Shown here: piece after piece, positions 1-64,000 of the stretch
How positions within the stretch are numbered: the stretch's first letter is position 1
How the letters are laid out: each line of letters opens with the position of its first letter
Assembly (NCBI GenBank): GCA_017991315.1
Contig: JAGOQS010000001.1
Coordinates: 744,001-808,000 of the forward strand
DNA length: 64,000 nt
Direction of reading: 5' to 3'
Source of the DNA: Ferrovibrio sp.
GTDB lineage: Bacteria > Pseudomonadota > Alphaproteobacteria > Ferrovibrionales > Ferrovibrionaceae
Notes under the pieces: generated by a model
The model's database searches: none
What the model saw: the letters and a program-made list of their open reading frames with translations, nothing else
What the model was told of the DNA's origin: nothing
Made by a program: the position numbers and the translations under genes

Positions 1-92
1 CGCCTAAAAAGTGATACCCGCCAGGAAATGACAGTCACTTGGTGGCAGGCTAAAGTCCCGCCCGCTTTGTAGAGTCTTGAGGAAACCCCGCC

Positions 93-1265
93 ATGATCTC
101 CAACAGCTATCCCACCCTGGATTTCGACCTCGGTGAAACCGCCGACATGCTGCGCCAGTCAACCCGCGCCTTTGTCGATGCGGAACTCGCGCCGCGCGCC
201 GACGAAATCGACCGTACCGACGAGTTCCCGCGCGACCTGTGGCCGAAGATGGGTGAACTCGGCCTGCACGGCATCACGGCGGAGGAGGAATATGGCGGCT
301 CCGGCCTCGGCTATCTCGAACACGTCATCGCCATGGAGGAGGTGAGCCGTGGCTCGGCCTCCGTCGGCCTGTCCTATGGCGCTCATTCCAATCTTTGCGT
401 CAACCAGATCAGCCGCAACGGCTCGCCCGAGCAGAAACGGCGTTACCTGCCGAAACTGATCTCTGGCGCGCATCTCGGCGCCCTGGCGATGAGCGAGCCG
501 AATGCCGGCTCCGACGTGGTGTCGATGAAGCTGCGCGCCGACAAGAAGGGCGACCGCTACATCCTCAACGGCTCGAAGATGTGGATCACCAACGGCCCCA
601 GCGCCGATGTGCTGGTGGTCTATGCCAAGACCGATCCCGCCGCCGGCCCGCGCGGCATCACGGCGTTCCTGATCGAGAAGGGCTTCAAGGGCTTCTCCAT
701 CGCGCAGAAGCTCGACAAGCTCGGTATGCGCGGCTCGGAAACCGGCGAGCTGGTGTTCCAGGATTGCGAAGTGCCGGAGGAGAATGTGCTCGGCACGGTC
801 GGTCGTGGCGTCAACGTGCTGATGAGCGGCCTGGATTACGAGCGCGCCGTGCTCGCCGCCGGTCCCATCGGCATCATGCAGGCGGCGTTCGATATCGTGG
901 TGCCCTATGTGCATGACCGTAAGCAGTTCGGCGAGCCGATCGGCACCTTCCAGCTTATCCAGGCCAAGCTGGCCGACATGTATACCGAGATGAACGCGAC
1001 CCGCGCTTACGTGTATGCCGTGGCGAAAGCCTGCGACAAGGGCAAGACCACGCGCAAGGATGCCGCCGGCGCCATTCTCTTTGCCGCCGAGAAGGCGACC
1101 AAGGCGGCGCTGGATGCGATCCAGATTCTCGGCGGCAACGGCTATATCAACGACAATGCCACCGGCCGCCTGCTGCGCGATGCCAAGCTCTACGAGATCG
1201 GCGCCGGCACGTCTGAAATCCGCCGCATGCTGATCGGCCGTGAAATCTTCCAGGAGACCGCGTGA
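93..1265 (+). CDS. ivd: isovaleryl-CoA dehydrogenase
   Basis: This 390-residue flavoprotein oxidises isovaleryl-CoA to 3-methylcrotonyl-CoA, passing electrons to ETF, in leucine degradation. It has the full acyl-CoA dehydrogenase fold: an alpha-helical N-terminal part, the [10 protein letters not shown] flavin/substrate segment near residues 132-141, and a C-terminal helical domain ending with a GTSEIRR motif. The catalytic glutamate falls in GLDYERAV (Glu250), the position typical of isovaleryl-CoA dehydrogenase rather than the later position used by most other family members, which supports the specific name. ATG at 93 follows a GAGGAAA-like ribosome site. The stop overlaps the next gene as GTGA. 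The other genes of the pathway lie at 7687-13031. Confidence 0.93.
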
Positions 1266-1879
1266 CCCGCGCCTGGCTTGTTCTCGGCTGCCTGATCGCC
1301 GCGCTTCTCGCCCCTGATCTGGGGGCCGAGGAACGTTGGCAGGTTCTGCGTGGTGCCGAGGCGCGGCTGCATTGGCGCGCGCCCGGCCTGCAGGCGCATC
1401 CTGAAAAGGCGGAGGCGATGGCCAGTTCCATCGGCTATCGCGTCGAACGTTATTTCTGGAAGGCGCAGGAAACCGGCGGTGCCTTCGCGCTGGCGGGCTT
1501 GCGCGATTTCACTGACAGCGAGCATTACATCGGCGGCCGCGTCGATCTGCAAAAGAGCGCCGCCACCCTGCTCAAGGGCCTGGAGACGCCGCCGCTGAAA
1601 CCACTCGATCAGGCCGACCGGGTGTTGTTCACCGGCTTGGGGCTGGCGACGGCGCGGCGCTTTTCGCTTGGCGTGCGCGAATGCCTGAGCCTCGGGCTCT
1701 ACGCCCCGAGTGCCGAGCCAGCCGAGCCGCCGAACGGCAAAGCCAAGGCTGAACCGATGACCGAGGGCAATCTGCGCCTCGATGCGCTCTATTGCGCCAA
1801 GGCCGGCAAGCCGCTGGCGCTGGAAGACCTGCCCGATCTGGCGAAAAGCCTGGGCGTGAAGCAAACGGGAGAGAACTGA
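1262..1879 (+). CDS. secreted protein of unknown function between two acyl-CoA dehydrogenases
   Basis: I do not recognise this 205-residue protein. It starts at a GTG that overlaps the ivd stop codon by four bases, so translation is probably coupled. The first 22 residues look like a Sec signal peptide (MTRAWLVLG then a hydrophobic stretch ending LGAEE), so the mature protein is likely periplasmic. It holds about five tryptophan and aromatic positions in the first third ([14 protein letters not shown]), and no enzyme motif that I can name. It stops two bases before the next acyl-CoA dehydrogenase, so it probably belongs to the same transcript. A periplasmic product inside a CoA-ester pathway is odd, and its role may be unrelated. 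Confidence 0.7.
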
Positions 1880-1881
1880 CC

Positions 1882-3018
1882 ATGCTGAGCCAGGACCAGA
1901 GCATGATCCGCGACATGGCGCGCGATTTCGCCCGCGACCGGCTGGCGCCGGGGGCGCAGGAACGTGACCGCAGCGCCAGGCCGCCGCTGGAACTGTTGCG
2001 CGAAATGGGCGGGCTTGGGCTGCTCGGCATGGGCGTGCCGGAGGAATGGGGCGGGGCGGGAGCCGATTTCGTCAGCTATGTGCTGGCGCTGGAGGAAATT
2101 GCCGCCGCCGATGGCGCCGTCAGCACGATCATGTCTGTCAATAACAGCCCTGTATGCGCGGCGATCCTGCGCTATGGCAACGAACAGCAGAAGCGCGATT
2201 TCCTGCAGCCGCTGGCGCGCGGCGAATGGATCGGTGCCTTCTGCCTCACTGAGCCGCAGGCCGGCTCGGATGCCGCCAACCTCAAGACCAAGGCGCGGCG
2301 CCAGGGCAGCGACTGGGTGATCAGCGGCACCAAGCAGTTCATCACCTCGGGCAGTATCGCCAAGGCGGCGCTGATCTTCGCCGTCACCGATGCGGCAGCC
2401 GGCAAGCGCGGCATTTCCTGCTTCCTGGTGCGGACCGACCTGCCGGGCTTCAAGGTCGCCAGCATCGAGAGCAAGCTCGGGCAGAAATGCTCCGATACCT
2501 GCCAGTTGGTGTTCGAGGATATGGTGGTGCCGGGCGATGCCCTGCTCGGCGCCGAGGGCGAGGGCTACCGCATTGCCCTGGCCAATCTGGAATCCGGCCG
2601 CATCGGCATCGCGGCGCAGTCGGTGGGTATGGCGCGGGCGGCGTTCGAGGCGGCTCTGGCCTATGCTGGCCAGCGCCAAGCCTTCGGCACTGCGATCATC
2701 AACCACCAGGCGGTCGGCTTCCGGCTGGCTGACATGGCGACTCGCATCGAGGCGGCGCGGTTGATGGTGCACAATGCCGCTCGGCTCAAGGATGCCGGCC
2801 AGTCCTGCCTGAAAGAAGCCAGCATGGCCAAATTGTTTGCGTCTGAAATGGCCGAACAGGTATGCTCCGAATCGATCCAGATCCATGGCGGTTATGGCTA
2901 TCTTGCCGATTTCCCGGTGGAGCGAATCTACCGCGACGTGCGGGTGTGCCAGATCTATGAGGGCACCAGCGACGTGCAGCGGCTCGTGATCAGCCGTTCG
3001 CTTGCCGGCAGCGGATAA
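1882..3018 (+). CDS. acyl-CoA dehydrogenase, probably short or branched chain
   Basis: The 378-residue product is a second FAD-dependent acyl-CoA dehydrogenase. It contains the FCLTEPQAGSD segment near residues 120-130 and the C-terminal IHGGYGY and IYEGTSDVQR motifs, with Glu360 as the expected catalytic base, the usual position for short-chain and 2-methyl-branched-chain enzymes. I chose ATG 1882 because it opens the conserved helical domain and follows GGGAGAG; an in-frame start at 1792 would add 30 residues that overlap the preceding gene. Being beside ivd suggests a role in branched-chain amino acid or short acyl-CoA breakdown. The exact substrate cannot be read from the sequence. Confidence 0.88.
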   Translation: MLSQDQSMIRDMARDFARDRLAPGAQERDRSARPPLELLREMGGLGLLGMGVPEEWGGAGADFVSYVLALEEIAAADGAVSTIMSVNNSPVCAAILRYGNEQQKRDFLQPLARGEWIGAFCLTEPQAGSDAANLKTKARRQGSDWVISGTKQFITSGSIAKAALIFAVTDAAAGKRGISCFLVRTDLPGFKVASIESKLGQKCSDTCQLVFEDMVVPGDALLGAEGEGYRIALANLESGRIGIAAQSVGMARAAFEAALAYAGQRQAFGTAIINHQAVGFRLADMATRIEAARLMVHNAARLKDAGQSCLKEASMAKLFASEMAEQVCSESIQIHGGYGYLADFPVERIYRDVRVCQIYEGTSDVQRLVISRSLAGSG

Positions 3019-3042
3019 AACAACAGAAGGAGACGGGGTGGG

Positions 3043-4815
<1,773 letters not shown>

Positions 4816-4848
4816 ACTTTACAAAAAACAGCCCTACCTGGAGGAAGC

Positions 4849-5454
4849 ATGGCCGCCCCGCTGGATTTCTATTTCGATTTTTCCTCGCCCTACGCCTATA
4901 TCGGTGCCATGCGCATCGAGGCGCTGGCGGCGAAGCATGGCCGTAGCGTCAACTGGCATCCGATGCTGCTCGGCGTTGCCTTCAAGATCGCCGGCACCCA
5001 GCCGCTGACCCAGTATCCGCTGAAAGGCGATTACTCGCGGCGCGATTTCGACCGCTCGGCGCGTGAACTCGGCATCCCGTTCAACATGCCGGCGAATTTC
5101 CCGCTGGCCACCCAGGCGGCGGCGCGCGGCGTCTTCTGGCTGCAACAGCAGCAGCCGGAAAAGGCCGCTGGCTTCATCAAGGCGATCTACACGGCTTACT
5201 TTGTCGATGGCCGCGACATCTCTTCGCCCGATACCGTCGTGGCGATTGCCGAAGGGCTGGGCATCGATGGTGCCGCGCTGCGGGCCGGTTTCGAAAGTGC
5301 CGAGACCAAGGCGGCGTTCAAGCAGGCGGTGGAGCAGGCGGTGACGGAACGAGGCGTGTTCGGTTCGCCTTTCGTGTTTGCCGATGGCGAACCCTTCTGG
5401 GGTGCCGACCGCTTCGACATGCTGGACCGCTGGCTGAGCCGCGGCGGCTGGTAG
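4849..5454 (+). CDS. DsbA-family 2-hydroxychromene-2-carboxylate isomerase-like protein
   Basis: The 201-residue product has the thioredoxin/DsbA-like fold of 2-hydroxychromene-2-carboxylate isomerases, glutathione-dependent enzymes of aromatic degradation. The opening DFYFDFSSPYAYIG matches the family motif, with a serine near residue 12-13 in place of the redox cysteine. The end has the FGSPFVFADGEPFWGADRFDM block that closes most members. A clear GGAGG lies before ATG 4849. No other naphthalene or aromatic degradation genes are nearby, so the name reflects the family; many such proteins are general glutathione-linked isomerases or oxidoreductases with unknown substrates. Confidence 0.85.
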   Translation: MAAPLDFYFDFSSPYAYIGAMRIEALAAKHGRSVNWHPMLLGVAFKIAGTQPLTQYPLKGDYSRRDFDRSARELGIPFNMPANFPLATQAAARGVFWLQQQQPEKAAGFIKAIYTAYFVDGRDISSPDTVVAIAEGLGIDGAALRAGFESAETKAAFKQAVEQAVTERGVFGSPFVFADGEPFWGADRFDMLDRWLSRGGW

Positions 5455-5482
5455 AGGCGAGGCTGGTGAAGAAGGATAGCCT

Positions 5483-6418
5483 GTGAACCCAGCGCCAAAA
5501 GCGGGCAGCGGCCTGGCCATTGCCGGCCTGGTGCTCACGTCGCTCCTGTGGGGCGGCATGATCCCGATGACCCATGCGCTGGCAACGGAAGTCTTCGATC
5601 CGTTCTTCCTGGCGCTGATCCGCTATCTGCTGCCGGCCGGGCCGATGTTCCTGCTGTGCCTCATCGTTGACCGCCATTCGCCCTTTGCCGGCCCGCTGCC
5701 GCGCCAGCCTTTGGTACGGCTCGGCGCCATGATGGCCTGCTTCTCGCTGATGTTCACTTTCGGCATCATGCTGTCGGACCCGATCAGTTCCGCCATCGTG
5801 ATCTCTTGCGGCCCGCTGATTGCCACGGTCTTGAGCAAGCTGCTCTACCGCGTGCCGCTGGCGCGCGGCTTCGGCATGGCTTTGCTGGCGGCGGTGCTGG
5901 GCGGCGCGCTGGTGGCGGTGGATGCGGTGCGGCCGCGTGCGGAAGCCAGCGGCGGCACGCCGTATCTTGGTGAATTGCTGCTGATTGGTGCCCAGCTAAG
6001 CTGGACGCTCTATTCGCTGAAAGCCCAGGAATGGCTGGCGCCCTCGGGCTGGAGCCAGCTCCGCATCAGCTTCCTCACCTCGCTGGCCGGCGCCGGCTTC
6101 ATCATCGTCGCTTTCGTCATCATCAACCTGCTGTCGCCGGGCCGGCTGCCGACCGAGTGGCCGAGCGCCGGCACCTGGTTCATGCTGGCCTGGATGGCGC
6201 TGGGCGGGGCAGGGGCGGCCATCGTGCTGTGGAATTACGGCGTCAGCCATGTCGGCGTGCCGGTGGCATCGCTCTATGGCAATCTGGCACCGGTCTTCTC
6301 GGTGCTGGTGGCGGCCTTGTTCTTTGGCGCGGCCGTGTCGCCGCAGCAGATCATCGGCGGCGGCGTGATCCTGGCCGGCATCCTGCGCATGCAATGGCTG
6401 CGGCTCAGGCCGGGTTGA
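5483..6418 (+). CDS. EamA-family drug/metabolite transporter
   Basis: The 311-residue protein is a DMT-superfamily permease with ten predicted hydrophobic segments arranged as two EamA repeats (about residues 10-140 and 155-290). The beginning of the first repeat (LVLTSLLWGGMIPMTHAL) and of the second (LGELLLIGAQLSWTLYSLKAQEWL) are typical. Substrates range from amino acids to nucleosides or metabolites and cannot be assigned. The gene begins at a GTG behind GAAGGA, 28 bases after the isomerase gene, and is probably cotranscribed with it. Its stop codon abuts the stop of the convergent ynfA-like gene with no spacer. Confidence 0.85.
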   Translation: MNPAPKAGSGLAIAGLVLTSLLWGGMIPMTHALATEVFDPFFLALIRYLLPAGPMFLLCLIVDRHSPFAGPLPRQPLVRLGAMMACFSLMFTFGIMLSDPISSAIVISCGPLIATVLSKLLYRVPLARGFGMALLAAVLGGALVAVDAVRPRAEASGGTPYLGELLLIGAQLSWTLYSLKAQEWLAPSGWSQLRISFLTSLAGAGFIIVAFVIINLLSPGRLPTEWPSAGTWFMLAWMALGGAGAAIVLWNYGVSHVGVPVASLYGNLAPVFSVLVAALFFGAAVSPQQIIGGGVILAGILRMQWLRLRPG

Positions 6419-6745
6419 TCAGGCGCTGCGCGGCCCGAACAGGATGATGCCGGCGCCAGCGAGGCAGAGCAGGCTGCCGGCGATATCCCAGCGATCCGGC
6501 CGCATGCCCTCCACGGCCCACAGCCAGAGCAGCGACGCGGCGATATAGACGCCGCCATAGGCGGCATAGGCGCGGCCCGCCGCATCGCTGTCCACCTTGG
6601 TCAGCAGCCAGGCGAACAGCACCAGCGCCGCTACGCCGGGCAGCAGCCAGAGCGCGGATTTGTGCATCCGCGCCCAGGCCCAGAAGGCGAAGCAGCCGGC
6701 GATCTCGGCAACAGCCGCTCCGATATAGGCGGCGATGGTCGGCAT
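6419..6745 (-). CDS. YnfA/UPF0060 family small membrane protein
   Basis: The 108-residue product matches the UPF0060 (YnfA) family: four membrane helices, a conserved start [17 protein letters not shown], and [12 protein letters not shown] in the third helix. The family resembles small multidrug resistance pumps, and some members have been linked to efflux of cationic compounds, but the function is not settled. Its ATG overlaps the stop codon of the upstream short-chain dehydrogenase by one base on the minus strand, so translation is likely coupled. It converges on the EamA transporter gene with no intergenic DNA. Confidence 0.88.
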
Positions 6746-7521
6746 CAGAAGATGGTGTAGGCGCCGTCGATGACGAAGCTGTCGCCGGTATGGTAGCGGC
6801 TGCCGTCGCTCATCAGATACACCGCGATGCCGGAGAAATCATTGCCCTGGCCCCAGCGCCGCGCCGGGATGCGCGGCAGCACGGCGCCGGCAAAGCGCGG
6901 ATCGGCAACACCGGCTGCGGTCATCTCGGTTTCGATCCAGCCCGGCAGGATGGAATTGGCGGTGACATTGTAGCGCGCCATTTCCACGGCCAGGGCGCGG
7001 ATCACCGACAGCATGGCGCCCTTGGTGGCGGCATAGGAGGTGGCACCTGCGGCACCATGGATGCCGGCGGTAGAGGCCATGCCGACCAGGCGGCCGAAGG
7101 CATCGCCGGTCTTGGCGCGCTCCACCATGTGGCGGGCGGCGGCGCGCAGCGTATAGAAGGCACCGTCCAGGTTGACGCCCAGCACGCGCTTCCATTCCTC
7201 GGTGCTCAACTGGTGCATCGGCGCGCGCTTCTGGCTGACGCCGGCATTGGCGAAACAGCCGTCGATGCGGCCCATGGTCTGCACGGCTTCCGCGAAGCAG
7301 GCTTCCACCTCGGCTTCGTTGACCACGTTGCAACGCTGCACCAGCACGCGGCGGCCATAGGCCTTCAGCTTGGCCTCGGCGGCGGCATTCTTCTCCGGGT
7401 TGCCGCCCCAGATCACCAGGTCGCAGCCGGCCCGCGCCAGGCCCTCGGCCATCCCTAAACCAATGCCGCCATTGCCGCCCGTCACCAGCGCCACCTTGCC
7501 GGAAAGATCGAAATCGTTCAT
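6745..7521 (-). CDS. SDR family NAD(P)-dependent oxidoreductase
   Basis: A 258-residue short-chain dehydrogenase with the classical motifs: [10 protein letters not shown] for the nucleotide near residues 13-22, a NAG-type stretch (FANAGVSQK), and the active-site YAATKGAM (Tyr-x3-Lys) preceded by the catalytic serine region ([11 protein letters not shown]). I chose the ATG at 7521, which follows GGAGGG; a longer frame reaching 7641 adds sequence with no homology signature. It diverges from the methylcrotonyl-CoA carboxylase operon and is coupled to the ynfA-like gene. The substrate is unknown; glucose, ribitol and 3-oxoacyl specificities all occur in this group. Confidence 0.87.
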
Positions 7522-7551
7522 CGCTGTGTTCCCTCCATAGCTGGCGTCGAT

Positions 7552-7594
7552 TATCGCGATAGAAAAGGGAAATTGCCAGGGGTGGGCAATTCCC
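7552..7594. promoter_or_regulatory. candidate operator/hairpin between the divergent SDR and mccB genes
   Basis: The spacer between the two divergent starts contains a perfect 10-base palindrome (7552-7561, tatcgcgata) and an inverted repeat GGGAAATTGCC / GGCAATTCCC (7567-7577 and 7585-7594) with a single bulged base. Such symmetry is expected of regulator binding sites. I see no regulator gene beside it, so the binding protein is unknown. Confidence 0.3.
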
Positions 7595-7686
7595 CGGCTC
7601 CCCCTTGCGGCTCCCGGAGCAGGCTGGCATGGTTTGGCCACGCCCGAGAGCGAACCTATTCCAAGAGCAAGGCAAAAAGGCCGTCC

Positions 7687-9294
7687 ATGAGCGCGCTCAG
7701 CACCCAGCTAGACCCGCGATCCGCCGCGTTTCAGGAGAATGCTGCCCATATGGCAGCGCTGGTCGCTGACCTGAAGGCTAAGGTCGGCATGATCAAGCAA
7801 GGCGGTGGCGAGAAGGCCCGCGAGAAGCATCTCTCGCGCGGTAAACTGCTGCCGCGCGACCGCGTGCGCACGTTGCTTGATCCCGGCTCGCCGTTCCTGG
7901 AACTCAGCCAGTTCGCCGCCTACGACATGTATGGCGGCGATATTCATGCCGCCGGCATCATCACTGGCATCGGCAGCGTGATGGGCCGCGAATGCGTGGT
8001 GATCTGCAACGATGCCACGGTGAAGGGCGGCACCTACTTCCCGATGACGGTGAAGAAGCATCTGCGTGCCCAGGAAATCGCGCGCGAGAACCGGCTGCCC
8101 TGCATCTACCTGGTCGATTCCGGCGGCGCAAATCTGCCGACCTGGGACGAGGTGTTCCCCGACAAGGAACATTTCGGCCGCATCTTCTACAATCAGGCCA
8201 ATCTTTCCGCCGATGGCATTCCACAGATCGCGGTGGTGATGGGCTCCTGCACGGCTGGCGGCGCCTATATGCCGGCGATGTCGGATGAAACCGTGATCGT
8301 GCGCAACCAGGGCACCATCTTCCTCGCTGGCCCGCCGCTGGTGAAGGCGGCCACCGGCGAGGTGGTGTCGGCGGAAGACCTGGGTGGCGCCGATGTGCAT
8401 TCGCGCACCTCGGGCGTGACCGACCACTACGCCATGAACGATGCCCATGCACTCGGCATCGCGCGCCGCATCGTCGGCAACCTGAATTCCACCAAGCAGG
8501 TCTCGGGCGATGTGCGGGCGCCGAAGCCGCCGCGCTTCGATCCGGCGGAACTCTACGGCATTATCCCGAAGGAAAGCCGCGTGCCCTTCGATGTGCGCGA
8601 GATCATCGCCCGCCTGGTGGATGATTCCGAATTCGACGAGTTCAAGAAGCTCTATGGCGCCACCCTGGTCTGCGGCTTCGCCCGTATCCATGGCTACCCG
8701 GTCGGCATCATCGCCAATAACGGCATTCTGTTCTCGGAAAGCTCGCTGAAAGGCGCGCATTTCATCGAGCTGTGCTGCCAGCGCGGCATCCCTTTGCTGT
8801 TCCTGCAAAACATCACCGGCTTCATGGTCGGCAAGAAATACGAGGCCGGCGGCATCGCCAAGGATGGCGCCAAGCTGGTCACGGCCGTGTCCTGCGCCAA
8901 TGTGCCGAAATTCACCGTGATCATCGGCGGTTCCTATGGCGCCGGCAATTACGGCATGTGCGGCCGTGCCTACAGCCCGCGCATGCTGTTCATGTGGCCG
9001 AATTCGCGTATCTCGGTGATGGGGGGCGAGCAGGCGGCCAGCGTGCTGGCTACCGTGAAGCGCGATGGTATCGAGGCATCCGGCGGCCAGTGGAGCCGCG
9101 AGGACGAGGAAGCCTTCAAGAACCCGATCCGCGCCCAGTATGACCGCCAGGGGCACCCTTACTATGCCTCGGCGCGGCTGTGGGACGATGGCATCATCGA
9201 TCCGTTGGATACCCGCATGATGCTGGCGCTGGGCCTGAGCGCCGCGCATAACGCCCCCTTCGCGCCGACCAAGTTCGGCGTCTTCCGGATGTGA
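7687..9294 (+). CDS. mccB: methylcrotonyl-CoA carboxylase, carboxyltransferase (beta) subunit
   Basis: The 535-residue protein is the carboxyltransferase subunit that moves carboxyl from biotin to 3-methylcrotonyl-CoA, giving 3-methylglutaconyl-CoA. It is a two-lobed crotonase-fold carboxyltransferase: the N lobe carries [16 protein letters not shown] and the C lobe [22 protein letters not shown] and [16 protein letters not shown], diagnostic of methylcrotonyl-CoA rather than propionyl-CoA carboxylase. The ATG at 7687 gives the normal length for the family; the frame is open from 7573 but the extra residues are not conserved. The next gene begins within its stop codon. Order mccB-hydratase-mccA-HMG-CoA lyase is that of the liu operon. 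Confidence 0.94.
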
Positions 9295-10094
9295 TGATCA
9301 TGAGCGACGAACTGGTTCTCTTCGATGTGGATGCCCGTGGCGTAGCCAGCGTCACGCTGAACCGTCCGGCGGTGCATAACTGCTTCAACGATCAGGTGAT
9401 CGAGCGCCTGCTGGCGATCTTCACCGAGATCAAGGGCCGCAGCGATATCCGCGTGGTGGTGATCCGTGGCGAGGGCAAGAGCTTCTCGGCCGGCGGTGAT
9501 CTCGACTGGATGCGCCGCTCCGGTCAGCAGGATTACGCCACCAACCTGGCGCAGACCCTGGTGCTGGCGCAGTTGTTCAAGACGCTGAACGACCTGCCGC
9601 AGGCAACTGTGGCGCTGGTGCAGGGCAATTGCATGGCTGGCGGCACCGGCCTGGTCTCCTGCAGCGATATCGCCATCGCCGTGCGCGACACCAAGTTCGC
9701 GCTGACCGAAGTGCGGCTGGGCTTGAGCCCGGCCACCATCTCGCCCTATGTGGTGGCGGCCATCGGCCCGCGCCAGGCGCGGCGCTATTTCCTCACCGCC
9801 GAGCGGTTCGACGGTGCCGAGGCGCAGCGCATCGGCCTGGTGCATGAACTGGCCGAAGATGTGGACGATCTCAAGGCGCGCGGTGAGCGCGTGGTGGCCG
9901 ATCTGCTGCTCGGCGCGCCGGGCGCGATTGCGGACAGCAAGCTGCTGATCCGCGAAGTGGCCTATGAGGCCGATGTCACCGAGGACGTGATGCAGTTCAC
10001 CGCCAGGAATATCGCCGACCGCCGCGCCAGCGCCGAAGGCCAGGAGGGGCTTGCCTCCTTCTTCGCCAAGCACAAGCCGGCCTGGACGATTTGA
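9294..10094 (+). CDS. liuC: methylglutaconyl-CoA hydratase (enoyl-CoA hydratase family)
   Basis: A crotonase-family protein of about 266 residues that would hydrate 3-methylglutaconyl-CoA to HMG-CoA, the fourth step of leucine breakdown. It shows the oxyanion-hole segments GKSFSAGGDLDWMRRSG and GNCMAGGTGLVSCSDI and the catalytic-glutamate stretch LTEVRLGLSPATISPYVV. The assignment to this step rests on its place between the two carboxylase subunit genes. Three starts compete within nine bases (GTG 9291, ATG 9294, ATG 9300); I favour 9294, which overlaps the mccB stop by one base. None has a strong ribosome site, which fits translational coupling. Confidence 0.88.
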   Translation: MIMSDELVLFDVDARGVASVTLNRPAVHNCFNDQVIERLLAIFTEIKGRSDIRVVVIRGEGKSFSAGGDLDWMRRSGQQDYATNLAQTLVLAQLFKTLNDLPQATVALVQGNCMAGGTGLVSCSDIAIAVRDTKFALTEVRLGLSPATISPYVVAAIGPRQARRYFLTAERFDGAEAQRIGLVHELAEDVDDLKARGERVVADLLLGAPGAIADSKLLIREVAYEADVTEDVMQFTARNIADRRASAEGQEGLASFFAKHKPAWTI

Positions 10095-10114
10095 GGCGAA
10101 CGGGAGAGACGCGC

Positions 10115-12124
10115 ATGTTCCGCAAGATCCTGATCGCCAATCGCGGCGAAATCGCCTGCCGGGTGATCCGCACCGCAAGGCGCCTCGGCGTTGCTACCGT
10201 GGCAGTCTATTCCGATGCCGATGCCAATGCCCGCCATGTGGCGCTGGCCGATGAGGCCGTGCGCATCGGCCCGGCGCCGGTGCGCGAGAGCTACCTGCGC
10301 GCCGATGTCATTATCGCCGCTGCCAAGGCCAGCGGCGCCGAGGCCATCCATCCGGGCTATGGCTTCCTGTCCGAGAATGCTGAATTCGCCGATGCGCTGG
10401 CCGAGGCCGGGCTGGTTTTCATCGGCCCGCCGGCTTCCGCCATCCGCGCCATGGGCCTGAAAGGCGCCGCCAAGGCGCTGATGCAGGAAGCCCGCGTGCC
10501 AGTGGTGCCGGGCTATCACGGCGACAACCAGGATGCCGATTTCCTGCTTAATGAGGCCGAGCGCATCGGCTGGCCGGTGCTGATCAAGGCGGTGGCCGGC
10601 GGCGGTGGCAAGGGCATGCGCCGGGTCGACAAGGCAGCCGAGTTCAAGGCGGCGCTGGCCGGCGCACAGCGCGAAGGCGCCAATGCCTTCGGCAATGACC
10701 GCGTGCTGCTGGAAAAATATCTGGTCAAGCCGCGCCATATCGAAATCCAGGTGTTCGCCGACAAGCAGGGCAATGCCGTGCATCTGTTCGAGCGCGATTG
10801 CAGCGTGCAGCGCCGGCATCAGAAGGTGCTGGAAGAAGCGCCGGCACCGGGCATGCCCACGGCGATGCGCCAGGCCATGGGCCAGGCGGCGGTGAATGCC
10901 GCCAAGGCGATTGGCTATGTCGGCGCCGGCACGGTCGAATTCATCGCCGATGTCAGTGACGGGCTGAAGCCGGACCGTTTCTATTTCATGGAAATGAACA
11001 CCCGCCTGCAGGTGGAGCATCCCGTGACCGAGATGATCACCGGCCAGGACCTGGTGGAATGGCAGCTCCGCGTTGCCGCCGGCAATCCGCTGCCGCTCAA
11101 GCAGGAAGAACTGCGCATCGATGGCCATGCGGTCGAGGCGCGCATCTATGCCGAGGATCCGAACAAGAACTTCCTGCCTTCTGTGGGCAAGCTGCACCGC
11201 CTGCGGCCACCGGCGGAGGATGCGCATGTGCGGGTCGATACCGGCGTGCGCGAGAATGACAGCGTGACGCCGTTCTACGATCCCATGATCGCCAAGCTGA
11301 TCGTGTGGGACCATGATCGTGGCGCCGCCTTGCGCCGCATGGGCCAGGCGCTGGCGCAGTATCAGGTGGCTGGTGTCACCACCAATATCCCATTCCTCAT
11401 CGCCCTGGCCGGCCATCCGGCGTTTGGCGAGGGCGATCTCGATACCGGCTTCATCGAGCGTTTCCGTGCCGACCTGATCCCGCCGGTGCAGGGCGCCGAT
11501 GCCAGTGCCCTGGCGCTGGCGGCATTGGCGGTGGTGCTGGAGCGCCGCGCCCAGCGCAGCGGCGGCAAGGGCGATCCATGGTCACCCTGGGCGGCGGTGA
11601 ATGGCTGGCGGCTCAATGACCAGGGCTATGATGAATTGATCTTTCGCGAAGGCGAGAGCGAAACCCGGCTGCGGATTGAGTATGCCGCCGATGACGCGAT
11701 CCGCGTGAAACTGCCGGGTGGTGCCGTGTTAACGGCCGCGGGCAAGCTGCAGGATGGCAGCCTGGATGCGGTGCTGGATGAGCGCCGTTTCAGCATCGGC
11801 CTGGTCCGTCAGGGGCTGGACCTGACCCTGTTGCTGCCGGGCCGGGTGCAGAAGCTGAGCCTGGTGGATCCGCTTGCCGCCGGTGAGATGGATGAAGCTG
11901 CTGGCGGTGCGCTCACCGCGCCGATGCCGGGCAAGGTGGTGCAGGTGCTGGTGGCGGAAGGTGTGGCGGTAGAAAAGGGCCAGGCGCTGATGGTGCTGGA
12001 GGCGATGAAGATGGAACACACCATCGCGGCGCCAGCGCGCGGCAAGGTAGCCAAGCTGAACTTCAAGGCCGGCGATCAGGTGAGCGAAGGCGCCACTTTG
12101 ATCGCGCTGGAAGCGGAAGGATGA
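10115..12124 (+). CDS. mccA: methylcrotonyl-CoA carboxylase, biotin carboxylase/carrier (alpha) subunit
   Basis: The 669-residue subunit carboxylates biotin with ATP and bicarbonate. It opens with the biotin carboxylase sequence FRKILIANRGEIACRVIRTA, contains the ATP-grasp loop AGGGGKGM and the FMEMNTRLQVEHPVTE active-site block, has a middle linking domain, and ends with a biotinyl carrier domain whose LEAMKMEH motif places the biotinylated residue at Lys632. ATG 10115 follows GGGAGAG. It forms the enzyme with mccB and lies 20 bases after the hydratase gene. The gene for HMG-CoA lyase starts 4 bases after its stop. Confidence 0.94.
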   Translation: MFRKILIANRGEIACRVIRTARRLGVATVAVYSDADANARHVALADEAVRIGPAPVRESYLRADVIIAAAKASGAEAIHPGYGFLSENAEFADALAEAGLVFIGPPASAIRAMGLKGAAKALMQEARVPVVPGYHGDNQDADFLLNEAERIGWPVLIKAVAGGGGKGMRRVDKAAEFKAALAGAQREGANAFGNDRVLLEKYLVKPRHIEIQVFADKQGNAVHLFERDCSVQRRHQKVLEEAPAPGMPTAMRQAMGQAAVNAAKAIGYVGAGTVEFIADVSDGLKPDRFYFMEMNTRLQVEHPVTEMITGQDLVEWQLRVAAGNPLPLKQEELRIDGHAVEARIYAEDPNKNFLPSVGKLHRLRPPAEDAHVRVDTGVRENDSVTPFYDPMIAKLIVWDHDRGAALRRMGQALAQYQVAGVTTNIPFLIALAGHPAFGEGDLDTGFIERFRADLIPPVQGADASALALAALAVVLERRAQRSGGKGDPWSPWAAVNGWRLNDQGYDELIFREGESETRLRIEYAADDAIRVKLPGGAVLTAAGKLQDGSLDAVLDERRFSIGLVRQGLDLTLLLPGRVQKLSLVDPLAAGEMDEAAGGALTAPMPGKVVQVLVAEGVAVEKGQALMVLEAMKMEHTIAAPARGKVAKLNFKAGDQVSEGATLIALEAEG

Positions 12125-12128
12125 TGCC

Positions 12129-13031
12129 ATGACCCTGCCAAGCCAGATACGCCTGTGGGAGGCCGGCCCGCGCGACGGGTTGCAGAACGAGAAGACCGTG
12201 GTGCCCACCGATGTGAAGGTGGAGCTGATCGAGCGCCTAGTGGAATGCGGCGCCACCTATATCGAGGCGACCAGTTTCGTGTCGCCGAAATGGGTGCCGC
12301 AGATGGGCGATGCCGCCGATGTGATGACGCGGATTTCGCGCAAGCCCGGCGTTACCTATCAGGTGCTGACGCCGAACGAGAAGGGCTACGATTCCGCCAA
12401 GCAGTATGGCGCCCGCGCCATCGCGGTATTCGCGGCAGCAAGCGAGAGTTTCTCCCAGCGCAATGTGAATTGCTCAATTGAGGAGAGCCTGGAGCGGTTT
12501 CGTCCGGTGGTGCAGAAGGCCAAGGCGGATGGCGTGCGCGTGCGCGGTTTCGTTTCGGTGGTGCTGGGCTGCCCCTTCGAGGGCGAGGTTGATCCGGTGA
12601 AAGTGGCCGGTATCGCCAGGCAGCTTGCCGAGATGGGCTGCGATGATATTGGCTTGGGCGACACTATCGGCACCGGCACGCCGGGCAAGACCAAGCGTCT
12701 GATCGAGGAAACCGCGAAATTCATTCCGCTCGACCGCATCGGCATGCATTTTCACGATACCTACGGTCAGGCGCTGGCGAATACCTATGCCTCGCTGGAA
12801 ATGGGGATCACCAGCCATGATGCCTCGGTTGCCGGCCTTGGCGGCTGTCCTTACGCGCCAGGTGCCACCGGCAATCTTGCCACCGAGGATCTGGTTTACA
12901 TGCTGGAAGGCCTCGGCATTGACAGCGGCTTCGATCTCAAGCAATTGGTGCGCACCGCCTGGTGGATTTCCGAGAAGCTCGGCCGTCCGCCGGTGTCGAG
13001 TGTCGCCAAGGCCTTGAAATCGAAGATTTGA
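12129..13031 (+). CDS. hmgL: hydroxymethylglutaryl-CoA lyase
   Basis: This 300-residue TIM-barrel lyase splits HMG-CoA into acetoacetate and acetyl-CoA, the final step of leucine degradation. It has the family opening EAGPRDGLQNEK (metal and catalytic residues), a metal-binding HFHDTYGQALAN, and the C-terminal signature GLGGCPYAPGATGNLATED with the active-site cysteine. Four bases separate it from mccA and its stop overlaps the start of the DUF1489 gene by one base, so the operon probably continues beyond the pathway. The length is normal for the bacterial enzyme. Confidence 0.94.
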   Translation: MTLPSQIRLWEAGPRDGLQNEKTVVPTDVKVELIERLVECGATYIEATSFVSPKWVPQMGDAADVMTRISRKPGVTYQVLTPNEKGYDSAKQYGARAIAVFAAASESFSQRNVNCSIEESLERFRPVVQKAKADGVRVRGFVSVVLGCPFEGEVDPVKVAGIARQLAEMGCDDIGLGDTIGTGTPGKTKRLIEETAKFIPLDRIGMHFHDTYGQALANTYASLEMGITSHDASVAGLGGCPYAPGATGNLATEDLVYMLEGLGIDSGFDLKQLVRTAWWISEKLGRPPVSSVAKALKSKI

Positions 13032-13465
13032 TGCCGGTTCATCTGCTCAAGCTTGCTGTTGGTATTGAAAGCCTGGAGCATTTCCGCGAACGCCTGAAGG
13101 CGCGTGCGGAAGGCGCCAAGGGCAAGAAGCAGCCTGGGCATTTTACCCATGTGACACGCCACCGCCCGAAGCGCGACAAGGAAGTGCTGGATGGCGGTTC
13201 GCTCTACTGGGTGGTTAAGGGCCAGCTATGCGCCCGCACCCGGATTCTCGCCCTTGATGACGTGACGCTGGACGATGGCCCGCATTGCGCCATCAAGCTG
13301 GAAGCGAAACTGATCCCGGTGCTGCCGCAACCGCGCCGTCCGCATCAGGGCTGGCGTTATCTCGAAGATGCCGATGCGCCGCCCGATCTCAGCAAGGCGG
13401 GCGAAGGCGCTGCCGAGCTGCCGCCGAAGCTGATGGCGGAACTGCGCGCCCTGGGCTTGCTGTAA
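13031..13465 (+). CDS. DUF1489 family protein
   Basis: A 144-residue protein with the features I associate with DUF1489, a family common in alphaproteobacteria and without a known role: an opening HLLKLAVGIESLEHFRER, a central THVTRHRPKR and LDGGSLYWVVKG, and a C-terminal QGWRYLEDADAPPDL. It is soluble, basic and rich in arginine and lysine. ATG 13031 shares one base with the hmgL stop. The following mipZ begins four bases after its end, so it bridges a catabolic operon and a division gene; whether it works with either is unknown. Confidence 0.82.
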   Translation: MPVHLLKLAVGIESLEHFRERLKARAEGAKGKKQPGHFTHVTRHRPKRDKEVLDGGSLYWVVKGQLCARTRILALDDVTLDDGPHCAIKLEAKLIPVLPQPRRPHQGWRYLEDADAPPDLSKAGEGAAELPPKLMAELRALGLL

Positions 13466-13469
13466 GCCG

Positions 13470-14264
13470 ATGCCGCGCATCATCGTCGTCGGCAACGAGA
13501 AGGGCGGTTCGGGCAAGTCCACCACCGCGATGCATGTGCTGATCGGCCTGGCGCTGGAAGGCGGCCGGGTGGCGGCGATCGATCTCGATGGTCGCCAGCG
13601 CACGCTGGCGCGCTACCTGGAAAACCGGCAGGCCTATATCACCCGCCATGGCGTGCGACTGGCGATGCCGTCCTATGCCGTGGTGCCTTTGAGCGACCGC
13701 GATACCCGCGCTGAGGCCGAGGCCGATGAAGCCGCGCGCTTCCGTGCCGCGCTGGATGGCTTCGCGCCGGACCACGATTTCATCCTGATCGACTGCCCCG
13801 GCGCCGATACGCATCTCTCGCGCCTTGGCCATTCCTTCGCCGACCAACTTCTGACTCCGGTGAATGACAGCTTTATCGATGTCGACCTGCTCGCCACCGT
13901 GGATGCCGAGACGCTGCGGGTGCTGAAGCCCAGCCGCTATGCCGAAATGGTGTGGGAGCAGCGCAAGCAGCGCTTCAACCGCGACCGCCAGAGCATCGAC
14001 TGGGTGGTGATTCGCAACCGCGTGTCGCATCTCGACGCCCGCAACAAGCGCCATGTCGGCCAGGTGCTGCAGGCGCTGGAAAAGCGGATCGGTTTCCGCT
14101 TCCTGCCGGGCCTCTCGGAACGCGTGATTTTCCGCGAATTATTTCTCTCCGGCCTGACCCTGCTGGATCTCGATAAAACCGGCGGCGGCCTATCCATGGC
14201 CCAGGCTGCAGCACGCCAGGAAGTGCGAAATCTGCTGCTCGGCCTCAATCTGGTTACGGATTAG
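13470..14264 (+). CDS. mipZ: division-plane positioning ATPase MipZ
   Basis: The 264-residue ParA/MinD-type ATPase would form a polar gradient and inhibit FtsZ away from midcell, as in Caulobacter. It has the deviant Walker A NEKGGSGKST (Lys11 and Lys16), the DLDGRQRTLARYLENR switch region, and the Walker B stretch FILIDCPGADTHLSRLGHS. The LTPVNDSFIDVDLL and LSGLTLLDL segments separate MipZ from plain ParA or MinD. No parAB genes lie in this window. The start at 13470 follows the DUF1489 stop by four bases. A likely end of the operon follows, where the tct transporter genes have their own leader. Confidence 0.92.
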   Translation: MPRIIVVGNEKGGSGKSTTAMHVLIGLALEGGRVAAIDLDGRQRTLARYLENRQAYITRHGVRLAMPSYAVVPLSDRDTRAEAEADEAARFRAALDGFAPDHDFILIDCPGADTHLSRLGHSFADQLLTPVNDSFIDVDLLATVDAETLRVLKPSRYAEMVWEQRKQRFNRDRQSIDWVVIRNRVSHLDARNKRHVGQVLQALEKRIGFRFLPGLSERVIFRELFLSGLTLLDLDKTGGGLSMAQAAARQEVRNLLLGLNLVTD

Positions 14265-14386
14265 GCATTTCCCCTAAATGCAGCGCAGCATTGCGGAAAA
14301 GGCTTGCCAGCAGGCCGCCGCGTAACAATATTAGCGGCCGATCAAAGCGCTCTGCTCAGAGGGCGCTGGTTAAGGAGGGACACCCT

Positions 14387-15361
14387 ATGAAGAAGTTGCT
14401 TACCGGCATTGCCGCCGGCCTGATCGCCATCGCCGGCAGCGCCGCTCAGGCGCAGGATTATCCGAACAAGGTCATCACCATGGTGGTGCCGTTCGCCGCG
14501 GGTGGCCCGACCGATACCGTTGCCCGCCTGCTGGCGCAGTCGATGGGCACTTCGCTGAAGCAGCAGATCATCGTCGAGAATGTCGGCGGTGCCGGCGGCA
14601 CCCTCGGTGCCGCGCGCGTCGCCCGTTCGGCCGGCGATGGCTACACCATCTTCCTGCATCATATCGGCCATGCCACCAGCGCCACGCTGTACCGCAAGCT
14701 GCCCTATGACACCATCAACGATTTCGAGTCCATCGGTCTGGTCACCGACGTGCCGATGACCCTGGTGGCGAAGTCTGATCTGCCGCCGAAGGATTTCAAG
14801 GAGCTGATCTCCTACATCAAGACCAACAAGGACAAGATCTCCTACGGCAATGCCGGCGTTGGCGCCGCGTCGCATCTCTGCGGCCTGATGCTGATGAGCG
14901 CGCTGCAGACCCAGATGACCACCGTGCCCTACAAGGGTACCGGCCCGGCCATGAACGACCTGCTGGGCGGCCAGATCGACCTGATGTGCGACCAGACCAC
15001 CAACACCACCGGTCAGATCAAGGGCGGCAAGATCAAGGCCTATGCCGTCACCACCAAGACCAAGGTGCCGGCGCTGCCGGACCTGCCGACCATGGACAGC
15101 TCGGGCCTGCCGGGCTTTGAAGTGGCGGTGTGGCACGGCGTCTATGCCCCGAAGGGCACGCCGAAGCCGGTGATCGACAAGCTGGCGACCGCGCTGCAGG
15201 CGGCGCTGAAGGACCCGGTGGTGGTGCAGCGCTTTGCTGAACTCGGCACCGAGCCGGTGGCGCAGGAGAAGGCGACCCCGGCGGCGCTCTCGGCCCATCT
15301 GAAGGCTGAAATCGCCAAGTGGGCCCCGGTGATCAAGGCCGCGGGTGAATACGCCGACTAA
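14387..15361 (+). CDS. tctC: tripartite tricarboxylate transporter substrate-binding protein (TctC/Bug family)
   Basis: A 324-residue periplasmic binding protein of the Bug/TctC family. The N-terminal 22 residues form a signal peptide ending SAAQAQD. The mature start DYPNKVITMVVPFAAGGPTD is the family signature and is part of the ligand pocket; NVGGAGGTLGAARVA and YGNAGVGAASHL follow in the expected order. The ATG at 14387 stands behind AAGGAGG, a strong ribosome site. The ligand may be citrate, another carboxylate or an aromatic acid and is not predictable. A 15-bp hairpin follows before tctB, which suggests that this component is made in excess over the membrane parts. Confidence 0.9.
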   Translation: MKKLLTGIAAGLIAIAGSAAQAQDYPNKVITMVVPFAAGGPTDTVARLLAQSMGTSLKQQIIVENVGGAGGTLGAARVARSAGDGYTIFLHHIGHATSATLYRKLPYDTINDFESIGLVTDVPMTLVAKSDLPPKDFKELISYIKTNKDKISYGNAGVGAASHLCGLMLMSALQTQMTTVPYKGTGPAMNDLLGGQIDLMCDQTTNTTGQIKGGKIKAYAVTTKTKVPALPDLPTMDSSGLPGFEVAVWHGVYAPKGTPKPVIDKLATALQAALKDPVVVQRFAELGTEPVAQEKATPAALSAHLKAEIAKWAPVIKAAGEYAD

Positions 15362-15395
15362 AAAGTTCCGTGTTTCAATAATTTGTCGTAAACGA

Positions 15396-15428
15396 TACGC
15401 CTGTTCCGCTTGCAGCGGGACAGGCGTA
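15396..15428 (+). terminator. strong hairpin between tctC and tctB (attenuator or mRNA stabiliser)
   Basis: A 15-base-pair stem with one G-U pair (15396-15410 with 15414-15428) closes a three-base loop 35 bases after the tctC stop. No T-run follows, so it is not a classical full terminator. In operons of this build such a structure usually protects the binding-protein mRNA from 3' exonucleases or reduces readthrough to the permease genes. Confidence 0.6.
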
Positions 15429-15544
15429 AGCGTATGGCGGAGGGCAGGGAGGCCCAGCCGCCTGTAGCCAGGTACCCACCAAGTGGGGCCGGTAGCCTTA
15501 TAGCAGTGGCCAGACTCAGAGCGGCCGCCACGAAGGGGGATGTG

Positions 15545-16009
15545 ATGCAGGGATTGATCCGCAATCCGAAGGATTTCTGGTCGGGGGCGCTGTTTCTTGC
15601 GCTTGGCCTCGGCTTTCTCATCATCGGCCAGGATTACTCGTTTGGCACGGCACGGCGCATGGGGCCGGCCTTCTTCCCGACCGTGCTTGCCGCCATTCTC
15701 TGCGTCATTGGCGTTGCTGTGATCGTGCGCGGCCTGCTGACCCGTGGCGAGCCGATTACCGGTTTCGCGCTTAAAGGGCTCGTGCTGGTCACCGTAAGCT
15801 GCATCGCGTTTGCCGTAACGGTGCGAGGTGCTGGTCTGGTTGCCTCGGTGGCTTTGCTCACGCTGATCAGCGCGATCGCTTCCGTGCATTTCAAGCTGAA
15901 GAACACCATCATCATGATGGTGGTGCTGGGCGCCTTCTGCGCCCTGGTGTTCGTCAAGGCATTGGGATTGCCGATCCCCATCCTGGGCCCCTGGCTCGGC
16001 GGCAATTGA
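15545..16009 (+). CDS. tctB: tripartite tricarboxylate transporter small membrane subunit TctB
   Basis: A 154-residue protein with four membrane helices, the small permease subunit of a TTT transporter. The early KDFWSGALFLALGLGF and YSFGTARRMGPAFFPTVLA segments are typical of TctB. ATG 15545 follows AAGGGGGA; an in-frame extension to 15410 would run through the intergenic hairpin and is not expected to be translated. It is followed after ten bases by tctA. Such subunits are thought to stabilise or assist the large channel subunit. Confidence 0.88.
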   Translation: MQGLIRNPKDFWSGALFLALGLGFLIIGQDYSFGTARRMGPAFFPTVLAAILCVIGVAVIVRGLLTRGEPITGFALKGLVLVTVSCIAFAVTVRGAGLVASVALLTLISAIASVHFKLKNTIIMMVVLGAFCALVFVKALGLPIPILGPWLGGN

Positions 16010-16019
16010 GGATCGCATC

Positions 16020-17522
16020 ATGGAACTGCTGCAAAATCTTGCCATCGGCTTCGACGCGGCACTGACGCCGCTGAACCTGCTCTACTGTCTCGGCGGCGTT
16101 TTTCTCGGTACGCTGATCGGCGTGTTGCCGGGCCTCGGCCCGGTGGCGACCATCGCCATGCTGCTGCCGGCCACTTTCGCGCTGCCGCCGGTTTCCTCGC
16201 TGATCATGCTCGCCGGTATTTACTACGGCGCCCAGTATGGCGGCTCCACCACGGCCATTCTGATCAACCTGCCGGGCGAAAGCTCATCGGTGATCACGGC
16301 CTTGGATGGCTATGCCATGGCGCGCAAGGGCCGCGCCGGCGTGGCGCTGTCGACGGCTGCGCTCGGCTCTTTCTTCGCCGGCACGGTCGCCACATTCCTG
16401 CTGGCGGTGTTCGCGCCGCCTTTGGCAGAGATCGCGTTGAAATTCGGCCCCGCCGAGTATTTCTCGCTGATGGTGCTGGGCCTTGTCGCCTCGGTGGTGC
16501 TGGCGCATGGCTCGCTGCTCAAGGCCATCGGCATGATTGTTATCGGCCTGCTGTTCGGCATGGTCGGCACCGACGTGAATTCGGGCGTGCCGCGCTTCAC
16601 CTTCGAGACACCCGAACTGGCCGATGGCATCGGTTTCGTCGCCGTTGCCATGGGCATGTTCGGCCTCGGCGAGATCATCAAGAATCTCGAGGATGAGAGC
16701 GAGCGCGCGGTGTTTGTCAAAAGTGTCACCGGCCTGATGCCGACGAAGCAGGATTTCAAGGACATGGTGGCGCCGATCCTGCGCGGTACTGCGCTGGGCT
16801 CGGCGCTCGGTATCCTGCCGGGCGGCGGCGCCATGCTGTCGTCCTTTGCTGCTTATTCGCTCGAAAAGAAGATGTCGAAGAACTCGGCGAATTTCGGCAA
16901 GGGCGCCATCCAGGGTGTGGCGGCACCGGAATCGGCCAACAATGCCGGTGCGCAGACCTCGTTCATCCCGATGCTGACACTGGGCATTCCGTCCAATCCG
17001 GTGATGGCGCTGATGATCGGCGCCATGATCATCCAGGGTATTCAGCCCGGCCCGGCGGTGATGACCGAACAGCCGGCTTTGTTCTGGGGCATCATCGCCT
17101 CGATGTGGATCGGCAACTTCTTCCTCATCGTGCTGAACCTGCCGCTGATCGGCATGTGGGTGCGGATGCTCAGCATCCCGTATCACATCCTGTTCCCGGG
17201 CATCCTGGTGTTCTGCGCCATCGGCGTCTACAGCCTCAACAACACGTCCTTCGATGTGTATCTGATGGCTGGCTTCGGCGTGCTGGGCTACATCTTCGCC
17301 AAGCTGGAATGCGAGCCGGCGCCGATGCTGCTCGGCTTCATCCTTGGCCCGATGATGGAGGAATACCTGCGCCGCGCCATGACGCTCTCGCGTGGCGATC
17401 CCACCGTGTTCTTCACCCGCCCGATCAGCGCCACCATGCTGGTGCTGGCGGCCCTGGCGCTGGCCGTGGTGCTGATGCCGGCGATCCGCAAGAAGCGCGA
17501 GGAAGCTTTCCAGGAGGAGTGA
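16020..17522 (+). CDS. tctA: tripartite tricarboxylate transporter large permease TctA
   Basis: The 500-residue permease has about 11-12 membrane helices and the conserved TctA blocks: GTLIGVLPGLGPVATIAMLLP near residues 28-48, YYGAQYGGSTTAILINLPGE near 70-88, and the second-half repeat ALGILPGGGAMLSSFAAY followed by GAIQGVAAPESANNA and LGIPSNPVMALM. It works with TctC and TctB to import a carboxylate using an ion gradient. The gene ends just before a well-formed terminator. No two-component regulator (TctDE) is beside it, so control of the operon cannot be read here. Confidence 0.92.
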   Translation: MELLQNLAIGFDAALTPLNLLYCLGGVFLGTLIGVLPGLGPVATIAMLLPATFALPPVSSLIMLAGIYYGAQYGGSTTAILINLPGESSSVITALDGYAMARKGRAGVALSTAALGSFFAGTVATFLLAVFAPPLAEIALKFGPAEYFSLMVLGLVASVVLAHGSLLKAIGMIVIGLLFGMVGTDVNSGVPRFTFETPELADGIGFVAVAMGMFGLGEIIKNLEDESERAVFVKSVTGLMPTKQDFKDMVAPILRGTALGSALGILPGGGAMLSSFAAYSLEKKMSKNSANFGKGAIQGVAAPESANNAGAQTSFIPMLTLGIPSNPVMALMIGAMIIQGIQPGPAVMTEQPALFWGIIASMWIGNFFLIVLNLPLIGMWVRMLSIPYHILFPGILVFCAIGVYSLNNTSFDVYLMAGFGVLGYIFAKLECEPAPMLLGFILGPMMEEYLRRAMTLSRGDPTVFFTRPISATMLVLAALALAVVLMPAIRKKREEAFQEE

Positions 17523-17546
17523 TCTTCCCGGATACTCTCTTACGGC

Positions 17547-17584
17547 AGGGCGCGGCTTCCTTGGGAGCCGCGCCCTTTGCTTTT
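17547..17584 (+). terminator. rho-independent terminator after tctA
   Basis: A perfect 11-bp GC-rich stem (17547-17557 with 17566-17576) with an 8-base loop is followed by a T-rich tail, TTTGCTTTT. It lies 25 bases after tctA and before the convergent hydrolase gene. The minus-strand side has no T-run, so it should act mainly for the tct operon. Confidence 0.75.
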
Positions 17585-17588
17585 CGGT

Positions 17589-18566
17589 TTAAGGCTGTCG
17601 CAGCAGGGTGCGACGGAAGAAATCGAGCATGTCGGCGGTGGCGGCGACGCGCGCCTCGGCATCGGCGCCTACGGTAGCGCCGATTCCGCCGCAGGAGGCC
17701 ATCACGCGGGCGGCGAATTCCTTCCAGCCTTCGCGGCTGCTGGCGCCGGATTTGGCATCGCGGATCTGGCCGTCATCCTCGATCCTGAGGTCGCATTCGC
17801 CGAAGGTCTGCACATTGCTGCGCCGCGCCGGGTAATCCGCCATCCAGGCATGGCCGGCAGTATCATAGAGCCTGGTGCGTATGTCGGCGCCGGCCACCCT
17901 TAGCCGCACAGCGTAGCCGAGGCAGTTGGCGGCCGGTGTGTAGTCGTCGCGCGCGCCGAGCAGCAGCAGCAAAGGCGCCGCCACCGGCTGTGGATTGTCC
18001 CATTGCGTGCTGCAGCCGGGATAGAATGGCAGATGCGCGGCGAAGCGTGGCTGGCTGGGAAGGGCATCGGCCAGACGGCGCTCGGCGGTGAACAGGGCCG
18101 CGACGCCGCCGCGCGAGAAGCCGGTGATGCCGATCCGCCGGGCATCGATCCCCGGCTGCCGCGCCAGCAGGGCAAGGGCCTGGAAGCCATCCAGCACCGA
18201 GGCTGCCATCGGCACCCGGCCTTGGTCGCGGGCGGTTTCCTTGACGCCGCGGCCGGCGAAGCTGTCGACGATCAGGGTGGCGATGCCGATGCGGTTCAGC
18301 GGTTCGGCCACCGTATCCTGCATCCATTGTGCGTAGCCACCGCTGCCCGGAATGATGACGACTGCCGGCACTGATGAGGCAGCATGGTCTGGCCGCGAAA
18401 GATGGCCCTGCAGTTCCACCGGACTCTGGCGATAGGTGCCGTTGATGATCTCGGCATAATCCTGCGGCGTGAAGCTGCCGAAAGCCAGTACCTCCACTGG
18501 CCCGGCCCTGGCCGCTGCCGAAGCGGCAGCAGCCAGCAGGCCGAGAGCGAGGAAGGCTGCGCGCAT
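17589..18566 (-). CDS. secreted alpha/beta hydrolase, dienelactone hydrolase-like
   Basis: A 325-residue hydrolase with an N-terminal signal peptide (a leucine/alanine-rich stretch ending ARAG). The oxyanion region VVIIPGSGG and the nucleophile elbow GFSRGG (Ser in ITGFSRGGVAAL) fit the dienelactone hydrolase branch of the alpha/beta hydrolases; DDYTPAANC supplies a likely acid residue and YDTAGHAW the histidine. ATG 18566 is chosen because it begins the signal peptide; the frame extends upstream into the TRAP permease gene. It starts 7 bases after that gene on the same strand, so it may release or modify the substrate taken up by the transporter, but the true substrate is unknown. Confidence 0.8.
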   Translation of the reverse strand: MRAAFLALGLLAAAASAAARAGPVEVLAFGSFTPQDYAEIINGTYRQSPVELQGHLSRPDHAASSVPAVVIIPGSGGYAQWMQDTVAEPLNRIGIATLIVDSFAGRGVKETARDQGRVPMAASVLDGFQALALLARQPGIDARRIGITGFSRGGVAALFTAERRLADALPSQPRFAAHLPFYPGCSTQWDNPQPVAAPLLLLLGARDDYTPAANCLGYAVRLRVAGADIRTRLYDTAGHAWMADYPARRSNVQTFGECDLRIEDDGQIRDAKSGASSREGWKEFAARVMASCGGIGATVGADAEARVAATADMLDFFRRTLLRQP

Positions 18567-18573
18567 GGCCGGG

Positions 18574-20523
18574 TTAGCGCAGGCCGACCGGCGAAGGGAT
18601 ACTGGCGCCCGGGTCGCTGCCATTGCGGGCGCGCTGGTATGCCCATATGCCGATGCCAATGGCCAGGCCGGCAAAGTCGGTGATGGTCTCCGGCACGATC
18701 AGCATGATCGCACCGGCAAACAGCACCACGCGCAGCGGCCAGTTCAGCGGCCCGTTCAACCAGCCCTCGGTGGAGCAGGCGAGGAAGAACACGCCGGCCG
18801 AAGCGGTGGCGACGACATGCAGGATGGTGAGCAGATCACCCTGCGCCAGCAAGGCCGGGCTGATGAAAAACATGAACGGCACGATGAAGGTGGCAAGGCC
18901 CAGCTTCACCGCGATGATCGAGGTGCGCCACTGGTCCGCCTGGGCTATTGCCGCCGCAGCGAAGGAAGCCAGCGCCACCGGCGGCGTGATCGAGGAGATC
19001 ACCGCGTAATAGAAGATGAACATATGCGCCACCAGCGGCTCGATGCCGATGCGGATCAGGCCCGGTGCCACCACCGACGCCGCCACCGCATAAGCCGCCG
19101 TGGTCGGCATGCCCATGCCCAGGATCAGGGAAATGAACATGGCGAAGAACATCGCCAGCACCTGATTTTCACCGGCGATGCTGAGTATCAGGTGCGAGAA
19201 ACGGCCGCCGACACCGGTAAGCGCGATGACACCGACAATGATGCCAGCGCAGGCGCAGATCGCCACCAGCTGCGCCGTCTCGCGCGCCGCCAGGGCCAGG
19301 GCATCCAGCGTGGCGCGAGGCCCCATGCGGTGCTCGCGGCTGATCCAGCTTGCCACCAGGGCGGAAACCAGGCCGAGTGTGCCGGCGCGGAATTCGGAAT
19401 AACCCGCCATCAGCGCCCAGATCAGCACCACGATGGGCGCCAGCAGATAGAGCTTGCGCAGCATGGTGGTGATCGGCGTCAGTTCGCTGCGCGGCAGGCC
19501 GCGCAGACCATGCTTCACCGCATGCAGGTCGCAATGCACATAGCAGGCGATATAGAACAGCAGGCAGGGAATGACTGCCGCCAGCGCGATTTCGGTATAG
19601 GCGATGCCGGTGATTTCGGCCATTAGGAAGGCGCCGGCGCCCATCACTGGCGGGGTGATCTGGCCGCCGGTCGACGATGTGGCCTCGATAGCGCCGGCGG
19701 TGGAGCGGTCATAGCCGACACGCCGCATCATCGGGATGGTGATCATCCCGCTGGCCACCACATTGCCGACAGCACTGCCGGAAATGGTGCCGAACAGCAC
19801 GCCTGAAAGCACCGCCACCTTGGCCGGACCGCCGCGTGCCCAGCCGACCAGCGACACCGCGAGGTCGTTCATGTAGTCGCCGGCCTTGGAGGCGGTGAGG
19901 AAGGCGCCGAAGGTGATGAACAGCACGATATAGCTGGAGGATACCTGGGTGGTGACGCCGAAGATGCCCTGGTCGGAATAGATGTAGGAGAAGAAGAAGG
20001 GCAGGCTGTAGCCCTTGTGATAGAGCATGCCCGGCAGCCAGGGGCCGACGAAGCAATACAGAATGAACACGCTGGCGATGATCGGCAGCGCCAGGCCGGC
20101 GGTGCGGCGGGTCATCTCCAGGATCAGCAGGGTGCCGACGAAGCCGGCGGCGACATCGCCCGGCTCATACAGCGCACCGGCACGGAATTGCAGTTCATCG
20201 ATATTGAAGGAGACATAGCCGGCGCAGGCGATGGAAAGCAGGATGAACAGCCAGTCGAGCAAAGGGATGCGGTCCAGCGAGCGGCCAGCCTTGGCAGCGT
20301 AGAGGCCGAAGCAGATCACGCCGCCCCAGCCAACATGGATGGCGCGAAACATGATGGAGTCGATGGGGAAGGCATTCAGCACCAGCAGGTGAAACACCGT
20401 GAAGCTGACGCAGAGCCAATAAAACAGATGCCCAGGCAGGCCGGGCAGGTCGCGCTTGAAGCCGGTGAACTCATATTTGTCCGCGGCGGCGAGATCGACG
20501 CTTTCCTGCTGTGCCGTTGCCAT
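18574..20523 (-). CDS. TRAP transporter fused permease (DctQ-DctM), TAXI-associated
   Basis: The 649-residue membrane protein fuses the four-helix small subunit (about residues 25-175) to the twelve-helix DctM-type permease (about 180-630), the form that usually partners TAXI-type binding proteins. Conserved DctM stretches include GTISGSAVGNVVASG, EATSSTGGQITPPVMGAGAFLM and LGMGMPTTAAYAV. It imports an unidentified organic acid or amino acid with an ion gradient. The binding-protein gene lies 106 bases upstream, separated by a strong hairpin. The hydrolase gene follows directly. Confidence 0.92.
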   Translation of the reverse strand: MATAQQESVDLAAADKYEFTGFKRDLPGLPGHLFYWLCVSFTVFHLLVLNAFPIDSIMFRAIHVGWGGVICFGLYAAKAGRSLDRIPLLDWLFILLSIACAGYVSFNIDELQFRAGALYEPGDVAAGFVGTLLILEMTRRTAGLALPIIASVFILYCFVGPWLPGMLYHKGYSLPFFFSYIYSDQGIFGVTTQVSSSYIVLFITFGAFLTASKAGDYMNDLAVSLVGWARGGPAKVAVLSGVLFGTISGSAVGNVVASGMITIPMMRRVGYDRSTAGAIEATSSTGGQITPPVMGAGAFLMAEITGIAYTEIALAAVIPCLLFYIACYVHCDLHAVKHGLRGLPRSELTPITTMLRKLYLLAPIVVLIWALMAGYSEFRAGTLGLVSALVASWISREHRMGPRATLDALALAARETAQLVAICACAGIIVGVIALTGVGGRFSHLILSIAGENQVLAMFFAMFISLILGMGMPTTAAYAVAASVVAPGLIRIGIEPLVAHMFIFYYAVISSITPPVALASFAAAAIAQADQWRTSIIAVKLGLATFIVPFMFFISPALLAQGDLLTILHVVATASAGVFFLACSTEGWLNGPLNWPLRVVLFAGAIMLIVPETITDFAGLAIGIGIWAYQRARNGSDPGASIPSPVGLR

Positions 20524-20573
20524 GCCTTCCCCCGTGTAATTATTTGTTTACGCACGCCCTTGATATAAAAGAG

Positions 20574-20602
20574 GCCGCCATCGTGATTTGCACGATGGCG
20601 GC
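20574..20602 (-). terminator. perfect hairpin with short T-tail between TAXI binding-protein and TRAP permease genes
   Basis: A perfect 12-bp stem (20574-20585 with 20591-20602) and five-base loop sit 27 bases after the binding-protein stop. Read on the minus strand it is followed by CTCTTTTA, a short T-run. It could terminate part of the transcripts or stabilise the upstream message, giving more binding protein than permease. Confidence 0.7.
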
Positions 20603-20629
20603 GCCCTTATACTTGCAGGATTGTGGCGA

Positions 20630-21610
20630 TCAGCTCGCCGGCGGCATGGCAGCCGGATTCAGCTTGATGCCCTTTTCCTGATAGTACTTCACCGCACCCG
20701 GATGGAACGGCAGGAAGCCGTTACGCGACGCATTGGCGGCAATGGTTTCCACAGCGGCGGCATGGCCCTTGACCATGCGGTCGTTGTTTTCCAGCACCGA
20801 CTTGACGATCTTGTAGGCGACGTCATCCGGCAGGCTCTTGTGGGCGATGCCGAAATTGTACACGCCGACCGTCTTCTGGTCGCCGGGCATCGACTTGTAG
20901 GTGCTCTTCGGGATCACGCTGTCGGAAAGTTCCGGCATCGCCTTCTTGAGCATGTCGAGCTGCGCGTCGGTGAAGGAGATGAAGCGCACCGGGCGCTGAG
21001 CCTCGAGTTCCGAATAGGAGGCGATCGGCAGGCCAGCGGCGAAGGCGAAGACATCCAGCAGGCCGTCGGCAAGCTGGTTCTGCATGTCGGAAGCCTGGCC
21101 GAAGCGCCAGTTAGCCTTGATGCCGAGCGTATCGAACATCAGCGGGAAGTAGGTGCCCGGCGTGCCCGCCTTCGGCCCGGCGCCGATATTCTTGCCGGCC
21201 ATTTCGGCGACGGTCTTGATGCCGGTCTTTTCCGTGGTGACGAAGTGGAACGGCGTGTCATACATCGGGAACAGGGCGCGGATGTTGGAGAACTTCTTGC
21301 CCTTGGTCCACTCGCCGGTGCCGTTCCAGGCCTGCAGCGCGATGCCCATGGTGGTCATGCCGAGTTCGATATTGCCGCCTTCCACCAGAATGATGTTCTG
21401 GTTCGGGCCCTGGGTCTGCTGCGTCGAGACGTTGATGCCGATGGTGTCGGTGAGCAGGGTTGCCACCACACCGCCATAGATGAAGTAGGTGCCGCCGACC
21501 GAGGCCGTACCGAGCGTCAGCGACTTCGGCTGCGCCATGGCCGTACCGGCGAGGCCGATAGCGGCAGCGGCCGCAAACGCAAGGGTCTTCAAGGGCGTGA
21601 AACGCGTCAT
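20630..21610 (-). CDS. TAXI family TRAP transporter solute-binding protein
   Basis: A 326-residue periplasmic receptor with a signal peptide (residues 1-26, ending GTAMAQ). The mature start KSLTLGTASVGGTYFIYGG matches the TAXI family, whose name comes from a TAXI-like motif near this point (here TASV). The later IGAGPKAGTPGTYF and FAFAAGLPIASYSEL segments fit the same family. The ATG at 21610 has a GGAGGAAC ribosome site. The family is not well characterised; glutamate, glutamine or alpha-keto acids have been suggested as ligands for some. It is the first gene of an operon with the fused permease and hydrolase. Confidence 0.9.
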   Translation of the reverse strand: MTRFTPLKTLAFAAAAAIGLAGTAMAQPKSLTLGTASVGGTYFIYGGVVATLLTDTIGINVSTQQTQGPNQNIILVEGGNIELGMTTMGIALQAWNGTGEWTKGKKFSNIRALFPMYDTPFHFVTTEKTGIKTVAEMAGKNIGAGPKAGTPGTYFPLMFDTLGIKANWRFGQASDMQNQLADGLLDVFAFAAGLPIASYSELEAQRPVRFISFTDAQLDMLKKAMPELSDSVIPKSTYKSMPGDQKTVGVYNFGIAHKSLPDDVAYKIVKSVLENNDRMVKGHAAAVETIAANASRNGFLPFHPGAVKYYQEKGIKLNPAAMPPAS

Positions 21611-21726
21611 CTAGTGTTCCTCCGGTTTATTATTATCGGTCTTGGGCGCCGCGTAGCGCCCTGCCGCCGACAACCTTAACCACTGCGCTGCCCCAGGCCA
21701 ACCCTAAAATCCCCCAGAGGTTGGGT

Positions 21727-21792
21727 GCCTGGGGTTTGGTGCCTGGACAATGCGCCTGGGCAGTACGCCTGGGCAGGCTGCCCTGGCAAACC
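21727..21792. repeat. array of five degenerate 13-14 bp repeats (GCCTGG core)
   Basis: Units starting at 21727, 21741, 21754, 21767 and 21780 begin with GCCTGG (the last is GCCCTGG) at spacings of 14, 13, 13 and 13 bases. A reverse copy, CCAGGCAC, follows at 21791. The array lies directly before the VWA gene and upstream of the divergent TAXI gene. Confidence 0.6.
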
Positions 21793-21819
21793 AGGCACAT
21801 GGCCTCTATATCTGTTGGC

Positions 21820-22557
21820 ATGACGGATGCGCCGAGTGGCAAGCCAGGACAATCGCTGCCCGCCGCTGCCAATGCGAAGGCGGTGGAGGCATTTCTGCGC
21901 CAGGCGGCGCTGGCGCCGCGCCCGGTGCCGCAGACCGGCCGTGGCCGGCTGATTTTCGCCATGGATGCCACCGCCAGCCGTGGCGGTACCTGGGCCGAGG
22001 CGCAGAAGATTCAGGCCGAGATGTTCAAGGCCGTGGCGGGCCTCGGCGGCCTCGATATCCAGCTCGTCTTCTTCCGTGGCATGGGCGAATGCCGGGCCTC
22101 GCCCTGGGTGTCGGATGCACCGGCGATGCTGCGGCTGATGCGCCAGGTGGAATGCGTCGGCGGCCATACCCAGATCGAGCGCGTGTTGCGCCACACCGCG
22201 GCCGAAGCGCGCGAGGCGGTGGCGAATGGCGCCCGCGTCAATGCGCTGGTCTATGTCGGCGATTGCCTGGAAGAGAGCCCCGACGAAGTGGCAGCAAAGG
22301 CCGGCGAACTCGGTTTGCTCGGCGTGCCGATCTTCGCCTTCCAGGAAGGCGAGGAACCGGTTGCGCGGGCCTGCTTCAAGGATATGGCTCGGCTGACGCG
22401 CGGCGCTTTCGGTGCTTTCGATGCGGCTTCGGCTGCCACGCTGCTGCAACTGCTCACCGCCGTCGCGGTCTATGCTGCCGGCGGCTATAAGGCGCTGAGC
22501 CAGTATTCCGCCAATGCCGGTGCCGAAGTGCGCCGTCTCACCAGCCAGCTCGGCTAG
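21820..22557 (+). CDS. VWA-domain protein paired with a DnaJ membrane protein
   Basis: This roughly 245-residue soluble protein contains a von Willebrand factor A domain. FAMDATASR supplies a MIDAS-like motif (DATAS where DxSxS is usual) and VYVGDCLEES offers the later aspartate. The core spans most of the protein; the N-terminal 35 residues are low complexity. The start is uncertain: ATG 21820 and ATG 21799 are both possible and neither has a strong ribosome site, while a longer frame to 21721 would translate through the repeat array and is unlikely. The DnaJ-domain gene begins 3 bases after the stop, implying a shared role, perhaps in protein complex handling at the membrane. Confidence 0.75.
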   Translation: MTDAPSGKPGQSLPAAANAKAVEAFLRQAALAPRPVPQTGRGRLIFAMDATASRGGTWAEAQKIQAEMFKAVAGLGGLDIQLVFFRGMGECRASPWVSDAPAMLRLMRQVECVGGHTQIERVLRHTAAEAREAVANGARVNALVYVGDCLEESPDEVAAKAGELGLLGVPIFAFQEGEEPVARACFKDMARLTRGAFGAFDAASAATLLQLLTAVAVYAAGGYKALSQYSANAGAEVRRLTSQLG

Positions 22558-22560
22558 CCT

Positions 22561-23331
22561 ATGGCCCTGGTCCTCGGCATCGGGCTCGCCGCCCTGGCGC
22601 TGTTCCTGTTCGGCGGCAGGCTGTTCCTGCAGGCTGACCCCAAAGCGCTGGCCAAGGGCATCCGCATCGGGCTCGGCATCGTGTTGGGCGGCCTGGCCGG
22701 CTTCCTGTTCCTGCGCGGCCGCATCGATATGGGCAGCCTGCTGGCGCTGGCTGCGGCGGCGATGTTTGGCAAGGGCCGGCTGGCCGGGCTGTTTGGCGGC
22801 TGGTTCGGCGGCCCCGGCGCCAGTTCCTGGAACCGCGCCCGCACCGGCCATGAGGCCACGAATGGCAGGGCTGGCGGCAGCACGGCCGAGGCCGCGCCGC
22901 AATCCGCCGTCGAGACCGCCTGGCTGCGCATGCGGCTTGACCATGCCAGCGGCACCATGACCGGCGAGATACTGCAAGGCCCGCTGGCCGGGCGGCGGCT
23001 GGATGATCTGGACCCGCCGGGCCTGTTCGCCCTGCATGCCGCCCTGGGGGCCGAGGACCCGAACGGCATTGCGCTGCTGGAGGCTTATATGGAGCGCCGG
23101 CTGGGGCCTGACTGGCGCGATCAGGCGGGCGAGGGCGCTGCAGCGACAGGCGATCCCGGCAGCATGAGCCGCGAGCAGGCTTATGCCGTATTGGGGTTGC
23201 AGCCAGGGGCGACCGAGGGGGAAATCCGTGCCGCGCATCGCCGCCTGATGCGGACGGCCCATCCCGACCATGGTGGCTCCACCTATCTTGCCGCCCAGAT
23301 CAACCGGGCCAAGGATGTGCTGCTCGGCTGA
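22561..23331 (+). CDS. membrane-anchored DnaJ-domain protein (Tim14/Pam18-like layout)
   Basis: The 256-residue protein has an N-terminal membrane segment (residues 3-22), two further hydrophobic stretches near 38-53 and 58-72, a middle part of unknown nature and a C-terminal J domain (about 199-256) with the essential HPD in MRTAHPDHGG. J domain at the C-terminus behind a membrane anchor is the layout of mitochondrial Tim14/Pam18 and of a related alphaproteobacterial group. It would recruit and stimulate DnaK near the inner membrane. It is almost fused to the upstream VWA gene (3-base gap). Client proteins are unknown. Confidence 0.83.
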   Translation: MALVLGIGLAALALFLFGGRLFLQADPKALAKGIRIGLGIVLGGLAGFLFLRGRIDMGSLLALAAAAMFGKGRLAGLFGGWFGGPGASSWNRARTGHEATNGRAGGSTAEAAPQSAVETAWLRMRLDHASGTMTGEILQGPLAGRRLDDLDPPGLFALHAALGAEDPNGIALLEAYMERRLGPDWRDQAGEGAAATGDPGSMSREQAYAVLGLQPGATEGEIRAAHRRLMRTAHPDHGGSTYLAAQINRAKDVLLG

Positions 23332-23427
23332 CGCCGCAATTGGTTGAAATTGTGAGGCGGCGGAGAACGCGCAAGTATGGTAAATTTCTGGTTATCCGAT
23401 TCGCCGGGGGACCGAGAGAGCGTATCC

Positions 23428-23919
23428 ATGAAAACTCGAGTCATTGGCCTTGCGGCAATTCTAGTGACCTGTGTTGCAGTCACCGGTTGTGCCAACAATC
23501 AGCTTACCAGCAGCGGCGGCGGCGCGCGCGCCGACAACGCCTCGCGTGCGGCACCGCCACAGATCGCCGGCATTGCCCTGCCGGATGGCTACAATCTCGA
23601 TACCAACCGCACAATCATCCTCGGCGAGGGCGACCGCTGGATCGGCCGCCTGTCCTACGCGATCAATTCCAGCTCCGACGACATGTTCGATTTCATGCGC
23701 CGCGAGATGCTGAATTACGGCTGGACCGAAGTCGCCGTGGTGCGCTCCGAGATCAGCCAGCTTACCTATCTTTCGGCCGCCGGCGACCGCGTTGCCTCGA
23801 TCCTGATCAGCAAGCAGTCGCTCTATGGCTCCAAGGTCGACATGACCGTGTCGCCCGCCGCTGGTGCTGCTTCCGGCGCCGGCATCGCACCGCCGCGCAG
23901 CACAGGCAACCGCCGCTGA
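23428..23919 (+). CDS. lipoprotein of unknown function
   Basis: A 163-residue protein with a lipoprotein signal peptide; the lipobox VTGC puts the acylated cysteine at residue 21. The mature part begins with a Ser/Gly/Ala-rich stretch and then a folded domain of about 95 residues (GYNLDTNRTIILGEGDRW to VASILISKQ) that I cannot assign with confidence; alternating hydrophobic strands suggest an alpha/beta fold. ATG 23428 is the start that produces the signal peptide. It stands alone with about 95 bases on either side, and the end of the gene is partly repeated just downstream (23937). Confidence 0.72.
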   Translation: MKTRVIGLAAILVTCVAVTGCANNQLTSSGGGARADNASRAAPPQIAGIALPDGYNLDTNRTIILGEGDRWIGRLSYAINSSSDDMFDFMRREMLNYGWTEVAVVRSEISQLTYLSAAGDRVASILISKQSLYGSKVDMTVSPAAGAASGAGIAPPRSTGNRR

Positions 23920-23968
23920 TTGGCGTCGCTAACGGGCGCCGCTGATTTGGCGCCGCGCATAGCGGCGC
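23911..23968. repeat. short direct repeat and GC-rich hairpin after the lipoprotein gene
   Basis: The last codons of the lipoprotein gene (23911-23925) recur almost exactly at 23937-23952. The second copy runs into a 7-bp stem (23950-23956 with 23962-23968). This may be a weak terminator for the lipoprotein gene; the T-run after it is only two bases. Confidence 0.4.
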
Positions 23969-24002
23969 TTGCATCGCGGGCAGGGGCGCGGTAGTCAGCC
24001 GC

Positions 24003-24929
24003 ATGCTTACCGGCTATCTCGCCGCAGAGGGCTTCGAGCCCGAACTGCGCACAGAATTGCAGGATCGGCGCATCGTCGCCGAGCATGGTCGCCTGCTGCT
24101 GGCGGAAGGCGAGCCTGTGGCAGCCGCCTGGGCGGCGAATATCTGGCACCAGCCGCAGGAATTTCCCATTGCCTCGATCGGCGAGGCGGCGGGTATCCTG
24201 AAAGGCATGCAGCGCAACTGGGCCGCCTATGCGCCGCTGCATCACCGCCGCGCCAAGCTGATCCAGGAAAAATTGCCGCATGTTTCGGCCAAGCCGCTGC
24301 GCTTCGGCGACTTGCCGCCGAAAGCCCCGATGGGCAGTTTCACCTTGCTGGCACCGGACCGCATGCTGGCATCCGGGCAATGCTCAAGCCCGCTGCCGCA
24401 TGGCGACTGGGCGTTCCAGGAGGACCGCGAGGGACCGCCGAGCCGCGCTTACTTGAAGCTTTGGGAAGCGCTGACCCGCTTTGCCCTGCTGCATGGCGAG
24501 ATGCCGAAGCCGGGCGAGGCGACCATTGATCTCGGCGCCTGCCCGGGCGGCTGGACCTGGGTGCTGGCCGGCCTCGGTGCCCGCGTCGATGCCATCGACA
24601 AGGCGCCGCTGGCGCCGAATGTCGCCGCCATGCCGGGGGTCACCTGGCGCCAGGGCAGCGCCTTCGCGCTCGATCCGCGCCAGGAGCCAGCGGTCGACTG
24701 GCTCTGTTCCGACGTGATCTGCTACCCGGCCCGGCTGCTGGCCCTGGTACAGCGCTGGATCGCAGCCGACAAAGCCCTGCGGATGATCTGCACGCTGAAG
24801 TTCCAGGGCGAGACTGACCACGCCACGGCAGCAGCTTTCGCGGCCATTCCCGGCGGCACTTTGCTGCACCTGCACCACAACAAGCATGAGCTGACATGGT
24901 TGTGGCGCAAGCCGGGCTTGAAAGCCTAA
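24003..24929 (+). CDS. RlmM/FtsJ-like 2'-O-ribose methyltransferase
   Basis: A 308-residue SAM-dependent methyltransferase with the RrmJ/FtsJ-type fold. SAM loop: IDLGACPGGWTWVLAG (about 175-190). The four residues of the 2'-O-methylation site are present in order: Lys152 (YLKLWEA), Asp237 (CSDVIC), Lys266 (CTLKFQG) and Glu296 (HELTWL). This K-D-K-E set and an N-terminal domain with no zinc motif fit RlmM, which methylates C2498 of 23S rRNA, but the protein is shorter than the gammaproteobacterial enzyme, so the RNA target is inferred. No ribosome site is obvious before ATG 24003. Confidence 0.8.
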   Translation: MLTGYLAAEGFEPELRTELQDRRIVAEHGRLLLAEGEPVAAAWAANIWHQPQEFPIASIGEAAGILKGMQRNWAAYAPLHHRRAKLIQEKLPHVSAKPLRFGDLPPKAPMGSFTLLAPDRMLASGQCSSPLPHGDWAFQEDREGPPSRAYLKLWEALTRFALLHGEMPKPGEATIDLGACPGGWTWVLAGLGARVDAIDKAPLAPNVAAMPGVTWRQGSAFALDPRQEPAVDWLCSDVICYPARLLALVQRWIAADKALRMICTLKFQGETDHATAAAFAAIPGGTLLHLHHNKHELTWLWRKPGLKA

Positions 24930-25026
24930 CCCAACCGTCACGGATCAGTGCTGGTAGAATCAGGCTCGCCCCGCCTATACTTGCGGCAACGAGAACGCGA
25001 ATAGTCTCACCTTCAGGAGGGGCAGC

Positions 25027-26445
25027 ATGTGGTGGGTGCTGGGTGGGATCGTCGCCATTGCTGGCGGCACCTTTGTTTATTTCTACGTCTATGACCGTTG
25101 GGTGCAGCGCGATCATGCGATCCGCCGCAACTTCCCGATCTATGGCCGTTTCCGCTACATCATGGAGAACCTGGGCGAATACTTCCGCCAATACTGGTTC
25201 ACCGCCGATTGGGAAGAGCGCCCGTTCAACCGCCTGACCCGCGCCTGGGTCTACCGTTCGGCCAAGGCGGTATCGAATTATGTTGCCTTCGGCTCCGAGG
25301 TGGATGCGCAGCAGCCCGGCCATATCTACTTCCTGCATTCCGCCTTTCCGGTGAATGACGACGAGGCGGAACCCTATACCGGCAAGTGGATCGGCAAGGG
25401 TGTGGTGGCAAACCCGTTCAAGCCGAACAGCTTCTTCAATATCTCCGGCATGTCCTACGGTGCGCTGTCTTCCGCCGCCGTCACCGCGCTGTCGGAAGGC
25501 GCGGCGCTGGCCGGCATCTGGCTCGATACCGGCGAGGGTGGCCTGTCGCCTTATCACCTCAAGGGCAATTGCGACGTGGTGTTCCAGATCGGCACGGCGA
25601 AGTATGGCGTGCGCGACAAGGATGGCCATCTCGATGAGACCAAGCTTGCCGCCATCGCGGCACTGCCGCAGGTCAAGATGTTCTGCGTCAAGCTCAGCCA
25701 GGGCGCCAAGCCTGGCCGTGGCGGCATCCTGCCGGCGGCGAAGGTGAATGAGGAGATTGCCGGCATCCGCCTGATCGAGCCACACAAGGCGTCGATCTCG
25801 CCAAGCCGGCATCCCGAGATCACCGATGTGCGCAGCCTGGTGAATTTCATCGGCCGGGTGCGCGATGTCACCAACAAGCCGGTTGGCATCAAGATGGCAC
25901 TGGGCGACGACAGCTTCATCGACGCCCTGTTCGAGTATCTGCGCGAGCGGCCGATGGAGGCACCGGATTTCATCCAGCTTGATGGCGGCGAGGGCGGCAC
26001 TGGTGCGGCGCCGGCGCCGCTGGCCGATTATGTCGGGCAATCCATCGTGCAGGCTCTGCCGTTGCTGGCGGAGAAGCGGCGGCAATATGGCCTGCGCAAC
26101 CGCATTCGCATCATCGCTTCGGGCAAGCTGCTGACGCCGGACAAGGTTGCCTGGGCGCTGTGCCAGGGCGCCGATTTCGTCGTCTCGGCGCGCGGCTACA
26201 TGTTTGCGCTCGGCTGCATCCAGGCAATGAAGTGCAATACCGGCCATTGCCCGACCGGCGTGACCTCGAACGAACCGCGCTTCATGCGCGGCCTTGATCC
26301 GGCACGCAAGGCGGTGCGCGTGGCGAACTACGCCAAGGCGGTGCAGCATGACGTGGAAGCCATCGCCCATGCCTGCGGCTGCAAGAGCCCGCGCGATTTG
26401 AAGGCGCATCACGTGCGGGTGCAGGGTGAGACGCTGAAACTCTAG
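25027..26445 (+). CDS. membrane-anchored FMN-binding glutamate synthase-like protein
   Basis: The 472-residue protein has one N-terminal membrane helix (residues 2-22) and then the FMN/alpha-barrel domain of the glutamate synthase large subunit. Family features: ISGMSYGALSSAAVTALSEGA, LDGGEGGTGAAPAPLADYVG (FMN and substrate), and CIQAMKCNTGHCPTG, a Cys-x5-Cys-x4-Cys set that binds the 3Fe-4S cluster in GltS. The glutaminase domain and NADPH-binding partner are missing, so it cannot make glutamate alone in the normal way. Similar stand-alone proteins are widespread and have no settled function. ATG 25027 follows AGGAGG. Confidence 0.85.
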   Translation: MWWVLGGIVAIAGGTFVYFYVYDRWVQRDHAIRRNFPIYGRFRYIMENLGEYFRQYWFTADWEERPFNRLTRAWVYRSAKAVSNYVAFGSEVDAQQPGHIYFLHSAFPVNDDEAEPYTGKWIGKGVVANPFKPNSFFNISGMSYGALSSAAVTALSEGAALAGIWLDTGEGGLSPYHLKGNCDVVFQIGTAKYGVRDKDGHLDETKLAAIAALPQVKMFCVKLSQGAKPGRGGILPAAKVNEEIAGIRLIEPHKASISPSRHPEITDVRSLVNFIGRVRDVTNKPVGIKMALGDDSFIDALFEYLRERPMEAPDFIQLDGGEGGTGAAPAPLADYVGQSIVQALPLLAEKRRQYGLRNRIRIIASGKLLTPDKVAWALCQGADFVVSARGYMFALGCIQAMKCNTGHCPTGVTSNEPRFMRGLDPARKAVRVANYAKAVQHDVEAIAHACGCKSPRDLKAHHVRVQGETLKL

Positions 26446-26455
26446 CCCTTGAGGC

Positions 26456-27109
26456 TCAGACCAGCGTGGTGGCCGTCAGCCGCTCGAAGCAGCCGGCATC
26501 GTCGTGCTTCACGCTGTTGACCCGGTCGCTGACACGGTAGCGCGCCATCGGCTCGTCTGGAAACGCGCGCAGCAGGCCGGTGGCCGGCGGACCCGGTGTC
26601 AGCCAGCTTGCGTAATCCTCCGGCGCCACGATCACCGGCATGCGCTCATGCAGCGGCGCCAGATAGTGGTTGGCGGCGCAGGTGAGGATGGTGAAGCGCT
26701 GGAAGGGCTGGCCCGTCTTGTCGGCAGCGTCTTCCCACAGCCCGGCGAACGCAAACGGCGTGCCGCCTTTCATGCCGATGCGCCAGGGCTGCTTGCGTTT
26801 CTCGTCAAGTTGCTGCCATTCGTAGAAACTATCCGCCGGCACCAGGCAGCGACGCAAGTTGAGTGCATCGCGGAATGTCGGTTTGGTCGCCGCGGTCTCG
26901 GCGCGTGCATTGATCAGCGGCGCCCCGTTCGGCCCCTCGAAACCCCAGCGCATGCTGGTGAGGTGACGGCTGGCTTCGTCCTGCGTCACCACCCAGGCCT
27001 GCTGCGTCGGTGCGATATTCCAGCGCGGCGCCACATTCGGGCGTTCAGCCGGATCGAACATCTGCCCCAGCACTTCCATGGTCACGGTCAAGGCGAAGCG
27101 GCCACACAT
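26456..27109 (-). CDS. HMCES/YedK family abasic-site DNA-protein crosslinking protein (SRAP domain)
   Basis: A 217-residue SRAP-domain protein. Cys2 right after the initiator methionine (MCGRFALT) becomes the thiazolidine-forming nucleophile at abasic sites; the other conserved residues are in INARAETAATKPTF (Asn), DSFYEWQ (Glu) and HERMPVIV (His). The protein shields abasic sites in single-stranded DNA. I saw no LexA box of the lexA type upstream, so SOS control is not supported here. It sits six bases after the amino-acid-type binding protein gene on the same strand, a spacing that suggests cotranscription without an obvious functional link. Confidence 0.92.
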   Translation of the reverse strand: MCGRFALTVTMEVLGQMFDPAERPNVAPRWNIAPTQQAWVVTQDEASRHLTSMRWGFEGPNGAPLINARAETAATKPTFRDALNLRRCLVPADSFYEWQQLDEKRKQPWRIGMKGGTPFAFAGLWEDAADKTGQPFQRFTILTCAANHYLAPLHERMPVIVAPEDYASWLTPGPPATGLLRAFPDEPMARYRVSDRVNSVKHDDAGCFERLTATTLV

Positions 27110-27115
27110 AGCCGG

Positions 27116-27868
27116 CTATTCCAACAGGCCGTGGCGCGCCAGGATGTTGGTGGCAATGCCGTTCTTGCTGATCCGCTCCATGCCCTGCTCGAATTCCGCC
27201 AGCAGGCTTTCGCCGCCGATCCTGGAGCGTGAGATCATCAAGTGCAGGGTTGAGCGCGAGAGCGGCTGATCAGAAAAGCGGAACAGGCGGCGCGGCAATT
27301 CCTCGCTGCGCATCAGATGCCAGCCAACCGGCTTGCTGACGACGAAGAAATCGACGCGGCCAGCCTGGATCATCTTCAGGCAACTGGCGGCAGCGGTGGT
27401 TTCGATCTGCCGCGCCGTGCCGTTTTCGAGCAGCGCGCGCAAGGCTGGCTGCGGCGTCCAGCCGAGCGGCAGACAGGCACGCGGCCCCGGCATGCCAGGG
27501 CCGATTGCCTTCACCGCAGCATCGCGTTCGCTGCTGCTCAGCACATAGGTGTCGATGTTAAACAGCGCGCTGGAGAAGTAAAAGCTGGAGGCACGCTCGG
27601 GCGAGGGCACATAGGGCAGGGCGGCGTCGTAGCGCCCGAGCTTGGTTTCCTCCAGCGCACGATTCCAGGAAGTGTAGGCAATGGATGTTTCGCGTCCCGA
27701 CGCGCTGAACGCAGCGCGAACCAGTTCAGTCAGGGCGCCACCATCGGGCAGCTTGGGATCGGCGAAAGGGGGGTAGTCGGTGCCGGTGACCAGCCGCAGC
27801 GGTTCTGCCGCCGGCACAGGGGCGGCAGCCAGCAGAAGCGGCAAAAGAAGCAGAAGCCGGCGCAGCAT
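27116..27868 (-). CDS. orphan extracellular solute-binding protein, family 3
   Basis: The 250-residue protein has a signal peptide (residues 1-21, ending VPAAEP) and a bacterial periplasmic binding fold of the amino-acid type: LRLVTGTDYPPFADPKLPDGGALTEL opens the first lobe and GRYDAALPYVPSPERA resembles the family's substrate-binding segment. No ABC permease or ATPase gene is nearby, so it may serve a transporter elsewhere or a sensor. The start ATG 27868 gives a good signal peptide. It lies 62 bases after ccdA on the same strand. Confidence 0.8.
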   Translation of the reverse strand: MLRRLLLLLPLLLAAAPVPAAEPLRLVTGTDYPPFADPKLPDGGALTELVRAAFSASGRETSIAYTSWNRALEETKLGRYDAALPYVPSPERASSFYFSSALFNIDTYVLSSSERDAAVKAIGPGMPGPRACLPLGWTPQPALRALLENGTARQIETTAAASCLKMIQAGRVDFFVVSKPVGWHLMRSEELPRRLFRFSDQPLSRSTLHLMISRSRIGGESLLAEFEQGMERISKNGIATNILARHGLLE

Positions 27869-27930
27869 GCCGCAACGTTATGCGGTTTTGCCGGTCGCCG
27901 GAAGGGGCTGGCAGACACAAGCCGGGCGGC

Positions 27931-28674
27931 TTACCCCAGCGTGGCGAACCAGGGGAAGGTTTCCAGCAGGAAATAGCTGAACTGCCCAAGGCTGTTGGTG
28001 AAGATCAGCACGCCGGTGGTAACCAGCAGGGCGCCGGCGGCAATCTCCACCTTGCGCATGTGGCGGCGGAAACGCTGCATGAAGCGCATGAACGGCTTCA
28101 TCGCCAGGGCCGCGAGCAGGAACGGGATGCCAAGGCCGAGAGCGTAGGTGGCGAGCAGCGAAACGCCGTAGCTGAGATCCGAGCGGCTGCCGGCAATGGT
28201 CAGGATGCTGGCCAGGATCGGCCCGATGCAGGGCGTCCAGCCAAAGGCGAAGGCGAGGCCGATGACATAGGCGCCAAGCCAGGAGGTTGGCCGGCTTTCC
28301 GGATTGATGCGGGCCTCGCGGTAGAGCAGCGGGATTTTCAGCAGCCCCATGAAATGCAGGCCGAACAGGATGATGATGCCGCCGGCAATCTTGCCGATGA
28401 TGTCGAGATGCTGCACCACAAGCTGATTGATCGCCGAAGCCGAGGCGCCCATGATCACGAACACGGTGGAAAAGCCGAGCACGAAGGCGATGGCCGCCAT
28501 CAGCACGCGGCGCGTTTCCGCCTTGTCGATCTCCTGGCGCTCCAGCATTTCGTCCAGCGACGTGCCGGCGACGAAGCAGAGATAGGCCGGCACCAGCGGC
28601 AGCACGCAGGGGCTGAGAAAGCTCAGCGCCCCGGCACCGGCGGCGACGGCATAGGAAACATCGAGACCGTTCAT
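27931..28674 (-). CDS. ccdA: CcdA-type cytochrome c biogenesis/thiol-disulfide transport protein
   Basis: A 247-residue membrane protein with six helices in the CcdA/DsbD-beta fold. It carries reductant from cytoplasmic thioredoxin across the membrane. The two redox cysteines lie in LSPCVLPLVPAYLCF (helix 1) and WTPCIGPIL (helix 4), each between prolines, as in the family. It starts 9 bases after the yeeE/yedE-type gene on the minus strand, so the two form an operon. The pairing with a sulfur importer and a TusA homologue suggests a sulfur or thiol role here rather than only cytochrome c maturation; other ccm genes are absent. Confidence 0.87.
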   Translation of the reverse strand: MNGLDVSYAVAAGAGALSFLSPCVLPLVPAYLCFVAGTSLDEMLERQEIDKAETRRVLMAAIAFVLGFSTVFVIMGASASAINQLVVQHLDIIGKIAGGIIILFGLHFMGLLKIPLLYREARINPESRPTSWLGAYVIGLAFAFGWTPCIGPILASILTIAGSRSDLSYGVSLLATYALGLGIPFLLAALAMKPFMRFMQRFRRHMRKVEIAAGALLVTTGVLIFTNSLGQFSYFLLETFPWFATLG

Positions 28675-28683
28675 CTGGTTCCT

Positions 28684-29784
28684 TCAGCGCGCGGCGAACA
28701 GGGCGCGCACGGCATCGCGCAGATTGCCCTCTTCGAGATAGCGCACCCCCAGCACGCCGCCAAGGCAGATGCCGCCGAAGGCGATCACACTGGAGAGAGC
28801 CAGGGTTGAAAAGCCCGTAAGGCCCTGGCCGATGGTGCAGCCGAGCGCGAAGACGCCACCGACGCCCATCAGCGCGCCGCCGAGCAGATGGCCGATCAGG
28901 TCGTCGCGGCCGGAAAAGCTTTCGATGCGGAAGCTGCCGTCGAGCTTCGCCACCAGGAAGGCGCCGAGGATCATGCCGCCCACGGTGCTGATGCCGAAAT
29001 TCAGTGTCGCGCCGGTGAAGGTCATCAGGTAGAGCAGGCTGTCGGCCACCGGCGCCACGAAGGTGACGGAAGCCAGCGGCACCGGTTCGAATTCGTCGTT
29101 GCCGAGAATCCCGGTAACGGCCCAGCCGGCGACCGCGATCAGCCCGACGCCGATGCCGCCAATCACCAGCTTTGGTCTGGCGCGGAAGCGGGCATTGCTC
29201 AAGGCATAGGCCACCAGGCCGCCACCGATGCCAAGCGCCAGCAGGATGCGCAGGGGACGGGCCGGCAGGCCGAGTGCGGCGAACAGATCGGGCAGGGACT
29301 GGGTCGGGATGCCGCGCGCCTTGAGGTCGATCACCGTCAGGCCCTCGAACCATTGCCGCGCCGGGCCGATAATGCCGCGCAAGGTGGCGTAGGCGGTGAT
29401 GCCCAGCACCAGCAGGGCGACCAGGGATTTCAGGTTGCCGGCACCGAAGCGGACCAGGGTGCGGCTGCCGCAGCCGCCGGCCTGCACCATGCCGAAGCCG
29501 AATACCAGGCCGCCGAGCAGGGCGCCCAGCCAGCCGAGATTGGTGGTGGCGTAGATGGCCCCATCCAGGTTCACCAGGCCGGCCAGATGCAGGCCCTGGG
29601 CGCCCAGGATGGCGGTGCCGATGGCCAGCAGCCAGGCGCGGAACCGGCTGCCATCGCCCAGCAGGACCAGGTCGCTGATACCGCCCATGGTGCAGAAGTT
29701 GGTCCGCTGTACCAGGCCGCCGAAAATCACGCCCAGCAGCAATCCGCCGCCATTCACCAGCAGCGCCGTCGAAATCTCACCCAT
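28684..29784 (-). CDS. YeeE/YedE family thiosulfate/sulfur transporter
   Basis: The 366-residue protein has about nine hydrophobic segments in two repeats and the three cysteine motifs conserved in TsuA/YeeE: RTNFCTMGGISD near residue 30, QAGGCGSRTL near 100 and ALGCTIGQG near 320. TsuA imports thiosulfate through sequential cysteine contacts, so sulfur-compound uptake is the likely job. ATG 29784 begins the first repeat; the frame extends to 29829 without conservation. It lies upstream of ccdA and diverges from a TusA-like gene 142 bases away. Confidence 0.85.
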   Translation of the reverse strand: MGEISTALLVNGGGLLLGVIFGGLVQRTNFCTMGGISDLVLLGDGSRFRAWLLAIGTAILGAQGLHLAGLVNLDGAIYATTNLGWLGALLGGLVFGFGMVQAGGCGSRTLVRFGAGNLKSLVALLVLGITAYATLRGIIGPARQWFEGLTVIDLKARGIPTQSLPDLFAALGLPARPLRILLALGIGGGLVAYALSNARFRARPKLVIGGIGVGLIAVAGWAVTGILGNDEFEPVPLASVTFVAPVADSLLYLMTFTGATLNFGISTVGGMILGAFLVAKLDGSFRIESFSGRDDLIGHLLGGALMGVGGVFALGCTIGQGLTGFSTLALSSVIAFGGICLGGVLGVRYLEEGNLRDAVRALFAAR

Positions 29785-29852
29785 CGCGGCCGGCTCCCCA
29801 AAACGCCCCCCGACGCCGCAGAGCGCCAAGGGTTTCCAAAATTGTCGCCGTG

Positions 29853-29880
29853 ATTATATAAACAACAGGGCGAAAGTGAA
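29853..29880 (-). promoter_or_regulatory. candidate sigma-70 promoter of the yeeE/yedE-ccdA operon
   Basis: On the minus strand a perfect TATAAT -10 element (29853-29858) lies 16 bases after TTCACT (29875-29880), a 4/6 match to the -35 consensus. The transcript would start about 60 bases before the gene. An overlapping plus-strand TATAAA (29856-29861) could serve the divergent tusA gene. Confidence 0.45.
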
Positions 29881-29926
29881 GTTTCGGCCATTCTCGCTTG
29901 TTGGTCGGTGGAATGAGGGTGCGGCG

Positions 29927-30151
29927 ATGAGCCAGGTTCTGGATTTGCGTGGGCTGACTTGCCCGCTGCCGGTGTTGCGCACCAAGAAGGCGATGCAGGC
30001 GGTGCCCAAGGGCGGCAGCCTGACCGTGGAAGCAACAGACCCGGCGACCCAGGCGGATATTCCGGCTTTGTGCGAAGCAGCCGGCTACACACTGCTGAGC
30101 AGCACTGAAGCCAACGGCATATATACTTTCAATATTCAGCATCCGGGCTGA
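29927..30151 (+). CDS. TusA-family sulfur carrier protein
   Basis: A 74-residue protein of the TusA/SirA family. The motif DLRGLTCPLPVLRTKKAM carries the sulfur-bearing cysteine (Cys12) and the Cys-Pro-x-Pro signature. TusA proteins accept persulfide sulfur and pass it on for tRNA thiolation or sulfur metabolism. ATG 29927 is preceded by GAGGGTGCG; an upstream in-frame extension covers the divergent gene and is not meaningful. Facing YeeE/YedE and CcdA suggests it takes part in handling imported sulfur. Confidence 0.9.
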   Translation: MSQVLDLRGLTCPLPVLRTKKAMQAVPKGGSLTVEATDPATQADIPALCEAAGYTLLSSTEANGIYTFNIQHPG

Positions 30152-30214
30152 AGCGGGCGTTGGCGCGCTGGCACGAATCCGCTACGCTGCCAGTAACAGT
30201 AACAGGGATGCCTG

Positions 30215-30424
30215 ATGGCAAAGTTGACCGCTTCCGACATCGTTCCGGGCCAGCGTTTCGAGCAGCGTCAGGGCTTCACCTGGCGGGTGGCACGCCTGAT
30301 CCAGTTCCCCAGCGAGGATGTGGTGCATGTGCAGCTCATTAATGAGCGCGATGCCAGCAGCACCAAGACCGTTTCGGTCAGCGCCTTGCTCGACCGCCAC
30401 ATGTTCCGCCTCATCGACAAGTGA
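30215..30424 (+). CDS. small protein of unknown function
   Basis: A 69-residue soluble protein that I do not recognise. It is hydrophilic with a pattern of alternating hydrophobic residues (RFEQRQGFTWRVARLIQF and VVHVQLINERD), suggesting a small beta-barrel or Tudor/KOW-like fold, a guess from strand pattern only. ATG 30215 is the first start in a clean frame and its stop overlaps an in-frame GTG of the next gene (30421). It may be cotranscribed with the SPOR-type lipoprotein that follows. Confidence 0.65.
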   Translation: MAKLTASDIVPGQRFEQRQGFTWRVARLIQFPSEDVVHVQLINERDASSTKTVSVSALLDRHMFRLIDK

Positions 30425-30432
30425 TCCAGGCT

Positions 30433-30963
30433 ATGCCGTATCGGCCAGCCATTGCCACGCTGATCCTGGCGCTGGTGCTGGCTGGCTGTTCCGGCATGAA
30501 GGCGATGGCCGATAAACCGGCGGAACCGCCCGCTACCGATGCTGCGCCTGTCGATCTGCCGCCGCCACCTGCGATGGTGGAGATGAAGGCGGAACCGACG
30601 CCGGCGCCACCGCCTGCGGCCCCGCCAACTCCCGCGCCGCCAGTGCCGCGCTTCGCCGGCCATGTCGCCAGTTTCAAAAACCTGGGCGACGCCGAACGCG
30701 GCTGGGTTGCTTTGTCGAAGCGCTATTCCATTTTGCAGGGTTTGACGCCCCGCTACGTCGAAGTCGATCTTGGTGGCAGTCGCGGAAAAACCGTGCGCGT
30801 GCTGCTCGGCGGCTTTGTCGACCGCGATGCCGCCCGCGCTTATTGCTACGATATGCGCCGCGAAGGCCTGTTCTGCGCACCGCATCCCTTGCCAAGTGCG
30901 GCGCCCTTGCCGAACCCCGGTTCTCCCTCGCCGAGTCCAGGTTCCTTATCGAACGCGGGCTGA
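30433..30963 (+). CDS. lipoprotein with a SPOR-like domain
   Basis: A 176-residue protein with a lipobox LAGC (acylated Cys near residue 18), a long Pro/Ala-rich spacer (about residues 30-78) and a C-terminal domain of about 70 residues (FAGHVASFKNLGDAERGW to AARAYCYDMRREGLFC) matching the beta-alpha-beta-beta-alpha-beta pattern of SPOR domains, which bind denuded peptidoglycan at division sites. A second proline/serine-rich tail ends the protein. I chose ATG 30433; a GTG at 30421 would overlap the preceding stop and add four residues. Division or cell-wall remodelling is the likely setting. Confidence 0.72.
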   Translation: MPYRPAIATLILALVLAGCSGMKAMADKPAEPPATDAAPVDLPPPPAMVEMKAEPTPAPPPAAPPTPAPPVPRFAGHVASFKNLGDAERGWVALSKRYSILQGLTPRYVEVDLGGSRGKTVRVLLGGFVDRDAARAYCYDMRREGLFCAPHPLPSAAPLPNPGSPSPSPGSLSNAG

Positions 30964-30991
30964 ACGCGTAGATAACACGCGCAGTCCGAGG

Positions 30992-31020
30992 TTGCAGTTC
31001 CACGGTTGCGCATCTAGTAT
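30992..31020 (+). promoter_or_regulatory. candidate promoter of the HTH protein gene
   Basis: TTGCAG (30992-30997), a 17-base spacer and TAGTAT (31015-31020) resemble a sigma-70 promoter, each element matching four of six consensus bases. The predicted start lies about 30 bases before the GTG at 31060. Confidence 0.35.
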
Positions 31021-31059
31021 CCTTCTAAATAAGCCCCCAGACGCAAGGATTGCAGTCGC

Positions 31060-31947
31060 GTGACGGTGAATAAGTCCGTCGTTCAGGAGACCCTCCGGCT
31101 TATCGGCGTGGTTGAAAACCAAAGCCGTGAGCTGATGGCTTTTTGCCAGGACTCCTCGAATTCCAGCCCGCATTTTCAGGACTACAAACGCTTCGTCGAG
31201 AAGATTGAGCATTTCTATGTCTTCGTCGATCTGGTGGAAGGCCGCATCCCGGAATTCGAGACGGCCAAGCGGGAACCGCTGAACAAGCATCTCTCGAAGA
31301 TCCGCTGGAAGGTCATCATCCTGGAACTCGATACCACGCGCATCTACCTGGTGAAGATCACCCAGTCCGGCCGCAAGCTGCCGCTTGGCGCGCGCGAGTT
31401 CCTGGTCCGCCGGCTCGAGCGCCTGAGCGAGATTTCGCAATACTATGACCGCTTCGGCGAAGAGCATGAACTAGCGCCACCGGCCCAGGCGCTGATCGAG
31501 GCGGTGGAGAAGCTGCTGCGGGCCGGCATCGAGCAGGCGCCACGGCTCGAGGAATTCACCAATTCGATGACGAATACGCCGCTGCCGCGTCCCTCCGCGA
31601 CGCCGATGCAGCCGACCATGGCGCCGACCAGCAGCTATTCGATGGCGGAAACCATCCGCCTGGATCCGGCGCGCATGCGGCAGCCATTGCTGCCGGTGGT
31701 GCCGGAGAAGGTGAATGTGAAAGAGACCTGGGGCCGCTTCTATGTCGAGAAGGGCTCGCTGGTGGCGGTATCGCAGGCCTGCAAGGTGGCCTCCATCTCC
31801 ATCGACCAGCTTGCGACAAAGCTGGGCCTGAGCCGCGTGGCTCTGTCGCTGATGCTCAGCGGCCAGGATCCGATGCCGCGCCAGGCGGTGGACAAGCTGC
31901 AGCAATTCATGGGCGAGCAGGCCCGCCGCGTGCGGCCTGAACGCTGA
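31060..31947 (+). CDS. HTH-domain protein with an unfamiliar N-terminal domain
   Basis: I do not recognise the first part of this 295-residue protein. Residues 1-160 are mostly helical and rich in charged residues (RWKVIILELDTTRIYLVKI, GAREFLVRRLERLSEISQYY). A Pro/Thr-rich linker (about 165-220) leads to a C-terminal XRE-like helix-turn-helix (about 240-280: ISIDQLATKLGLSRVALSLM). The likely role is a DNA-binding regulator whose N-terminal half senses a signal or dimerises. GTG 31060 is the best start; GTG 31066 is possible. The downstream ComEC gene starts 76 bases after it. No partner regulator or target is visible. Confidence 0.72.
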   Translation: MTVNKSVVQETLRLIGVVENQSRELMAFCQDSSNSSPHFQDYKRFVEKIEHFYVFVDLVEGRIPEFETAKREPLNKHLSKIRWKVIILELDTTRIYLVKITQSGRKLPLGAREFLVRRLERLSEISQYYDRFGEEHELAPPAQALIEAVEKLLRAGIEQAPRLEEFTNSMTNTPLPRPSATPMQPTMAPTSSYSMAETIRLDPARMRQPLLPVVPEKVNVKETWGRFYVEKGSLVAVSQACKVASISIDQLATKLGLSRVALSLMLSGQDPMPRQAVDKLQQFMGEQARRVRPER

Positions 31948-32023
31948 TCGTTTTGGGGCGCTGATCCTGTTCCCGATTTAAGCCGGCTTGCCGCCGCCAG
32001 CCGATCCGGCACAGGATCGCGCC

Positions 32024-34309
32024 ATGGCGATGCCATCCTTTCCTTTCACCGGTTTGTGGCCCAGCCTGCGGCATGGGCTGCGCCTGCGGCTGCAGGCGAT
32101 AGCGGCTTTTCGCCCCTGGCCGGCGCTGCTGGCCGAGCGCGAACGCTGGTTCCTGTGGCTGCCGGTTCTGCTCGGCCTCGGCATCGCACTCTACTTCCTG
32201 CTGCCCAAGGCACCGGCGGCAATGCCGCTGCGCATCCTCGTCACGCTCGGTTTGGTGTTGCTGCTTGGGCTGATCTGGCGCCGTCCGGTTTGGGCGGTGG
32301 CCTTCGTGCCGTTGGTGCTGCTGCTCGGCGGCCTCTGGCTGGCGGCCGAACGGGCGGAGGATGTGGCGGCGCCGGTATTGCAGCGGCGCCTGCCGGCAAG
32401 CTGGATCGAAGGCCGCGTGCTGCTGGTGGAACCGCGCGACCATGGCCATCGCCTGACCATCGATCAGGCCTGGATCGAAAAGCTGGAGCCGGAAGCGACG
32501 CCGGCACGGCTGCGCGTTACTCTGCGCCAGGGTGGTGAAGGCCTCAGGCCCGGCGAGCGTGTACGCCTGCGCGCCGTGCTCGGTCCGCCGTCCGGCCCGG
32601 TGATGCCCGGCGCCTTCGATTTCGCGCGCACTGCTTGGTTTCAGCGCATTGGCGCCATCGGCACCGCCAATGGCGCGGTCGAAATCCTGCCGCCACTCCC
32701 GGCATCGAGCCTGGATGCCTGGGGCGATGCCTGGCGCATTGGCCTTGCCAATGCGCAGCAACGCCTGACCGAACGCATCCTAGCCGCGCTGGATGGCGCC
32801 GATGGTGCCATTGCTGCCGCGCTGATGACCGGCGTGCGTGGTCCGATCCCGGAAGAGATCGACGATGCCTTCCGCGATTCCGGCCTCGCGCATATCCTCT
32901 CAATCTCCGGCCTGCATTTGGCGCTGGTCTCCGGCATCCTGTTCGCCGCTATTCGCGGCTTGCTGGCACTGCTGCCTTATGCCGCGCTGCATTGGCCGAT
33001 CAAGAAGATTGCCGCTGTTGCCGCACTGATTGGCGCTGCCGCCTATATGCTGATCTCGGGTTCTGCGCTGGCAACACAGCGTTCGTTTCTCATGGTCGCC
33101 TTGGCGCTCGGTGCGGTGTTGCTTGACCGTCAGGCGCTCAGCCTGCGCAGTCTGGCGCTGGCGGCTTTGCTCTTGCTGCTGCTGGCGCCGGAAAGCCTGC
33201 TCGATGCCGGCTTCCAGATGAGCTTTGGCGCCGTGGCGGCGCTGATCGCCAGCTACGAAGCACTGGAGCAGCCGCTGGCGCGCTGGCGGGCACAGGCCGG
33301 ACCGTTGCGCATGGCGGGCTTCTGGCTCGCCGGCGTGCTGCTCAGCAGTTTCGTCGCCGGTATTGGCTCAGGGCTGTTCGCGGCCTATCACTTCAACCGC
33401 TTTGCTGATTATGCCCTGATCGCCAACCTGATCGCCTCACCGCTGGTATCGTTCTGGATCATGCCGCTGGCCATGCTGGCCTTCGCGCTGATGCCGTTCG
33501 GTCTCGAGGCTTTGGCACTGGTGCCGATGGGCTGGGGTGTCGAGGGCCTGATCGCTATTGCTGTATGGGTCGCCGGCTGGCCCGGCGCGGTGGCGACGAT
33601 CCCGGCGATGCCGGCCTGGAGCCTCGGCGCCATGGCCATCGGCGGCTTGTGGCTCTGCCTGTGGCGGCTGCCCTGGCGCTGGCTCGGCCTGCTGCCAATC
33701 TGCGCCGGCCTGGCTTCGCCCTTGTTCACGCCGCTGCCGGATCTGCTGATCAGCGGCGATGCCCGCCGCATTGCGCTGCGCGGTGGCAATGATGCGGATC
33801 GCTATTATTTTAGCAGCCCGGCCAACCTGCCGGCCAATGCCGCGCCGCGCGGCTTCGAGGCGGAAACCTGGTGGCGCCGCCTCGGTGCGCCGGCCCTGCT
33901 GCCCTGGCCGAATGCGCGGCGTAATGCTGCCACGGGCGCCGACGGTTCCTTGCGCTGCGAGCCGGAAGGCTGCACTGCGCGCGTGAAAGGCTGGGTGATT
34001 GCGTTGCCGCGCGAGGAACGGGCGCTGGCCGAGGATTGCCGCCGCGCCGATATCGTGGTGGCGCCATTTCCAATACGCGGCCGTTGTGCCGGCGCCCGGC
34101 TGGTGATCGACCGCTTCGATCTCTGGCGCGAAGGCGCGCATGCGCTCTACCTGCACGACGATGGTCGTTTCAGCCTGCGCAAGGTGGCTGCCGAGCGTGG
34201 CCTGAAGCCATGGTCGCCGCCGCGTGGCCATGGCGCGGCGAATGCCGTACAGCAGGGCAGGGGCGAGGGCGCCGTGCTAATGGACGATCTCGGCGACAGC
34301 ACGCCGTAA
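32024..34309 (+). CDS. comEC: ComEC/Rec2-family DNA uptake channel without a nuclease domain
   Basis: The 761-residue membrane protein contains three early helices and an OB-fold-like DUF4131 domain (about residues 20-180), the competence channel domain (about 225-500, with the family segments DSGLAHILSISGLHLALVSG and GSALATQRSFLMVALAL) and a C-terminal soluble part (about 560-750). The last part has the outline of the ComEC metallo-beta-lactamase domain but no HxHxDH metal motif, the state common in alphaproteobacteria. It would take up single-stranded DNA if other competence factors exist; the window has none. ATG 32024 is favoured over a TTG at 31988. Confidence 0.87.
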   Translation: MAMPSFPFTGLWPSLRHGLRLRLQAIAAFRPWPALLAERERWFLWLPVLLGLGIALYFLLPKAPAAMPLRILVTLGLVLLLGLIWRRPVWAVAFVPLVLLLGGLWLAAERAEDVAAPVLQRRLPASWIEGRVLLVEPRDHGHRLTIDQAWIEKLEPEATPARLRVTLRQGGEGLRPGERVRLRAVLGPPSGPVMPGAFDFARTAWFQRIGAIGTANGAVEILPPLPASSLDAWGDAWRIGLANAQQRLTERILAALDGADGAIAAALMTGVRGPIPEEIDDAFRDSGLAHILSISGLHLALVSGILFAAIRGLLALLPYAALHWPIKKIAAVAALIGAAAYMLISGSALATQRSFLMVALALGAVLLDRQALSLRSLALAALLLLLLAPESLLDAGFQMSFGAVAALIASYEALEQPLARWRAQAGPLRMAGFWLAGVLLSSFVAGIGSGLFAAYHFNRFADYALIANLIASPLVSFWIMPLAMLAFALMPFGLEALALVPMGWGVEGLIAIAVWVAGWPGAVATIPAMPAWSLGAMAIGGLWLCLWRLPWRWLGLLPICAGLASPLFTPLPDLLISGDARRIALRGGNDADRYYFSSPANLPANAAPRGFEAETWWRRLGAPALLPWPNARRNAATGADGSLRCEPEGCTARVKGWVIALPREERALAEDCRRADIVVAPFPIRGRCAGARLVIDRFDLWREGAHALYLHDDGRFSLRKVAAERGLKPWSPPRGHGAANAVQQGRGEGAVLMDDLGDSTP

Positions 34310-34314
34310 AAGAA

Positions 34315-34338
34315 AAGGGCGCCGTTGCCGGCGCCCTT
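34315..34338 (-). terminator. rho-independent terminator of lexA
   Basis: A 10-bp GC-rich stem (34315-34324 with 34329-34338) and four-base loop are followed on the minus strand by TTTTCT. It lies about 24 bases after the lexA stop. On the plus strand no T-run follows, so comEC has no clear terminator of its own. Confidence 0.75.
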
Positions 34339-34361
34339 CGCTCAATCCAATTGGCTGAGGC

Positions 34362-35111
34362 TCAATAGCGGCGCAGCAGGCCGACCAGGCGGCCCTGCAC
34401 CTTGACCCGGTCGGGGCCGAAGATGCGGGTCTCGTAGGCGGTGTTGGCGGCTTCCAGCGCCACCGAATTGCCCTTGCGGCGCAGGCGCTTCAGGGTCACT
34501 TCCTGATCATCCACCAGCGCCACCACGATGGTGCCGTTCTCGGCATTGTCGCTGCGCTGGATCACCACGGTGTCGCCATCCAGGATGCCGGCATCCACCA
34601 TCGAGTCACCGGCCACTTCCAGCGCGTAATGGTCGCCATTGCCGAGCAGGCCGATGGGCACGTCGATCTGCGTCGAGAGGTCGCGCAATGCCTCGATCGG
34701 TGTACCGGCGGCGATGCGGCCATAGAGCGGCAGGGTGACGATATCGCGGGCGTTGAACGGGCTGACGGTAACCGGCGTGCCCTGCATCGGCTGCATCATG
34801 TCGCCGGTGCCGCGCGGCATCAGGCGGTTGCGCGCCGGGGCGGCGCGGGAAGCGGTGGTGACACCGGCGCCGGCACCGCCGCGCAGCGGCACGGCCGAGT
34901 CGGGCAGGCGCAGCACTTCCAGGGCGCGGGCGCGGTGCGCCAGGCGGCGCAGGAAGCCGCGTTCCTCCAGCCCGGTGACCAGGCGGTGGATGCCCGACTT
35001 CGACTTCAGCTTCATCGCTTCCTTCATTTCCTCGAAGGAGGGCGAGACGCCCGAGGTCTCGAGCCGTTCATGAATGAACATCAGCAGGTCATGTTGCTTG
35101 CGGGTGAGCAT
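34362..35111 (-). CDS. lexA: SOS repressor LexA
   Basis: The 249-residue repressor controls DNA damage genes. An N-terminal winged helix ([19 protein letters not shown] to [15 protein letters not shown]) leads through a long Gly/Ala/Thr linker to the S24 peptidase domain. The self-cleavage bond is Ala135-Gly136 (IAAGTPIE), the nucleophile is Ser170 (GDSMVDAG) and the general base Lys208 (VTLKRL). The protein is longer than the E. coli one (202 residues), mainly in the linker, as in other alphaproteobacteria. The promoter is overlapped by a GTTC-N7-GTTC box, the alphaproteobacterial LexA site, so it is autoregulated. Confidence 0.95.
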
Positions 35112-35192
35112 CCGCTTTCTCCCTTGCCCTGAGTGTTCCGCCTCGGTGCTTTATCTGGCCTGGGAAACCAGAAGATTGGGGGCACTGATTTG

Positions 35193-35207
35193 GAACGAAA
35201 TTGAAAC
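35193..35207. promoter_or_regulatory. second, imperfect LexA box
   Basis: GAAC-GAAATTG-AAAC, seven of eight conserved bases of GAAC-N7-GAAC, lies just downstream of the predicted lexA transcription start. It would act as an auxiliary operator. Confidence 0.45.
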
Positions 35208-35216
35208 CTGGTGGAT

Positions 35217-35231
35217 GTTCTAAATTGGTTC
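35217..35231. promoter_or_regulatory. LexA box of lexA
   Basis: GTTC-TAAATTG-GTTC is a perfect match to the alphaproteobacterial direct-repeat LexA site (GTTC-N7-GTTC). On the minus strand it covers the -10 element and part of the spacer of the lexA promoter, the position expected for repression. Confidence 0.85.
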
Positions 35232-35245
35232 TGCCGGATGGTCAA
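35217..35245 (-). promoter_or_regulatory. lexA promoter
   Basis: On the minus strand TTGACC (35240-35245), a 17-base spacer and TAGAAC (35217-35222) form a sigma-70 promoter for lexA. Transcription would start near 35210, giving a leader of about 100 bases. Confidence 0.6.
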
Positions 35246-35443
35246 GGGCTTTTTTCCACAGGCCCCATAGGTTGCGTGGCAGATCCGGCGCCGACCCCAG
35301 ATATGCACATCCTGCTTAGAGTTGCTTCTTCATGGGCTGCCGCTGGCAGGCGGCAATCACCTCCCTTATACCTTCGTTAAAGGCCTCATCGTGCAGAACA
35401 AAGGGCTGGATAAGCCGGTGCAGCGGTATCAGGGGGAAGTGCC

Positions 35444-37738
35444 ATGGGATTCGGGATCCGACAGAAGCTGAATATTGCTATTGCCGTGCTGGCGGCGATC
35501 ACTTTGCTCTCCAATGGTGTGGCGGCGCTGTTCTTCAGCCGGGTACAGAACACCTATGCCGGCATCACCGGCGAGAGCCTGCCCGATGTGGTGGCGGCGC
35601 TGAGCATGAAGACGCTGAGCGCGGAACTCACCTCCGCCGCGCCGGCGCTCGCGGCGGCGGCCGATGATGCCGAGCGGGTTCGCGTTCTCGGTGAACTCGA
35701 AGGCTTGCAGAAGCGTCTGGCGCAGACTCTGGAAGTGGTCAAGCTGAGTGGTGCCGAACCGGCGCAGCTCGAGGAAATCGGCAAGGCGGTGGAATTCCTC
35801 CAGGGCCGCATTGCCCAGATCAACCGCTCGGTGACGGCCCGGCTCGACTGGATCGCGCAGCGCCAGGAGAAATCGGCCAAACTCGCTGCCGATTTCGTTG
35901 ACTTCCAGGCACTGGTGAAACCGCTGACCGATAAGGCAATCGACGATATCGGGCGCGGTGCCGGCGGCAGCATGGCGCGCGCGGCGCGTGCGCTGATGGA
36001 AGCGGCTGCGGCGGTGAACCAGATGATTGGTGTGCTGAGTGTTGCCGCGCAGGCACCGAGCAATGACGATCTGACCAAGCTGCAGGGTGAATTCGCCACC
36101 CTGAACAACATCATCCTGCAGGATCTGGAATTGGCTGGCGAGAATATCGATGTTGCCGCCATCCGCACGGCTGCCGGCAATCTGCAGGCTTACGGCTCCT
36201 CCAGCGACAGCCTGTTCCAGCTTCGCCGCGGTGAATTGCGTACCTCCATGACCGCCGGCGTGGCACTGAAGCAGGCGCGCGATGGCGCGGCACAGCTTGC
36301 CGAGAAGATCGAGGTGGTGGTTGGTGCCGCGTCGCAGCGCGCCGACACGGCTGCCGCTTCGGCTGCCGGGCAGGGCCGAATGGTGCTGGTGGTGCTGGGT
36401 GTGCTGGCGCTGATCAGCTTGATCGCGGCGGTGGCGATCGGCGGTTTCTTTGTCGGGCCGCAGGTTTCGGCGCCAATCGGGCGTCTCACCGATGCGATGC
36501 GCCGGTTGGCCGACCGCGACTGGTCGGTGACACTGGCCGATACCACGCGGCGCGATGAAATCGGCGACATGGCGCGGGCCGTCGATGTGTTCAAGACCGC
36601 GGGCCAGGAGAATGAACGCCTGCAGCGCGAGGTGGAGGAAAGCCGCGTCGCCTTCGAGCGCGAGCGCCAGGCCCAGGAAGCGCTGCTGGAACAGGCCATC
36701 GGCCAGATCGTTGCGGCGGCGAATGACGGTGACTTGAGTCGCCGCATCGATGCTGACGCGCTGCAAGGCGTGATGCGCACGCTCGGCATCGGCGTCAACG
36801 GCCTGCTCGCCACCGTGGAGCGGGCGCTGGGCGATCTCGGCGGCATGCTGGGCGCGCTGGCCCAGGGTGATCTCACCCACCGCATCAACGGCGGCTATCG
36901 CGGCGTGTTCGAACGCCTGGCGCTGGATGCCAACACACTGGCCGAGCGGCTGGCCGAATTCGCCGGTCGGCTCGGGCAATCCGCCGGTCTGGTGCGCGAT
37001 GCCTCGGCCGAGATTTCCGCCGGCAGCCATGATCTGGCGCAGCGCACCGAAGCGCAGGCCGCCAGCCTGCAGCGCACGGCGGCGACCATGGAGGAAATCA
37101 CCGCCACCGTGCGGCACAATGCCGACAACGCCCGCCAGGCCAGCCAGTTCGCGGTGGCAGCACGAGACACGGCGGAAGGCGGCGGCCGCGTGGTTGGCGA
37201 GGTGGTGACGGCGATGGGCCGCATCGAGGGCTCGAGCCAGAAGATCGTTGATATCGTCGGCCTGATCGACGAGATCGCGTTCCAGACCAACCTGCTGGCG
37301 CTGAATGCTTCCGTGGAAGCCGCGCGGGCAGGCGAGGCGGGCAAGGGTTTCGCGGTCGTGGCGCAGGAAGTGCGCAACCTGGCGCAGCGCTCGGCGGAAG
37401 CCTCGCGCGAGATCAAGGCGCTGATTTCGGAATCCAATGGCCAGGTGCGCGAAGGCGCCAAGCTGGTGCGGCAGGCCGGCTCCAGCCTGGAGGCCATCGT
37501 CGATGCCGTGAAGCGTGTTGCCGGCATCATCGAGGAAATCGCCATCGGCAGCCAGGAACAGGCCTCGGGCCTCGACGATGTGAACCAGTCGGTCGCCGAG
37601 ATGGATGAGATGACCCAGCGCAACGGCGCCCTGGTGGAGCAGACCACCGCCTCGGCGCAGTCGATGGCCGATCAGGCGAAGGGGCTGGCCGACCTGGTGG
37701 CCTTCTTCAAGACGGGGGCTGTCCATACTGCCGCCTGA
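35444..37738 (+). CDS. methyl-accepting chemotaxis protein
   Basis: The 764-residue receptor has a first membrane helix (about 10-31), a large helical periplasmic domain (about 32-305), a second helix (309-336), a HAMP domain (about 337-390), a second HAMP-like segment near 455-505 (ALAQGDLTHRINGGY), and a cytoplasmic signalling domain with the hairpin tip EIAFQTNLLALNASVEAARAGEAG. It ends in FFKTGAVHTAA, without a tethering pentapeptide for CheR. The ligand is unknown. There are no other che genes in the window. It diverges from lexA across a long spacer, with a clear AGGGGGAAG ribosome site. Confidence 0.92.
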   Translation: MGFGIRQKLNIAIAVLAAITLLSNGVAALFFSRVQNTYAGITGESLPDVVAALSMKTLSAELTSAAPALAAAADDAERVRVLGELEGLQKRLAQTLEVVKLSGAEPAQLEEIGKAVEFLQGRIAQINRSVTARLDWIAQRQEKSAKLAADFVDFQALVKPLTDKAIDDIGRGAGGSMARAARALMEAAAAVNQMIGVLSVAAQAPSNDDLTKLQGEFATLNNIILQDLELAGENIDVAAIRTAAGNLQAYGSSSDSLFQLRRGELRTSMTAGVALKQARDGAAQLAEKIEVVVGAASQRADTAAASAAGQGRMVLVVLGVLALISLIAAVAIGGFFVGPQVSAPIGRLTDAMRRLADRDWSVTLADTTRRDEIGDMARAVDVFKTAGQENERLQREVEESRVAFERERQAQEALLEQAIGQIVAAANDGDLSRRIDADALQGVMRTLGIGVNGLLATVERALGDLGGMLGALAQGDLTHRINGGYRGVFERLALDANTLAERLAEFAGRLGQSAGLVRDASAEISAGSHDLAQRTEAQAASLQRTAATMEEITATVRHNADNARQASQFAVAARDTAEGGGRVVGEVVTAMGRIEGSSQKIVDIVGLIDEIAFQTNLLALNASVEAARAGEAGKGFAVVAQEVRNLAQRSAEASREIKALISESNGQVREGAKLVRQAGSSLEAIVDAVKRVAGIIEEIAIGSQEQASGLDDVNQSVAEMDEMTQRNGALVEQTTASAQSMADQAKGLADLVAFFKTGAVHTAA

Positions 37739-37871
37739 GGGCAGTTTGCAGGACTTTGTTAACGTCTTGCTCAGCTTTAGAGAGCATTCTGCGAACAAAG
37801 CGGCGAATCGGGCCGCCGAATCGGAGATGCAGTATGCGGCTGGGCATGAGCGACAAAGTCTGGGGGCGGCA

Positions 37872-39290
37872 ATGAGCGACGGTTTGCGGCTGCGCCGCCA
37901 GGATCAGCCACGCGGCGGCTCGCCGGCTCATGCAGCCAATGCCTATGGCGCCACCATGGCACGGGCAGCACCCGGTGCGAAGATCGAAGCGGCTGCCCCG
38001 GCTGCGACACCGAAGCGCAAAACATTCGCCGTCCTGGCACATTGGTCATTATGGGGCGGGGCCTTCCTGGTGCTGGGCGGCGGCGTGGTGCTCGGCACCA
38101 TGCTGGGCGGCCCTGCGACCTCACTGCAGAATCAGGCGCCGCGCACGGTCAGCGTGGTGCCGCAGGCGATTGCCAAGCCACAGGCTGCCCTAACGGAAAG
38201 CCGAACCGCTGAACTGCATCTACCCGCGGGCTGGAACCCGCGCGGCTTGTCTTCCGAGACGGAAGAACGTCCGGCCCTGGCGCCCCCGCCGCCACCCGCC
38301 ATGCCCGCACCAGCGGCCGCTGCCGCAGAGCCGGTGATGCCGGCACCGCAGCCCGCGCCAGTTCAGGCCGAATTGCCCAAGCCGGCCGAGCCGGTCCCCG
38401 CAATGCCGCAGCAGGTTGCTGCCCTACCGCCAGTACCGGCGGCTGCCCCGTCTGCCACACCCGCCGCCAAGCAGGCCAAGCCGGCAGCCCTGCCGGTGCC
38501 GCCGCAGAGTTTCGTGCCGCCATCAGCACATACCGCGCCGCTGCCCGGCACTGAGCGCTGGCGCCAGCTTGCCGTGCCGGCGCCGCTGGATGCCAAGCCG
38601 CCCTATATCGCCATCGTCATCGACGATATGGGTCTCGACCGGCGCAACTCGGCGCGTGCGGTGAATATCCCCGGGCCGCTGACGTTGTCCTACATGAGCT
38701 ATGCCAACGAGCTTTCGGAGCAGAGCGCCTCGGCGCGCGCCAAGGGCCATGAGGTGATGCTCCATCTGCCGATGGAGCCGCTGGATGCCAAGCGCAACGA
38801 CCCGGGGCCGAATGCGCTCTATGTCGGCATGGAAGAGGGTGAGCTGCGCCGCCGGGTGAACTGGGCGCTGGACCGCTTCGACGATTATGCCGGCGTCAAC
38901 AACCACATGGGCAGCCGCTTCACCGCCGATCCGCGCGGCATGGCGATTGTGCTGGATGAATTGCAGCGCCGGGGCCGTTTCTGGCTCGACAGCCACACCG
39001 GCCCGAATTCCGCCGGCCTGCCGTTGGCGCATAAGCGCGGTCTTGCTGCCACCGGGCGCGACCTGTTCCTTGACGACGAACGCCAGTCCGGCGGCGTCGC
39101 GGCCCAGCTCGCCGCGCTGGAGCGCATTGCGCGCAGCAATGGCGATGCCATCGGCATCGGCCATCCGCATACCGCGACGCTGGAGGCGCTGGAACGCTGG
39201 GTAAAAGATGCCAAGGCGCGCGGTTTCAGCCTGGTGCCGGTGACCACCGTGCTGCGCAACCGCAACCCGGAACGCATCGCCTCGAACTGA
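37872..39290 (+). CDS. divergent polysaccharide deacetylase family protein (YibQ-like)
   Basis: A 472-residue protein with one membrane helix (about residues 55-78), a Pro/Ala-rich periplasmic spacer (about 85-230) and a C-terminal deacetylase-like NodB fold domain of the DUF610/YibQ type (about 235-465). Segments such as YIAIVIDDMGLDRRNS, EVMLHLPMEP, AGVNNHMGSRFTADP and AIGIGHPHTATLEAL are typical. Members have metal-site residues (Asp-Asp, His, His) but no proven substrate; cell-envelope polysaccharide or peptidoglycan processing is suggested. ATG 37872 is chosen over TTG 37746, which would extend through the stretch after the receptor gene. Confidence 0.85.
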   Translation: MSDGLRLRRQDQPRGGSPAHAANAYGATMARAAPGAKIEAAAPAATPKRKTFAVLAHWSLWGGAFLVLGGGVVLGTMLGGPATSLQNQAPRTVSVVPQAIAKPQAALTESRTAELHLPAGWNPRGLSSETEERPALAPPPPPAMPAPAAAAAEPVMPAPQPAPVQAELPKPAEPVPAMPQQVAALPPVPAAAPSATPAAKQAKPAALPVPPQSFVPPSAHTAPLPGTERWRQLAVPAPLDAKPPYIAIVIDDMGLDRRNSARAVNIPGPLTLSYMSYANELSEQSASARAKGHEVMLHLPMEPLDAKRNDPGPNALYVGMEEGELRRRVNWALDRFDDYAGVNNHMGSRFTADPRGMAIVLDELQRRGRFWLDSHTGPNSAGLPLAHKRGLAATGRDLFLDDERQSGGVAAQLAALERIARSNGDAIGIGHPHTATLEALERWVKDAKARGFSLVPVTTVLRNRNPERIASN

Positions 39291-39293
39291 AGT

Positions 39294-39845
39294 TTATTTC
39301 GGCGCGGGTTCGCCGTCGCTGTAGGCATCAAGTTCGAACGTGGCGATATCGGCGATGGTGATCTCGCTTTCCGACACGGCGGTGGGATTGCCGCGTGCGA
39401 AACGCTGGTCGATCTTGATGCAGCCGAGCAGGTGGTCGATCTTCTCGCCGTCATTGGACAGCGGCAGCAGGATGCGGGCATACCGGATATAGGGCCGACC
39501 GGCGAGGTGCAGCGTGTTGCGGCGGAAATGCACCTTGCGCTGGAAGGCGCAGATGCAGAAGCTTTCATCGAAGAATTCGCGCAGCGGGCTGATCACGGCT
39601 TCATCCAGCCAGCGGCCATGCAGCTTGGTCAGCACCAGGCTTTCCACGTCGCTGCCGGCCAGGCGATAGCGGAACCGCTCCTGCTCGTGGTCAACCTCGA
39701 TAATGAAAATGCTCGGCAGCAAATGGCGCAGATCAACGGGATCGATACGGTCCCGCGGCGGCGGAAAGCGGCCCGCCTTGCGCTTCAGCCAGTAGAGGTA
39801 GAGCCAGCGCAGATCAGATTCGTCGATATGTTCGGCAAAGCGCAT
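39294..39845 (-). CDS. PAS-domain protein (PAS_5 type)
   Basis: The 183-residue protein is a single-domain PAS_5 sensor. Early sequence LRWLYLYWLKRKAGRFPPPRDRIDP and HLLPSIFIIEVDHEQERFRYRLAGSDV is typical of this alphaproteobacterial group, which has no output domain and is thought to act as a partner or small signal sensor. It ends at 39294, four bases after the convergent deacetylase gene. Palindromic DNA upstream (39868-39886, 39914-39930) may be its operator. The first ATG lacks a good ribosome site, so the start is somewhat uncertain. Confidence 0.8.
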   Translation of the reverse strand: MRFAEHIDESDLRWLYLYWLKRKAGRFPPPRDRIDPVDLRHLLPSIFIIEVDHEQERFRYRLAGSDVESLVLTKLHGRWLDEAVISPLREFFDESFCICAFQRKVHFRRNTLHLAGRPYIRYARILLPLSNDGEKIDHLLGCIKIDQRFARGNPTAVSESEITIADIATFELDAYSDGEPAPK

Positions 39846-39867
39846 GGAGGTGTCCGAGGAATTCTTC

Positions 39868-39930
39868 CTAGATACTTATTATCTAGTGTAATCCGCCAAT
39901 AAAGCCAGCATAAATTCCCGCGGCGGGAAT
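39868..39930. promoter_or_regulatory. two palindromes upstream of the PAS-domain gene
   Basis: CTAGATA-CTTAT-TATCTAG (39868-39886) has perfect 7-base arms, and ATTCCCGC-G-GCGGGAAT (39914-39930) has perfect 8-base arms. The first lies about 25 bases upstream of the gene start and could be an operator; the second could be an operator or a short hairpin. Confidence 0.4.
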
Positions 39931-39972
39931 ATTGCGTAGCAGCAAAGCCCGTAGCGCTGGTGCGGCTCCAGT

Positions 39973-40875
39973 TCAGGCCTTGTGGCACAGCCGATAGGCG
40001 GTACCAGGCACCAATTTGCCGGCTTCCACCCGCAGGGGTTCGTCCACTCGGTCGGCCACCATCAAGCCAGCCTGAGCCGCAACAACTGGAATATGCTTTT
40101 CGTCGTGCTGATAGCGTCCGCTTGCCGCCAGGCGGTAGCCCAGCGCGGTCGGTGTCAGGTCACGCTCGATGGTGATGAAAATCTGCCCGCCAGGTCTGAG
40201 CGCGGCAGCCATCAAGGTAAAAATTTCGGTCACGTCTCCGACGTAGTTCAGCATCTCGGCGGCCAGGATGCCATCATATTGCTGATCCGCCTGCTGTAGA
40301 AAAACATGGGCATCGGCGCAGAACAGGCGGGTATAGTTACCGTTGCGCGCTGCCTGATCGAGCATGCGTTGGGCGATGTCGACGCCATCCATGGTGGCGG
40401 CATAGGGCTTGAATGGCCGGCCGGAAAATCCGGTGCCGCAGCCGAGGTCAAGTATCGCCAGTTTATTTTCCGGCTGCCAGACGCGGGTGATGAGCTGGCG
40501 CAGCATCTCTGGGCCGCGATAGCCGAGTGTGGCCATATCGTTATCGAAATCGGCAGCGTTGGTGTTATAGAGCCAGGCGATATAGGCACTCGGCATGCGG
40601 GCTGGGTTGGCGCCAGCGGCGGCATCTGCCAGATGGCGGATCACACCGGAATGAGGGGCTAACGCTCGGGCTTTCTCGAAACATTCGCGGGCTTCGCCAT
40701 GCTGGCCAGCATGGGCAAGACAAAGCGCGAGTCCCAGCCAGGAGATTGGACGGTCGGCCAACATCAGACCGGCGCGAAAATAGCGCGTGGCCTCTTCGTA
40801 GCGTCTGGCGTCTCGGGCGGCAATGCCACGCTGCTCCCAGAGCAGGGCGGCATCCTCGATTGTTTCAGAAGACAT
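39973..40875 (-). CDS. class I SAM methyltransferase with N-terminal TPR repeats
   Basis: The 300-residue protein begins with two tetratricopeptide repeats (about 3-75: ALLWEQRGIAARDARRYEEATRYFRAGL, WLGLALCLAHAGQHGEARECFEKA) and continues with a class I methyltransferase domain (SAM loop LAILDLGCGTGFSG, then DGVDIAQRMLDQA, and EMLNYVGDVTEIF). Similar TPR-methyltransferases act on small molecules or proteins; the substrate cannot be assigned. I chose ATG 40875, since the extra 10 residues to 40905 are not conserved-looking. It is the last gene of a ppiD-trpE-tag-like minus-strand series. Confidence 0.8.
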   Translation of the reverse strand: MSSETIEDAALLWEQRGIAARDARRYEEATRYFRAGLMLADRPISWLGLALCLAHAGQHGEARECFEKARALAPHSGVIRHLADAAAGANPARMPSAYIAWLYNTNAADFDNDMATLGYRGPEMLRQLITRVWQPENKLAILDLGCGTGFSGRPFKPYAATMDGVDIAQRMLDQAARNGNYTRLFCADAHVFLQQADQQYDGILAAEMLNYVGDVTEIFTLMAAALRPGGQIFITIERDLTPTALGYRLAASGRYQHDEKHIPVVAAQAGLMVADRVDEPLRVEAGKLVPGTAYRLCHKA

Positions 40876-40912
40876 CGAACAGGATAGGCAGATATCTGCA
40901 ACCAAACCAGTC

Positions 40913-41632
40913 TTATTCGTCGCCGCGCATCTTCTTCAGGGTTGCTTCGTCATAATTCTGGCCCACCGACATGGCGCAGACGCGCGAGACATGCATGTAG
41001 GGCAGGCCGGACTCTTTCGCCCAGGCGTTGAACTGATCCTGAATTTTACGCAGGTCTTTCTTCGATGCAGCGGTCTGACTCAATTCAACACCGGCATCGC
41101 GCAGGCAGGTGATCACATCGTTAGAAGTGACAAAGCCGTCCTTGCCGAGAAAGCGCAGCAGATACTGGCCGGTGTTGCCGCCGAGTCTGCTGCCGCGCTT
41201 GGCCAGCAATTCCATCAGGCCGACCTGATCTGTCACCGGCCAGGATTGGAGGAATTTGCCGAAGCTGCCATGTTCGGCAGCGATATCGAGCACGAATTGC
41301 GCATTGGCGCGCACGGTCATGATCTTCTGGCCATTGCGCACGATGCGGGTGTCGGAGGCCAGCTTCTCCCAGAATTCATCGGGCTTGTGCAGCAGCTTCT
41401 TCGGCTGGAAGTTTAAGAAAGCCGCCTCGAAGCCATCCCACTTAGCGTCAATCACCTGCCACACGAAGCCGGCGGAGAATACGCACTTGGTCATCTCGGC
41501 CAGCACGCGGTCATCGTTAAGCTTGGCCAGCGCCTTCTGGTCAGGCACTTTGGGCAGCAGCGCCTGCAATGCCTTGTCGCCGCCCTTGCGCTTGGCGGCA
41601 CGCGCCCAGATGAACTTGAACGCGGTTGCCAT
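40913..41632 (-). CDS. DNA-3-methyladenine glycosylase I (Tag)-like protein
   Basis: A 239-residue protein of the Tag family, which removes 3-methyladenine from DNA by base excision. It has a family-like FSAGFVWQVIDAKWDGFEAAFLNFQP stretch, with the pattern FxxAGxxWxxIxxKWxxFxxAF. It is longer than E. coli Tag (187 residues) and I cannot see a clear set of zinc-binding cysteines at the C-terminus, so it is a divergent subfamily. It lies 19 bases after trpE on the same strand. Function is inferred from family membership only. Confidence 0.72.
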   Translation of the reverse strand: MATAFKFIWARAAKRKGGDKALQALLPKVPDQKALAKLNDDRVLAEMTKCVFSAGFVWQVIDAKWDGFEAAFLNFQPKKLLHKPDEFWEKLASDTRIVRNGQKIMTVRANAQFVLDIAAEHGSFGKFLQSWPVTDQVGLMELLAKRGSRLGGNTGQYLLRFLGKDGFVTSNDVITCLRDAGVELSQTAASKKDLRKIQDQFNAWAKESGLPYMHVSRVCAMSVGQNYDEATLKKMRGDE

Positions 41633-41651
41633 GCTGCCTCCAGGTCCTGCG

Positions 41652-43172
41652 CTATTGTCCCCGGCCGCCGCCTTGAGCGAAGCGTTCGGCTTCCTCGGCC
41701 GCGCGCATCAGCGCCTTGGCCTTGTTCACGCATTCGACATGTTCCGACATCGGGTCGCTATCGGCGACGATGCCGGCGCCGGCCTGCACATACATGGTGC
41801 CGTCCTTGACCAGGGCGGTGCGCAAGGTGATGCAGGTATCCATCGAACCATTGGCGGAGAAGTAGCCGACGCCACCGGCATAGAAGCTACGCCGCGTGCT
41901 CTCCAGTTCGTCGATGATCTCCATGGCGCGCACCTTCGGCGCACCGGAAACCGTGCCGGCCGGGAAGCCGGCGAACAGCGCATCCAGTGCGTCCAGTTCG
42001 GGGCGGATCTTGCCCTCGACATTGGACACGATGTGCATCACATGGCTGTAGCGCTCGATGGTGTTGCGCAAGGTGACGCGCACGCTGCCGATCTGCGACA
42101 CGCGGCCGACATCGTTGCGGCCCAGGTCGAGCAGCATCAGATGTTCGGCCAGTTCCTTCGGATCGGCCAGCAGGTCGGCGGCGAGTGCCGCGTCTTCCTC
42201 ACTGGTGGCGCCGCGCTTGCGCGTGCCGGCGATGGGGCGGACGGTGACGGTGTTGTCGCGCAGCCGAACCAGAATCTCGGGGCTGGAGCCGACCAGGCAG
42301 GGGCCGCCGAGATTGACATAGAACATGAACGGCGATGGGTTGGTGCGGCGCAGCGCGCGGTAGAGCGCGAACGGCGGCAGCCGGAAGGGCAGTGAGAAAC
42401 GCTGCGACAGTACCACCTGGAAAATATCGCCGGCGGCGATGTATTCCTTCGCCTTCGCCACCATCGCCATGTATTCCTCGGGCGACATGTTCGATTGCGG
42501 CTCGGGCAGGGCTTCGAGATCGGCGATCTGCTCGCGCACCGCGCCAAGCGGACGGTCGAGGTCGTTCACCGCATCGGCAAGGCGTTCGGAGGCGAGATTG
42601 TAAGCGGCGCGCGCATCCATGCCGGCCTGCGGGCGCACCGGCGTCACCAGGGTGATGACGTCGAGCACGGAATCGAACACCGCCATCAGCGTCGGCCGCA
42701 TCAGCAGGCCATCGGGCAGGCCCAACGTATCGGGATTGGCATCTGGCACGCGTGGCTCGATCAGCCGGATCATGTCGTAGCCAATATAACCGGTAATGCC
42801 GGCTGCCATCGGCGGCAGGTTCGGCGGCAGGTCGATGTGGTTCTCGGCCAGCAGGCGGCGCAGCGCGGGCAATGCCGGTTCGGGGCAGGGCTCGAAGCGG
42901 TCGGGATCGAAGCGGGCGCGGCGATTGATCTCGGCCTTGCCGCCGCGGCAGCGCCACAGCAGGTCCGGCTTCAGGCCGATGATGGAATAGCGGCCGCGCG
43001 TCGAGCCGCCTTCCACTGATTCCAGCAGCGAGGCGAAGGGCCGGCCATTGCCGAGCTTGAGGAAGGCCGAGACCGGCGTTTCCAGGTCCGCCACCAGGGT
43101 GGTGGACAGCACCTGGGCTTCGCCGGCCATGTAGCGCTGCGCGAACGCGGTGTAATCAGGCGTGAGCTTCAT
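41652..43172 (-). CDS. trpE: anthranilate synthase component I
   Basis: The 506-residue TrpE makes anthranilate from chorismate with ammonia supplied by TrpG. It has the N-terminal tryptophan-binding domain (with LLESVEGGSTRGRYSIIGL near residues 45-65) and the chorismate-binding domain (PSPFMFYVNLGG, SSPEILVRLRDNTVTVRPIAGTRKRG, DNVEGKI-like VEGKIRPELDALDA, FPAGTVSGAPKVRAMEII). No trpG, trpD or trpC is next to it in this window. It follows ppiD by 15 bases on the minus strand, an order found in several alphaproteobacteria. No leader peptide is seen at its start, so attenuation is not evident. Confidence 0.94.
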   Translation of the reverse strand: MKLTPDYTAFAQRYMAGEAQVLSTTLVADLETPVSAFLKLGNGRPFASLLESVEGGSTRGRYSIIGLKPDLLWRCRGGKAEINRRARFDPDRFEPCPEPALPALRRLLAENHIDLPPNLPPMAAGITGYIGYDMIRLIEPRVPDANPDTLGLPDGLLMRPTLMAVFDSVLDVITLVTPVRPQAGMDARAAYNLASERLADAVNDLDRPLGAVREQIADLEALPEPQSNMSPEEYMAMVAKAKEYIAAGDIFQVVLSQRFSLPFRLPPFALYRALRRTNPSPFMFYVNLGGPCLVGSSPEILVRLRDNTVTVRPIAGTRKRGATSEEDAALAADLLADPKELAEHLMLLDLGRNDVGRVSQIGSVRVTLRNTIERYSHVMHIVSNVEGKIRPELDALDALFAGFPAGTVSGAPKVRAMEIIDELESTRRSFYAGGVGYFSANGSMDTCITLRTALVKDGTMYVQAGAGIVADSDPMSEHVECVNKAKALMRAAEEAERFAQGGGRGQ

Positions 43173-43187
43173 GCGCCGGGCCGCCGC

Positions 43188-45092
43188 TTAGAAAGCGAGC
43201 GCGCGCTGGCGGGCGGCAGCGTTCACCGTCACGCCAAGACTGGCTTCAATCTGCTTGCGGTAACGCTCTTCAAGTTCGCCAACCAGGCCCTGGGCAAGCT
43301 GCTGGCCAGTGCGATCACGCTGCGCCGCCATGGCTGCGATATCCGCCGGTACGATGCGGCTGAGCCGCGCCACGATCACATCGCCACCCGAACTTGCCGG
43401 GCCGACGGCCACTTCGCCGGGCTGCTTGGAGGAGAACAGCAGGCTCACCACTGTGGGCGACAAGGCACGGTCGGCGGGCTGGCCGCCACGGCTCAAGGGC
43501 GGCGTGGTCTGCACCACCAGGTTAAGCGCCTGGGCTTCCTTCAGCAGGTCGCCGCCGGCGCGCAGCCGCTCGGCGATCTGCAGCGCAAGCTGGTCGGCGG
43601 CCTTGCCGCGTTTGGCGGCAGTCACGGCGGCGGCGGCTTCATCGCGCACCTCCGCCAGCGGCTTCACCGCCGCAGGCTTCACGGCGGTCACCTGCAGCAA
43701 CTGGAAGCCGCCGTCATTCTGGTCGAGGATCAGCGGATCGACCTTCTCGGCAAGCTGGAAGGCTTCGGTGATGAAAGCCGGCTGAGTCTGCGGCAGGGTT
43801 TCCACCGGTTTGCCGGCGGCATCGCTGCCGCGCGCATCCAGCCCGGCCTGGGTCGAAACCGCGATCTTGTGCGTTTTGGCGATATCAGCCAGCGGCATGC
43901 CGCCGGCGATCATATCTTCCACCTGCGGGCGCAGCTTCATCAGCGCATCGCCGGCCTTGTGCAGCGCCACCTGCTGGCGCAGTTGCTCCTTCACCTCGGC
44001 AAGCGTGGTGGTCTTGCCCGGCTGAATCTGCGTGACGCGCAGCAGATGCCAGCCGAAGGCGCTCTTCACCGGCTCGGCAACACCGGGCTGGGCTAGGGCG
44101 AAGACCGGCGCGGAAAGATCCGGCGGCAGTTGTTCCTTCTGCACCAGGCCGAGCGAGACGTCGGTTTCTTTAAGCTGGCGCGTGCGCTGCGCCATGGCGA
44201 GGAAATCCTCGCCGCCCAGCACCGCCTGGCGCGCTGCCTTGGCATCGTCTTCGGTGTTGAACACCACCTGCTGCACCTGGCGCCGCTCAGGCTCGATGTA
44301 GTTGCCCTTGTGCGCCTCATATTCCTCGGCGATTTCCTCGTCGCTCACCGCGATCTCAGCCGCCAGCGCGGCCGGGGTGAAGGCAACCCAGGCGATGTCA
44401 CGTCGCTCCGGCGTGGTGAAGCGCGGCGCGTTGGCCTTGTAGAATTCCTCGATCTCGGCATCGGTGGGCGCCGCCGGGGCCGGCAGCTTGGCGGCTTCCA
44501 GGCGGATGTAATCCGCGGCGCGAGTTTCCAGGCGATAGGCCAGCACGCTGTCCACGGCGAGGACGGGCATGGTCTCGACACCGGAGAGCAGGCTGCCGAG
44601 CAACTGCTCGCGCAGCAGGTCGCGGCGCACCAGTTCCACCAGCATGGCTTCGGAATAGCCTTCGTTGCGCAGGAAGGTCTCGTAGCGCAGGCGGTCGAAC
44701 TGGCCGTTCGTGCCCTTGAAGGTATCGGCGCGGGTGATGTAGTCGCGCACCACGCCCGACGTGGCGGCCAGGCCCTGCTTCAGCGCCTGCTGCTCATAGG
44801 CGCGGGCGGCGATCAGGCCGTTCAGCACGCTCTCATCGAGGCCGAATTGCTGCATCTGTTCCCGGGTCATCACGGTGCCGATGCGGCGGGAAAGCTGCTG
44901 GCCCTCGCGGCGCAGGGCATCGGAGAATTCCGCGGCGGAAATCTCCTGACGACCGATTTTGGCTACCGCCGGGATCGAATTGGAGCTACGGACATAGTCG
45001 CCGATACCCCAGGCGCCGAAGCTGACCACCAGCAGCAGCATGAGAATCTTCGCAACCCAGGAACCCGCGCCTTTGCGCATCTGTGCAAGCAT
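43188..45092 (-). CDS. ppiD: SurA N-terminal/PpiD-type peptidyl-prolyl isomerase
   Basis: The 634-residue protein is a membrane-anchored periplasmic chaperone with a single N-terminal helix (about 14-33), a SurA-like N domain (about 35-200) and a parvulin-type rotamase domain (about 265-360), followed by a long C-terminal region. The rotamase segment contains ALGGEDFLAMAQRTRQ and GWHLLRVTQIQPGKTTTLAEV as in parvulins. It helps fold exported proteins near the Sec channel. The gene diverges from tpiA and precedes trpE. Name and role follow the family; activity of the parvulin domain is uncertain in PpiD homologues. Confidence 0.85.
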   Translation of the reverse strand: MLAQMRKGAGSWVAKILMLLLVVSFGAWGIGDYVRSSNSIPAVAKIGRQEISAAEFSDALRREGQQLSRRIGTVMTREQMQQFGLDESVLNGLIAARAYEQQALKQGLAATSGVVRDYITRADTFKGTNGQFDRLRYETFLRNEGYSEAMLVELVRRDLLREQLLGSLLSGVETMPVLAVDSVLAYRLETRAADYIRLEAAKLPAPAAPTDAEIEEFYKANAPRFTTPERRDIAWVAFTPAALAAEIAVSDEEIAEEYEAHKGNYIEPERRQVQQVVFNTEDDAKAARQAVLGGEDFLAMAQRTRQLKETDVSLGLVQKEQLPPDLSAPVFALAQPGVAEPVKSAFGWHLLRVTQIQPGKTTTLAEVKEQLRQQVALHKAGDALMKLRPQVEDMIAGGMPLADIAKTHKIAVSTQAGLDARGSDAAGKPVETLPQTQPAFITEAFQLAEKVDPLILDQNDGGFQLLQVTAVKPAAVKPLAEVRDEAAAAVTAAKRGKAADQLALQIAERLRAGGDLLKEAQALNLVVQTTPPLSRGGQPADRALSPTVVSLLFSSKQPGEVAVGPASSGGDVIVARLSRIVPADIAAMAAQRDRTGQQLAQGLVGELEERYRKQIEASLGVTVNAAARQRALAF

Positions 45093-45228
45093 GTACCACC
45101 CGAAACGTGGGAAATTAAAAGTCGCGGGATACTAAAGTGTGGGGAGGGGCGGGGCAAGCCATGCGGCCTTTGCCTTTTGCCCGGAAGATGCTAGAGAAAC
45201 GCGGTTTTTTTGAGCAGGAGTGGGTCAG

Positions 45229-45984
45229 ATGAGCCAGGCGCGGAAGCCCCTGATTGCCGGCAATTGGAAGATGAACGGCGCCCTGGCGGCGGCCGAGGCC
45301 GAGGCGCGTGCGCTGGCCGCCCGGGTCGGGGCTGAAAAGCCGGCCGCCGAGCTAGCTTTGTGCCCACCGGCGACGCTGATTGCCGCGCTTTCCGGCTGGC
45401 TTTCGGGCAGCGGCATCGCGGTCGGCGGCCAGGATTGCCATGCCAAGGCCAGCGGCGCCCATACCGGCGATATTGCCGCCGAGATGCTCAAAGAGGCGGG
45501 TGCCAGCATGGTGATCGTCGGCCATTCCGAGCGCCGCACCGATCATGGCGAGACCGATGCCGCCGTGAAGGCCAAGGCCGCCGCCGCGCACCGCGCCGGC
45601 CTGATTGCCATCGTCTGCTTAGGCGAGACCCTGGCGCAGCGCGATGGTGGCGAGACGTTGAAGGTTGTGGCCGGCCAGTTGCGCGGTTCGCTGCCCGACG
45701 ATGCCAGCGCCGCCAACACCGTGATCGCCTATGAACCGGTCTGGGCCATCGGCACCGGCCGCACGCCGACCCTGGAGCAGGTGGCCGAAGTGCATGCCCT
45801 GATCCGCCAGGAATTGCGCGCGCGGTTCGATGACGGCGCCGGGTTCCGCATCCTGTATGGTGGCTCGGTGAAGCCGGATAACGCCAAGGCGCTGATGGCG
45901 GTGGCCGATGTGGACGGCGCGCTGGTTGGCGGCGCCAGCCTCAAGGCCGCCGATTTCTGGCCGATTGTGGCGGCGAAAGGCTGA
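45229..45984 (+). CDS. tpiA: triosephosphate isomerase
   Basis: The 251-residue TIM barrel interconverts dihydroxyacetone phosphate and glyceraldehyde 3-phosphate. It has the catalytic residues in GNWKMNG (Lys), VIVGHSERR (His, residue about 97) and [11 protein letters not shown] (Glu). ATG 45229 is used with AGGAG eight bases upstream; an upstream GTG at 45220 has no better support. Divergent from ppiD and followed after 5 bases by the lysine-aminomutase-like gene. Part of the conserved alphaproteobacterial block tpiA-secG-pyrG-kdsA-eno. Confidence 0.96.
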
Positions 45985-45989
45985 GCGAA

Positions 45990-47066
45990 TTGGGCGCGCA
46001 CGAACTCGACAGCAATTCCGACCTGGCCGCGCTGAAGCGCGTGACCGAGCGGTTTGCCGTCGCCGTGACGCCTCATATCCGCGCCCTGATCAATCCCAGC
46101 GACCACAGCGATCCCATCGCGCGGCAATTCGATCCCAGCATCGAAGAACTGCACGAAGCGCCGGAAGAACTCAGCGATCCGATTGGCGATGCAACGCATT
46201 CGCCGCTGCCCGGCATCGTGCACCGCTATCCTGACCGGCTGCTGCTCAAGTTAGTGAATGTCTGCCCGGTCTATTGCCGCTTCTGTTTCCGCCGCGAGAC
46301 AGTCGGCCCCGGCAACCAGGGCCTCACCGGCGATGAACTTGACGCAGCGCTGAACTACATCGCCACGCGGCAGGAGATTTTTGAGGTCATCCTCACCGGC
46401 GGTGACCCGCTGATCCTTTCGGCGCGGCGGCTGGGCGAGGTGATCGCGCGGCTGAATGCCATCCCGCATCTCGGCATTATCCGCATTCACACGCGCGTGC
46501 CCGTGGTCGATCCCGGCCGCATCACGCCGGAACTGGTGGAAGCACTGCGCGGCCCGAAGCCGGTTTATGTGGTGGTGCATGCCAATCATGCGCGGGAATT
46601 CTCAGCCGAGGCGCGGCAGGCCTGCGCGCTGCTGGCCGATGGCGGCCTGCCGCTCTTGGGCCAGAGCGTGCTGCTGCGCGGCGTGAATGACAGTGAGGCG
46701 GCGCTTTCTGCCCTGTTCCGCGCCATGCTCACCGCGCGGGTGAAGCCCTACCACCTGAACCATCTCGACCGCGCCCGGGGCACCAGCCATTTCCGGGTGC
46801 CGCTGGAAGCGGGGCAGGCGCTGATGGCGCGGCTGCGTGGCCGGCTTTCCGGCCTGGCACAGCCGACCTATATCCTTGATATCCCTGGCGGGCACGGCAA
46901 GGTGCCGGTCGGGCCGCTCTATGCGGAAAAGGCCGAAAACGGCGAATGGCGGGTCACAGATCCCTGGGGCTGCGTCCATGCTTATGGCGAGGGGGCTTCC
47001 CCACAGGCGGCGGCTGGTGTAAAAGCCCCGCCGGAACGGCCTCTTGCCGGGGCCGATGCGGAGTAG
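45990..47066 (+). CDS. lysine-2,3-aminomutase/EpmB-like radical SAM protein
   Basis: A 358-residue radical SAM, PLP-dependent enzyme of the KamA family. The cluster motif is CPVYCRFCF (Cys92, Cys96, Cys99) and the PLP lysine lies in IPGGHGK (Lys304). The length is close to EpmB (about 340), which makes beta-lysine for modifying elongation factor P, and shorter than catabolic lysine aminomutase (about 415). No efp or epmA gene is in the window, so the choice between the two roles is open. The start is an unusual TTG at 45990, 5 bases after tpiA, with GAAAGG inside the tpiA end. Confidence 0.83.
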   Translation: MGAHELDSNSDLAALKRVTERFAVAVTPHIRALINPSDHSDPIARQFDPSIEELHEAPEELSDPIGDATHSPLPGIVHRYPDRLLLKLVNVCPVYCRFCFRRETVGPGNQGLTGDELDAALNYIATRQEIFEVILTGGDPLILSARRLGEVIARLNAIPHLGIIRIHTRVPVVDPGRITPELVEALRGPKPVYVVVHANHAREFSAEARQACALLADGGLPLLGQSVLLRGVNDSEAALSALFRAMLTARVKPYHLNHLDRARGTSHFRVPLEAGQALMARLRGRLSGLAQPTYILDIPGGHGKVPVGPLYAEKAENGEWRVTDPWGCVHAYGEGASPQAAAGVKAPPERPLAGADAE

Positions 47067-47072
47067 GACGAG

Positions 47073-47390
47073 ATGATTACCTTTATCCTGGTGGTGCACC
47101 TGTTGCTGGCCGTGGCGCTGATCGGCGTCATTCTCGTGCAGCGTTCCGAAGGCGGCGCGCTGGGCATCGGCGGCGGCGGTGGCGGCAGCCTGTTCTCGAC
47201 CCGCGGCCAGGCCAATCTGCTCACCCGCACCACGGCGATCCTGGCCACCTGCTTCATCGGCACCAGCATCATCCTGGCGATTCTCGCCGGCGGCCCGTCG
47301 CGCTCGCGCTCGATTCTCGACCAGCCGGGCACCTCGGCTCCGGCCGCGCCCGCCCAGCCGACCCGTCCGGCCGTTCCGCTCTCTCAGTAA
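47073..47390 (+). CDS. secG: protein translocase subunit SecG
   Basis: A 105-residue inner-membrane protein with two helices (about residues 2-20 and 53-72) that assists SecYE. The glycine-rich GALGIGGGGGGSLFSTRGQANLLTR segment between the helices is characteristic. The C-terminal 30 residues are Pro/Ala-rich. It starts 6 bases after the aminomutase-like gene. Place between tpiA and pyrG is the normal order in alphaproteobacteria. Confidence 0.93.
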   Translation: MITFILVVHLLLAVALIGVILVQRSEGGALGIGGGGGGSLFSTRGQANLLTRTTAILATCFIGTSIILAILAGGPSRSRSILDQPGTSAPAAPAQPTRPAVPLSQ

Positions 47391-47411
47391 GTGATTGAGA
47401 AAGCAGCTTAA

Positions 47412-49124
<1,713 letters not shown>

Positions 49125-49152
49125 TGGCCGGGCTTGGGTGTAGACTGACGGC

Positions 49153-50001
49153 ATGACCAAAGACGAAAACCTGCCCCCCATCCGCCACGTTCAGGTTGGC
49201 GAATTCAAGATCGGCAACGACCTGCCGCTGGTGCTGATTGCCGGTCCCTGCGCCATGGAAAGCCGCATGCATGCGCTGGACATGGCCGGGTCGTTGAAGG
49301 ACCTCACCGACAAGCTCGGCATCAACCTGATCTACAAGTCGTCTTTTGATAAGGCGAACCGTTCCTCGATCCGTTCCAACCGTGGCCTCGGCCTGGAAGC
49401 TGCGCTGCCGATCTTTCAGGAAATTCGCGACACGCTGGGTCTTGCCGTCATCACCGATGTGCATGCGCCGGAGCAATGCGCGCAGCTCGCCGATAGCGTC
49501 GACCTGCTGCAGATCCCGGCCTTCCTCTGCCGCCAGACCGACCTGCTGGTCGCGGCGGCGCAGACCGGTCTGCCGGTGAATGTGAAGAAGGGCCAGTTCC
49601 TGGCGCCGTGGGACATGAAGAACATCGTCGAGAAGTTCGACCATGTCGGCAATCCCAACGTGATGCTCTGCGAGCGCGGCGTGTCGTTTGGCTATAACAC
49701 CCTGGTCAACGACATGCGGGCTTTGCCGATCATGGCCGAGACCGGCTGCCCGGTGGTGTTTGACGCCACCCACTCGGTGCAGCAGCCGGGTGGGCGAGGC
49801 ACCACTTCGGGCGGCGACCGCCGCTTCGTGCCGGTGCTGGCGCGCGGTGCCGTGGCCATTGGCGTGGCGGCCGTGTTCATGGAAACCCACAAGGACCCGG
49901 ACAGCGCGCCGTCCGACGGCCCCAACATGGTACCGTTCGACCAGATGGAACTGGTGCTCGAGCAACTGCTCGAATTCGACCATCTGGCCAAGGCTTACTG
50001 A
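49153..50001 (+). CDS. kdsA: 3-deoxy-8-phosphooctulonate (KDO-8-P) synthase
   Basis: The 282-residue enzyme joins arabinose 5-phosphate and phosphoenolpyruvate to form KDO-8-P for lipopolysaccharide inner core. Typical segments include [51 protein letters not shown] and [12 protein letters not shown]. It confirms a Gram-negative outer membrane with KDO. The gene ends with a seven-base overlap against the end of the convergent thioesterase gene. Confidence 0.96.
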
Positions 50002-50453
50002 GCTTCCTCATAGATTGGTTTCAGCATTGCGGTGGCGCTGGCATGGACGGCGCTGCCATCGCGCAGTTCCGCTTGCAGGAAAGCGAATTGCCGCGTTGTC
50101 CGCGTTGCCCAGGCATGGAAGGCGAGCGCGGGGCTGAGCCGCGCCAGGGAGAGGAATTGCACCGATAACGCCAGGGTGACGACGGTTTGGGTCGGGTAAT
50201 GCCCCAGGCAGCACAGCACCACGGCGGCATCGAAGCCGGCGGCAATGACACCGCCATTGAGCGCCGCCGCGCTGCCGCCGCCGCCAATCGCTCCCTTGGG
50301 CAACGCCGCGAAGCGCACCACGCCCTGGCCGTTTTCCTCCAGTGACCCGTGTAAGCCGAACCACTCGATCTCCGTCCGCCGGTTGAACTGGCCGAGGGCG
50401 AGGCGGCGGGCATCCGGCGCGACGCGGAAGGGGGCGGCGGTGAGGGCGGTCAT
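49995..50453 (-). CDS. PaaI-like hotdog-fold thioesterase
   Basis: A 152-residue hotdog-domain protein like the PaaI/acyl-CoA thioesterase group. The central [13 protein letters not shown] and the following [15 protein letters not shown] match the fold; in this family an Asp or Glu on the central helix activates water for thioester cleavage. The acyl group is unknown. It diverges from a TetR-type repressor across a palindromic promoter region, so it is probably the repressor's target. Its end overlaps the kdsA stop region. Confidence 0.78.
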
Positions 50454-50466
50454 GGTGGCTCCCCAG

Positions 50467-50505
50467 TTCTATGGCGTTTGACATAGTATGTTGATCACCA
50501 TAGAA
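50467..50505. promoter_or_regulatory. nested palindromic operator over the tetR promoter
   Basis: Two inverted repeats share the centre 50486: outer arms TTCTATGG (50467-50474) and CCATAGAA (50498-50505), and an inner ACATA-G-TATGT (50481-50491). They cover the -35 and -10 elements of a promoter that serves the TetR-type gene. A TetR dimer or pair of dimers binding here could control both divergent genes. Confidence 0.65.
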
Positions 50506-50506
50506 T
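50478..50506 (+). promoter_or_regulatory. sigma-70 promoter of the tetR-type gene
   Basis: TTGACA (50478-50483, perfect) is followed after 17 bases by TAGAAT (50501-50506, five of six). It is among the best consensus promoters I see in the window and lies about 40 bases ahead of the gene start at 50545. Confidence 0.75.
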
Positions 50507-50544
50507 CGGCCGCAGCCAATCGCAACAGGATTTCAACCCGCCCC

Positions 50545-52510
<1,966 letters not shown>

Positions 52511-52511
<1 letters not shown>

Positions 52512-52858
52512 TGCCGATGCGCGCCGCCGCCGCTTTTCTCTTCTTCGCGGCGGCGGCGCTCTCTGCCTTGCCGGCGCGTGCCCAGGGCATCGACCTCGCC
52601 GGCCGCTGGGCTTCGAGCCAGGGGCAATGCGACCTGGAATTCATCGCCTTCGAACGCGATGGCAATTTCCGCTCGCAGTTGGAAGAAGAACCGCGCGAAG
52701 GCACCTGGAAGCTGGCGCGTGATCGCGTCACGCTGATCGCCAACGACGAGCCGGATCGGCCCTGGACGCTGCATATCCTGGATTACACCGCGAACCGCCT
52801 GGTGGTGCTGGACGAAGCCATCGAGAGCGACCGCCGCTTGCAGCGCTGCCGCCAGTAA
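52511..52858 (+). CDS. small secreted protein of unknown function
   Basis: A 115-residue protein with a signal peptide (about 1-24, ending PARAQG) and a mature part of about 90 residues that begins IDLAGRWASSQGQCDLEF and contains two cysteines that could form a disulfide (in GQCDLEF and RLQRCRQ). The alternating pattern GNFRSQLEEEPREGTWKLARDRVTLIA suggests a small lipocalin-like or META-like beta-barrel. Its ATG overlaps the eno stop by one base, so it is probably translated by coupling. I do not recognise the family. Confidence 0.72.
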
Positions 52859-52861
52859 ATT

Positions 52862-53770
52862 TCACCCCGGCACGAAATGCGGGATCACCTGGCCGGTAGC
52901 CGGGTCGTGAATGCCGAGGCCTGAAGGCCTTGAAGCGATCATCCATACACCGAGGATCGGGCCGCCGATAGGTGGCGGCGCGAGCAGGGCTTCCTCGCCA
53001 TGGCGGCGGCGCAGCCAGGGCAGGAAGGCCGGGCTGGCCAGCAGCGCCTTCCAGGCCGGCTCGATCACCCGCACGCCGCTCGGTCGCAGCAGGTTGGCGA
53101 CGCGCAGATCCTGCCATGGCCGCTGCACGCAGAGCCGCGTGATCGGCCGGCGCCATTGATCGAGCAGGCGGCGGCCATTCCAGATCAACTGCTCGGCGGC
53201 AATTGCCACCGCCTCGACCCCGCCTTGCAAGGCGGTCTCGCGCAGATAGGTCAGCACCATCTGCTCGCCGGGTGCCGCTTCCAGGAAATGCACGCGGTGA
53301 CCATAGAGGCCGAAATGCCGCCAGGCCTGCACCAGGGTCTCATGGATATGATTGAACTGGCGGTCATCCGGGCGATGCCAATCGCGCCATTCCGCCTGCA
53401 GCACGCCGGCCTGCAGCAGGCCGTGCGGCGTGAGCGCATCGAGATCATACAGGCGCGGCACGCCATCGGCGGTCAGCACGAAGTCGATGCGGCTGATCAG
53501 GTTCTTGTCCTGCCGGCCCCAGCTTTCAGCAGCCATGGCGAGGCCAGTCTGGTCGAGCCCGAATTCCGCCGGCACGCCGCCCGCCAGCAGCGCGGCCACG
53601 GCTTCGAGCGTGAGTTCCTCGACATGGGCCGCCGCCGCTTCCAAGTGGTCGATCTCGGCAGGGCTCAGGCTGTAGGCATCACTGCCAGCCGTCGAATCGG
53701 AATCGGCAAGGCCGAGCACGGCCTGATGGCTCGGCCAATCGGGGTGCGGCGGGGTCTCGGCGCGGCGCAT
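52862..53770 (-). CDS. glutathionylspermidine synthase-like protein lacking an ATP-grasp segment
   Basis: A 302-residue protein that resembles the C-N ligase of glutathionylspermidine synthase (GSP_synth family, about 385 residues). Family-like landmarks are present: LYDLDALTPHGLLQAGVLQAEW (like the usual YNADTPT... block), RQFNHIHETLVQAW, VIEPAWKALLASPAFLPWL and the C-terminal ILGVWMIASRPSGLGIHD and IPHFVPG. Between PAFLPWLRRRHGEEALLAP and GGPILGVWMI the KPLLxREGANV-type ATP-binding region of the family is missing, roughly 60-80 residues. So the protein probably lost ligase activity or uses another function. Its start lacks a clear ribosome site, and it converges on the small secreted protein gene. 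Confidence 0.7.
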   Translation of the reverse strand: MRRAETPPHPDWPSHQAVLGLADSDSTAGSDAYSLSPAEIDHLEAAAAHVEELTLEAVAALLAGGVPAEFGLDQTGLAMAAESWGRQDKNLISRIDFVLTADGVPRLYDLDALTPHGLLQAGVLQAEWRDWHRPDDRQFNHIHETLVQAWRHFGLYGHRVHFLEAAPGEQMVLTYLRETALQGGVEAVAIAAEQLIWNGRRLLDQWRRPITRLCVQRPWQDLRVANLLRPSGVRVIEPAWKALLASPAFLPWLRRRHGEEALLAPPPIGGPILGVWMIASRPSGLGIHDPATGQVIPHFVPG

Positions 53771-53936
53771 GGTGTGAGCATATTCGGGTCACGCAGGTTG
53801 CAAAAGCGCAATTGCCGGCACGCCCAGGATTCAAAGCCGTTAGAATCAGGCTAAGGCTTTGACTCTCTGGCTAGAATCGCCGCCGATCACGGTTTTGTTG
53901 TTGACCCGGCGACTCGGATGTGATTCGATTCAAGGC

Positions 53937-54248
53937 ATGGGAGCCCTGCGCGAGATCAAACGTCACTCACTGGCCGCCATCGTGCCGGTGATCTGCTTCG
54001 CCACCATCGCCTATTTCGGCTATCACGCCGTGGAGGGCGAGCATGGGCTGAATGCCTATACCCGCCTCTCGGTGCAGATTCACGACACCAAGGCCGCCCT
54101 GGCCGAGATCACCGCCGAGCGTAGGCAGATTGAGCGCCGCGTCACCCTGCTGCGGGCCAGCGGCCTGGATGCAGACATGCTGGAAGAGCAGGCGCACCGC
54201 TCGCTCGGTCTACTGATGAACCGCGAATTGGTAATTCTCGGACGTTGA
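53937..54248 (+). CDS. ftsB: cell division protein FtsB/DivIC-like septum formation initiator
   Basis: A 103-residue protein with a membrane helix (about 12-30) and a following coiled coil (about 42-75: KAALAEITAERRQIERRVTLL) ending with EEQAHRSLGLLMNRELVIL, the layout of FtsB. It joins FtsL and FtsQ in the division complex. ATG 53937 is taken; the frame is open upstream to 53859 but has no signature there. In alphaproteobacteria ftsB lies between eno and pdhA, which confirms the name. Confidence 0.87.
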   Translation: MGALREIKRHSLAAIVPVICFATIAYFGYHAVEGEHGLNAYTRLSVQIHDTKAALAEITAERRQIERRVTLLRASGLDADMLEEQAHRSLGLLMNRELVILGR

Positions 54249-54280
54249 CACCCCAGCTTTCAGACCGAAAATTTCGCCAC

Positions 54281-54327
54281 TTAACTGAAATTTGGTTAAA
54301 TACCAAAAAGTCCTTGTTTTAACTGAA
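54281..54327. promoter_or_regulatory. AT-rich direct repeats before pdhA
   Basis: TTAACTGAA occurs at 54281-54289 and again at 54319-54327, within an unusually AT-rich stretch of the 130-base spacer between ftsB and pdhA. The spacing suggests regulator binding or a promoter for the pdh operon, but I could not fix -35 and -10 elements. Confidence 0.35.
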
Positions 54328-54378
54328 TTTATCGCCATCCTGGCTCCCGGTTTAAGACATTTCCCGGGAGGAAATCCG

Positions 54379-55380
54379 ATGGCGAAAAGCCCGAGCAAGG
54401 CCGCTGCGCCCAAGCTGCCCGATGCCGACACGCTGCTTGGCTATTACCGCGACATGCTGCTGATCCGCCGCTTCGAGGAGAAGGCCGGCCAGCTTTACGG
54501 CATGGGCCTGATCGGCGGTTTCTGCCACCTCTATATCGGCCAGGAAGCGGTGGTTGTGGGCCTGCAGGCCTGCTCCAAGCAGGGCGATGCCGTGATCACC
54601 TCCTACCGCGACCACGGCCATATGCTGGCCTGCGGCATGGACCCGGGCGGCGTGATGGCCGAGCTTACGGGCCGCATCGGCGGCTATTCCAAGGGCAAGG
54701 GCGGCTCGATGCACATGTTCAGCCGCGAGAAGAATTTCTACGGCGGCCACGGCATCGTTGGCGCCCAGGTGCCGCTCGGCACCGGCTTGGCCTTCGCGCA
54801 GAAGTACAACAACACCGACAATGTCACCTTCTGCTATTTCGGCGACGGTTCGGCCAACCAGGGCCAGGTCTATGAGAGCTTCAACATGGCCGAGCTCTGG
54901 AACCTGCCGGTCGTCTATGTGATCGAGAATAACCAGTATGCCATGGGCACCGCTGTTGCCCGCGCCTCGGCGCAGCCGGCGCTGTATAAGCGCGGTGAAA
55001 GCTTCGGCGTGCCGGGCCGCCAGGTGGATGGCATGAATGTGCTGAGCGTGCGCGAGGCCGGTGCCGAAGCCGTGGCGCAATGCCGCGCCGGCAAGGGCCC
55101 GGTGATCCTGGAAATGATGACCTACCGCTATCGCGGCCATTCGATGTCGGACCCGGCGAAGTATCGCTCGAAGGAAGAAGTGAACAAGATGCGTGCCGAG
55201 CATGATCCGATCGATCAGGTGCGCCAGATGCTGCTCGACAACAAGCTTTGCGACGAGGATGCGCTCAAGGCCATCGACAAGGAAGTGAAGGAAGTGGTGC
55301 AGAAGGCTGCCGATTTCAGCCAGAGCAGCCCCGAGCCCGATCCGTCGGAACTCTGGACTGACATCACGGTAGAAGCCTGA
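54379..55380 (+). CDS. pdhA: pyruvate dehydrogenase E1 component, alpha subunit
   Basis: The 333-residue thiamine diphosphate enzyme decarboxylates pyruvate as an alpha2beta2 tetramer with PdhB. The TPP motif runs from [22 protein letters not shown] to VIENN. Other landmarks are [11 protein letters not shown] and [20 protein letters not shown], the equivalent of the phosphorylation loop in mitochondria. ATG 54379 is preceded by GGGAGGAAA. It is the first gene of the pdh-lpd-lipA series. Confidence 0.96.
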
Positions 55381-55402
55381 AGCCGGGAAGGGGACGCAGA
55401 CC

Positions 55403-56761
55403 ATGGCTATTGAGATTTTGATGCCCGCCCTTTCGCCGACCATGACGGAAGGCAAGCTGTCCAAATGGCTGATCAAGGAAGGCGACACGGTGAAGGCCGG
55501 CCAGGTAATGGCCGAAATCGAGACCGACAAGGCGACGATGGAATTCGAAGCCGTCGATGAAGGCGTGCTGGAAAAAATCCTGATCGCCGAAGGCACCGAA
55601 GGTGTTGCCGTGAACACGCCCATCGCGCTGCTGCGCGGCGAAGGCGAAGCGGCGGCTCCGGTGGCGAAGGCTGAAGCGCCGAAGGCTGCGGCACTGGTTG
55701 CCGCGCCCGCAGTGGTGACTGCGCCTGCCGCCGCACCGGCCAAGGAACTGGCCGACCCCGATATTCCGCCGGGCACCGAGATGGTGACAATGACCGTGCG
55801 CGAGGCGCTGCGCGAGGGCATGTCGGAAGAAATGCGCCGCGACAAGAGCGTGTTCCTGATGGGCGAGGAAGTCGGCCAGTATCAGGGCGCCTACAAGATC
55901 AGCCAGGGCATGCTGGATGAATTCGGCCCGCAGCGCGTGATCGACACGCCGATCACCGAGATGGGCTTCACCGGCCTTGGCGTCGGTGCGGCTTTCGGCG
56001 GCCTGCGCCCCATCGTCGAGTTCATGACTTTCAATTTCTCGATGCAGGCCATCGACCAGATCGTCAACTCGGCGGCCAAGACGCTTTACATGTCTGGCGG
56101 CCAGATGGGCTGTCCCATCGTGTTCCGCGGCCCGAATGGCGCCGCCGCCCGCGTCGCCGCGCAGCATAGCCAGTGCTATGCCGCGTGGTATTCGCATATC
56201 CCGGGCCTCAAGGTGGTGGCGCCGTATTCGGCGGCCGACTTCAAGGGCCTGATCAAGGCGGCGATCCGCGATCCGAACCCGGTGATCTTCCTGGAGAACG
56301 AGATTCTCTATGGCCGCAGCTTCGAGGTGCCGAAGCTGGACGACTACGTGGTGCCGATCGGCAAGGCGCGCATTGCGCGGGCCGGCAAGGATGTCACCCT
56401 GGTGGGCTATGCGATTTCGGTTGGGTATTGCCTGCAGGCCGCCGAGAAGCTGGCCGAGCAGGGCATCGAAGCCGAGGTGATCGACCTGCGCACCATCCGC
56501 CCGATGGATACCGCCACGATCATCGCCTCGGTGCAGAAGACCAATCGCCTGGTCACGGTGGAAGAGGGCTTCCCGCAATCCGGCATCGGCGCTGAAATCG
56601 CCGCCCGGGTCATGGAGCAGGCTTTCGACCATCTCGATGCGCCGGTGCTGCGCGTCACCGGCAAGGATGTGCCGATGCCTTACGCGGCCAATCTCGAAAA
56701 GCTTGCCTTGCCCAGTGTGGCTGAAGTGATCGAGGCGGCGCGCGCCGTCTGCTATCGCTGA
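55403..56761 (+). CDS. pdhB: pyruvate dehydrogenase E1 beta subunit with an N-terminal lipoyl domain
   Basis: The 452-residue protein begins with a lipoyl domain (1-80; lipoyl Lys43 in ETDKATM) joined through an Ala/Pro linker to the E1-beta transketolase-like domain (about 130-450, with [31 protein letters not shown] and [13 protein letters not shown]). A lipoyl domain on E1-beta is a known alphaproteobacterial variant. Its lipoyl domain is nearly identical to that of PdhC, and 59 bases of DNA are exactly the same, suggesting recent exchange between the two genes. Confidence 0.95.
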
Positions 56762-56772
56762 AGGAGCGCGCC

Positions 56773-58074
56773 ATGCCGACAGAAATCCTGATGCCCGCGC
56801 TTTCGCCGACTATGACGGAAGGCAAGCTCGCCAAATGGCTGATCAAGGAAGGCGACACGGTCAAGGCCGGCGACGTGATGGCCGAGATCGAGACCGACAA
56901 GGCGACGATGGAATTCGAAGCCGTCGATGAAGGCGTGCTGGAAAAGATCCTGGTCGCCGAAGGCACCGAAGGCGTCGCCGTGAACACGCCCATCGCTGTG
57001 CTGCGTGGCGAGGATGAGAAGCCTGGCGCGGCGCCTGCTGCCAAGGCTGCGCCTGCCGCTGCGGCGCCGGCTCCTGCTGCCGCTGCTGCACCGGCGCCGA
57101 AGCCGGCCCCGGCTGCGGCACCGGCTGCTGCATCTGCTCTGGCCCATGCCGGCGAGCGCGTGTTCGCGTCGCCGCTGGCCCGCCGCATCGCGGCGGATGC
57201 CAGCCTCGACCTCAAGGCGATTGCCGGTTCCGGCCCGCATGGCCGTATCGTCAAGGCCGATGTCGAAGCCGCCAAGGCTGGTGGTGGCGCCAGGAAGGCG
57301 GCTCCGGCCGCCGCCGCCGGTGCGCCGGCGCCGAAGCCCGCAGCGCCTGCCGCTGCCGGCCCGGGCGCGCGCCAGCTCGCCGACCTGCTCAAGATGCCGT
57401 ATCGCCTTGAGCCGCTGTCGATGATGCGCAAGACCATCGCGCGGCGCCTGACTGAGTCGAAGCAGACGGTGCCGCATTTCTATCTCACCATCGATTGCGA
57501 GCTGGATGAATTGCTCAGCCTGCGCACTCGGCTGAATTCCAAGGCGGAGAGCAAGATCAGCGTCAATGATTTCGTGATCCGTGCCGTGGCGCTGGCGCTG
57601 AAGAAGGTGCCGGCGGCGAATGGTTCCTACGACGAGAGCGGGCTCCTCTACTATGAGCATGCCGATGTCTCTGTCGCGGTGGCGACGCCGAACGGCCTGA
57701 TCACGCCGATCGTCAAGGCGGCAGAAGGCAAGGGCCTGGCGCAGATCGCCGCCGAGACCAAGGACCTCGCCGCCCGCGCCCGCGATGGCAAGCTGAAGCC
57801 GGAAGAATTCCAGGGCGGCACCTTCTCGGTGTCCAACCTTGGCATGTTTGGCATCAAGCAGTTCGCCGCCGTGATCAACCCGCCGCAGGGCTGCATCCTG
57901 GCGGTGGGTGCCGGCGAGCAACGCGCGGTGGTGAAGAACGGCCAGTTGGCTGTCGCTACCGTGATGAGCTGCACGCTGTCGGTCGATCATCGCGTTGTCG
58001 ATGGCGCTGTCGGTGCCGAATTCCTGCAAGTCTTCAAGGGCTATGTCGAAGACCCGCTGACCATGCTGCTGTGA
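56773..58074 (+). CDS. pdhC: dihydrolipoyllysine acetyltransferase (E2 of pyruvate dehydrogenase)
   Basis: The 433-residue core protein transfers the acetyl group to CoA. Order: one lipoyl domain (1-80; Lys43), Ala/Pro linker, E3-binding domain (about 130-170: [21 protein letters not shown]), a second linker, and the catalytic domain (about 210-433) ending with the active-site [14 protein letters not shown] (His and Asp). It starts 11 bases after pdhB. The single lipoyl domain plus the one on PdhB gives two per E1/E2 set. Confidence 0.96.
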
Positions 58075-58084
58075 GGCCCAGGGT

Positions 58085-58801
58085 ATGAATAAAGTCTTGG
58101 GCATGAGCAAGGTCGCGATTGTCACCGGCGCCGGCAAAGGCATGGGCGCCGGCATCCTCAAGCAACTGGCCGCTGAGGGCTACAAGGTTGCCGCCATGTC
58201 GCCGTCGGGTGCCGCCAAGACGCTGGCCGAGAGCGTCGGCGGCATCGGTCTTGCCGGTTCCAACGCGGTGGCGGCGGATGTGGAGGCGTTGGTCAAGCTG
58301 ACGCTCGACACGTTCGGCCGCATCGACGCGGTGGTGAACAATACCGGCCATCCGCCCAAGGGGCCGCTGCTGGAGATCACCGACGAAGCCTGGCTGCAGG
58401 GTTTCGAGCTGGTGCATCTGAGCGTCGTGCGCATGCTGCGGCTGGTGACGCCGGTGATGGAGCGCCAGGGCAGTGGATCAATCGTCAATCTGCTGACCTA
58501 TGCGACGCTGGAGCCGGAAGCGGATTTCCCGGTCTCAGGCCCGGTGCGCGCTGCGCTGGCGGCTTTCACCAAGGTCTATGCCGATCTCTATGCGCCCAAG
58601 GGTATCCGTATCAACAACGTGCTGCCGGGCTTCATCGACAGTCTGCCGGAAAAAGCCGAGCGCAAGGCCCGCATCCCGATGGGGCGCTATGGCCGCGTGG
58701 CGGAAATCGCTGGCGCCGTGAGTTTCCTGCTGTCTGACGCCGCCGGCTACATCACCGGGCAGAATCTGCGCGTGGATGGCGGCATCACCAAGTCTCTTTA
58801 G
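58085..58801 (+). CDS. SDR-fold protein lacking the catalytic Tyr-Lys pair, in the pdh operon
   Basis: A 238-residue short-chain dehydrogenase-fold protein between pdhC and lpd. The dinucleotide loop TGAGKGMGAG and the NNTG motif are kept, and the C-terminal DAAGYITGQNLRVDGGI is normal. At the active site, however, the usual YxxxK is replaced: FPVSGPVRAALAAFTK aligns Ser152 with the tyrosine and Arg156 with the lysine. So the classic reduction chemistry is not expected. ATG 58085 has GAGG eight bases upstream; ATG 58106 is an alternative. It may be a NAD(H)-sensing or structural partner of the complex; that is inference. Confidence 0.8.
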   Translation: MNKVLGMSKVAIVTGAGKGMGAGILKQLAAEGYKVAAMSPSGAAKTLAESVGGIGLAGSNAVAADVEALVKLTLDTFGRIDAVVNNTGHPPKGPLLEITDEAWLQGFELVHLSVVRMLRLVTPVMERQGSGSIVNLLTYATLEPEADFPVSGPVRAALAAFTKVYADLYAPKGIRINNVLPGFIDSLPEKAERKARIPMGRYGRVAEIAGAVSFLLSDAAGYITGQNLRVDGGITKSL

Positions 58802-58810
58802 GAGAGAGCC

Positions 58811-60217
58811 ATGAGCGACACGCAATTCGATGTCATCGTCGTCGGCAGCGGTCCGGGCGGTTACACCACGGCGATCCGCGCCACCCAGCTTGGTTTCAAG
58901 ACTGCGATCATCGAGCGCGAGCATCTCGGCGGCATCTGCCTGAACTGGGGCTGCATCCCGACCAAGGCGCTGCTGCGCTCGGCGGAAATCTATTCCCATA
59001 TCAAGCATGCCGAGGCTTTCGGCTTCACGGTCGAAGGCAAGGTCACGATCAACGCGCAGAAAGTGGTGGAGCGTTCGCGCAAGGTGGCGGCGCAGCTTTC
59101 CGGCGGCGTGAAACACCTGATGAAGAAGAACAAGATCACGGTGTTCGATGGCCATGGGGCGCTAAATGGGCCCGGCAAGCTGAAAGTGACCAAGGACGGC
59201 AAGCCGGTGGCTGATCTCACCGCCAAGCACATCATCCTCGCCACCGGCGCGCGGGCGCGCTCGCTGCCCGGCCTGGAGCCGGATGGTAAGCTGGTCTGGA
59301 CCTACAAGGAAGCCATGGTGCCACAGGGCCTGCCGAAGTCGCTGCTGGTGGTTGGCTCCGGCGCCATCGGCATCGAATTCGCCAGCTTTTACCGCACGCT
59401 CGGCGCTGAGGTGACGGTGGTTGAGGTGATGGACCGCGTGCTGCCGGTGGAGGATGAGGAAATCTCCGGCCTGGCGCGCAAGGCATTCGAGAAGCAGGGC
59501 ATGAAGATCCATGTCGGCACCACGGTGACGGCCCTGAAGAAAGGCACCGACAGCGTCACCGCGACGCTCAAAGACAAGGCCGGCAAGGAAAGCTCGATCA
59601 CCGTCGAGCGCGTCATCCTCGCCGTCGGCATCGTCGGCAATGTCGAGAATATTGGTATCGAAGGCACCAAGGTGAAGGTCGACCGCACCCATATCGTGGT
59701 GGACGACTACAGCCGCACCGACGAGCCCGGCGTCTATGCCATCGGCGACCTTACCGGCCCGCCCTGGCTGGCGCACAAGGCCGGCCATGAAGGCGTGATC
59801 TGCGTCGAGAAGATCGCCGGCCTCAAGGACGTGCATCCGCTCAATACCTCGAACATCCCGGGCTGCACCTATTGCACGCCGCAGATTGCCTCGGTTGGCC
59901 TCACCGAAGCGGCCGCCAAGGCCAAGGGCCATGAGGTTAAGGTCGGCCGCTTCCCGTTCCTGGCCAATGGCAAGGCCATTGCGCTGGGTGAGCCGGAAGG
60001 CCTGGTTAAAACCGTGTTCGACGCCAAGACCGGCGAGCTTCTCGGCGCCCATATGATCGGCGCGGAAGTGACCGAGATGATCCAGGGCTTCGGCATCGCC
60101 AAGACGCTGGAAACCACCGAGGCGGAACTCATGCATGCCGTGTTCCCGCACCCGACTTTAAGCGAAATGATGCATGAGTCGGTGCTGGATGCTTACGGCA
60201 AAGTGTTGAATTTCTAG
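58811..60217 (+). CDS. lpd: dihydrolipoamide dehydrogenase (E3)
   Basis: The 468-residue flavoenzyme reoxidises lipoyl groups and reduces NAD. It has the FAD motif VIVVGSGPGGYTTAIRA, the redox disulfide GGICLNWGCIPTKALL, the NAD domain GSGAIGIEFASFYRTLGAEVT, and the C-terminal HAVFPHPTLSEMMHESV with the catalytic His-Glu pair. It starts 9 bases after the SDR-type gene. It probably serves the pyruvate and possibly other keto-acid dehydrogenase complexes. Confidence 0.97.
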   Translation: MSDTQFDVIVVGSGPGGYTTAIRATQLGFKTAIIEREHLGGICLNWGCIPTKALLRSAEIYSHIKHAEAFGFTVEGKVTINAQKVVERSRKVAAQLSGGVKHLMKKNKITVFDGHGALNGPGKLKVTKDGKPVADLTAKHIILATGARARSLPGLEPDGKLVWTYKEAMVPQGLPKSLLVVGSGAIGIEFASFYRTLGAEVTVVEVMDRVLPVEDEEISGLARKAFEKQGMKIHVGTTVTALKKGTDSVTATLKDKAGKESSITVERVILAVGIVGNVENIGIEGTKVKVDRTHIVVDDYSRTDEPGVYAIGDLTGPPWLAHKAGHEGVICVEKIAGLKDVHPLNTSNIPGCTYCTPQIASVGLTEAAAKAKGHEVKVGRFPFLANGKAIALGEPEGLVKTVFDAKTGELLGAHMIGAEVTEMIQGFGIAKTLETTEAELMHAVFPHPTLSEMMHESVLDAYGKVLNF

Positions 60218-60269
60218 GGATTTCTGCCGGTATCGCGGGCTTTGGCGCAACGTGCTATCTAATTGAGTC

Positions 60270-60737
60270 ATGAAAGAGCATTTCCTGCGCAAGCTGGCGG
60301 AGATCGAGAAGCGCAACGCCCAGACCACGGATGACCAGGAGCGCCTGGCTCATGCCAAAGCGCGGCGTGAGCGCGAAGGCTTCGATCGCTTGGCGCTGCA
60401 TCTCGATACGGTGGCGATGCCGGCCTTCGAGGCTTTTGCCGAGGTTCTGGCCGAACGCCGGATTGTGGTGAAGCCGCGTTTCGATGCCGGCGTTTTTGAA
60501 CGCGCTGCCGAATTGCCGCCGCTGGCGGAAGTGGTGGTGGAGCGTGGCAATGGCAAGCATTACGCGCTTTCCTATCGCCTCGACGGCGCTAGTTATGTGA
60601 TGCGGCTGTCGCTGGGCAGCATGGAGCGCAAGGCGATCCTGCCGCCGGCCCGCCTGACCGCCACCAGGCTGCGCGGCGACCTGGATGTGCTGCTGGAAGC
60701 CGTGCTGACGCCCGAGAGTAGCGTGAGGAAGCCGTGA
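60270..60737 (+). CDS. protein of unknown function coupled to lipA
   Basis: I do not recognise this 155-residue protein. It is soluble, with a basic helical N-terminus ([29 protein letters not shown]) and a C-terminal part of probable beta structure ([20 protein letters not shown]). The last codons overlap the GTG start of lipA by four bases (GTGA), so its translation is coupled to lipoate synthesis. ATG 60270 has no strong ribosome site. Position between lpd and lipA makes a lipoylation or complex-assembly role plausible but unproven. Confidence 0.65.
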
Positions 60738-61681
60738 CCGATTTGACTCCCAACCTGCGCCACCCCGAGAAGGCCCACAAGCCGGATACGCCGGTGCTGC
60801 GCAAGCCGGAATGGATCCGCGCCAAGGCGCCGACCTCGCCGGAAGTGGCCGAGACGCGCAAGCTGATGCGCGATTTGAAGCTGAATACCGTCTGCGAGGA
60901 AGCGGCCTGCCCGAATCTCGGCGAATGCTGGAAGCAGAAGCACGCCACCGTGATGATCCTCGGCGCCGTCTGCACCCGCGCTTGTGCCTTCTGCAATGTC
61001 GCCACCGGCAAGCCGGTGGGCATCGACCATGACGAGCCGGACCATGTCGCCGAAGCGGTCGGCAAGCTCGGCCTGCATCATGTGGTGATCACCTCGGTGG
61101 ACCGCGATGATCTGGCCGATGGCGGCGCGAAGCATTTCGTGCGCACCATCCAGGCGATCCGCCGTGCTTCGCCGGACACGACGATTGAAGTGCTGACGCC
61201 GGATTTCCTGCGCAAGCCGGGTGCCATCGAGGCGGTGGTGGAAGCCAAGCCCGATGTCTACAACCACAATCTCGAGACCGTGCCGCGCCTCTACCCCACC
61301 ATCCGGCCTGGTGCGCGCTATTTCGCCTCGCTGCAACTGCTCGCCCGCGTGCGTGAACTCGATCCGGCGATTTTCACCAAGTCCGGCCTGATGGTCGGCC
61401 TGGGCGAGGAGAAGCTGGAGCTGATGCAGGTGATGGACGACCTGCGCGTCGCCGATGTGGATTTCCTCACGCTGGGCCAGTATCTGCAGCCGACCCGCAA
61501 GCATGCGGCGGTGGCGCGCTTCGTGCCGCCGGCGGAATTCATCGAGTTCAAGACGCTCGGCCTCGCCAAGGGCTTCCTGCGCGTCGCGTCCTCGCCGATG
61601 ACGCGCTCGTCGCATCATGCGGGTGAGGATTTCGCCGCGCTGAAGGCCGCCCGTCTCGCCAAGCTGGCTGCCGCGGAATAA
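60734..61681 (+). CDS. lipA: lipoyl synthase
   Basis: The 315-residue radical SAM enzyme inserts two sulfurs into octanoyl groups. Both clusters can be seen: [13 protein letters not shown] (auxiliary cluster, first and later cysteines) and [10 protein letters not shown] (Cys-x3-Cys-x2-Cys, radical SAM cluster). The closing [15 protein letters not shown] contains the serine that binds the auxiliary cluster. The start is GTG 60734 overlapping the unknown gene; the stop shares one base with the coq10-like start. Its substrates include both lipoyl domains of PdhB and PdhC. Confidence 0.96.
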
Positions 61682-62118
61682 TGCCGACCCATGCCGAGAA
61701 GCGGGTGCTGCCGTATCGCCCGGACCAGCTTTACGACCTCGTGGCTGCCGTCGAGCATTACCCGGTCTTCCTGCCCTGGTGCATCGGTGCCCGGATCCGC
61801 GAGCGGTCGGAGACCCTGCTGGTTGCCGACCTGATCATCGGCTTCAAGGTGTTCCGCGAGCGCTTCACCTCGCGCGTGACCCTGGACCCGAGCAAGCAGC
61901 GCATCGATGTTGCCTATAGCGACGGGCCGTTCAAATACCTGCGCAACCACTGGATATTCCATCCGCATCCGCAAGGCTGCGAGATCGACTTCTTCGTCGA
62001 TTTCGAGTTCCGCAACCGCATCCTGCAAAAGACGATAGAGTTACTGTTCAGTGAAGCCGTGCGGCGCATGGTCGCGGCCTTTGAAACCCGCGCCGAGGCA
62101 TTATACGGTAAGAAGTAA
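61681..62118 (+). CDS. COQ10/RatA-type START-domain protein (ubiquinone-binding)
   Basis: A 145-residue helix-grip (START-like) protein of the COQ10/RatA family. Segments KRVLPYRPDQLYDLVAAVEHYPVFLPWCIGARI and DGPFKYLRNHWIFHP match the family, which binds ubiquinone or other lipids; some homologues are called ribosome association toxins (RatA), but in this setting beside lipA the COQ10-type role is more likely. Its ATG shares one base with the lipA stop (TAATG). Length is typical. Confidence 0.88.
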   Translation: MPTHAEKRVLPYRPDQLYDLVAAVEHYPVFLPWCIGARIRERSETLLVADLIIGFKVFRERFTSRVTLDPSKQRIDVAYSDGPFKYLRNHWIFHPHPQGCEIDFFVDFEFRNRILQKTIELLFSEAVRRMVAAFETRAEALYGKK

Positions 62119-62151
62119 GCGTCCCGCCCACCGAACGATGGGAGTCCGCCA

Positions 62152-63579
62152 ATGCTTGCCTTGCCGCCGACCAGTAACCTGATCTCCAGCAGCCTGATCG
62201 AGAAGGGCCTCAAGGGCCTGCGCGATGCCTGGCGCGGCATTTCTGGCGGCGACGCCAGCCTGGGCCGAGATGGCATATTGGGGCCGAAGGACCGCGACAG
62301 GTTGCTGGCTCTGTTCCGCGATTGCCTGGAGGAACGCGGCGGCGAAGTGACCGCCCGGGCCCGCGCTGCTTCGCTCGGGCGGCTCTATCTCGGGCTCAAC
62401 GAAGAAGGCCGATTGGCTTTCCTGCAGGCGTTGGCGAGCGATTTTGGTGCGGCGCCGGCTGGTGTCCAAAGTGCTATCGATGCAGTACTCAAAGCCGACG
62501 ATCCGGTGGCGCGACATAAGGCCGAGCGCCGCTTGCGCCAGTCGCTGACTCCGGCGCGGCATCGTTTGCTTACCCAGTTCACAGCCTTGCCGCAGGGCGT
62601 GAAGTTTCTCGTCGACATGCGCGCCGATGCCAACCGCTTCACCCGGCAGGCGCCGGAACTGGCGATCTTGGATGCGGATTTGGAAGACCTGTTCGCTGCC
62701 TGGTTTGATATCGGCTTCCTGGAATTGCAGCGCATCACCTGGAACAGCCCGGCGGCCCTGCTGGAAAAGCTGATCGCTTACGAGGCGGTGCATGCTATCG
62801 AAAGCTGGGATGATCTGCGCAACCGATTGGACAGCGACCGCCGCTGCTATGCTTTCTTCCATCCGCGCATGCCGCTGGAGCCGCTGATCTTCGTGGAAGT
62901 GGCCCTGGTGCGCGGCATTGCCGGTAATGTGCAGGCGTTACTCGACCAGAGCCAGCCGGTGCTGGAAGCCGCCGCCGCCGATACCGCGATCTTCTATTCG
63001 ATCTCGAACACGCAAACCGGCCTGCGCGGCATCTCGTTCGGCAACTTCCTGATCAAGCGCGTGGTCGATGACCTGAGCCGCGAATTGCCAAACCTGAAAA
63101 CCTTCTCCACGCTATCACCGATCCCGGGCTTCCGCTCCTGGCTCAAGGAAGCCATCGCCGAAGGCCTGCCCAATGTGGTGAAGAGTGCCGAGCGCGATGC
63201 GCTCTCGGCCGCACTCGGCAAGCGTTTCTCCAAGGGTATGCTGCCGGAAATCCTGGCCGACAATGCCTGGGCCGATAACGAGGAACTGGCGGCGGCCTTG
63301 AAGGCACCGCTGCTGCGGCTTTGCGCGCGTTACCTGCTCACCGCGCAGAGCAAGGGCAAGCCGCGCGATCCGGTGGCGCGTTTTCACCTGAGCAACGGCT
63401 CGCAGGTGCATCGCCTCAATTGGCTCGGCGATCGCTCGAAGAAGGGCTTCAAGGAATCCGCCGGCCTGATGGTGAATTACCTCTACCGGCTGGATGAGAT
63501 CGACGCCAACCACGAACGCTTCGTGCGCGATGGCACCATCGCCGCGTCCGGCGAAGTAAAGCGGCAGGCGGATATATAA
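62152..63579 (+). CDS. malonyl-CoA decarboxylase
   Basis: The 475-residue protein belongs to the malonyl-CoA decarboxylase family. It has a helical N-domain (about 20-170) and an acetyltransferase-like catalytic domain (about 175-460). Family segments include SWDDLRNRLDSDRRCYAFFHPRMP, TAIFYSISNTQTGLRGISFGNFLIKR, LKTFSTLSPIPGFRSWL, and the late FHLSNGSQVHRLNWLGD and GLMVNYLYRLDEID. The enzyme releases CO2 from malonyl-CoA to give acetyl-CoA, avoiding inhibition of fatty acid breakdown or supplying acetyl-CoA. It interrupts the lipA-coq10-cinA order. ATG 62152 follows GGGAG. Confidence 0.9.
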   Translation: MLALPPTSNLISSSLIEKGLKGLRDAWRGISGGDASLGRDGILGPKDRDRLLALFRDCLEERGGEVTARARAASLGRLYLGLNEEGRLAFLQALASDFGAAPAGVQSAIDAVLKADDPVARHKAERRLRQSLTPARHRLLTQFTALPQGVKFLVDMRADANRFTRQAPELAILDADLEDLFAAWFDIGFLELQRITWNSPAALLEKLIAYEAVHAIESWDDLRNRLDSDRRCYAFFHPRMPLEPLIFVEVALVRGIAGNVQALLDQSQPVLEAAAADTAIFYSISNTQTGLRGISFGNFLIKRVVDDLSRELPNLKTFSTLSPIPGFRSWLKEAIAEGLPNVVKSAERDALSAALGKRFSKGMLPEILADNAWADNEELAAALKAPLLRLCARYLLTAQSKGKPRDPVARFHLSNGSQVHRLNWLGDRSKKGFKESAGLMVNYLYRLDEIDANHERFVRDGTIAASGEVKRQADI

Positions 63580-63586
63580 ATCCGCT

Positions 63587-63680
63587 CGTCATGCCCTGCG
63601 GAGGCAGGGCATCCATGAGTTGATTTCTTTAAAATGCAAAAAAGAACGCGTGGATGGTCTGCCTGCGCGGACCATGACGG
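63587..63680. repeat. two-hairpin palindromic intergenic repeat (RIME-like)
   Basis: Two 9-bp stems with 4-base loops (63591-63599 with 63604-63612; 63654-63662 with 63667-63675, the second with one T-G pair) lie about 40 bases apart. The outer ends CGTC and GACG and the inner CATCCA and TGGATG are also inverted copies, so the whole element is one large palindrome. Its start CGTCATG and end CATGACG resemble dispersed elements of alphaproteobacteria. Confidence 0.65.
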
Positions 63681-63681
63681 T

Positions 63682-64000
63682 TTACTGGGTGGCTGTCGCC
63701 ATTTCCATCGCCATGGTGAGGGCATCGCGTACGGTTGCCAGACGTACCTTGCCGCGACCGATATCGCCGTAATCCATCTGGGCATGGCGCGTTTCCGCGC
63801 CCTTGCGTGCCACTGCTATATGCACGCGACCGGCCGGCTTGCGGCCAGAGGCGCCGGGGCCGGCAACGCCGGTGCAGGCGATGGCGATATCGGCGAGGCT
63901 ACGGCGCAATGTGCCTTCCGCCATGGCGCGGGCGACCGGCTCCGAGACCGCGCCATGGCCGGCGACGATCTCCGCCGGCACGCCGATACTGGCTGATTTG
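63682..64000 (-). CDS. cinA: CinA-family C-terminal protein (NMN deamidase-like), partial
   Basis: The window ends inside this gene: the visible 106 residues are the C-terminal part, read on the minus strand from beyond 64000. They include [24 protein letters not shown] and [26 protein letters not shown], the diagnostic blocks of the CinA C-terminal domain, which removes ammonia from nicotinamide mononucleotide. No N-terminal part is seen, so I cannot tell whether it is the short PncC form or full CinA. It converges on the malonyl-CoA decarboxylase gene, with a large palindrome between. Confidence 0.87.

Follow-up and report, generated by a model that had tools for sequence, protein, structure and literature searches.

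The 302-residue protein encoded between eno and ftsB in the window, by which we mean the whole stretch of 64,000 nucleotides of Ferrovibrio sp. DNA that was analysed, is probably a pseudoenzyme: it derives from a peptide-spermidine ligase, and selection would have retained its scaffold for binding. Judged by its sequence, it is an orthologue of the YgiC/YjfC-type GSP_synth ligases (PF03738) from which an internal part of the ATP-grasp nucleotide site has been removed. We infer the binding or scaffold role from the retained fold, the selection acting on the gene and the loss of catalytic residues. The features that bear on this reading are collected in Table 1.

Table 1. Positions of the short gene, its landmarks and related features (window coordinates unless a locus is named).
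Feature	Position	Strand	Basis
Short GSP_synth-like gene, 302 aa, ATG start	52862-53770	-	ORF list and PF03738 match
Pre-ATP-grasp part and ligase fold ahead of the deletion, residues 1-265	52976-53770	-	Alignment, model
Deletion junction, residues 265/266; 57 residues of the full-length form gone	52975-52976	-	Alignment to congeners
C-terminal strands kept, GVWMIASRPSGLGI...IPHFV, residues 266-302 and stop	52862-52975	-	Alignment; YgiC/YjfC tail matches
R94-I-D96, kept counterpart of GspS R316/D318	53483-53491	-	Alignment to relatives
D109-L-D111; E and N in 17/17 full-length relatives (GspS E330/N332)	53438-53446	-	
P247; K in 17/17 full-length relatives (GspS K498)	53030-53032	-	
H288; R in 17/17 full-length relatives (GspS R598)	52907-52909	-	
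Intergenic stretch, short gene start to likely ftsB start	53771-53936	.	Two-genome comparison
eno, left landmark of the slot	51231-52511	+	Found in all genus genomes examined
Gene for a 115-aa protein between eno and the slot, without Pfam match	52511-52858	+	
ftsB/DivIC, right landmark of the slot, likely ATG start 53937	53937-54248	+	PF04977
Lipoprotein-like gene, G005	L024:7485-8120		
Lipoprotein-like gene, G001	L026:6516-7250		

The short protein matches PF03738 (GSP_synth) with an E value of 1.3e-41 and 143.4 bits, against a gathering cut-off of 29.3, and this match spans only positions 25-271 of the 371 of the profile, leaving the ATP-grasp core uncovered. A profile built from nine full-length relatives matched at 1-269 and then weakly at 337-357, with approximately 270-336 unmatched, so that neither profile gave a match covering the ATP-grasp region. 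The missing block lies between P265 and P266, corresponds to profile positions of about 272-326 and represents one clean internal in-frame deletion. In the alignment to full-length congeners, the block includes the KPxxGREG motif and the YQQ strand, both of which belong to the ATP-grasp nucleotide site. The initial annotation had described a GSP_synth-like protein of 302 residues with the ATP-grasp core missing, which the range of the PF03738 match and the 57-column gap confirm; the full length of about 385 residues that it assumed has to be corrected to the 375-376 residues of the full-length proteins in this genus. A second short form, of 316 residues, with 53 residues absent and nearly the same borders, was found in a congener assembled as a single contig (G005).

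Among ten genomes of the genus, the gene is intact in four (G001, G004, where the copy is cut by a contig end, G006 and G008), short in three (the window genome G000, G061, which belongs to the same species, and G005) and absent from the other three (G002, G003 and G007). The order eno, 115-residue protein gene, slot, ftsB, pdhA and pdhB was observed in every genus genome examined, with the slot of G004 split across two contigs; the placement between eno and ftsB in a conserved order, proposed earlier, thus holds across the genus loci, and the ligase ancestry proposed with it agrees with the orthologous slot and the predicted fold. Where the gene is intact, three genes running opposite to eno occupy the slot, and they encode a DUF1190 lipoprotein, the ligase and a DUF350 membrane protein. 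DUF350 and DUF1190 are present in all four of these genomes, and genome-wide searches found neither in the other six genomes of the genus, where the ligase is short or missing, including G000, G061 and G005. According to PMC11237479, such a ligase occurs together with DUF350 and DUF1190 in operons, and PspA is also involved.

In the window species the slot retains the short gene alone, and in its closest relatives, G003 and G007, it is empty (146 bp). The slot of G002 carries predicted SDR-type and LysR-type genes, as deduced from its ORFs and the homologous genes of G005, whose slot (L024:4841-11360) also has a chemoreceptor-like frame, recognized by eye, besides the SDR-type and LysR-type genes. 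Genes seem to come and go often in this slot across the genus, and the ligase gene is dispensable in the genus, since it is wholly missing in G002, G003 and G007, the closest relatives included. Both the G001 ligase operon and the G005 short gene are followed downstream by a lipoprotein-like gene that has no Pfam match (37% identical between the two), which suggests that the G005 locus goes back to the arrangement from which that of G001 derives. With respect to the landmarks, the ftsB frame opens at a TTG (53859) and its first ATG is at 53937; given that matches to orthologues begin only at residues 13-27, the latter is probably the real start. A gene for a TetR-family regulator is located upstream of eno (50488-51123) and, among nine compared genus loci, some of which end near eno, was found beside it only in the other genome of the same species. 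A promoter and terminator scan found no sigma-70-like promoter or terminator near the short gene, and Rfam and tRNA scans of the whole window gave nothing.

To evaluate the selection acting on the short gene, we compared G000 with G061. Over the 909 bases there are 12 differences, 11 of them silent, with a neutral expectation of 26-32% silent changes (P 3e-6 to 3e-5, depending on the transition bias; the test comprises these 12 differences between two genomes). In the adjacent intergenic DNA, 13 of 166 bases differ, six times more than in the gene, and the dN/dS of the short gene within the species is approximately 0.03, as for eno. The short gene is under purifying selection in the window species now and is not dead, in agreement with the earlier claim that it is not a simple pseudogene, for which the 11 silent changes to a single amino-acid-changing one speak. 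Antisense open frames are common in GC-rich coding DNA, and one of 284 residues overlaps the short gene (53000-53854); the substitution pattern does not support it, and selection on this frame was ruled out, as 11 changes are silent only in the frame of the gene and at most eight in any other. In pdhB (55403-56761), the silent divergence between both genomes is 0.16, compared with 0.04-0.06 in neighbouring genes, suggesting local recombination or import; local histories therefore differ along the window, and the silent-to-changing ratio within the short gene is independent of such differences.

For the branches that lead to the short forms, the analysis used times that had been fixed on five neighbouring genes, since the omegas of a codon model with free branch lengths had to be set aside given that synonymous sites are saturated. 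Omega was 0.077 for the intact copies (background) and 0.55 for the window branch, for which omega 1 was rejected (twice the log-likelihood difference, 24); for the G005 branch it was 1.07, and omega 1 was not rejected. The old constraint therefore collapsed. This acceleration, which is great on both short-form branches, together with the lack of any copy in three of the ten genus genomes and the empty slot of G003 and G007, is what would be found if the gene were a slow relic, functionless after the loss of its partners and of the ATP module and heading to complete loss. Open frames are easily kept in GC-rich DNA; in sets of 1000 neutral simulations of the G005 branch, 84 remained without a stop under a GC3-like composition and 3 under the composition of the whole gene, a composition-dependent and weak result. 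We nevertheless consider it rather unlikely that the gene is such a relic. The silent bias within the species and the lower divergence of the gene compared with its intergenic neighbour argue against it, and GC3 is unchanged in the short forms (0.81 and 0.87). In each of them the amino-acid changes are more conservative than neutral, and none of 200 simulations reached as high a value. Both short forms also keep the same positions: among 192 congener-identical positions, the same 94 are kept and the same 47 changed in both, where 26 shared changes were expected (P 4e-11, a value that is inflated if both short forms descend from one truncated ancestor). For the G005 copy, with its omega close to 1, the relic is a serious alternative, though its changes are conservative.

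The residues that were lost point to the same pseudoenzyme reading. Seventy-five columns are invariant, with at most one exception allowed, across 17 full-length sequences; 33 of these are kept in both short forms, 18 are substituted in both, seven are deleted in both, and the remaining 17 differ between the two. Substituted in both are E114, N116, K257 and R357 (G008 numbering), which correspond to E330, N332, K498 and R598 of GspS; the counterpart of K533 is deleted in both, while those of R316 and D318 are kept. In GspS, these seven residues reportedly contact the metal, ATP or the intermediate, with E330, N332, K498 and R598 as metal and ATP ligands and K533 as the lysine of the KPxxxREG segment that touches ATP. 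Both short forms have also lost T121, which corresponds to S337 of GspS; according to PMC6272389, S337 helps the attack by spermidine and E391 takes part in spermidine binding.

Because the R316 and D318 counterparts remain, some residual chemistry would still be possible by sequence, and the protein might still be an enzyme in which the pocket with R94 and D96 carries out an ATP-independent reaction on a peptide-polyamine bond, for example its hydrolysis or transfer. Both short forms keep these two residues and the fold on its substrate side, and they also have in common with the congeners the polar set H143, E144, H158, R159 and H161. We regard such new chemistry as very unlikely, however, given that the counterparts of E114, N116, T121, K257 and R357 have all changed and that the replacements mostly differ between the short forms. 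Only 10 of the 47 shared changes are identical, with no excess over simulation, so that the two short forms do not seem to share a new set of catalytic residues.

The remnant is predicted to keep the enzyme fold despite the deletion. The AlphaFold2 model has a mean pLDDT of 92.3 and a pTM of 0.90, with a pLDDT of 92 at the junction (residues 261-270); the input alignment consisted of 37 relatives, which carry the missing module, and this confidence is accordingly no proof of folding in the cell. Superposition of the model on YjfC covers 301 of its 302 residues (Z 33.0, rmsd 2.3), and that on YgiC gives a Z of 32.2; a viral structure library yielded nothing with an E value of 0.001 or below.

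The truncation may have occurred once or twice. The two short-form species are separated in the species tree, and the gene tree joins their short forms weakly (85/96), on long branches; placing each of them with the kin of its own species was not rejected (AU p 0.166). The species tree, the neighbours at the locus and the lack of excess identical replacements speak for two origins, and the similar deletion borders and the W131A, F221C and W228D changes that occur in both short forms speak for a single one. A bolder proposal, which we hold as doubtful, is that within this one genus the same ligase was truncated twice independently, with the same ATP-grasp module excised and the same partners dropped each time, and that the pocket is now a strongly selected peptide or polyamine sensor or scaffold. 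If true, the change of a ligase into a binding protein would be a path that evolution can take repeatedly.

Beyond the genus, the family-level and order-level searches covered the same 18 genomes, 11 of which have a match, and PF03738 was matched in 71 of 385 genomes of the class and in 91 of 398 genomes drawn from the phylum. In these class and phylum genomes, none of the matches listed, other than the three of this genus, combines two matched flanks with an internal gap at 272-326. The other partial matches are at contig ends (G143 and G395), form two adjoining pieces without that gap (G097), are weak and below the cut-off (G134, G146 and G608) or contain a stop (G491). A public collection of genome contigs gave two loci, of which one has the motif and is 402 residues long and the other has a match limited to 300 residues, and a collection of viral contigs gave 40. 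We examined 41 of these loci (L095 was left out), and three were dropped for stops or frame. The simple KPxxR pattern is absent in five of the remaining 38; two of these five are partial (280 and 300 aa), and the other three are not short forms, since they are 379-415 aa long. No short form is reported in the literature searched, whose coverage leaves out most subscription journals.

The window genome is 72.6% complete, which could raise the suspicion of an assembly or sequencing artefact, or of a gene elsewhere supplying the missing ATP-grasp lobe, and both are extremely improbable: the same gene, with 301 of 302 residues identical in the protein, is present in the independently obtained G061 (99% complete, 5 contigs), a short form exists in the single-contig G005, and the nine-relative profile detected no second family copy at E up to 10 in G000, G061 or G005. 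An assembly gap and an intact paralogue were ruled out in this way by both genomes and the genome-wide profile searches, and a split gene with a separately encoded lobe by the lack of a second match. The initial annotation had proposed looking for short homologues in related genomes, a structure prediction and an intact paralogue; the first were found in G061 and G005, the second gave a remnant modelled with high confidence that superposes on YjfC, and the third was found in none of the three genomes searched.

From these results, we propose that the ancestor was a YgiC-like peptide-spermidine ligase whose gene shared the slot between eno and ftsB with those of the DUF1190 lipoprotein and the DUF350 membrane protein. 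The window species has lost the ATP-binding module, the ligands of metal and ATP and the two partners, and what is left of the ligase fold is predicted to close over the gap. ATP-driven formation of an amide bond would no longer be possible. The remaining scaffold may be kept because it binds something: the former substrate pocket could take up a peptide or a polyamine, or the scaffold could bind another protein; the first two ligands are plausible because R94, D96 and substrate-side residues are retained. It would presumably act in the cytoplasm, away from the membrane module to which the ancestor belonged.

E. coli YgiC and YjfC are reportedly peptide-spermidine ligases, an assignment attributed to Pederick et al. 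2023. The short protein has in common with them (PDB 7uk6-7uk8, 7uka) the PF03738 family and the fold, and differs in lacking the 57-residue ATP-grasp module and the counterparts of E330, N332, K498, K533 and R598. Its full-length congeners sit in a DUF1190, GSP_synth and DUF350 operon, a gene set described for such ligases in PMC11237479, whereas the short gene is without partners. The E. coli glutathionylspermidine synthetase/amidase and the Leishmania trypanothione synthetase (2io7, 2vob) have the same synthetase fold (Z of about 29); compared with these enzymes, the short protein has neither the amidase domain nor the ATP-binding segment, and most of the ligands are missing.

A few residues are usually all that separates pseudoenzymes from their active relatives. 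In general (reviewed in PMC5106787 and PMC10211241), they keep the fold, lose catalytic residues and are retained by selection; the short protein likewise keeps its fold, as predicted, has lost catalytic residues and is under selection, but here a whole nucleotide-binding module has been excised instead of single residues being changed. One genus presents the intact, truncated and absent states at one locus, with the partners lost alongside. With this natural series one can ask what a peptide-spermidine ligase scaffold is capable of when it no longer uses ATP, and the same series bears on the joint role of YgiC-type proteins and their DUF350 and DUF1190 partners.
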